From the NCBI GenBank assembly GCA_016787365.1, contig JAEUTR010000240.1, positions 1-34,548 of the forward strand: a stretch of 34,548 nucleotides of DNA, given 5' to 3'. This document shows positions 1 to 34,548 of the stretch, piece after piece. Positions within the stretch are counted from its first letter, which is position 1. Each line of letters starts with the position of its first letter. The stretch is from Bacteroidia bacterium (GTDB taxonomy: Bacteria > Bacteroidota > Bacteroidia > B-17B0 > Aurantibacillaceae). Below the pieces are notes generated by a model, which saw nothing but the letters and a program-made list of their open reading frames with translations, ran no database searches and was not told where the DNA came from. A program made the position numbers and the translations under genes.

Positions 1-2
1 TT

Positions 3-2681
3 AAAGTAAAACCTAATTATGCTACTGTATGCCATAATACAACCATAGAACATCCTGCATTTATTACTCTGGCAAAGATCATTGGAGTTACTAATTTGCA
101 TAAAAAATTTCCAGCAGATAAACGTCCCATAAAGCCAACTAATGAAGCGGGACAAGCATATGCAGATCTATCTTTAATCTATGAATTAAACTATACTTCT
201 GACATATATATCGAAAAAGCAATTAGTAAATTATTATTGTCAGGTATTTTGATTTATGCTGAGCCGCATTTTGTTCCCAAAATAACTTATGTTCCCAATG
301 ATCCATTAGCAAATCCTACAAATCAATATCATTTATTAACCATTAATGCGTTTAATGCATGGGATGTGACAAAAGGTGATTCATCTATTGTTATAGGAAT
401 TACAGATACAGGAGTTGACTTTACGCATGCTGATTTATATAATAATGTAAAACGTAATTATGCCGACGTGCCTGATGGTATTGATAATGATGGTGACGGC
501 TATACTGATAACTATATGGGTTGGGATTTGGGCAGTAACGATAATGATCCAACATGGGAAGCAAATGCACATGGCGTACATGTATCCGGATTATCCAGCG
601 CTAGTGCTGATAATAATCTAGGAGGTGCAGGCGTTGGTTTTTATTGCAAATTTTTACCGATAAAAATAGGAAATTCTAACGGTTCACTGGTTGCTGCTTA
701 TGAGGGAATTAAATATGCGGCAGATCACGGTTGTCAAATCATTAACTGTTCATGGGGCGGTGGAGGTTCAAGTCAGTTTGGACAAGATATCATTGATTAT
801 GCTACCATTAATAAAAACTGTTTAGTAGTATGCGCTGCAGGTAATGATAACAGAGATGGTGATTTTTTTCCGGCAGCCTATAATTATGCTCTTTCGGTAG
901 GTAATACTACTATAAGCGACACTAAGCAATTTTCATCCAACTATGGTTATATGGTAGATGTCTGCGCTCCGGGAGATAATGTTAACTCCACATGGCCAGG
1001 TAGTTTTTATTATACAATGTCGGGAACATCCATGTCTTCTCCTGTTGTTGCAGGAGCTGCCGGGATTTTAAAATACCAATTCCCGTCTTATAGTGGATTA
1101 CAAATTGGCGAACTCTTAAAAACAACAGCAGATGATATTTATGCAGCAAACCCATTGTATCTAAATAAACTTGGAACAGGAAGAATTAATTTATATCGGG
1201 CCTTAACTGATCCGGCTTCTCCCGGTATTGTTATGACCAATAAAACACTAACCGATCACAATGATTTATTATATATCGCAGGCGATTCTCTATTTATTTC
1301 AGGGACATTTATCAACTATTTAAACCCAACATCCTCTTTAAATATAACGGTAACTCCTTTATCTCCTTATGTTGTTAGTATTGATAATACAACTTCTTTA
1401 GGTGTATTAAATACATTAGCCAGTAAGACCAATTCGCTCGATCCTTTTTCGTTTAAATTGACGGGTGCTATTCCAATAAATCAGGAAATAATTTTTGAAG
1501 TATTGATGACGGATGGCTCTTATCAGGCTAAACAATTTTTTACATTATTTGCTAATGTGGATTATATACACATTAAGATAAATGATGTAAAAACAACTGC
1601 TACCAGTAAAGGTAAAATTGGATATAATCAGGATGCACAGGGTCAGGGACTAGGGTTTATATATAAAGATGTTGACCTGTTATATGAAGCAGGTTTAATG
1701 GTTGGCAGCGACACAACTAAAGTATCAGACTGCGTGAGAGGATTAAACACCAGCGTATCTGATGTTGATTTTAGCAACATCAATACTATTGAATTACAAA
1801 TTCCGTCAGTTACTTCAGATTTTGATACGAAAGCAAAAATGAATGATAATTTATCTTCATCGCCTTTGCCCATTACAATAGAACAAAATACGTATGCTTG
1901 GGCTTCAGTCCCAAATAATCAATTTGTTATTTGGGAATACATCATTACAAATACTCACAGTACCGATACTATTAAAAATATGTATGCTGGTATTTTTGCA
2001 GATTGGGATATTGATGGTGGAACATTTACACAAAATCGAAGTGCTTATGATGCAACTACTAAAATGGGCTACAGTTATTATACGGCTACAGGCGGAAAAT
2101 ACGGAGGCATAAAACTACTAACCAATACCGCGCCTCCAAATTTTTACGCCATTGATCATGTAAGTGGTGGTAATGGGGGTCTTGATTTTGCAAATGGCGT
2201 ATCTACAAAAGATAAATATTTAAGTTTATCAACCCAACGTTTAGCCTCAGGAGTTGGCGGAAATGGCAACGATGTGATGAATGTAATGAGTAGTGGCCCA
2301 ATAACATTAGACCCGAACGAGACTATTAAAATTGCATTTGCTATCATTGGAGGCGATAGTATACAAAATTTAATTAGTGGCGCACAACAAGCACAAATTA
2401 AATATGACGGACTAATTACGGGAATAAATGAATCGGTTTCTTCTGACTATATCGGGAGAATATTTCCTAACCCGACAAAAAATAGTATTACTATTTCTCA
2501 AACAGAATCAACATTTAACAAGTATGAAATTTACAGTTTAAATGGGAAATTAGTTGCTGAAAATAAAATTAATAGCATTCTGCAAAAAGTTGATTTAACA
2601 GATTATGCAGAAGGCGTGTATATTGTGAAATTAATTGGAAACCAAAAAGTGGAGTTTAAGAAGATTGTGATTATAGAATAA
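3..2681 (+). CDS. Secreted subtilisin-like serine protease (S8) with T9SS sorting domain, 5' end missing
   Basis: Peptidase of the S8 (subtilase) family, predicted to be exported and then handled by the type IX secretion system. The reading frame is open from base 3, so the true start, signal peptide and part of the propeptide lie outside the window; a TTG at 96 is merely the first start-like codon. The catalytic triad is visible: Asp in ITDTGVD (codon 405-407), His in HGVHVSG (570-572) and Ser in GTSMSSP (1029-1031), with the oxyanion Asn in CAAGN. Between Asp and His lies a DNDGDGYTDN stretch, a probable calcium loop seen in many Bacteroidota subtilases. A long region of beta-rich, unassigned sequence follows (about 1230-2430). 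The last ~80 residues (from GRIFPNPTKN, about 2455) are a T9SS type A sorting domain ending in KKIVIIE. The substrate cannot be told. Confidence is high for family and secretion route. Confidence 0.93.
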   Translation, partial: KVKPNYATVCHNTTIEHPAFITLAKIIGVTNLHKKFPADKRPIKPTNEAGQAYADLSLIYELNYTSDIYIEKAISKLLLSGILIYAEPHFVPKITYVPNDPLANPTNQYHLLTINAFNAWDVTKGDSSIVIGITDTGVDFTHADLYNNVKRNYADVPDGIDNDGDGYTDNYMGWDLGSNDNDPTWEANAHGVHVSGLSSASADNNLGGAGVGFYCKFLPIKIGNSNGSLVAAYEGIKYAADHGCQIINCSWGGGGSSQFGQDIIDYATINKNCLVVCAAGNDNRDGDFFPAAYNYALSVGNTTISDTKQFSSNYGYMVDVCAPGDNVNSTWPGSFYYTMSGTSMSSPVVAGAAGILKYQFPSYSGLQIGELLKTTADDIYAANPLYLNKLGTGRINLYRALTDPASPGIVMTNKTLTDHNDLLYIAGDSLFISGTFINYLNPTSSLNITVTPLSPYVVSIDNTTSLGVLNTLASKTNSLDPFSFKLTGAIPINQEIIFEVLMTDGSYQAKQFFTLFANVDYIHIKINDVKTTATSKGKIGYNQDAQGQGLGFIYKDVDLLYEAGLMVGSDTTKVSDCVRGLNTSVSDVDFSNINTIELQIPSVTSDFDTKAKMNDNLSSSPLPITIEQNTYAWASVPNNQFVIWEYIITNTHSTDTIKNMYAGIFADWDIDGGTFTQNRSAYDATTKMGYSYYTATGGKYGGIKLLTNTAPPNFYAIDHVSGGNGGLDFANGVSTKDKYLSLSTQRLASGVGGNGNDVMNVMSSGPITLDPNETIKIAFAIIGGDSIQNLISGAQQAQIKYDGLITGINESVSSDYIGRIFPNPTKNSITISQTESTFNKYEIYSLNGKLVAENKINSILQKVDLTDYAEGVYIVKLIGNQKVEFKKIVIIE

Positions 2682-2687
2682 CTCTTA

Positions 2688-2720
2688 ACACTCGTCAGGT
2701 TTTAAAAACCTGACGAGTGT
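2688..2720. terminator. Perfect palindrome after the protease gene, probable terminator or intergenic repeat
   Basis: Two 16-base arms (2688-2703 and 2705-2720) are perfect reverse complements around a single base; the centre GTCAGGTTTT/AAAACCTGAC lies 7 bases after the protease stop. The downstream side begins TTCTTC, only moderately U-rich. The same core (GTCAGGTTT...AAACCTGAC) recurs at 11948-11990, so this may be a dispersed element that also works as a terminator. Confidence 0.7.
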
Positions 2721-2761
2721 TTCTTCAAAATTCCCTATATTTACCCTTTATTTTTAAAATT

Positions 2762-4117
2762 ATGGAATTAAATACTTTAACTGCTATATCTCCTGTTGAT
2801 GGACGTTACCGCCGTGTAACTAACGAATTAGCGGCTTACTTTTCTGAATTCGGATTAATTAGATACCGTGTGCAAGTGGAAATTGACTATTTCATTTTGT
2901 TATCACAACAAGGTTTGCCTCAATTACCAAAGTTAAACGAAAATCAAATTGCTGGTTTAAAAGCCGTGTACCAAAACTTTTCGTTTGCGGATGCAGAGGT
3001 TATTAAAGAAACCGAAAAAACAACTAATCACGATGTAAAAGCTGTTGAGTATTTCATTAAAGAAAAATTAAAAGCGCAAGGTTTAGAAAACTATTTAGAG
3101 TTTGTACACTTTGGTTTAACCTCACAGGATATTAATAATACGTCTATTCCATTGTCGCTAAAGCAAGCCAACAATGAAGTGGTATTGCCAAGCCTAAAAC
3201 AAGTAACAGATAAATTAACTGGCTTAGCTAAAGAATGGAAAAACATTTCTTTATTAGCACGTACTCACGGTCAGCCTGCTTCCCCTACTCGTTTAGGAAA
3301 AGAAATTTATGTATTTGTAGAACGTTTACAAATTCAAATCAATCAATTAAATGCTATACCATTTTCGGCAAAGTTTGGCGGAGCAACTGGTAACTTCAAC
3401 GCACACTATGTGGCTTATCCAAAAAATGATTGGATTAAATTTGGGAACGAATTCGTGAATAATACGTTGGGTTTAAGCAGAAGTCAGTTTACTACACAAA
3501 TTGAGCACTACGATAATATTGCCGCTTATTGCGATACTTTAAAACGTATCAATACCATCTTATTAGATTTATGTCGCGATATTTGGACCTATGTGAGTAT
3601 GGATTATTTTAAACAAAAATTAAAAGCAGGGGAAATCGGTTCTTCGGCAATGCCACATAAAGTAAACCCAATTGATTTTGAAAATGCAGAAGGTAATTTA
3701 GGAATTGCAAACGCGATTTTAGAACACTTATCTGCTAAGCTTCCGGTATCACGTTTACAAAGAGATTTAACAGATAGTACTGTATTAAGAAACCTAGGTG
3801 TGCCGGTAGCACATATTTTAATTTCTTACAAGAGCATTTTAAAAGGCCTTGATAAATTAATTTTAAATGAAGAAATCTTTAACAGAGATTTAGAAAATAA
3901 CTGGGCAGTTGTTGCTGAAGCAGTGCAAACTATTTTACGCAGAGAAGGATATCCAAAACCTTACGAAGCATTGAAAGATTTAACTCGTACAAACACACAT
4001 ATTACAAAAGACTCGATGCATACATTTATTAATGGGTTGAATGTGAGTGCAGATGTAAAAGCGGAGTTACTAAACATTACACCGCAAAACTTTGTAGGAC
4101 AAAATCCGGAATTTTAA
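2762..4117 (+). CDS. purB: Adenylosuccinate lyase
   Basis: Catalyses two fumarate-releasing steps of purine synthesis in the cytoplasm: SAICAR to AICAR, and adenylosuccinate to AMP. The 451-residue protein starts MELNTLTAISPVDGRY, which matches the N-terminus of the E. coli-type PurB class. The fumarase/aspartase signature is clear (GEIGSSAMPHKVNPIDFEN) with the flexible SSAMPHKVNP catalytic loop; THDV-like TTNHDVKAVEYF and RTHGQPASPTRLGKE carry the other substrate-binding residues. An upstream extension to 2717 is possible in frame but would begin inside the palindrome, so ATG 2762 is chosen. A TATATTTA box at 2736-2743 could be the promoter -7 element, but no -33 TTG stands at the right distance. 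It is the only purine gene here, and its neighbours are unrelated. Confidence 0.97.
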   Translation: MELNTLTAISPVDGRYRRVTNELAAYFSEFGLIRYRVQVEIDYFILLSQQGLPQLPKLNENQIAGLKAVYQNFSFADAEVIKETEKTTNHDVKAVEYFIKEKLKAQGLENYLEFVHFGLTSQDINNTSIPLSLKQANNEVVLPSLKQVTDKLTGLAKEWKNISLLARTHGQPASPTRLGKEIYVFVERLQIQINQLNAIPFSAKFGGATGNFNAHYVAYPKNDWIKFGNEFVNNTLGLSRSQFTTQIEHYDNIAAYCDTLKRINTILLDLCRDIWTYVSMDYFKQKLKAGEIGSSAMPHKVNPIDFENAEGNLGIANAILEHLSAKLPVSRLQRDLTDSTVLRNLGVPVAHILISYKSILKGLDKLILNEEIFNRDLENNWAVVAEAVQTILRREGYPKPYEALKDLTRTNTHITKDSMHTFINGLNVSADVKAELLNITPQNFVGQNPEF

Positions 4118-4171
4118 CCCTTCGACTCCGCTCAGGGTGACATATTTGTCAGTTCGAGCGCAGTCGAGAAC
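4118..4171. repeat. Imperfect inverted repeat of REP-like type between purB and the glycosyltransferase gene
   Basis: Two 25-base arms (4118-4142 and 4147-4171) are inverted copies matching at 16 of 25 positions, with shared blocks TCGACT, CGCTC and TGACA, around a 4-base spacer. It begins directly after the purB stop and ends 11 bases before the next ATG. The sequence is far more GC-rich than the flanks, and the TTCGACTCCGCTCAGGGTGACA type of motif is, to my knowledge, a common dispersed intergenic element of Bacteroidota genomes. Function unknown; it may fold as a hairpin in the mRNA. Confidence 0.7.
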
Positions 4172-4182
4172 AAACGAACAGC

Positions 4183-5055
4183 ATGAAAGTAGCAGGCTTC
4201 ACCATCATACGAAATGCGATTAAGTTCGACTATCCAGTGGTAGAAGCGATTACTTCTATTTTACCTATTTGTGATGAATTTATTGTAGCGGTAGGTAATA
4301 GCGAAGATGAAACCTTGCAATTGATTAAAAATATTAATTCACCTAAAATTAAAATTATTGAAACTGTTTGGGATGATAATTTACGTCAGGGCGGACAAGT
4401 ACTAGCTATTGAAACCAACAAAGCTTTTGATGCTATTAGTAAAGATACAGATTGGTGTTTTTATATTCAAAGTGATGAGTGTGTGCATGAAAAACATTTA
4501 GCTTCTATTAAAGAAGCCATGCAGAAATATAAAGATGACAAACAGGTTGATGGTCTGTTATTTAACTACGTTCATTTTTATGGAACATACAATTACGTTG
4601 GTAATTCTCGTCGTTGGTACCGTAAAGAAATTCGCATTATTAGAAATGATAAATCCATTCGTTCTTATAAAGATGCGCAAGGTTTTAGAAAGACAGATAA
4701 TTCTAAATTAAACGTCAAACCAATTAACGCCGAGATATACCATTACGGCTGGGTAAAACCACCAAAGGCACAACAAGCCAAGCAAGAACATTTTCATAAG
4801 ATGTGGCATGATGATGAATGGATGAAAAAAAATATTGCTCAGGTAGAAGAATTCGACTACTCACAAATAGATAGTTTAGAAGAATTTAAAGGCACGCATC
4901 CGCAAGTATTTCAAGGGCGTGTAAAGGCAGCAGATTGGAAATTTAATTTTGATAAATCACAAATTAAATTGTCTGCAAAAGATAAATTCTTACTCTTTAT
5001 TGAAAACACTACTGGCTGGAAGGTTGGGGAGTATAAGAATTATAAAGTGGTTTAG
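4183..5055 (+). CDS. Glycosyltransferase, family-2-like
   Basis: Predicted cytoplasmic glycosyltransferase of 290 residues with a GT-A (family 2-like) fold. The N-terminus reads MKVAGFTIIRNAIKFDYPVV, followed by the alternating strand/helix pattern of a nucleotide-sugar-binding fold (CDEFIVAVGNSEDETLQLI). The acidic motif in FYIQSDECVHEKH (about residues 95-107) stands where the metal-binding DxD motif of GT2 enzymes falls. There is no membrane segment or signal peptide. Acceptor and donor cannot be read from the sequence. The gene faces the O-acetylation unit at 5262-9641 convergently, so a shared role in surface glycan synthesis is possible but unproven. The stop is TAG, and a fold-back repeat follows at once. 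Confidence 0.8.
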   Translation: MKVAGFTIIRNAIKFDYPVVEAITSILPICDEFIVAVGNSEDETLQLIKNINSPKIKIIETVWDDNLRQGGQVLAIETNKAFDAISKDTDWCFYIQSDECVHEKHLASIKEAMQKYKDDKQVDGLLFNYVHFYGTYNYVGNSRRWYRKEIRIIRNDKSIRSYKDAQGFRKTDNSKLNVKPINAEIYHYGWVKPPKAQQAKQEHFHKMWHDDEWMKKNIAQVEEFDYSQIDSLEEFKGTHPQVFQGRVKAADWKFNFDKSQIKLSAKDKFLLFIENTTGWKVGEYKNYKVV

Positions 5056-5169
5056 CTTTCTGTTTTTCTTTTTCCTTGACGAAAAAGAAACAAAAAGTCA
5101 AGGCAATTCGCCAACCGCCATTTTCCTTGCACGGGTCCTTCCCAGAATGACGGTTCGCGCCGAATTGCC
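5056..5169. repeat. Two adjacent fold-back repeats in the convergent gap after the glycosyltransferase
   Basis: The 206-base gap between two convergent genes holds two inverted repeats and no gene. The first pairs 5056-5074 (pyrimidine-rich) with 5081-5097 (GAAAAAGAAACAAAAAG) around CTTGAC; CCTTGAC at 5074-5080 can instead pair with GTCAAGG at 5097-5103. The second pairs GGCAATTCG at 5102-5110 with CGAATTGCC at 5161-5169, and the inner AACCGCCATT / AATGACGGTT extends it imperfectly. Both look like dispersed Bacteroidota intergenic elements and may end transcription from either side. A further repeat-like stretch, CTTAGCGTTCTCTGCGGTTA, lies at about 5240-5259. Confidence 0.6.
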
Positions 5170-5261
5170 AAAACCAGCCGCACTATTACCAACGTATGCA
5201 GTATTATAAAAAAGTGAAATTGTTTTCTCTACGAAAAAACTTAGCGTTCTCTGCGGTTAAA

Positions 5262-6926
5262 CTAAAACTGAAAATAAATAAACGGTTGCATCTCGCCACT
5301 TACCATTTGGTAAATACAAAACACAAATAGTACTGCCACTAAACTCATTACTGGTAAAGGCAGTTCGGCAAATTTTAAACGGTATTTTTCTTTGATACTT
5401 TCTGGAATCCAATGAATTAAGTAACCAATCAAAATTACTGAAAACACTAAGGCATAACCTTGAATGATATTAAAGGTTAAGGCTGCTCCAAAGTGATTGG
5501 TAATTCTATCAAAAATTAAACTAACGGTATCCAAACTGTCGCTTCTAAAAAAGATACGCGTAAAACTTATAAATGCTAAGGTAATAAACACCATCATTCC
5601 TTTTACGACGAAGGAATTAGAATCTTTGAACGGAGAAATTTTTTGCCAAAGTTTATGAACCACTAAGCCCAATCCATTTAATCCACCCCAAATAATAAAT
5701 AACCATGAACTACCATGCCAAAAACCTCCGAGTAACATTGTTACTAATAAATTGATATTGGTATTCACACTCTGTTTTACCTTAGGGAAGAAGTAAGCTA
5801 ATAGCACTAAAACAATTGCCATCAATAATAAAATCAGCAGTAGCCAAATTTTACCAGTGAGCATTACCAATACAATGGATAAAAAGACAATACAGATGTA
5901 GGAGCCAATGGTTCCTTTTTTATTTCCTCCTAGTGGAATGTATAAATAATCTTTTAACCAAGTTGATAAAGAAATATGCCAGCGTTTCCAAAATTCACTC
6001 ACGTCTTGCGCTTTATAAGGCGATTTGAAATTGGTTTTTAAACGATAGCCTAGAAGCAACGCCACACCAATAGCAATATCGGTATAACCACTGAAATCCG
6101 CATAAATCTGTAAAGAATAACCAAAGATACCGAACACGGTTTCTACACCTGAATAGTAATTTGGATTGTCAAATATTCTATCAATGTAATTTACGGCAAT
6201 ATAATCTGCCATTATTTTTTTACCTAAACCATTTAATATCCAAAATATAGCGTAGCCAAATTCTTTGCGTGTTAAATTATATTCCTGGTAAATTTGATAC
6301 AAAAACTCATTGGCTTTTACAATTGGACCTGCAACTAAATGTGGGAAGAAGCAAACAAAAAAGCCGTAATCAAAAATTGATTTTACTGGTGTTACTTTTC
6401 CTCTATACATATCAATCGTATAGGATATAGATTGAAAGGTGAAAAAAGAAATACCAACAGGTAATATTAATTTATCTACAGGGTCTTTAGTTCCTAAAAA
6501 GGTATTACTAAATTGCGTGAAGTGATTGAAGAAAGAAATATCTGTTCCCGCTAATTGGTTTATACTTTCTGTAAAGAAGTAAGCATATTTAAAATAACAC
6601 AATAAGGTTAAGTTAAGCAATAAGCTAATAGTTAAGTATAATTTTTTCTTAGACTCTGATTTACTTTCGTAAATAAGTCTTCCCCAATTGTAATCACTAA
6701 TGATGGTAAAGATGAGTAAAATTAAAAAGACGCCACTGGTTTTATAATAAAAGAAAAAACTTACTAATAATAAATAAAATGTACGCGCCGTATTTTTTTT
6801 ATAGATTAAAGAATAAATTCCTAGCACCACGGCAAAGAATCCCCAAAAATATAATTGAGTAAAAATAACAGGTTGTCCTTTTACATAAAGGAAACAAGAC
6901 TTTAAATATGTCAATACATCATTCAA
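5262..6926 (-). CDS. MBOAT family membrane-bound O-acyltransferase (AlgI/DltB-like)
   Basis: Polytopic inner-membrane protein of 554 residues that probably moves acetyl (acyl) groups across the membrane for O-acylation of a polymer. Core motifs: PVGISFFTFQSISYTID (156-172), FFPHLVAGPI (193-202), SLQIYADFSGYTDIAIG (271-287), EFWKRWHISLSTWLKDYLYI (311-330), with His317 matching the essential AlgI histidine, and GGFWHGSSW (400-408) with the second conserved His404. Compared with AlgI there is an extra, very hydrophobic stretch of about 50 residues (342-390) between these two motifs. The start is TTG: an in-frame TGA lies three codons upstream and no in-frame ATG occurs until residue 173. It overlaps the upstream SGNH gene by 8 bases, which suggests translational coupling. 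Stop TAG. Substrate unknown. Confidence 0.92.
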   Translation of the reverse strand: MNDVLTYLKSCFLYVKGQPVIFTQLYFWGFFAVVLGIYSLIYKKNTARTFYLLLVSFFFYYKTSGVFLILLIFTIISDYNWGRLIYESKSESKKKLYLTISLLLNLTLLCYFKYAYFFTESINQLAGTDISFFNHFTQFSNTFLGTKDPVDKLILPVGISFFTFQSISYTIDMYRGKVTPVKSIFDYGFFVCFFPHLVAGPIVKANEFLYQIYQEYNLTRKEFGYAIFWILNGLGKKIMADYIAVNYIDRIFDNPNYYSGVETVFGIFGYSLQIYADFSGYTDIAIGVALLLGYRLKTNFKSPYKAQDVSEFWKRWHISLSTWLKDYLYIPLGGNKKGTIGSYICIVFLSIVLVMLTGKIWLLLILLLMAIVLVLLAYFFPKVKQSVNTNINLLVTMLLGGFWHGSSWLFIIWGGLNGLGLVVHKLWQKISPFKDSNSFVVKGMMVFITLAFISFTRIFFRSDSLDTVSLIFDRITNHFGAALTFNIIQGYALVFSVILIGYLIHWIPESIKEKYRLKFAELPLPVMSLVAVLFVFCIYQMVSGEMQPFIYFQF

Positions 6927-8160
6927 CTTTTTTCACCTTACTATTATATAAATAACTTTTATTAAAGGCATCAAACATCATCGTGGCTAATATATTATAT
7001 CCTCTTCCATTAAAATGTACTTTGTCTTTAGCAGCTAAGCTGGCTTTATACCATTTATAAATTGATTTATATCCTCCCATCACCGCATATAAATCGTACA
7101 CTGCTGTGTTGTGTTTTTCCATTAACTCAAACATGGCTTCTTGCGCTTTAATAGGACGTTTATTAGAAGTTTTTCTATTCATATAATTATCCGTTACCGT
7201 AGTGAATAAAAACACGCAATTAGGTGATGCCATTTTTATCAAAGTAATTAAGCTATCATAGTTTTGAATAAATTTTTGTTTTGAAAAATTAGGGTCATGT
7301 GTATCGTTAACTCCTAAAGAAAATATTACCAAATCGGGTGGAATGGTAGACAATTCATTTACAAATTCCTGACATCTTAAATAAGAAGCTGTACTAGCGC
7401 CATTAACACCAATAGATGCATAATAAAAACCGGGATTATCATTTTCAATACTAAAACCCCTAATCATAAAATCTTTAATGATTGTGTCTTTTCGTACTAA
7501 ATTAAAATTCACCGAATCAATATATGATTCAAAGAAAAATTCGGTGTATCCTAATTTAATAAAATCGTTTCTTACAAAGTTTAACCCTGTTTGATCTGCA
7601 ATAGAAAATTCAAAACTTGGATTAAAATTATGATATACTCTTAGTGAATTAAAAGATTGATGATGATTATTTTTTAGTAAATTAAATCCAAAAGTATTGG
7701 CGCTATCGTTTGTAATACCGGCCATGCCTGCCATCCCTAAATTATCGCACATTTCTTTTGATAAAGCATTTCTTTTTCTAATCCATTTTCCGGTTGTAAA
7801 TGATTTAAAAAAATGCGGGCTATTTGTTTTTACAATTTTAAAAGGAAAAATAAATGTACCGCCACCTTTAAAATTTCCAATTCCTTGAAATCCATCCATC
7901 AATACTTCTGTCCAAAAACCAGCTTGAATGTGCGAACCGCCAAAATGAACCACTGTTACTTTTTTTCTTTTACCTTCTCTGAGCTCATCTATTTTTTTAT
8001 AGAAGTTCATAAACTGAGAACTGTCTTTTCCAAAACGTAATTTACTTTGATCGTACTTAATAAAAGGATATTGCTGTGCCTTTGTTTGATATGACACAAG
8101 ATAAAGTACACATGACAAAAGACAAGTGAAAGTTATATTTATAGTTCTGTTTCTTTTCAT
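6919..8160 (-). CDS. SGNH/GDSL hydrolase-like protein of the O-acetylation unit
   Basis: 413-residue exported protein with an N-terminal signal sequence (MKRNRTINITFTCLLSC, cleavage probably near TKAQQ). The SGNH blocks are present: block I as VVHFGGSHIQ with nucleophile candidate Ser76, block III FSLGVNDTHD with the GxND motif, and block V KDKVHFNG with the Asp-x-x-His pair near the C-terminus. Block I has Gly where most members have Asp (GGS rather than GDS). Partners of MBOAT proteins in this superfamily (AlgJ/AlgX, PatB) transfer or remove acetyl groups in the periplasm, the likely role here. It lies 8 bases after the second SGNH gene and overlaps the MBOAT start. Its stop is TGA, the only TGA stop I found among the genes of this window. 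Confidence 0.88.
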   Translation of the reverse strand: MKRNRTINITFTCLLSCVLYLVSYQTKAQQYPFIKYDQSKLRFGKDSSQFMNFYKKIDELREGKRKKVTVVHFGGSHIQAGFWTEVLMDGFQGIGNFKGGGTFIFPFKIVKTNSPHFFKSFTTGKWIRKRNALSKEMCDNLGMAGMAGITNDSANTFGFNLLKNNHHQSFNSLRVYHNFNPSFEFSIADQTGLNFVRNDFIKLGYTEFFFESYIDSVNFNLVRKDTIIKDFMIRGFSIENDNPGFYYASIGVNGASTASYLRCQEFVNELSTIPPDLVIFSLGVNDTHDPNFSKQKFIQNYDSLITLIKMASPNCVFLFTTVTDNYMNRKTSNKRPIKAQEAMFELMEKHNTAVYDLYAVMGGYKSIYKWYKASLAAKDKVHFNGRGYNILATMMFDAFNKSYLYNSKVKKVE

Positions 8161-8168
8161 TAATCTTT

Positions 8169-9641
8169 CTATCTGTTTTTTACAAAATTATTGTAGTCAC
8201 TCATCAATGATGAATACAATAACACTGCTATTTTCCGAGCTCCGCCCGAACTAAAATGAATATAATCCTTTGCTCCTATTCCTTGTTCAACCCAGGTTAA
8301 CATACTGTTTCTACCACCCATGCAACTATACATATCAAAAAAAGCACAATCGGTATCAAAAGCAGCTTTTTTAATAGCATCACGCAAATCTTCTAACTGA
8401 GGATGTGTTTCATATTCTGTACCAACTTTCACGCTCATATCGGCAGGACCAATCACTAATATGGATGCTTGAGGCGCTAACTTTTTAATGATATTAATTT
8501 GTGCTCTTAAATAAGTTCCAAAGGCGTCCGCTTGTTCTTTTGTTTTAATATACGGCAAAGAGTTTCCACCAAACTGAAGTATGATTAATTTAGTATTTAA
8601 GTAATCGTAAAAATTTTTAAGCTGTCCGAAATTAATTTGATTAAAAAACGTTCCAGAGCTTCCGCGCAATCCAAAATTATCTACCATCACCCCTTTGCTT
8701 CCTTCCAATGAAACGCCATAAAAATCAGGGCTATCTTTTCCTTTAAATTTAAATTCCTGCAACAATGCGCCTTGATTTAAAGTAAATTCTTTAATATTAA
8801 AGTTGCCCCCTGCCACTAATGAATCAGACGCATTTAAAGTTCCGTTTTCGTATAGTTCTACTGCCGTTTTTGTTTGTGCTCCTCCATAAAACAATTTTAT
8901 TTTTTTATAGGCTGCGGCTTTTGGTCCACCATTTTTACTGGTTACTACTTTTACCCAAGCCGATTTACATTGAGTACTATCCGTTATAGTAGAATAATTA
9001 TAAAAACGAGTAATATGTGCTAAAGCTCCAAAATTATTATGTTTTACGCGCTTATCTTTTCCTGCAAATACAGGATAACGGTCCCAACCTGCGCTCCATG
9101 AAATTTTATTAATCACACTTGGCGCAACGGGCATAAAAGAAATCAATCCCGGACCTTCCCCTCCAAATTCTCCCTGAAGCTTTAATCGTATGTAATCACT
9201 TATCCTGTCTCCTTCAATTTGCGAATCACCATAATGTAAAATACGAATGCTTTTTTCTTCGTTAGCGATATTAGCCAACGCATTAAAGAAATTAGCCATA
9301 GCCGTTTTTGATTCATTTTTGTATTGAATACTGGTTATTAGTTTTAAGGCCGTGTCTACTTTTGCTAATTTGGGTTCAGATGATGCAGAGACTTGTTGGT
9401 TATCTTCCAAAGTATCTGCATCCGATTCGATTGCTTTATCTTCTGCATCTGCAAGAGCAATAATATTAGATATATCTGTTTTCTCCGCTTTTTTTTCTAA
9501 AAATAAAGATGAAAAAGAGGGATAATGAATGCTAAGCCTTTCGGTAATGTTAATCCCCTTTTCTGGAAATACAAAACTAATAAGGCCCAAAACCAAAAAC
9601 GTAAAAACGATAAACAATAAAGTATGAAAGGGTTTATGCAT
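8169..9641 (-). CDS. Membrane-anchored SGNH/GDSL hydrolase-like protein, first gene of the O-acetylation unit
   Basis: 490-residue protein with one N-terminal membrane segment (about residues 7-26, LLFIVFTFLVLGLISFVF) and a low-complexity acidic linker (about 60-95), so the catalytic part should sit in the periplasm. SGNH blocks: ILHYGDSQIEGD with Ser140, ILQFGGNSLPY (Gly and Asn kept, the usual following Asp absent) and AKDYIHFSSGG with the Asp-x-x-His pair. A domain of about 150 residues with beta character lies between blocks I and III. It is a distinct paralogue of the next gene, not a recent copy. The two SGNH proteins plus MBOAT form a tight unit (gap 8 bases, then an 8-base overlap). 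Its start at 9641 faces tig divergently; I found no convincing promoter for it. Confidence 0.87.
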   Translation of the reverse strand: MHKPFHTLLFIVFTFLVLGLISFVFPEKGINITERLSIHYPSFSSLFLEKKAEKTDISNIIALADAEDKAIESDADTLEDNQQVSASSEPKLAKVDTALKLITSIQYKNESKTAMANFFNALANIANEEKSIRILHYGDSQIEGDRISDYIRLKLQGEFGGEGPGLISFMPVAPSVINKISWSAGWDRYPVFAGKDKRVKHNNFGALAHITRFYNYSTITDSTQCKSAWVKVVTSKNGGPKAAAYKKIKLFYGGAQTKTAVELYENGTLNASDSLVAGGNFNIKEFTLNQGALLQEFKFKGKDSPDFYGVSLEGSKGVMVDNFGLRGSSGTFFNQINFGQLKNFYDYLNTKLIILQFGGNSLPYIKTKEQADAFGTYLRAQINIIKKLAPQASILVIGPADMSVKVGTEYETHPQLEDLRDAIKKAAFDTDCAFFDMYSCMGGRNSMLTWVEQGIGAKDYIHFSSGGARKIAVLLYSSLMSDYNNFVKNR

Positions 9642-9924
9642 CCGTAAATATTAACAAAAGCAATATCCTAAATACTTTGCCAAAAGATTCCACTAACTAA
9701 ATTAGTTTTTCACAACTTTCTTGTAGATAACCGTTTTACAAAAATTAAAATAGCATAAAAACCATTTTTAATGGGCCATTTTTGGAAATAGCTTACTGAA
9801 AGCTGTCATTATATGATAATTTTTATTTTAATATTTTGAAAATCAGTAGATTACAACTAATCCCATTTGGGATTTTTAATCTTCAATTCATTAGGGGTAT
9901 TTTACTAAAAAATACGTTAAATCG
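9642..9924. other. Intergenic region between divergent SGNH unit and tig
   Basis: AT-rich gap with no gene. It holds a perfect short palindrome, AATCCCATTTGGGATT at 9859-9874, followed by TTTT, which could be an operator or a weak plus-strand hairpin. On the minus strand no TAnnTTTG box with a spaced TTG is seen; the nearest is a one-mismatch AATTTTTG. Confidence 0.5.
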
Positions 9925-9954
9925 TTGATTTTTAGCTAAAATCCCTTATTTTTG
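9925..9954 (+). promoter_or_regulatory. Bacteroidota-type promoter of tig
   Basis: TTG at 9925-9927 and TATTTTTG at 9947-9954 match the -33 TTG and -7 TAnnTTTG elements of the phylum's primary sigma factor, with a 19-base spacer. Transcription should start near 9961, giving a leader of about 24 bases before ATG 9985. Confidence 0.8.
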
Positions 9955-9984
9955 CAGCCCTTATATTTATTTAAGAAAAACAAC

Positions 9985-11325
9985 ATGAACATATCTAAAA
10001 AAGACATTAACGCATTAACTGCAGAATTAAGCATTACATTATCTCCGGCTGACTACGAAACAAAAGTAGAGAATGCGATTAAAAAAGTACAAAAACAAGC
10101 GGCAATGCCAGGTTTCAGACCAGGTAAAGTGCCAGTTGGTTTAATTAAAAAACAACATGGTAAATCTATTTTAGTAGATGAAATCAATAAAATATTAAAC
10201 GAAGCTTTATATAACTATATCAACGATAATAAAATCGAGATCTTAGGTAATCCAATGCCTAAAGAAGATAGTCAGGTTGATTTTGATAATCAAACAGAGT
10301 GGACGTTTAACTACGAACTTGGTTTAACTCCTCAGTTTGATGTAAAATTAGACAACTCTCAAACGTTTGTATACAACACCGTAAAAATTGATGACGAGTT
10401 AGTAGAAAAATATTTAAAAGACGTGAAACGTAACTATGGCAAGCCTTCTAATCCGGAAGTAGCTGAAGAAAAAGACGTTTTATACATCGATATCGTTGAG
10501 TTAGATGCTGACAACAACATTGTTGCCGGTGGTATTTTTAAATCTACTAGTATTGGGATTGATCGTTTGAAAAATGAAGTTGCTAAAGCAAAATTAACCG
10601 GTGCTAAAAAAGAAGATAAAATCGTTATCAATGCAAACGAATTATATGATTCGGCTGTAGATAAATCAATTTCTTTAGGTATTGATAAAGAAGTAGCAGA
10701 AAACTTTAATTCAAATTTACAATTAACTGTGCGTAACATTGCACGTATGGAAGATGCAGAATTAAATCAAGAATTGTTTGACAAATTATATGGAGCTGGA
10801 ACTATTAATTCTTTAGAAGAATTTAAAGATAAAATTAAAGGTGAATTAGCTTTAATGTTTGCTCAGGATACAGATCGTAAATTTGTTGAAGGCGTTGAAA
10901 AAACTTTAGTAGAGAAATTAAACATCACTTTACCGGATGATTTCTTAAAACGTTGGTTAATGGCTGTTAATGAGAAGCCTTTAACTAAAGAGCAATTAGA
11001 GGCTGAGTACCCTTCTTATGCAAAATCTATGCAATGGAAATTAATTGAAAATAAAATTATTAAAAACAATAACATTGCCGTAACTGCTGATGAAGCTAAA
11101 GACGAAGCAAGTAATTATGTTCGATCTCAATTTGCCCGTTACGGTCAGGTTCCGGAAGATAAAGAAGTTGCGAAGATTGTTGATGGTATTTTAAGCAAAC
11201 AAGAAGAAGCACAGAAAATATTTGAAGGCTTATATAGCAAAAAAGTATTAGATGTTTTAAAAACAACATGTAAATTAGATACGAAAGAAGTAAGCTATAA
11301 TGAGTTTTTTGGCATTGTTGAATAA
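9985..11325 (+). CDS. tig: Trigger factor, ribosome-associated chaperone
   Basis: Ribosome-bound chaperone that shields nascent chains as they leave the exit tunnel. The 446-residue protein has the N-terminal ribosome-binding domain with the signature GFRPGKVP (about residues 44-51), a central FKBP-like segment (about 150-250) that is poorly conserved in this phylum, and a helical C-terminal chaperone domain. ATG 9985 is chosen because an in-frame TTG at 9952 lies inside the promoter -7 box and upstream of the expected transcription start. A perfect hairpin terminator follows at 11345-11378, so the gene is probably monocistronic. In many bacteria clpP and clpX follow tig; they do not here. 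Confidence 0.96.
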   Translation: MNISKKDINALTAELSITLSPADYETKVENAIKKVQKQAAMPGFRPGKVPVGLIKKQHGKSILVDEINKILNEALYNYINDNKIEILGNPMPKEDSQVDFDNQTEWTFNYELGLTPQFDVKLDNSQTFVYNTVKIDDELVEKYLKDVKRNYGKPSNPEVAEEKDVLYIDIVELDADNNIVAGGIFKSTSIGIDRLKNEVAKAKLTGAKKEDKIVINANELYDSAVDKSISLGIDKEVAENFNSNLQLTVRNIARMEDAELNQELFDKLYGAGTINSLEEFKDKIKGELALMFAQDTDRKFVEGVEKTLVEKLNITLPDDFLKRWLMAVNEKPLTKEQLEAEYPSYAKSMQWKLIENKIIKNNNIAVTADEAKDEASNYVRSQFARYGQVPEDKEVAKIVDGILSKQEEAQKIFEGLYSKKVLDVLKTTCKLDTKEVSYNEFFGIVE

Positions 11326-11344
11326 GAAATACAAATCATTTTCA

Positions 11345-11378
11345 AAAAAAGTCTCTATCCATTGATAGAGACTTTTTT
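11345..11378 (+). terminator. Rho-independent terminator of tig
   Basis: Perfect 15-base stem (11345-11359 with 11364-11378), CATT loop, and six U at the end of the right arm. It lies 20 bases after the tig stop. The A-run on the left arm makes it usable in both directions. Confidence 0.92.
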
Positions 11379-11454
11379 GTTTAAATATGTTAATAACGGG
11401 TTACTATTTATCATGAAGAGTAATCAATCATTAAACCATAAAACATAATTTACT

Positions 11455-11934
11455 ATGAAAACTTCTGTCATCACCATCCTTAGCACAATTGCTTTAGCAT
11501 TAAGTTTAACTTCTTGCAAAGAGGATTACTCTGAGTTAATTCAAAAAATTGAAGCCACACAAACTGAATTACAACAACAGGATTCAGTTTTAGTCAATCA
11601 ACGTAATGAACTTTCAAAACGTGTATTTACAGCCACTACAACTTCTCAGAAAATAATAAATCCTAAAGATAGTTTGTTTACTATTTTAGTGAACGAGCAA
11701 AATACATTGATTACGCGTTTGGAAGTCATCATTCAAAAAAACAAAGAATTAATTACGAAACTAAACGATGATTCAGTAAATCCAATTGAAGCCGAAAAAG
11801 AATACACGGCTCAGGTAGATGAATTAGAATTAATGAAACCTGAAATTAATTCGGCAAAAGAAAGCTATGAAAATCTGGTGAAAGAAGTGGATGAGATTTT
11901 AGAAAGCGCTAATGACACAACGAAGGCGAAGTAA
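11455..11934 (+). CDS. Small lipoprotein with coiled coil
   Basis: 159-residue lipoprotein of unknown function. The N-terminus is a lipoprotein signal (MKTSVITILSTIALALSLTS followed by Cys21), with a clear lipobox. Residues after the lipidated Cys are Lys-Glu-Asp, which resembles the K-(D/E)2 surface-export signal described for Bacteroidota lipoproteins, so it may be displayed on the cell surface. The rest is almost entirely helical and rich in Glu, Lys, Gln and Leu in a heptad-like pattern (IQKIEATQTELQQQDSVLVN and onward), pointing to a coiled coil. It lies between the tig terminator and a convergent palindrome, so it is transcribed alone. I recognise no family. Confidence 0.8.
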   Translation: MKTSVITILSTIALALSLTSCKEDYSELIQKIEATQTELQQQDSVLVNQRNELSKRVFTATTTSQKIINPKDSLFTILVNEQNTLITRLEVIIQKNKELITKLNDDSVNPIEAEKEYTAQVDELELMKPEINSAKESYENLVKEVDEILESANDTTKAK

Positions 11935-11947
11935 TCATTTGATATAC

Positions 11948-11990
11948 ACCTGTCAGGTTTATTAAGCAGTTTGCTAAAAACCTGACAGGT
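11948..11990. terminator. Bidirectional terminator-like palindrome between convergent genes
   Basis: Arms ACCTGTCAGGTTT (11948-11960) and AAACCTGACAGGT (11978-11990) are perfect reverse complements around a 17-base loop that has a small inner AGCA/TGCT stem. It stands between the convergent lipoprotein gene and the 12007-15639 gene, so it can end both. It shares the GTCAGGTTT core with the palindrome at 2688-2720. Confidence 0.75.
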
Positions 11991-12006
11991 ATTTTAAATC
12001 AAAAAT

Positions 12007-12987
12007 TTACTTATTCAACACAATTTTTTCTCGTTTAACAATGCGATTACTTTGATATACATTTACAAAGTAAATGCCATTAGCAAAATTATCTAAGTGC
12101 AAAGTATGCAAAACATTAGTTGGCATTTCAGATAATAACACTTGTCCTGTAATTGAAAGAATTTCTATCTTTTGTAATTCTGTTTTTGAATTAATAGTTA
12201 ATGAACCGTTTGTTGGATTTGGGTTAATGGAAATTGAATTGCTATTTAAAAATTCCTTTAAACCAACATCTATAGACGCTGTTAATGAGCCAGATCCTGA
12301 GGTTAATGGAGAAATTATTCCGAAAGCGTTAGATTGATCAGCTTGCGATATTCCTATATTTAAAACCTGATCAGTTGTTAAAGTCGACTTAATTTGATAA
12401 TGTAAAGTAGCTATTTTTCCATAACCATTTACATTATTGTTTACTGTATGCGTAGTGGCTGTAAATAATTTACCATTAGCAAAATCTAATTTTCTAAAAT
12501 GCAAATTTTGCCCTGCATCTAAAAACGAATTTTGATACTCGACGTAAATACTATTTGGTTCAATCAAGGTATTATCAAAATCAACCGTAAAAGCAATTCC
12601 ATTAATATTATTAATACTTGTTGTTACATCTCCCAAATAAATGGAAGCTGTTCCCCAATTTCCTTTTGCTACATCTGCTTGATCAGGTACAATACTTAGT
12701 TGTGGATTGACCGTATTTGTTTGTGCAGGTTTAAATGCATGCGTTAATCCATAATTATTATAGATCGCTAATGTATCATTGTCATCAACGATTCCATCTC
12801 CGTTACAATCGCTGTGATTCAAATTTTTTCCGTTAGTAATGGTTCCTGCCCAGTTATTCGAAAAATACGGCTGCCAAGCATTACTAATACTTGCTCTTGG
12901 TGCGCCTGTTTGCGTATAATGTAAGCCAAGTTCTAGCACATCCAAATTATCTGCTAGTCCATCGCTGTTGACATCACCTGGCCAAAC
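12007..12987 (-). repeat. C-terminal module, copy 1 (dockerin-like, cohesin-like, T9SS)
   Basis: The last 326 codons of the FG-GAP gene align over their full length with the last 328 codons of the neighbouring SBBP gene. The match begins exactly at VWPGDVNSDG in both and ends at the stop codons. Some stretches are almost the same at DNA level, for example CATCGCTGTTGACATCACCT. The sequences upstream are unrelated, so the module has been duplicated or exchanged as a unit. Confidence 0.9.
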
Positions 12988-15639
12988 GTCTTGGCAGGTA
13001 GGATCAACTATTACACTAACTGTTTGTGTATTACTACAATTATTTGAATCTGTTCCTGTTACTGAATACACTGTAGTTATCGTAGGGGCAACAACAGCGA
13101 CTAATGAAGTTTGACCAGTATTCCAGTAATAACTCATAGCGCCACTTGCAGTTAGCGAATTTGTGCTCGCAGCACATATTAAACTTTGACTGGCGACTAC
13201 ATTTATAATTGGCAAAGGATAAAAATTTACATTAATACTGCTAGTGCTAACTCCACATGTGCTGTTCATATAATTTATTGTAACACTATATGTGCCATTT
13301 ACAGATATCGCCATAGTATCCGCTGAAGAAAAGTTAGGATTCCAAAGGTATGAATCGGCTCCCTTAGATGCTTGCAATATAGCAGACAAACCAATACAAG
13401 CAGTAGTTTTTAATTTTAAAGAGGTAGTGCGATTTAACAATATAGTAATTCCATTGATATTTAAAACCCCCATGTCTATAAGTCCATCTTTATTAAGATC
13501 CGAAGCAATCACATCAGCTACAGTAGACCCAACATTATAGTTAATCGCCGGAAAGAATCCGCCATTACCCTGACCCAAAAAGAAAGAAATATTTGCAGAA
13601 TACAAATTTACTGATGCAATGTCCAAATTGCCATCATTATCAAAATCGCTAATCAATAACTTAGTGATATATTTGCCTCCTGTCTGGTAGTTAATCGGAG
13701 GAGAAAATCCACTTCCATTCCCTAAAAATACAGATATGCTATTTAATGTTCCATTTGAAACTGCTAGATCTGTTTTTCCATCTTTATTAAAATCTGTAGC
13801 AACAATATGTTCAGGACTGGCTGTTATTGAAAAATTAGATAATGTAAATCCTCCTGATCCATTTCCTAGAAGGGATGCAACAAAATAGTTGGGAAATGGA
13901 GGTTGTGGCGTCTTACCTACACCAACAACAAAGTCAATGTTTCCGTCATTATTCAAATCTGTGGATATCGGTTCATATAAATGACTACCAGCTGATGTAA
14001 TAGTATATGTGGTTTGTAGTGTAAATGCTCCTTGCCCATTTCCTAAAAATAAAGCGGCTTGCGAATAAGGCGCCGAAATAAAAATATCTATATTGCCGTC
14101 ATGATTATAATCTGCTGTCGTAGGCCTACCAAGCTCAATTAAGGCAGGAAGCATATAGGAATTTGTTGCGACAAAACCGCCTGTTCCATTGCCTAATTTA
14201 ACAACTAAATAATATAAATCTGATGTTGACTGTCCTGTAAAAGCAATATCAGGTTTATTATCATTATTAAAGTCTGCCGAGGTAACAAAATATGTACCTG
14301 TTAATGTATAAGGATAATTTGACCCGCTTCCTGCGTGTTTTTCAAAAACAGATGAATATGTCCCCAGTCCATCAGCCTTTATTATGATAAGACTATCTTC
14401 ACCAGAGTCATCCGTTATAAAATCTATATAATCATCTGAATTCATATTACATGAAACAAAAGAACCCATTCTTATTCCAGAATAAGAATCTTGAATATAG
14501 GTAGTTGGCAAGTCAAAATTCCCATTTCCATTTCCCGCACATATATTTAGAATACTTAAACCATGATTTTTGATAGCAATATCAAGATTTCCATCATTAT
14601 TAAAGTCCCCCTCAGTTGTTATGCCAATACCCGGGTAGTCAATCGCTGTTGAAAAAGTTCCATTATTTTTACCTGTATATATTGAAAACGAAGAATAGTT
14701 TGAGTTTAGTAAATCTAATTTCCCATCATTATTAAAATCTGCGGCAATCAAAGAATAGGATCCAGATTGTGATGTATTATATTTTACCGGAGGGGTAAAT
14801 CCACCAGTGCCATTGCCTATTAAAATATCCATTTTTTTATACGAATTAAAATTAGTTATGGCTAGATCAGATATGCCATCATTATTAAAATCGGAACTCA
14901 CAATTGAACTCGCTTGTAATTCAATGCTGTAAGTAGTCGCAGCCCCAAATCCACCCAGTCCATTGGCTATAAATATTGATAGATAAGATATAGCATCTAC
15001 ATTTGATGTATTTACAATTGCCAAATCATATTTTCCGTCATTATTAAAATCTGAAGACGCTAATGATCGAGGATTTGTGCCATTTAAAAGTATCGACGAT
15101 GTTGAAAATATGCCAAGTCCATCCCCAAAAAGAATGCTCGTATTACTAGAGCTATTATTTGCTACAGCTAAATCTACATGAGAGTCTCCATTAAAATCTT
15201 TACAAACAACATAACACGGATTTGTTCCAACAAGATAATTTAAACTATTGCTAAAAACTCCGTTACCAGTTCCAAGTAAGATCGAGATATTATTTGAATT
15301 ATAATTTGCTACTACCAGATCCAGTAGCCCATCTTCATTAAAATCAGCTGTTTGAATTGCCTTTGGAAGAACTCCTACATTATAATTTACTGCACTTGCA
15401 AAAGTAGCATCCCCATTTCCTAAAAAAACCGATATATTATTTAAATCACGATTTGTAACAACTAAATCTAAGTTTCCATCTCCATTAAAATCACCATGTG
15501 TCATACTACCTTGATCGGCATTCGGCTGACTCTCCAAAGAATTAGGCGTTAGGGTATTGCTATTAAAGCATAATTGTTGGGCATTAACAATTATACATGA
15601 TAAAAAAATTATAGTTATAAATACAATTATTCTTTTCAT
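12007..15639 (-). CDS. Large secreted FG-GAP/VCBS beta-propeller protein with dockerin-like, cohesin-like and T9SS domains
   Basis: 1210-residue secreted protein. The signal peptide is MKRIIVFITIIFLSCIIVNA. Residues ~40-745 hold about 14 FG-GAP-like repeats of ~48 residues, each with a calcium-type DFNxDGxxD motif (GDFNGDGNLDLVV, ADFNEDGLLDLVV, SDFNNDGISDLAI and so on) and a FLGNGxGxF strand; 14 would fit two seven-bladed propellers. Two Ig/PKD-like stretches follow (~745-884). Residues 885-965 carry two EF-hand-like loops, GDVNSDGLADNLD and DCNGDGIVDDND, as in type I dockerins but with a longer linker. Residues 981-1124 look cohesin-like (GIAFTVDFDNTLIEPNS ... GYGKIATLHYQIKS). Residues 1125-1210 are a T9SS type A sorting domain (SINPNPTNGSLTI ... 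GIYFVNVY). The C-terminal module is shared with the next gene. Ligand unknown; adhesion or matrix binding is a guess. Confidence 0.88.
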   Translation of the reverse strand: MKRIIVFITIIFLSCIIVNAQQLCFNSNTLTPNSLESQPNADQGSMTHGDFNGDGNLDLVVTNRDLNNISVFLGNGDATFASAVNYNVGVLPKAIQTADFNEDGLLDLVVANYNSNNISILLGTGNGVFSNSLNYLVGTNPCYVVCKDFNGDSHVDLAVANNSSSNTSILFGDGLGIFSTSSILLNGTNPRSLASSDFNNDGKYDLAIVNTSNVDAISYLSIFIANGLGGFGAATTYSIELQASSIVSSDFNNDGISDLAITNFNSYKKMDILIGNGTGGFTPPVKYNTSQSGSYSLIAADFNNDGKLDLLNSNYSSFSIYTGKNNGTFSTAIDYPGIGITTEGDFNNDGNLDIAIKNHGLSILNICAGNGNGNFDLPTTYIQDSYSGIRMGSFVSCNMNSDDYIDFITDDSGEDSLIIIKADGLGTYSSVFEKHAGSGSNYPYTLTGTYFVTSADFNNDNKPDIAFTGQSTSDLYYLVVKLGNGTGGFVATNSYMLPALIELGRPTTADYNHDGNIDIFISAPYSQAALFLGNGQGAFTLQTTYTITSAGSHLYEPISTDLNNDGNIDFVVGVGKTPQPPFPNYFVASLLGNGSGGFTLSNFSITASPEHIVATDFNKDGKTDLAVSNGTLNSISVFLGNGSGFSPPINYQTGGKYITKLLISDFDNDGNLDIASVNLYSANISFFLGQGNGGFFPAINYNVGSTVADVIASDLNKDGLIDMGVLNINGITILLNRTTSLKLKTTACIGLSAILQASKGADSYLWNPNFSSADTMAISVNGTYSVTINYMNSTCGVSTSSINVNFYPLPIINVVASQSLICAASTNSLTASGAMSYYWNTGQTSLVAVVAPTITTVYSVTGTDSNNCSNTQTVSVIVDPTCQDVWPGDVNSDGLADNLDVLELGLHYTQTGAPRASISNAWQPYFSNNWAGTITNGKNLNHSDCNGDGIVDDNDTLAIYNNYGLTHAFKPAQTNTVNPQLSIVPDQADVAKGNWGTASIYLGDVTTSINNINGIAFTVDFDNTLIEPNSIYVEYQNSFLDAGQNLHFRKLDFANGKLFTATTHTVNNNVNGYGKIATLHYQIKSTLTTDQVLNIGISQADQSNAFGIISPLTSGSGSLTASIDVGLKEFLNSNSISINPNPTNGSLTINSKTELQKIEILSITGQVLLSEMPTNVLHTLHLDNFANGIYFVNVYQSNRIVKREKIVLNK

Positions 15640-15958
15640 AAATTAAAATTACATCAAATATAACTCTAATTCCCACATAATTCCTTACGTTAAAAGGCTT
15701 TTTAGCACAAAACAATCCCCCATCATTACTGCTGAAAGGCTTCATTATTTCGTTTTATACCCAATTTGCATTCTCTCCTTTTGCTTCGTTTCCTGTTATC
15801 TTTCTACAATAAATAATTAATGACTTCGTAAACATCTCTAAACTGCTTGTTATATTTATTTTCGAATTCTTTTAATTTACTATTTAGCTACGCCATGCGA
15901 TTACCTTGTTAAAAGAAAAAAATCGCTGCAAAAGATAGAATTTCTATCGGAATTCTAA
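15640..15958. other. Intergenic region between the two propeller genes
   Basis: 319 bases without a gene. Near the right end, GATAGAA (15934-15940) and TTCTATC (15942-15948) form a small hairpin that on the minus strand is followed by UUUU, a weak terminator for the SBBP gene. On the minus strand TATATTTG (15662-15655) fits the -7 consensus just before the FG-GAP gene, but has no TTG at the right spacing. Confidence 0.45.
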
Positions 15959-16945
15959 TTACTTATTCAACACCGCTTTCTCTCTCTTAATAATACGATT
16001 GTTTTGATATAGATTCACAAAATAAATGCCATTAGCAAAATTATCTAAATGCAATGTATGAGAAACGTTAGATGGTGTTTCACTTAATAACACTTGCCCT
16101 GTAATTGAAAGAACTTCTATTTTTTGTAATTCTGTTTTTGAATTGATAGTAAGTATACCATCTGTTGGGTTAGGAACCATAGAAATAAAATTACTATTCA
16201 TTGTCTCTTGTAATCCAACACTGGTTACTAAGATGGTCACCGATGATTTTCCTGCCGTTAAAGGGAAAATTGTACCGGATACATCAGAGTGAACGGCCTG
16301 TGTTATTCCTAAATTTAAAACTGTATCAGTTGTTAAACTGGATTTAATTTGATAATGTAAAATACCTATTAAGCCACTGCCACTCACGTTATTGTTTATG
16401 GTATGTGTAGTAGCTGTATATATTTTTCCATTAGCAAAATCCGATTTACGGAAATGTAAATTTTGATTGGAGGTATTGATAAATGATGTGGGATATTCTA
16501 ACCAAACTGTATTGGGTTCAATAATCGTATTATCAAAGTTTACTGTAAATGCTACTCCGTTAATGTCATTAATAATATTTGATGCATCTCCCAAATAAAT
16601 GGATGATGTTCCCCACGTTCCTTTTGGAAGTATTGGTTGATCAGGAACGATCATTAGTTGAGGGCTTATCATGTTTTCGTCACTAACTCTGAATGCGTGG
16701 GTTAATCCATAATTATTAAATATCGCTAATGTATCATCATCATTAATTATTCCGTCTCCATTGCAATCACTATGATTTAAATTTTTTCCATTAGTAATTG
16801 TTCCTGACCAGTTGTTTGAAAAATACGATTGCCAAGCGTTACTTATACTTGCTCTTGGAGTACCTGTTTGTGTATAATGTAAGCCTAACTCTAATACATC
16901 TAAATTATCTGCTATACCATCGCTGTTGACATCACCTGGCCAAAC
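15959..16945 (-). repeat. C-terminal module, copy 2 (dockerin-like, cohesin-like, T9SS)
   Basis: Partner of the module at 12007-12987. It is two residues longer, in the cohesin-like part (an extra residue around SFINTSNQ and another in the linker to the T9SS domain). Conserved blocks include NGKNLNHSDCNGDGI, IYLGD, NLHFRK-DFANGK, TATTHT-NNNV, and SKTELQKIE-LSITGQVLL. Confidence 0.9.
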
Positions 16946-18382
16946 ATTTGAAGATTTATTAAACCCCTTAATCTTTGCAATAAATATATCTTCTCCACCT
17001 ACAGATGTTAATGGTAGTCCAGGTGTTGACCAAACTGAATTTCTAAATATTCCTTTTATATAAATCTGCCCTTTATTGTTTGCTATTATACAATCTCCAA
17101 TATCTTGAGTTGACCCACCAAAAGAAAATCCTTTTAAAAACATTCCATAAGAGTCAATTTCTGTCAAAAAAACATCACAATAACTAGTAGTGCTATTCAT
17201 GATAAATGTTCCAGGTCCTGGATCAAAATCTGGGTTATTAGAAAACAATCCTGTTATGTATATATTATTATTGTTATTAATATTAATGCTATAACCTCCA
17301 TCGTCACTTGTATTACCAATACGCTTCGCCCATAAAAAAAGCCCATTCATATCTAATTTTTCAATAAAAACATCTCTGCTGCCTGCCGAATTTAAATAAT
17401 ATGTCCCTACCCCAGGGTCGAAATCTGCACCACCATAAAATGATCCTGTTATAAAAACATTACCTTGATAATCTACGGCCATATTTTTTGATGAGAAAAA
17501 ACTTATAGCAGAAGATGGATAATCACAACTTATCTGTTTAGCCCAAACCAAAACTCCCAATGAGTTAAACTTAGTAATAAAGAGATCACTCTGTCCAACA
17601 GCCGTAAAGTTGTTAACAGCAATTCCAGGGTCTACATCAACAGTGCCACCAAAATTAGCGCTGAAATAAATATTATTGAAATGATCAACGCCTAATAGCG
17701 AACTATAGCCGTAAGATGTGTTCCCATTATACTGTATAGCATTTGCCCAAACAAAATTCCCTAATTGATTCAATTTACAGGTAAAATAACTTCCTTGCGA
17801 ATTAATGTCTGTTAAATTATAAATTCCAGATCCTGGATCAAAATCAATTGTATTGTAGAAAAGTCCTGAAAAAATAATTGAACCTGAATTATCTAACGTA
17901 ATAGAGTAAATATTGTTTACATATGAAAATTCTTTTGCCCATAAGAAATTTCCCAATGAATCATATTTAGCAACAAAGGCTCCTGAGTTTATTATAAAGA
18001 TAGATGGTCCTGGATCTAAATCACAGTTACCAGCTATTCCAACAATAAAGAAATTATTTAAACTATCTAATTTAAAAACTACATCTCCTACGTTTGATCC
18101 AATAGATTTAGCCCACTTAAAATTACCAGAACTATCTAATTTGTGTATGTAAATACTACCATTATCAGGAATTAAATTATAAATACCTGAACTCGTATCA
18201 AAATCTATTGTATCAGTGAATACACCTACAGTGTAAATATTTTCATTTTTGTCAATTGCGATAGATGCAGGTGATTCGGAATAATTTCCTCCAAAACTTT
18301 TACCCCACACCGCTGTTGGATTTTGACTAATAACATTTAAACTTACGAAAATAAGAAAACAAATAGTGCTAAATTTTTTCAT
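15959..18382 (-). CDS. Secreted SBBP-repeat beta-propeller protein with dockerin-like, cohesin-like and T9SS domains
   Basis: 807-residue secreted protein starting MKKFSTICFLIFVSLNVISQ, a signal peptide. An in-frame extension to 18430 would put non-signal sequence in front of it, so ATG 18382 is chosen. Residues ~25-480 contain seven repeats of ~60 residues of the SBBP (seven-bladed beta-propeller) type, each with a pattern such as NIYITGLFSNNPDFDPGPGT followed by DVFLTEID and FLWAKRIG; seven copies fit one propeller. From about residue 480 the protein is a near copy of the C-terminus of the neighbour: dockerin-like loops GDVNSDGIADNLD and DCNGDGIINDDD, a cohesin-like domain, and a T9SS type A signal (SMVPNPTDGILTI ... 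GIYFVNLY). The shared module probably does the same job of display or docking for a different propeller head. Confidence 0.87.
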   Translation of the reverse strand: MKKFSTICFLIFVSLNVISQNPTAVWGKSFGGNYSESPASIAIDKNENIYTVGVFTDTIDFDTSSGIYNLIPDNGSIYIHKLDSSGNFKWAKSIGSNVGDVVFKLDSLNNFFIVGIAGNCDLDPGPSIFIINSGAFVAKYDSLGNFLWAKEFSYVNNIYSITLDNSGSIIFSGLFYNTIDFDPGSGIYNLTDINSQGSYFTCKLNQLGNFVWANAIQYNGNTSYGYSSLLGVDHFNNIYFSANFGGTVDVDPGIAVNNFTAVGQSDLFITKFNSLGVLVWAKQISCDYPSSAISFFSSKNMAVDYQGNVFITGSFYGGADFDPGVGTYYLNSAGSRDVFIEKLDMNGLFLWAKRIGNTSDDGGYSININNNNNIYITGLFSNNPDFDPGPGTFIMNSTTSYCDVFLTEIDSYGMFLKGFSFGGSTQDIGDCIIANNKGQIYIKGIFRNSVWSTPGLPLTSVGGEDIFIAKIKGFNKSSNVWPGDVNSDGIADNLDVLELGLHYTQTGTPRASISNAWQSYFSNNWSGTITNGKNLNHSDCNGDGIINDDDTLAIFNNYGLTHAFRVSDENMISPQLMIVPDQPILPKGTWGTSSIYLGDASNIINDINGVAFTVNFDNTIIEPNTVWLEYPTSFINTSNQNLHFRKSDFANGKIYTATTHTINNNVSGSGLIGILHYQIKSSLTTDTVLNLGITQAVHSDVSGTIFPLTAGKSSVTILVTSVGLQETMNSNFISMVPNPTDGILTINSKTELQKIEVLSITGQVLLSETPSNVSHTLHLDNFANGIYFVNLYQNNRIIKREKAVLNK

Positions 18383-18590
18383 GTTAAAATGTTTTAAATA
18401 TAAAAATACGAAATTTGTTTTTGAGATCAAACCACTTACTTATATTTGATTTAATTACAAAAACTATTTCTTTTGAGGGTTCAATTTATACTCAAATTTT
18501 AGTAATACAGAATGATGTTAGAGGTTTTCAATGTTTCACCTTAAAATAAATATCTCATTATAAAATACACTGATTATTCTCTTCAAACAA
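18383..18590. other. Intergenic region upstream of the SBBP gene
   Basis: About 200 AT-rich bases between the rpoC terminator and the SBBP start. I see no gene and no well-spaced promoter pair on the minus strand. Confidence 0.4.
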
Positions 18591-18620
18591 AAAAGCCCTG
18601 ATAATTATATCAGGGCTTTT
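18591..18620 (-). terminator. Rho-independent terminator of the rplKAJL-rpoBC cluster
   Basis: Perfect 13-base stem (18591-18603 with 18608-18620), 4-base loop, core AAAAGCCCTGATA. On the minus strand it follows the rpoC stop by 25 bases and runs into a U tract. It is U-rich on both sides. Confidence 0.93.
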
Positions 18621-18645
18621 TATTTATCTATTAAGTTGTTTCAGA

Positions 18646-22983
<4,338 letters not shown>

Positions 22984-22988
22984 TTATT

Positions 22989-23021
22989 CATCGGTGGCTT
23001 CGAGAGCCTCAGCCACCGATG
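22989..23021. other. Hairpin in the rpoB-rpoC spacer
   Basis: Perfect 11-base stem, CATCGGTGGCT (22989-22999) with AGCCACCGATG (23011-23021), in the 93-base gap between rpoB and rpoC. No U tract follows on the minus strand (the next bases are AATAAGTAAAAG), so it is more likely an RNA-processing or stability element than a terminator. Confidence 0.6.
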
Positions 23022-23034
23022 TTTTAAGTTTATC

Positions 23035-26000
23035 TTAGTCTAGTGTTACATCTAACGCTAATCCACGTAATTCGTGCATTAATACATTAAACGACTCTGG
23101 TATACCAGGAGCTGGAATGTTTTCGCCTTTTACAATTGCTTCATAAGCTTTTGCACGGCCCATTACATCATCCGATTTAATAGTTAACAATTCTTGTAAC
23201 ACATTAGCTGCACCGTATGCCTCTAAAGCCCAAACCTCCATCTCACCAAAACGCTGACCACCAAATTGTGCTTTACCACCTAAAGGTTGTTGTGTAATTA
23301 ATGAATATGGTCCGATTGAACGAGCATGCATCTTATCATCAACCATGTGTCCTAATTTTAACATGTAAATGATACCTACAGTAGCCGGTTGGTCAAAACG
23401 TTCACCAGTTCCACCATCAATTAGGTAAGTACGGCCATATTGAGGAATTTTAGCTTTCGTTGTGTATTCATCAATTTGTTCCATAGTTGCTCCATCGAAA
23501 ATTGGAGTAGAAAATTTTAATCCTAATTCTTTCCCAGCCCAAGCTAATACAGTTTCATAAATCTGTCCGATGTTCATACGAGATGGTACACCTAATGGAT
23601 TTAATACAATATCAACTGGAGTTCCATCTTCCAAGAACGGCATGTCTTCATCTTTTACAATACGGGCAACAATCCCTTTGTTACCATGACGACCAGCCAT
23701 TTTATCACCTACTCTTAACTTACGTTTTTGAGCGATGTAAACTTTAGCTAACTGAACAATTCCGTTTGGTAATTCATCTCCAACAGTAATTTGGAATTTC
23801 TCACGTTTGTATTGACCTAAGAAGTCATTATACTTAATCATGAAGTTATGTAACAAACGCTCAATTTGCTCATTTTTATCTTTATCAGTTGTCCAGTTTC
23901 CTGGGTTAACTTCAGAGAAATCAATTTTCTCTAATAATTTTTGAGTAAACTTAGTTCCTTTTGTAATTACTTCTTCACCTAAGATATTATGAACGCCTTG
24001 AGATGTACGACCATTAACTAGTTCAAATAATTTTTCGATTAATTGGTACTTGATATTAGCAATTGCTTTATGGTGATCTGCATCTAATTTTTCAATTAAA
24101 GGTTTTTCATCCGCTTTTTGCTTTTTATCTTTAATAGCACGAGAGAATAATTTTTTATCAACGATAACACCTTTTAATGAAGGGGAAACACGTAAAGACG
24201 CATCTTTCACATCACCTGCTTTATCACCGAAGATTGCACGTAATAATTTTTCTTCTGGAGATGGATCGGTTTCACCTTTTGGAGTAATTTTTCCAATTAA
24301 GATATCACCTTCTTTAACCTCAGCACCAACACGAATAATACCTTTTTCATCTAAGTCTTTAGTTGCTTCTTCACTTACGTTAGGAATATCCGGAGTTAAT
24401 TCTTCCATTCCACGTTTTGTGTCACGCACTTCTAAAGAATATTCATCAATATGAATAGATGTAAAAATATCATCACGAATGATACGTTCAGAGATTACGA
24501 TCGCATCCTCAAAGTTATAACCTTTCCAAGGCATGAACGCTACTTTTAAGTTACGTCCTAATGCTAATTCACCTTTATCGGTTGCATAACCATCACATAA
24601 TACTTGTCCTTTTACAACCTTATCACCTTTCTTAACGATAGGTTTTAAGTTCATACAAGTACTTTGGTTCGTTTTTTGGAATTTAGTTAATTTATAAGTT
24701 CTAACATCGCCTTCAAACGATACTAATTTCTCGTCGTTAGTTCTGTTGTAACGAATTACAATTTCACGAGCATCAACATACTCAACAATTCCTTCGCCTT
24801 CTGCATTAATTAATACACGGCTATCTTCCGCTACACGAGCTTCGATACCAGTACCAACAATTGGTGCTTCAGGACGCATTAATGGAACTGCTTGACGTTG
24901 CATGTTCGATCCCATCAAGGCACGGTTAGCATCATCATGCTCTAAGAACGGAATCAAAGACGCCGCAATAGAAGCAATTTGATTAGGAGCAACATCCATT
25001 AAATTAACCTTAGCTGGCTCAATTACCGGGAAGTCACCTTCGTAACGAGCAGTTACTTTGTCGTTAACGAAGTTTCCTTTTTCATCTAATTCTGCACTTG
25101 TTTGAGCAATATTTTTTTGATCTTCTTCTTCAGCAGTTAAATAAGTAATTCCTTTATTTACATCCACTTTACCGTTAGTTACAGAACGGAAAGGAGTTTC
25201 AATAAATCCTAATTTATTTACTTTAGCGAACACGCATAATGAAGAAATTAATCCAATGTTTGGTCCTTCTGGAGTCTCAATAGTACAAAGACGACCATAG
25301 TGAGTGTAGTGAACGTCACGTACCTCGAAACCAGCACGCTCACGAGATAAACCTCCTGGCCCTAGTGCCGAAAGACGACGCTTATGCGTAATCTCCGATA
25401 AAGGATTAGTTTGATCCATGAACTGAGATAACTGATTCGTTCCAAAGAATGAATTAATTACAGAAGATAATGTTTTTGCATTAATCAAATCGGTTGGTGT
25501 AAATACCTCGTTATCACGAACGTTCATACGCTCACGAATAGTACGAGCCATACGTGCTAAACCTACACCAAATTGAGAGAATAATTGCTCACCAACTGTA
25601 CGTACACGACGGTTAGATAAGTGATCAATATCATCCACATCAGTTTTAGAGTTAATTAATTCGATCAAATATTTCATGATCAAAATAATATCTTCTTTAG
25701 TTAATACACGGATATTCATAGGAATATCGATGCCTAACTTTTTGTTGATACGGAAACGACCTACTTCACCTAAATCATAACGTTTATCAGAGAAGAATAA
25801 CTTGTCGATTACTCCACGAGCTGTTTCTTCATCAGGTGGCTCAGCATTACGAAGTAAACGGTAGATATACTCGATTGCTTCTTTTTCTGAGTTAGTTGAA
25901 TCTTTTTGTAAAGTATTGTAGATAATAGCAAAATCTGCTGTATTTACGTCTTCTTTGTGCAAGATGATAGATTTAACACCAGCATCAGCAATTAAGTCTA

Positions 26001-26847
26001 TATGATTATCATCTAAAACCGTTTCACGGTCTAAGATAACTTCGTTACGCTCAATTGATACAACTTCCCCGGTATCCTCATCTACGAAATCTTCAATCCA
26101 TGTTTTTAAAACACGAGCCGCTAGTCTACGACCAACCTCACGTTTTAAACCTGCTTTCGAAACTTTCACTTCGTCAGCTAAACCAAAAATTTCTAAAATT
26201 TGTTTATCACTTTCAAAACCAATAGCACGTAATAACGTTGTTACTGGTAATTTTTTCTTACGATCAATGTATGCATACATCACATTATTGATGTCAGTTG
26301 CAAACTCAATCCAAGAACCTTTGAAAGGAATAACACGAGCACTATATAATTTAGTCCCATTTGCGTGACGGCTTTGTCCGAAGAACACGCCTGGAGAACG
26401 GTGTAATTGAGAAACGATAACACGTTCAGCACCATTGATTACGAAAGAACCTTTTGGTGTCATGTACGGGATTGTTCCCAAATAAACGTCCTGCACAATG
26501 GTTTCAAAATCTTCATGTTCAGGATCAGTACAGTAAAGCTTTAATTTAGCTTTTAAAGGCACTGAATAAGTTAAACCACGGCTGATACACTCTTCTAGTG
26601 CATAGCGTGGTGGATCTACGAAATAATCCAAAAATTCTAATACGAAATTGTTTCTCGCATCAGAGATAGGAAAGTTTTCGGCAAACACGCGGAATAAACC
26701 TTCATTTTTACGGTTATCCGGTGTAGTTTCTAATTGAAAGAAATCTTGGAAAGATTTCACTTGGATATCCAAAAAATCTGGATATTCAATTGGAAATTTG
26801 TTTGAAGAGAAGTTAATTCTCTGTGATTTTTTAATTGCTGTAGCCAA
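23035..26847 (-). CDS. rpoB: RNA polymerase beta subunit
   Basis: Second large subunit of the transcription enzyme, 1270 residues, complete. The rifampicin-binding region is clear ([20 protein letters not shown] then [20 protein letters not shown]) and carries the wild-type Asp, His and Ser at the positions equivalent to E. coli 516, 526 and 531, so no resistance change is seen. Also present are [17 protein letters not shown] and the C-terminal [18 protein letters not shown]. The start is TTG at 26847: an in-frame TAA lies seven codons upstream and no ATG intervenes, while the product beginning [15 protein letters not shown] fits the family. It lies 119 bases after rplL, with a hairpin between, and 93 bases before rpoC. 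Stop TAA. Confidence 0.97.
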
Positions 26848-26911
26848 TGTAATGAAGTTTATTAGTTAGTATTCTAAAAGAGTTACGCCAATTACTAAAA
26901 GCAGAAAAAGG

Positions 26912-26947
26912 GTTAAGGTCTTTTGCCGAAGCAAAGAAGACCTTAAC
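26912..26947 (-). terminator. Hairpin with UUCG loop in the rplL-rpoB spacer, candidate attenuator
   Basis: Read on the minus strand, an 11-base stem (GTTAAGGTCTT with AAGACCTTAAC) encloses a second short stem, TGC-UUCG-GCA, with a stable UUCG tetraloop. It is followed by CCUUUUUCUGCUUUU. The position, between rplL and rpoB, is where E. coli has its attenuator and an RNase III site, so partial termination that lowers rpoBC relative to ribosomal protein mRNA is a plausible role. Confidence 0.65.
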
Positions 26948-26966
26948 GCCTGTTTTGTAAGTAAAA

Positions 26967-27338
26967 TTATTTTACTTCTACTTTTGCACCAGCTTCTTCT
27001 AAAGCCTTTTTAATAGACTCAGCTTCTTCTTTTGCAATACCTTCTTTAACTGGTTTTGGAGCACCATCAACTAAATCTTTAGCTTCTTTTAAGCCTAATC
27101 CAGTTAAGTCTTTTACAACTTTAACCACACCTAATTTAGCTGCACCTGCTTCAACTAAAATTACATCAAAAGATGTTTTAGCTGCTGCTGCGTCTCCGCC
27201 ACCGCCACCTGCTGCTACAACTACTGCTGCTGCTGCTGGTTCGATTCCATACTCGTCTTTTAATACTGTTGCTAATTCTTGAACTTCTTTTACTGTCAAG
27301 TTTACTAATGTTTCAGCGATTGCTTTTACGTCTGCCAT
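26967..27338 (-). CDS. rplL: 50S ribosomal protein L7/L12
   Basis: Stalk protein of the large subunit, present in several copies and needed to recruit and activate translation GTPases. The 123-residue protein has the N-terminal dimerisation domain ([20 protein letters not shown]), an Ala/Gly-rich hinge (about 35-53) and the globular C-terminal domain ([39 protein letters not shown]). It lies 88 bases after rplJ, which encodes its anchor L10. A candidate attenuator follows. Confidence 0.98.
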
Positions 27339-27426
27339 TTTATTATTAGTTTAATTTGTTTTTGTTATTAATTTAATTTGTTTTGCTTACCAAATGTAAG
27401 CTTGATTATTCTTTGATTCAGTACTA

Positions 27427-27930
27427 TTAAGCTGCTGCTTCTTCGCCACCTTTGGTTTTGTTTTCTAAACCTCCGATTACACGTTGAATTGGTGATTGAA
27501 GTAATCCGATAACTTCGCCGATTAACTCGTTTTTCGATTTTAATCCTGCTAGTGATTCTAATTTATCGTCACCGATAAAAATCATTTCTTCAACATAAGC
27601 TGCTTTTAATTGAGGTTTATCTCCGCCTTTGCGAAACTCTTTAATTAATTTAGCAGGAACATTAGATGTTTCTGTTAACATTAAAGCTGTTTGACCTTTT
27701 AATGCTGGAATTAATTGAGCAAGATTGCTGTCGTTTGCACGCTCTAAAGCTTTTGCTAATAAAGTGTTTTTAACAACAGACATGCTTACTTTTTTATCAT
27801 AACAAGCACGACGTAATTGATTTACCTTTTCTACTGACAAAGAAGAACAATCAGCCAAATAGATTTTATTGTTAGCATTTAAAACGCTAAGTAATCTATC
27901 TATTTCCTGTGTTTTTTCTTGTTTGTTCAT
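27427..27930 (-). CDS. rplJ: 50S ribosomal protein L10
   Basis: Anchors L7/L12 dimers to the ribosome; in E. coli it also represses its own operon by binding the leader. 167 residues, with the N-terminal rRNA-binding part (NNKIYLADCSSLSVEKVNQLR, VSMSVVKNTLLAKAL) and a C-terminal helix for L7/L12. It lies only 20 bases downstream of rplA, so the long L10-binding leader seen before rplJ in E. coli cannot be present in this gap. Confidence 0.97.
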   Translation of the reverse strand: MNKQEKTQEIDRLLSVLNANNKIYLADCSSLSVEKVNQLRRACYDKKVSMSVVKNTLLAKALERANDSNLAQLIPALKGQTALMLTETSNVPAKLIKEFRKGGDKPQLKAAYVEEMIFIGDDKLESLAGLKSKNELIGEVIGLLQSPIQRVIGGLENKTKGGEEAAA

Positions 27931-27950
27931 ACTAAAAGAGTTTGTTTTAA

Positions 27951-28643
27951 TTAATTAAAAGATTTAGTGTCGATTTGAATACCTGCGCTCATTGTGCTGC
28001 TCATGTATACAGACTTAACGTAAGTACCTCTTGCAGACGATGGTTTTAATTTTACAATTGCATTTAAAACTTCCATAGCATTCTCAGTTAATTTTTGAGC
28101 GTCAAATGATGCTCTTCCAATTCCTGTGTGAACGATACCTGCTTTATCAACTTTAAAATCAATTTTACCACCTTTTGAGTCAGAAACTGCTTTACCAATA
28201 TCCATGGTAACTGTTCCTGTTTTTGGGTTAGGCATTAATCCACGAGGACCTAATACACGACCTAATGCACCTACTTTACCCATTACTGAAGGCATAGTGA
28301 TGATTACGTCTACATCTGTCCATCCGTTTTTAATTTTTTCGATGTATTCGTCTAATCCAACGTAGTCAGCACCTGCTGCCTTAGCTTCCGCTTCCTTATC
28401 AGGAGTTACGATTGCCAAAACGCGCAATACTTTACCAGTACCGTGAGGTAAGGTAACAGTGCCACGTACCATTTGATTAGCTTTACGAGGATCAACTCCT
28501 AAACGGATCGCAAGATCCACCGATGCATCAAATTTAGTAGTGGTAATTTCTTTCACTACTTTTGAAGCTTCAGCAACAGTATGCGCTTTGTTCGCGTCGA
28601 ACTTAGCGTCTGCTACTTTTCTTTTTTTAGTTAACGTTGCCAT
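27951..28643 (-). CDS. rplA: 50S ribosomal protein L1
   Basis: Protein of the mobile L1 stalk at the E site, which takes part in tRNA release; in many bacteria it represses rplK-rplA by binding their mRNA. 230 residues with the family blocks [31 protein letters not shown] and the C-terminal [21 protein letters not shown]. It lies 38 bases after rplK. Confidence 0.98.
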
Positions 28644-28681
28644 TTTTTAAAAAGCTTGTTTTTGGTTTATAATTAATTGAA

Positions 28682-29125
28682 TTAAGGTTTTACAGGTGCC
28701 TCGCCTGTTGTTGTGATTCCCATACTACGAGCAGTACCTGCTACCATTGACATTGCTGATTCAATTGTAAAACAGTTCATGTCTACAATTTTATCTTGTG
28801 CAATAGTGCGAATTTGATCCCATGAAATAGAACCAACTTTTTTACGGTTACTTTCTCCAGAACCTTGCTTAACTTTAGTTACCTCTAAAATTTGAACAGC
28901 TACTGGTGTACGTTTGATAATGAAATCGAACGTTTTGTCAACATAAACATTAATTAAAACCGGTAATACTTTACCTGCTTGTTCTTGAGTTCTAGCATTA
29001 AATTGCTTACAGAACTCCATAATGTTTACACCTTTAGCACCTAATGCCGGACCAATTGGAGGCGACGGGTTAGCAGCTCCACCTTTAATTTGAAGCTTTA
29101 CAATTGCTGATAACTCTTTTGCCAT
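28682..29125 (-). CDS. rplK: 50S ribosomal protein L11
   Basis: Binds the GTPase-associated region of 23S rRNA and contacts elongation factors and RelA. 147 residues; the N-terminal Pro-rich segment [20 protein letters not shown] (the thiostrepton site) and the C-terminal rRNA-binding domain ending [12 protein letters not shown] are clear. It is preceded by a 120-base spacer with a long stem structure, the likely L1 control site. Confidence 0.98.
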
Positions 29126-29157
29126 TTTTTTGTTTTTATTTATTTGTTACATTGTTC

Positions 29158-29231
29158 GGTATAAATCGGGAAGTTAAAGTTGACTTTGAGTTGGAAGCAG
29201 CAAAGCGGCTCATTTTAACTTGATTTATACC
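29158..29231 (-). promoter_or_regulatory. Structured leader before rplK, candidate L1 autoregulatory site
   Basis: On the minus strand GGTATAAATC (29231-29222) pairs with GATTTATACC (29167-29158) and AAGTTAAA (29221-29214) with TTTAACTT (29178-29171); an unpaired CCC on one side makes an asymmetric internal loop. The enclosed ~35 bases include ATGAGCCGCTTTGCTGC and can fold further. The spacing and position before rplK-rplA match where L1 binds its mRNA in other bacteria. That is inference; I did not match a covariance model. Confidence 0.5.
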
Positions 29232-29245
29232 ATTCAATTTCTTTA

Positions 29246-29818
29246 TTATTCTCTTTCTACTTCTCCAAAGCTTAATTCAACCGGAGTTTTACGACCAAAA
29301 ATTTTAACCGTAACTTTAATTTTCTTCTTCTCGTCGTTAATTTCTTCGATTGTACCATTAAACCCATTGAAAGGTCCATTGATAACTTTTACTGACTCGC
29401 CAACTACATAATTACTTGTAACTGTACTTTCAGCTTCTGTTAATTCATCTACTTTTCCTAAAATACGATTTACCTCTGATAAACGCATTGGAACAGCTTC
29501 TCCTCGTTTTGTTTCACCCAAAAATCCAATAACTCCCGTAATGTTTTTAATAATATGTGTAATCTCACCTACTAAAGCAGCTTCAATTAACACATATCCA
29601 GGATAAAACGAACGTTCTTTCTGTATTTTTTTACCATTACGAATTTGAATAAATTTCTCAGTAGGAATTAAAACCTGAGACACATAATCATTTAATTTTA
29701 AACGATTAATTTCTACCTCAATATATTGTTTCACTTTTTTCTCTTGCCCACTAATAGCACGAACTACGTACCATTTTTTCACAATCGAAGAAGTCTCTTT
29801 ATTAATTGTTTCCGCCAT
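29246..29818 (-). CDS. nusG: Transcription termination/antitermination factor NusG
   Basis: Binds the RNA polymerase clamp, reduces pausing and links transcription to Rho or the ribosome. 190 residues: the NGN domain (KWYVVRAISGQEKKVKQYIE ... FYPGYVLIEA) and a C-terminal KOW domain (GESVKVINGPFNGFNGTIEE). It lies 16 bases after secE, as in most bacteria. Confidence 0.98.
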   Translation of the reverse strand: MAETINKETSSIVKKWYVVRAISGQEKKVKQYIEVEINRLKLNDYVSQVLIPTEKFIQIRNGKKIQKERSFYPGYVLIEAALVGEITHIIKNITGVIGFLGETKRGEAVPMRLSEVNRILGKVDELTEAESTVTSNYVVGESVKVINGPFNGFNGTIEEINDEKKKIKVTVKIFGRKTPVELSFGEVERE

Positions 29819-29834
29819 TTTGTAAGTGTAAAAA

Positions 29835-30035
29835 TTATAAACTATTTACCATTTGGTAAGCTAATTCCATTAACTTACTAAAACCCAAATCCATTCCCCA
29901 AACCAATAAGCCAATAATCGTAGAAGCTACCATTACTAAAATAGCGCTGCTTTGAAGTTCTGGCCAAGTTGGCCAAGTTACTTTATTAAATAACTCGTCT
30001 TTAGTTTCCTCTATGTATGTTCCAAACTTACTCAT
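29835..30035 (-). CDS. secE: Preprotein translocase subunit SecE
   Basis: Small essential subunit of the SecYEG channel in the inner membrane. 66 residues in the short form with a single membrane segment: amphipathic N-terminal helix (YIEETKDELFNKVTWPTWPE, with the conserved KVTWPT) followed by the hydrophobic helix SAILVMVASTIIGLLVWGMD. It sits between tRNA-Trp and nusG. Confidence 0.96.
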   Translation of the reverse strand: MSKFGTYIEETKDELFNKVTWPTWPELQSSAILVMVASTIIGLLVWGMDLGFSKLMELAYQMVNSL

Positions 30036-30047
30036 ATCAATTTTATT

Positions 30048-30118
30048 TTAGATTTATGATTTAAGACTTAAGATTTTCAAAGTGTTTTCACTTTTAACTT
30101 CTTAGATCTAAAATCTAA
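30048..30118. repeat. AT-rich nested inverted repeat between tRNA-Trp and secE
   Basis: TTAGATTT (30048-30055) pairs with AAATCTAA (30111-30118), and AAAGTG/CACTTT around TTTT (30079-30094) makes an inner hairpin. Stretches like GATTTAAGACTTAAGATT look like dispersed Bacteroidota intergenic repeats. Role unknown; it may separate processed tRNA-Trp from the secE mRNA. Confidence 0.45.
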
Positions 30119-30129
30119 TTTCTTTTTAG

Positions 30130-30200
30130 CACGGGCGGAGAGATTCGAACTCCCATCTGCGGTTTTGGAGACCGTAATTCTACCCTTGAACTACGCCCGT
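30130..30200 (-). tRNA. tRNA-Trp (anticodon CCA)
   Basis: Acceptor stem ACGGGCG/CGCCCGT, T-arm with GTTCGAATC, and anticodon loop CTCCAAA give CCA. The discriminator base is G, as expected for Trp. The outermost anticodon-stem pair (A-C) is mismatched. No 3' CCA is encoded. It lies between tuf and secE, where E. coli has no tRNA-Trp. Confidence 0.95.
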
Positions 30201-30220
30201 AAGACCATTTTCTTTTAAAC

Positions 30221-30257
30221 AGCAAAATGGCTAAGCCTTTCGGCAAGCCATTTTGCT
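30221..30257. other. Strong hairpin between tuf and tRNA-Trp
   Basis: Perfect 12-base stem AGCAAAATGGCT (30221-30232) with AGCCATTTTGCT (30246-30257), the loop containing a GCC/GGC pairing. On the minus strand it is followed by GTTTAAAAG, too few U for a firm terminator. It may attenuate read-through from tuf or mark a processing point. Confidence 0.6.
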
Positions 30258-30273
30258 AAATTTAAGGTCAGTA

Positions 30274-31461
30274 TTATTCTAAAATTTCAGTTACTTGACC
30301 AGCACCTACAGTACGTCCACCTTCACGCATAGCGAAACGTAAACCTTTATCCATAGCTACAGCTGAATGTAATTCAACAGTAATTGTAACGTTATCACCT
30401 GGCATAACCATTTCACGTCCTGCTTCTAAAGTAATCTCTCCTGTTACGTCAGTTGTACGTAAGTAGAATTGAGGACGGTATTTGTTATGGAATGGAGTAT
30501 GACGTCCACCTTCTTCTTTTTTCAAGATATAAACCTCAGCTTTGAATTTTTTGTGAGCTTTAATTGAACCTGGTTTAACGATAACCATACCACGACGGAT
30601 ATCAGCTTTATCAATACCACGTAATAATAAACCTACGTTATCTCCAGCCTCACCGTAATCTAAAATTTTACGGAACATCTCAACACCAGTTACAGTAGAA
30701 GTTAATTTAACATCTCCCATACCAATGATTTCAACCGGATCGTTAGAGTTGATTACACCTGTTTCGATACGACCTGTAGCAACAGTTCCACGACCAGTAA
30801 TTGTAAACACGTCTTCAACAGGCATTAAGAATGGTTTTTCTTTTTCACGTGGAGGTAATGGAATAAAGCTATCAACTGCATCCATTAATTCCATAATTTT
30901 GTCAACCCATTTTGGATCGTTATTTAATCCACCTAAAGCAGAACCTTTAATAATTGGCGTGTTATCACCATCAAACTTGTAGAATGATAATAATTCACGG
31001 ATTTCCATTTCAACTAATTCTAATAACTCAGCATCTTCAACCATATCCACTTTATTCATGAATACAACGATAGCAGGTACACCTACTTGACGAGCTAATA
31101 AGATATGCTCACGGGTTTGAGGCATAGGACCATCAGTTGAAGCAACAACTAAAATCGCACCGTCCATTTGAGCAGCACCAGTAATCATATTCTTCACATA
31201 ATCCGCGTGACCTGGACAGTCAACGTGAGCATAGTGACGAGTTGCAGTTTGATACTCAACGTGAGAAGTGTTGATCGTGATACCACGCTCTTTTTCTTCT
31301 GGAGCATTATCAATAGAAGAGAAATCTCTTACTTCTGATAAACCTTTAGATGCTAATACAGTAGTAATTGCAGCTGTTAATGTAGTTTTACCGTGATCTA
31401 CGTGACCAATTGTTCCAATGTTTACGTGTGGTTTGGAACGGTCGAATTTTTCTTTAGCCAT
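30274..31461 (-). CDS. tuf: Elongation factor Tu
   Basis: GTPase that brings aminoacyl-tRNA to the ribosome. 395 residues; GTP-binding motifs GHVDHGKTT (19-27), [11 protein letters not shown] and NKVDM are intact, as are domain 2 ([15 protein letters not shown]) and the C-terminal [17 protein letters not shown] ... [18 protein letters not shown]. It is 57 bases downstream of tRNA-Thr(GGU), so it may share a transcript with that tRNA, as in E. coli thrT-tufB. Confidence 0.98.
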
Positions 31462-31518
31462 TGTTATTTTGTTTATTTGTTATTATTTATAATTTATATT
31501 TTCTCTTTCAATTTTTTG

Positions 31519-31590
31519 AGCTGTTGAGCGGGATTGAACCGCCGACCTCCTCCTTACCAAGGAGGTGCTCTACCACTGAGCTACAACAGC
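31519..31590 (-). tRNA. tRNA-Thr (anticodon GGT)
   Basis: Acceptor stem GCTGTTG/CAACAGC, D-arm TAGCTCAGTGGTAGAGC, anticodon stem-loop CTCCTTGGTAAGGAG and T-arm GGTTCAATCCC all fit. Anticodon GGT reads ACC/ACU. The discriminator is U and no CCA is encoded. It directly precedes tuf. Confidence 0.96.
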
Positions 31591-31661
31591 TTGTAAAATA
31601 TACAAGTATATTCTTATCTGCTGTTTGCTTTATTTTAAAGAACTTGTTTTTGTATACACGA

Positions 31662-31686
31662 AAAGTCCCTCTTTTTTGGGGACTTT
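31662..31686 (-). terminator. Hairpin inside the tRNA cluster, probable terminator
   Basis: AAAGTCCC (31662-31669) pairs with GGGACTTT (31679-31686). On the minus strand it is followed by UUUUCG. It lies in the 184-base spacer between tRNA-Gly and tRNA-Thr(GGU) and could separate the upstream tRNAs from tRNA-Thr-tuf. The rest of this spacer holds no gene I can support. Confidence 0.6.
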
Positions 31687-31774
31687 CAAAAGGCTTAGGA
31701 CCGCATACGCAAGTCTTTCCTGTCTTTTGTCCGTTTATACGGTTATTCATCAACTTCTCTTTTCCTCTATTCTT

Positions 31775-31850
31775 TGGAGCGAAAGACGGGTCTCGAACCC
31801 GCAACCTCCAGCTTGGAAGGCTGGAGCTCTACCAATTGAGCTACTTTCGC
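31775..31850 (-). tRNA. tRNA-Gly (anticodon TCC), with encoded CCA
   Basis: Acceptor stem GCGAAAG/CTTTCGC, D-arm TAGCTCAATTGGTAGAGC, anticodon stem-loop CCAGCCTTCCAAGCTGG and T-arm GGGTTCGAGACCC. Anticodon TCC. After discriminator U the gene reads CCA (31777-31775), the only one of the five tRNAs here to do so. Confidence 0.96.
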
Positions 31851-31895
31851 TTAATCAATTTACTCTTTAACAATGCGACAACCATCGTTACTCTG

Positions 31896-31976
31896 TGGGG
31901 ACAGGAGGATTCGAACCTCCGAAGTCGAAACAACAGATTTACAGTCTGTCCCATTTGGCCACTCTGGTATATCCCC
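31896..31976 (-). tRNA. tRNA-Tyr (anticodon GTA)
   Basis: Acceptor stem GGGGATA/TGTCCCC with one G-U pair, anticodon stem-loop CAGACTGTAAATCTG, a long variable arm typical of bacterial tRNA-Tyr, T-arm GAGGTTCGAATCCTC and discriminator A. 81 bases. Confidence 0.95.
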
Positions 31977-31990
31977 ATCTTTTAAAACAG

Positions 31991-32063
31991 AGCCGAAGAA
32001 GGGACTCGAACCCCCGACCTACTGATTACAAATCAGTGGCTCTACCAGCTGAGCTACTTCGGC
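31991..32063 (-). tRNA. tRNA-Thr (anticodon TGT)
   Basis: Acceptor stem GCCGAAG/CTTCGGC, D-arm TAGCTCAGCTGGTAGAGC, anticodon stem-loop CTGATTTGTAATCAG and T-arm GGGGGTTCGAGTCCC. It is the first gene of the cluster, 14 bases before tRNA-Tyr. No CCA is encoded. Confidence 0.96.
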
Positions 32064-32107
32064 TTAATTTTTTTGATTTTAAAGAACGTCCCTTTTAAAT
32101 GGGGTTG

Positions 32108-32137
32108 CAAATTTAATAACAATTTCTGTTGTTGCAA
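32108..32137 (-). promoter_or_regulatory. Promoter of the tRNA-Thr-Tyr-Gly cluster
   Basis: On the minus strand TTG (32137-32135) and TAAATTTG (32115-32108) are separated by 19 bases, the same spacing as the tig promoter. The start of transcription would be near 32101, about 38 bases before the first tRNA. Confidence 0.8.
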
Positions 32138-32200
32138 AAAAAAATATAACTTTTTTTGGTTTTTTTCAAAAATAATTACCGTACAACTGTTTAAAAATAA

Positions 32201-32229
32201 AACAGAGGAAAGCAAAGCCTTCCTCTGTT
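32201..32229 (-). terminator. Terminator of the peroxiredoxin gene
   Basis: AACAGAGGAA (32201-32210) pairs with TTCCTCTGTT (32220-32229); on the minus strand the hairpin runs into TTATTTTTAAA. It lies 18 bases after the gene's stop. Confidence 0.85.
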
Positions 32230-32247
32230 CCTTATATAGTAAGAGAT

Positions 32248-32877
32248 TTAGTGATTACTTAAGTAATCTGCCACTCCTTTATGGTCTGCTTTCATACCTT
32301 CTTTTCCCTTAGTCCAGTTTGCCGGACAAACTTCTCCTTTTTCTTCAAAATACTGTAAAGCATCCACCATTCGTAAAGCCTCATCAACATTACGTCCTAA
32401 TGGCAAATCATTAATTAACTGATGGCGAACAACTCCTGATTTATCAATTAAAAATAAGCCACGGAAAGCTATCATATCACCAGTTGCAATTAAATCGCCA
32501 TTCTCATTTATATCATAATCTCCTAATAATGTATCGAAGTTAATAGAAATGATTTTAGTTGTATCTGCTACCAAGGGATAAGTAATTCCTTTGATACCGC
32601 CTTGTTTTTTATCTAATTGTAACCACCCCCAGTGACTTTGCTCTGTATCAGTACTGCAACCAACTACAGCTACACCGCGTTTTTCAAATTCTCCTAATTT
32701 CTCTTGGAAAGCGTGTAATTCAGTTGGGCAAACAAATGTGAAATCTTTTGGGTAAAAGAAAAATACCACATGTTTCTTACCAATGTATTGCTCTAAAGAA
32801 AAGTTATCTACAATTTCTTCTCCGTTAATTACTGCTGAAGCCTTGAATAAAGGCGCTTTTTTTCCTACTAATGCCAT
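32248..32877 (-). CDS. Typical 2-Cys peroxiredoxin (AhpC/Prx1 type)
   Basis: Cytoplasmic thiol peroxidase that reduces hydrogen and organic peroxides. 209 residues; peroxidatic Cys50 in FYPKDFTFVCPTELHAF with the conserved Pro, Thr and Glu around it, and resolving Cys184 in GEVCPANW. No signal peptide. No reductase (ahpF) or thioredoxin gene is nearby, so the electron donor cannot be told. It is divergent from a second peroxiredoxin, with 134 bases between, and has its own terminator. Confidence 0.95.
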   Translation of the reverse strand: MALVGKKAPLFKASAVINGEEIVDNFSLEQYIGKKHVVFFFYPKDFTFVCPTELHAFQEKLGEFEKRGVAVVGCSTDTEQSHWGWLQLDKKQGGIKGITYPLVADTTKIISINFDTLLGDYDINENGDLIATGDMIAFRGLFLIDKSGVVRHQLINDLPLGRNVDEALRMVDALQYFEEKGEVCPANWTKGKEGMKADHKGVADYLSNH

Positions 32878-32912
32878 ATGTTTTTTATTTTTAAGTTTAT
32901 TAAATTTTTGTG

Positions 32913-32941
32913 CAAAATTATCATTTACTTTGTTTAAACAG
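32913..32941 (-). promoter_or_regulatory. Candidate promoter of the 2-Cys peroxiredoxin gene
   Basis: Minus-strand TAATTTTG (32920-32913) fits TAnnTTTG, with CTG (one base off TTG) at 32941-32939 and an 18-base spacer. The leader would be about 29 bases. Confidence 0.5.
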
Positions 32942-32957
32942 TTCTAAATTAGGATTG
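32930..32957 (+). promoter_or_regulatory. Candidate promoter of the AhpE-like peroxiredoxin gene
   Basis: Plus-strand TTG (32930-32932), 17-base spacer, TAGGATTG (32950-32957), one mismatch from TAnnTTTG. It overlaps the minus-strand candidate, so the two genes could be controlled together. Confidence 0.4.
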
Positions 32958-33011
32958 TTTAACTAACAATTAATAACCAGTTTACTGACAAGTAAACATA
33001 AAACATAAAAT

Positions 33012-33479
33012 ATGGCAATAACAGTAGGACAAGCAGCTCCAGACTTTAAATTATTTAATACAGAAAAAAAGGAAATTTCTTTATCAGACTATAAAGGAAA
33101 AAATTTAGTGATTTTGTTTTTTCCACTAGCATTTACGGGCGTTTGTACAGCCGAGTTATGTAGCATAAGAGATAACTACAACGTGTACACATCTTTAAAC
33201 GCAGAAGTAATAGGAATTTCTATCGATTCGTTATTTAGCTTAGGGGCGTTTAAAAAAGAACAAAATTACAATTTTAATTTATTGTCCGATTTCAATAAAA
33301 CAGTTTCAAGTGCATATGATTCACTATACGAAACCTTTGGCTTTGGGATGATTGGCGTAACAAAACGTTCAGCTTTCGTGATTGATAAAAACGGAGTGAT
33401 TCAATATGCTGAGATATTAGAAGATGCTGGGAAACAGCCAAATTTTGATGCGATTAAAGCTTGTTTGGAGAAGATATAA
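33012..33479 (+). CDS. Peroxiredoxin, AhpE/PrxQ-like
   Basis: Small thiol peroxidase of 155 residues. Peroxidatic Cys45 lies in FFPLAFTGVCTAELCSIRDN; the FFPLAFTG part is like the one-Cys AhpE group, while a second Cys five residues on (Cys50) gives the Cys-x4-Cys spacing of PrxQ/BCP enzymes. An intramolecular disulfide between them is therefore possible. No signal peptide, so cytoplasmic. It is followed by a palindrome and then rnhB, 35 bases on. Confidence 0.9.
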   Translation: MAITVGQAAPDFKLFNTEKKEISLSDYKGKNLVILFFPLAFTGVCTAELCSIRDNYNVYTSLNAEVIGISIDSLFSLGAFKKEQNYNFNLLSDFNKTVSSAYDSLYETFGFGMIGVTKRSAFVIDKNGVIQYAEILEDAGKQPNFDAIKACLEKI

Positions 33480-33484
33480 CCTAA

Positions 33485-33506
33485 CCCCTCTCCATTTGGA
33501 GAGGGG
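33485..33506. repeat. CCCCTCTCCA palindrome between peroxiredoxin and rnhB
   Basis: Arms CCCCTCTCCA and TGGAGAGGGG around TT form a perfect 10-base stem. No U tract follows, so termination is uncertain. This looks like another dispersed Bacteroidota intergenic repeat. It lies only 8 bases before the rnhB ATG and could hide its translation start. Confidence 0.6.
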
Positions 33507-33514
33507 AACACTAC

Positions 33515-34114
33515 ATGTTAAAATCATATTTTGATAAAAACTTAACTGAAGCGGGTTGCGACGAAGCTGGCCGAGGGTGCTTGGCGGGTCCTGTGTATGC
33601 TGCTTCCGTTATCTTACCCAAAAATTATAGAAATAAATGGTTGGACGATAGTAAAAAATTAAGTGATAAAGATAGATATGAGCTACGTCCTGAAATTGAG
33701 GAAAAAGCCATCTCCTGGGCAATTGGCATAGTTGATAATGTAGAAATAGATGAAATCAATATTTTAAAAGCTTCGTTTTTGGCCATGCACCGAGCTATTG
33801 ACCAACTTACTCAAAAACCCGAATTATTACTGATTGATGGCAACCGGTTTACGCCCTATAAAAACATTAATCACCAATGTATAGTAAAAGGTGATGCCAA
33901 GTTTTTAAATATTGCCGCCGCCAGCATTTTAGCAAAAACTTACCGGGATGATTTTATGAAAGACGCTGCTATTAAATACCCTCAGTATAGTTGGGAACAA
34001 AATATGGGCTACCCCACAAAAAAACATCGTGAAGCGATAAGATTAAATGGTACAACCCCGCTTCACAGGCTTACGTTTCAATTGTTGCCAAAACAATTAT
34101 CATTAGATTTGTAA
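33515..34114 (+). CDS. rnhB: Ribonuclease HII
   Basis: Cuts RNA in RNA-DNA hybrids, chiefly single ribonucleotides misplaced in DNA. 199 residues; metal-binding acids are visible at Asp16 and Glu17 ([19 protein letters not shown]), Asp108 (LLIDGN) and Asp127 ([14 protein letters not shown]). The C-terminal [21 protein letters not shown] is typical. It ends one base before the next ATG, so the methyltransferase gene is probably co-transcribed. Confidence 0.97.
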
Positions 34115-34115
34115 T

Positions 34116-34548
34116 ATGGAATTCATCAGTAAAAGCTTAAGCGATTATTGCGAAAATAATACCTCTGCCGAAACAGAAATATTAGCACAGTTAAATAGAG
34201 AAACACATTTGAAGGTAGTTTCTCCACGCATGTTGAGCGGACATTTACAAGGTCGTTTTTTAAGTTTTATTTCTAAACTACAACAACCTAAACTTATTGT
34301 TGAAATTGGCACTTATACTGGTTACTCAGCATTATGCTTAGCTGAAGGATTGCATCCAGAAGGAAAACTCATTAGTATTGATGTGAATGAAGAAACTTCC
34401 GCCTTTGCGAAAGCATTTATTGAAAAAACAGAATACACAAACAAAATAGATTTGGTATTGGCTGACGCTAAAGATTACATTCCAACTATTAAAGAACCCA
34501 TAGATTTAGTATTTATTGATGCTGACAAAAAAAACTACCTTAACTATT
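34116..34548 (+). CDS. SAM-dependent O-methyltransferase, 3' end missing
   Basis: The first 144 codons of a gene cut by the right edge, starting MEFISKSLSDYCENN. The class I SAM-binding motif IVEIGTYTGYSALCLAEGL is clear (about 63-81), followed by the acidic LISIDVNEE (ribose binding) and DLVFIDADKKNY, the metal/catalytic segment of the caffeoyl-CoA O-methyltransferase-like family. The substrate is unknown; bacterial members methylate small catechol-like molecules. It starts one base after the rnhB stop. Confidence 0.92.
   Translation, partial: MEFISKSLSDYCENNTSAETEILAQLNRETHLKVVSPRMLSGHLQGRFLSFISKLQQPKLIVEIGTYTGYSALCLAEGLHPEGKLISIDVNEETSAFAKAFIEKTEYTNKIDLVLADAKDYIPTIKEPIDLVFIDADKKNYLNY

Follow-up and report, generated by a model that had tools for sequence, protein, structure and literature searches.

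We analysed a window of 34,548 nt, positions 1 to 34,548 of contig JAEUTR010000240.1 from the Bacteroidia bacterium assembly GCA_016787365.1. Two adjacent genes, here called P1 and P2, encode proteins with different heads and a shared C-terminal module that comprises a dockerin, a cohesin and a T9SS type A sorting domain (Table 1). The Ig/PKD-like stretch that precedes the module in P1 corresponds in position to Ig_7 or PKD_6 domains of relatives (Pfam). Both genes lie directly downstream of an rpoC-like gene on the same strand (18646-22545), and a large ORF farther upstream on that strand (23035-26847) is probably rpoB. The site downstream of the rpoC-like gene is an unusual location for variable surface-protein genes (window 15959-26847). 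A subtilase gene (Peptidase_S8) with a T9SS tail, truncated by the window edge, occupies positions 3-2681 of the plus strand.

Table 1. Features of the P1 and P2 genes, in window coordinates.
Feature	Position	Strand	Description	Basis
Gene P1	12007..15639	-	1210 aa: signal-peptide-like N-terminus, FG-GAP repeats, Ig/PKD-like stretch, shared module	ORF, translation, Pfam
P1 head	13435..15510	-	FG-GAP repeat (beta-propeller) region, ~residues 44-735	PF13517, 13 stretches, E 4e-67; limits from sequence reading
P1 Ig/PKD-like stretch	12988..13401	-	Abuts dockerin	Sequence pattern; Pfam non-significant in P1
P1 Cys at -3 of module	12994..12996	-	Candidate disulfide partner of C61	Cys -3 in 56/72 relatives; disulfide predicted
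P1 expanded dockerin	12724..12987	-	Module residues 1-88	A3 family profile E 6.8e-43; Pfam Dockerin_1 13.5 bits, below cut-off
P1 predicted calcium loop 1	12940..12975	-	DVNSDGLADNLD, module 5-16	Alignment of 72 relatives
P1 predicted calcium loop 2	12775..12810	-	DCNGDGIVDDND, module 60-71, contains invariant C61	Alignment of 72 relatives
P1 cohesin domain	12268..12711	-	Module 93-240	AF2, Foldseek; Pfam Cohesin 17.7 bits, below cut-off
P1 T9SS type A sorting domain	12010..12240	-	Module 250-326	PF18962 39.6 bits, TIGR04183 35.9 bits, both above cut-offs
Gene P2	15959..18382	-	807 aa: SBBP propeller head and shared module	ORF, translation, Pfam
P2 head	16946..18322	-	SBBP beta-propeller repeats	PF06739 E 2e-5; NF047494 SBBP lipoprotein family E 6.5e-21, below that family's cut-off
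P2 expanded dockerin	16682..16945	-		A3 family profile E 8.9e-43; Pfam Dockerin_1 12.3 bits over residues 3-75
P2 predicted calcium loop 1	16898..16933	-	DVNSDGIADNLD	Alignment
P2 predicted calcium loop 2	16733..16768	-	DCNGDGIINDDD	Alignment
P2 cohesin domain	16223..16669	-		A4 family profile E 6.5e-59
P2 T9SS type A sorting domain	15962..16192	-		PF18962 42.6 bits, TIGR04183 38.5 bits, both above cut-offs

The module begins at VWPGDVNSDG, residue 885 of P1 (326 aa) and residue 480 of P2 (328 aa). BLASTP aligned the two copies with 73.5% identity over 328 columns, and the DNA alignment (988 bases, 76.6%) also begins at the module. No significant BLASTP similarity was found between the N-terminal halves (best E 0.48). 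A first-pass annotation of this DNA had described a sharp start at this motif, unrelated N-terminal repeat families, a T9SS tail, and dockerin-like and cohesin-like parts in one chain. Each of these observations is borne out: protein and DNA alignments agree on the start, the heads belong to FG-GAP in P1 and to SBBP in P2, both proteins exceed the PF18962 and TIGR04183 cut-offs, dockerin homology is supported by profile and the cohesin fold by Foldseek. Its statement that the last ~326 residues are nearly the same holds insofar as the module is common to both proteins, but is slightly strong, with identities of 88% in the dockerin, 64% in the cohesin and 83% in the T9SS tail. Gene conversion between P1 and P2 was considered as the source of the similarity and is not supported. 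Synonymous differences are alike across the three parts (0.35, 0.34 and 0.29), and the P1 cohesin is up to 79% identical to copies from other genomes, compared with 64% to that of P2.

Canonical dockerins are a compact duplicated repeat with loops about 34 residues apart. The D5-D60 loop spacing in the cassette is 55 residues in 66 of 72 relatives, and the cassette dockerin therefore contains some 20 inserted residues, among which R31 is invariant and W46 nearly so. Both putative calcium loops fit DxNxDGxxxxxD, with D or N at positions 1, 3, 5 and 12 in essentially all 72 relatives; the exceptions are three S/T residues, all at position 5 of loop 2. Loop 1 is invariant at positions 1, 3 and 12 and has D or N at position 5 in 72/72, while C61 (within loop 2) and D71 are each present in 72/72. 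Ten dockerin positions are invariant in the family alignment. The cysteine three residues upstream of the module, found in 56 of the 72 relatives, is absent from P2. Together with C61 (codon 12805-12807 in P1, 16763-16765 in P2) it may form a candidate disulfide clasp of the dockerin in many members. The P1 and P2 dockerins both score below the Pfam cut-off of 22.9 bits for Dockerin_1 (PF00404). Dockerin homology is well supported by profile comparison, because 18 cassette copies in relatives exceed this cut-off and the equivalent stretch in more distant Bacteroidota scores up to 47.1 bits (L083); the cassette dockerin is best seen as a divergent, expanded form. AF2 modelled the cohesin and tail of the whole module well and the dockerin poorly, with a dockerin pLDDT of ~30-50 both in the whole module and with the cohesin only; helices follow both loops in this low-reliability model.

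For the cohesin, P1 falls below the PF00963 cut-off of 24.1 bits, P2 gives no match and four cassette relatives exceed it. The AF2 model of this domain (pLDDT mostly 60-90) has nine strands in the expected order. Cohesins head the Foldseek list against the PDB (E 1e-11 to 1e-6), the best being the C. perfringens GH33 cohesin 2vo8 (TMt 0.82), with the Archaeoglobus cohesin 2xdh at TMt 0.70; some top alignments extend into the T9SS tail, and single-domain cohesin chains are the cleaner comparison. AF2 and Foldseek thus agree on a nine-strand jelly-roll cohesin fold, and the structure check proposed at first pass came out positive for the cohesin half (top solved structures all cohesins, TM up to 0.82). 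The sorting domain was matched in 72/72 relatives, and from it secretion and surface attachment of P1 and P2 are predicted. No cassette relatives were found on viral contigs, and a viral fold library gave weak matches only.

A genome-wide search for further proteins with the module, also proposed at first pass, revealed a recurrent unit: of 87 genomes searched from the order, 34 gave 76 matches in total, with up to 8 copies per genome and one run of five copies within ~13 kb. Separate profile searches of the 87 genomes returned 74 dockerin and 73 cohesin matches, which form 72 adjacent same-chain pairs. The unpaired matches, two dockerins and one cohesin, all lie at contig ends; apart from these, the 87 genomes yielded no cassette with a dockerin only or a cohesin only. 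The linker between the two domains measures 11-13 residues in 57 of the 72 relatives. Eighteen of the 34 positive genomes carry a single copy, and 12 of these are at least 90% complete. No further Pfam cohesin or dockerin was found in 11 of these 12, and therefore they offer no second protein as a partner of known type.

Pairwise identities across 2556 module pairs were correlated at 0.86 between dockerin and cohesin, 0.59 between dockerin and tail, and 0.66 between cohesin and tail. Tail pairs split into similar (~70%) and dissimilar (~30%) classes, also among modules whose dockerins and cohesins share 75-85% identity. Because of this split, we read the T9SS tails as having been exchanged to a large degree between modules and the dockerin-cohesin dyad as the stable unit. 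The heads vary as well. Besides P1 and P2, 17 were scanned singly and 53 as a group with Pfam, giving FG-GAP, SBBP, DUF5122, WD40 or Kelch propellers, PKD, Ig, SprB or laminin-G domains, or no Pfam match. No catalytic Pfam domain (glycoside hydrolase, protease or other) was detected in these 70 further heads, which look like adhesion or ligand-binding modules. Taken together, the comparisons demonstrate that dockerin and cohesin behave as one inherited block, while the head (propellers, Ig/PKD, LamG, SprB repeats) is swapped.

In a sample of the phylum, the same dockerin was present in 45 of 396 genomes. The architectures were dockerin-cohesin-T9SS, cohesin-dockerin-cohesin-T9SS and, in a few cases (L092, L128 and L129), dockerin-T9SS with no cohesin detected after the dockerin. 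Judged by these other domain orders, including dockerin-T9SS, the cassette is part of a wider Bacteroidota theme in which dockerin and cohesin are more loosely linked. The cohesin-dockerin-cohesin-T9SS proteins (L083, L078, L079 and L084) come from other families of the phylum, and in L083 a clear dockerin accompanies three stretches matched by the Pfam cohesin profile (E 4.6e-24). Seven ORFs of 460-530 aa from other Bacteroidota (L094, L096, L097, L131, L132, L135 and L136) align end to end and look like one orthologous family, with an N-terminal domain that is possibly cohesin-like, an expanded dockerin with the same insert, and a C-terminal part. Two 1156-aa relatives (L157, G079:C60, 4202-7672; L160, G051:C97, 3346-6813) combine Big_7 domains with a dockerin and a T9SS tail. 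In L157 the dockerin is followed by a Pfam cohesin match, so the order dockerin-cohesin-T9SS is also seen with another type of dockerin.

The cassette is not a cellulosome, because dockerin and cohesin sit in one chain and there is no separate scaffoldin, no enzyme and, elsewhere in the genome, no further member of either domain family. A Pfam search of the window's genome (84.5% complete) for cohesins and dockerins returned P1 only, below cut-off. Family profiles found the two cassettes and one insignificant dockerin match (E 0.09), and a scan of the genome contigs with one sequence gave two loci only. The remark made at first pass that the window lacks cellulosome genes can thus be extended to the whole 84.5%-complete genome, where no other cohesin or dockerin was detected. 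A cellulosome-like assembly, in which the module docks with scaffoldin or enzyme partners bearing other cohesins or dockerins, has separate-partner precedents in Archaeoglobus, C. perfringens and Ca. Stygibacter, and the relative G047 has tandem-cohesin proteins and a canonical dockerin outside the cassette. We nevertheless regard such an assembly as very improbable here, given that no sampled head is an enzyme and that Pfam and family profiles found no further cohesin or dockerin in the window's genome, with the proviso that Pfam misses many cassette copies and divergent partners could escape the search. In one G047 protein outside the cassette, a dockerin of canonical length and a cohesin precede a T9SS tail, and two further T9SS proteins there have tandem cohesins. 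These G047 proteins (loci L155, G047:C3, 122-10579, and L156, G047:C19, 1305-2936) are a possible true trans system within the family.

The obligate linkage, single-copy genomes, co-inheritance and short linker favour a dyad that engages itself. Moreover, obligate linkage and the frequent single copy per genome fit pairing in cis or like-with-like at least as well as the joining of two different proteins. Against a self-engaging dyad stand the dockerin-T9SS proteins elsewhere in the phylum (L092, L128 and L129). We tentatively propose, as a reading that is plausible while falling somewhat short of probable, that the module serves T9SS surface proteins as a transferable C-terminal cassette for display and that its dockerin-cohesin dyad is self-engaging, most likely in cis, and forms a stalk. 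The protein would first be exported by the T9SS, and the dockerin loops would then bind calcium outside the cell. The dockerin would engage a cassette cohesin, most likely its immediate neighbour within the chain, and the engaged dyad would make a stiff membrane-proximal stalk presenting the adhesion- or ligand-binding heads. In many members the dockerin may also be clamped by a bond between its invariant C61 and the Cys that precedes the module.

The first-pass annotation had raised pairing in trans, with the dockerin of one chain binding the cohesin of a neighbour, the same or a sister protein, which would link proteins with different heads into chains or a lattice on the cell surface. Known cohesin-dockerin pairs do work in trans, the neighbouring genes P1 and P2 encode dockerins that are 88% identical, and some genomes carry the multiple or clustered copies described above (up to 8, five within 13 kb); single-copy genomes too are compatible with homotypic trans pairing. 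We consider it rather unlikely, as the 87 genomes contain no dockerin-only or cohesin-only cassette and give no sign that dockerins are kept alike within a genome. The homogenisation expected if all had to fit one partner was not seen (same minus different 0.025, p 0.18; p 0.42 given cohesin identity). While the domain reading of the first-pass annotation was upheld by profiles and Foldseek, its proposal of mutual binding or chaining drew no pairing signal from the cohesin face or from covariation, both weak tests (Neff ~47). The classical dockerin-binding face of the cohesin (strands 5-6-3-8) had a conservation of 0.40 versus 0.44 for the other face (p 0.76), with an approximate in/out assignment of strand positions, and 79 dockerin-cohesin pairs were among the top 300 covariation signals versus 76 expected. 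For the self-engaging dyad, too, these results count neither way.

These flat results would also suit a module in which nothing pairs, the dockerin relative acting as a calcium-stiffened spacer and the cohesin as an Ig-like spacer that lengthen the stalk between head and sorting domain. Ig_7 and PKD_6 spacer domains do precede the module in many members, and co-inheritance of adjacent domains can arise without contact. If both were mere spacers, however, loss or exchange should be as common for them as for heads and tails, yet dockerin and cohesin always occur together, and the ten invariant dockerin positions suggest more than spacing; we think it unlikely that the two domains are spacers alone. 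The self-engaging dyad can be put in a more specific form, which is possible if on balance doubtful. Here the expanded, possibly disulfide-clasped dockerin and its own cohesin would be a self-docking unit, a calcium-triggered lock acting in cis or between identical chains, and would build the stalk of a T9SS family with exchangeable heads across Bacteroidota. If true, this would be a use of cohesin and dockerin unrelated to enzyme complexes.

A search of open-access papers found no description of the cassette, in which the dyad is fused into one secreted unit and copied under many different heads. Its sequence also marks a class of functionally uncharacterised surface proteins in uncultured Bacteroidota. 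If the dyad pairs in cis or like-with-like, it would offer a naturally occurring stalk controlled by calcium and a clear-cut test of the role of cohesin-dockerin pairs outside enzyme complexes.

Cohesins and dockerins outside any cellulosome are known from Archaeoglobus fulgidus, where the dockerin of ORF2375 and the cohesin of ORF2376 interact strongly as measured (PMC9705933). The folds or families are the same as in the cassette (cohesin 2xdh), but the tested A. fulgidus pair resides on two proteins, whereas the cassette has one chain, an expanded dockerin and a T9SS tail. According to Adams 2008 as cited in PMC12997984, C. perfringens has single-cohesin (X82) glycoside hydrolases and dockerin partners (structures 2vo8, 2w1n and 2jh2). 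These resemble the cassette in placing a single cohesin on a secreted protein with no scaffoldin, and they include the closest solved cohesins (2vo8, TMt 0.82); their heads are glycoside hydrolases, whereas the cassette heads lack a catalytic domain. Ca. Stygibacter (Cloacimonadota) has a cellulosome-like system with a T9SS-type C-terminal domain (PMC8542988) and, like the cassette, combines predicted cohesin and dockerin domains with such a domain for surface attachment. It keeps the classical split between a tandem-cohesin scaffoldin and dockerin enzymes, in contrast to the fused, enzyme-free dyad of the cassette. With T9SS type A cargo (Por_Secre_tail, PF18962/TIGR04183) the cassette shares a C-terminal sorting domain above the curated cut-offs; that family definition does not include a dockerin-cohesin dyad, which the cassette has before the tail. 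In the noncellulosomal systems compared (Archaeoglobus, C. perfringens and Ca. Stygibacter) the partners are described as residing on different proteins. The cassette is best called a previously undescribed form of the noncellulosomal cohesin-dockerin kind, fused to T9SS display.
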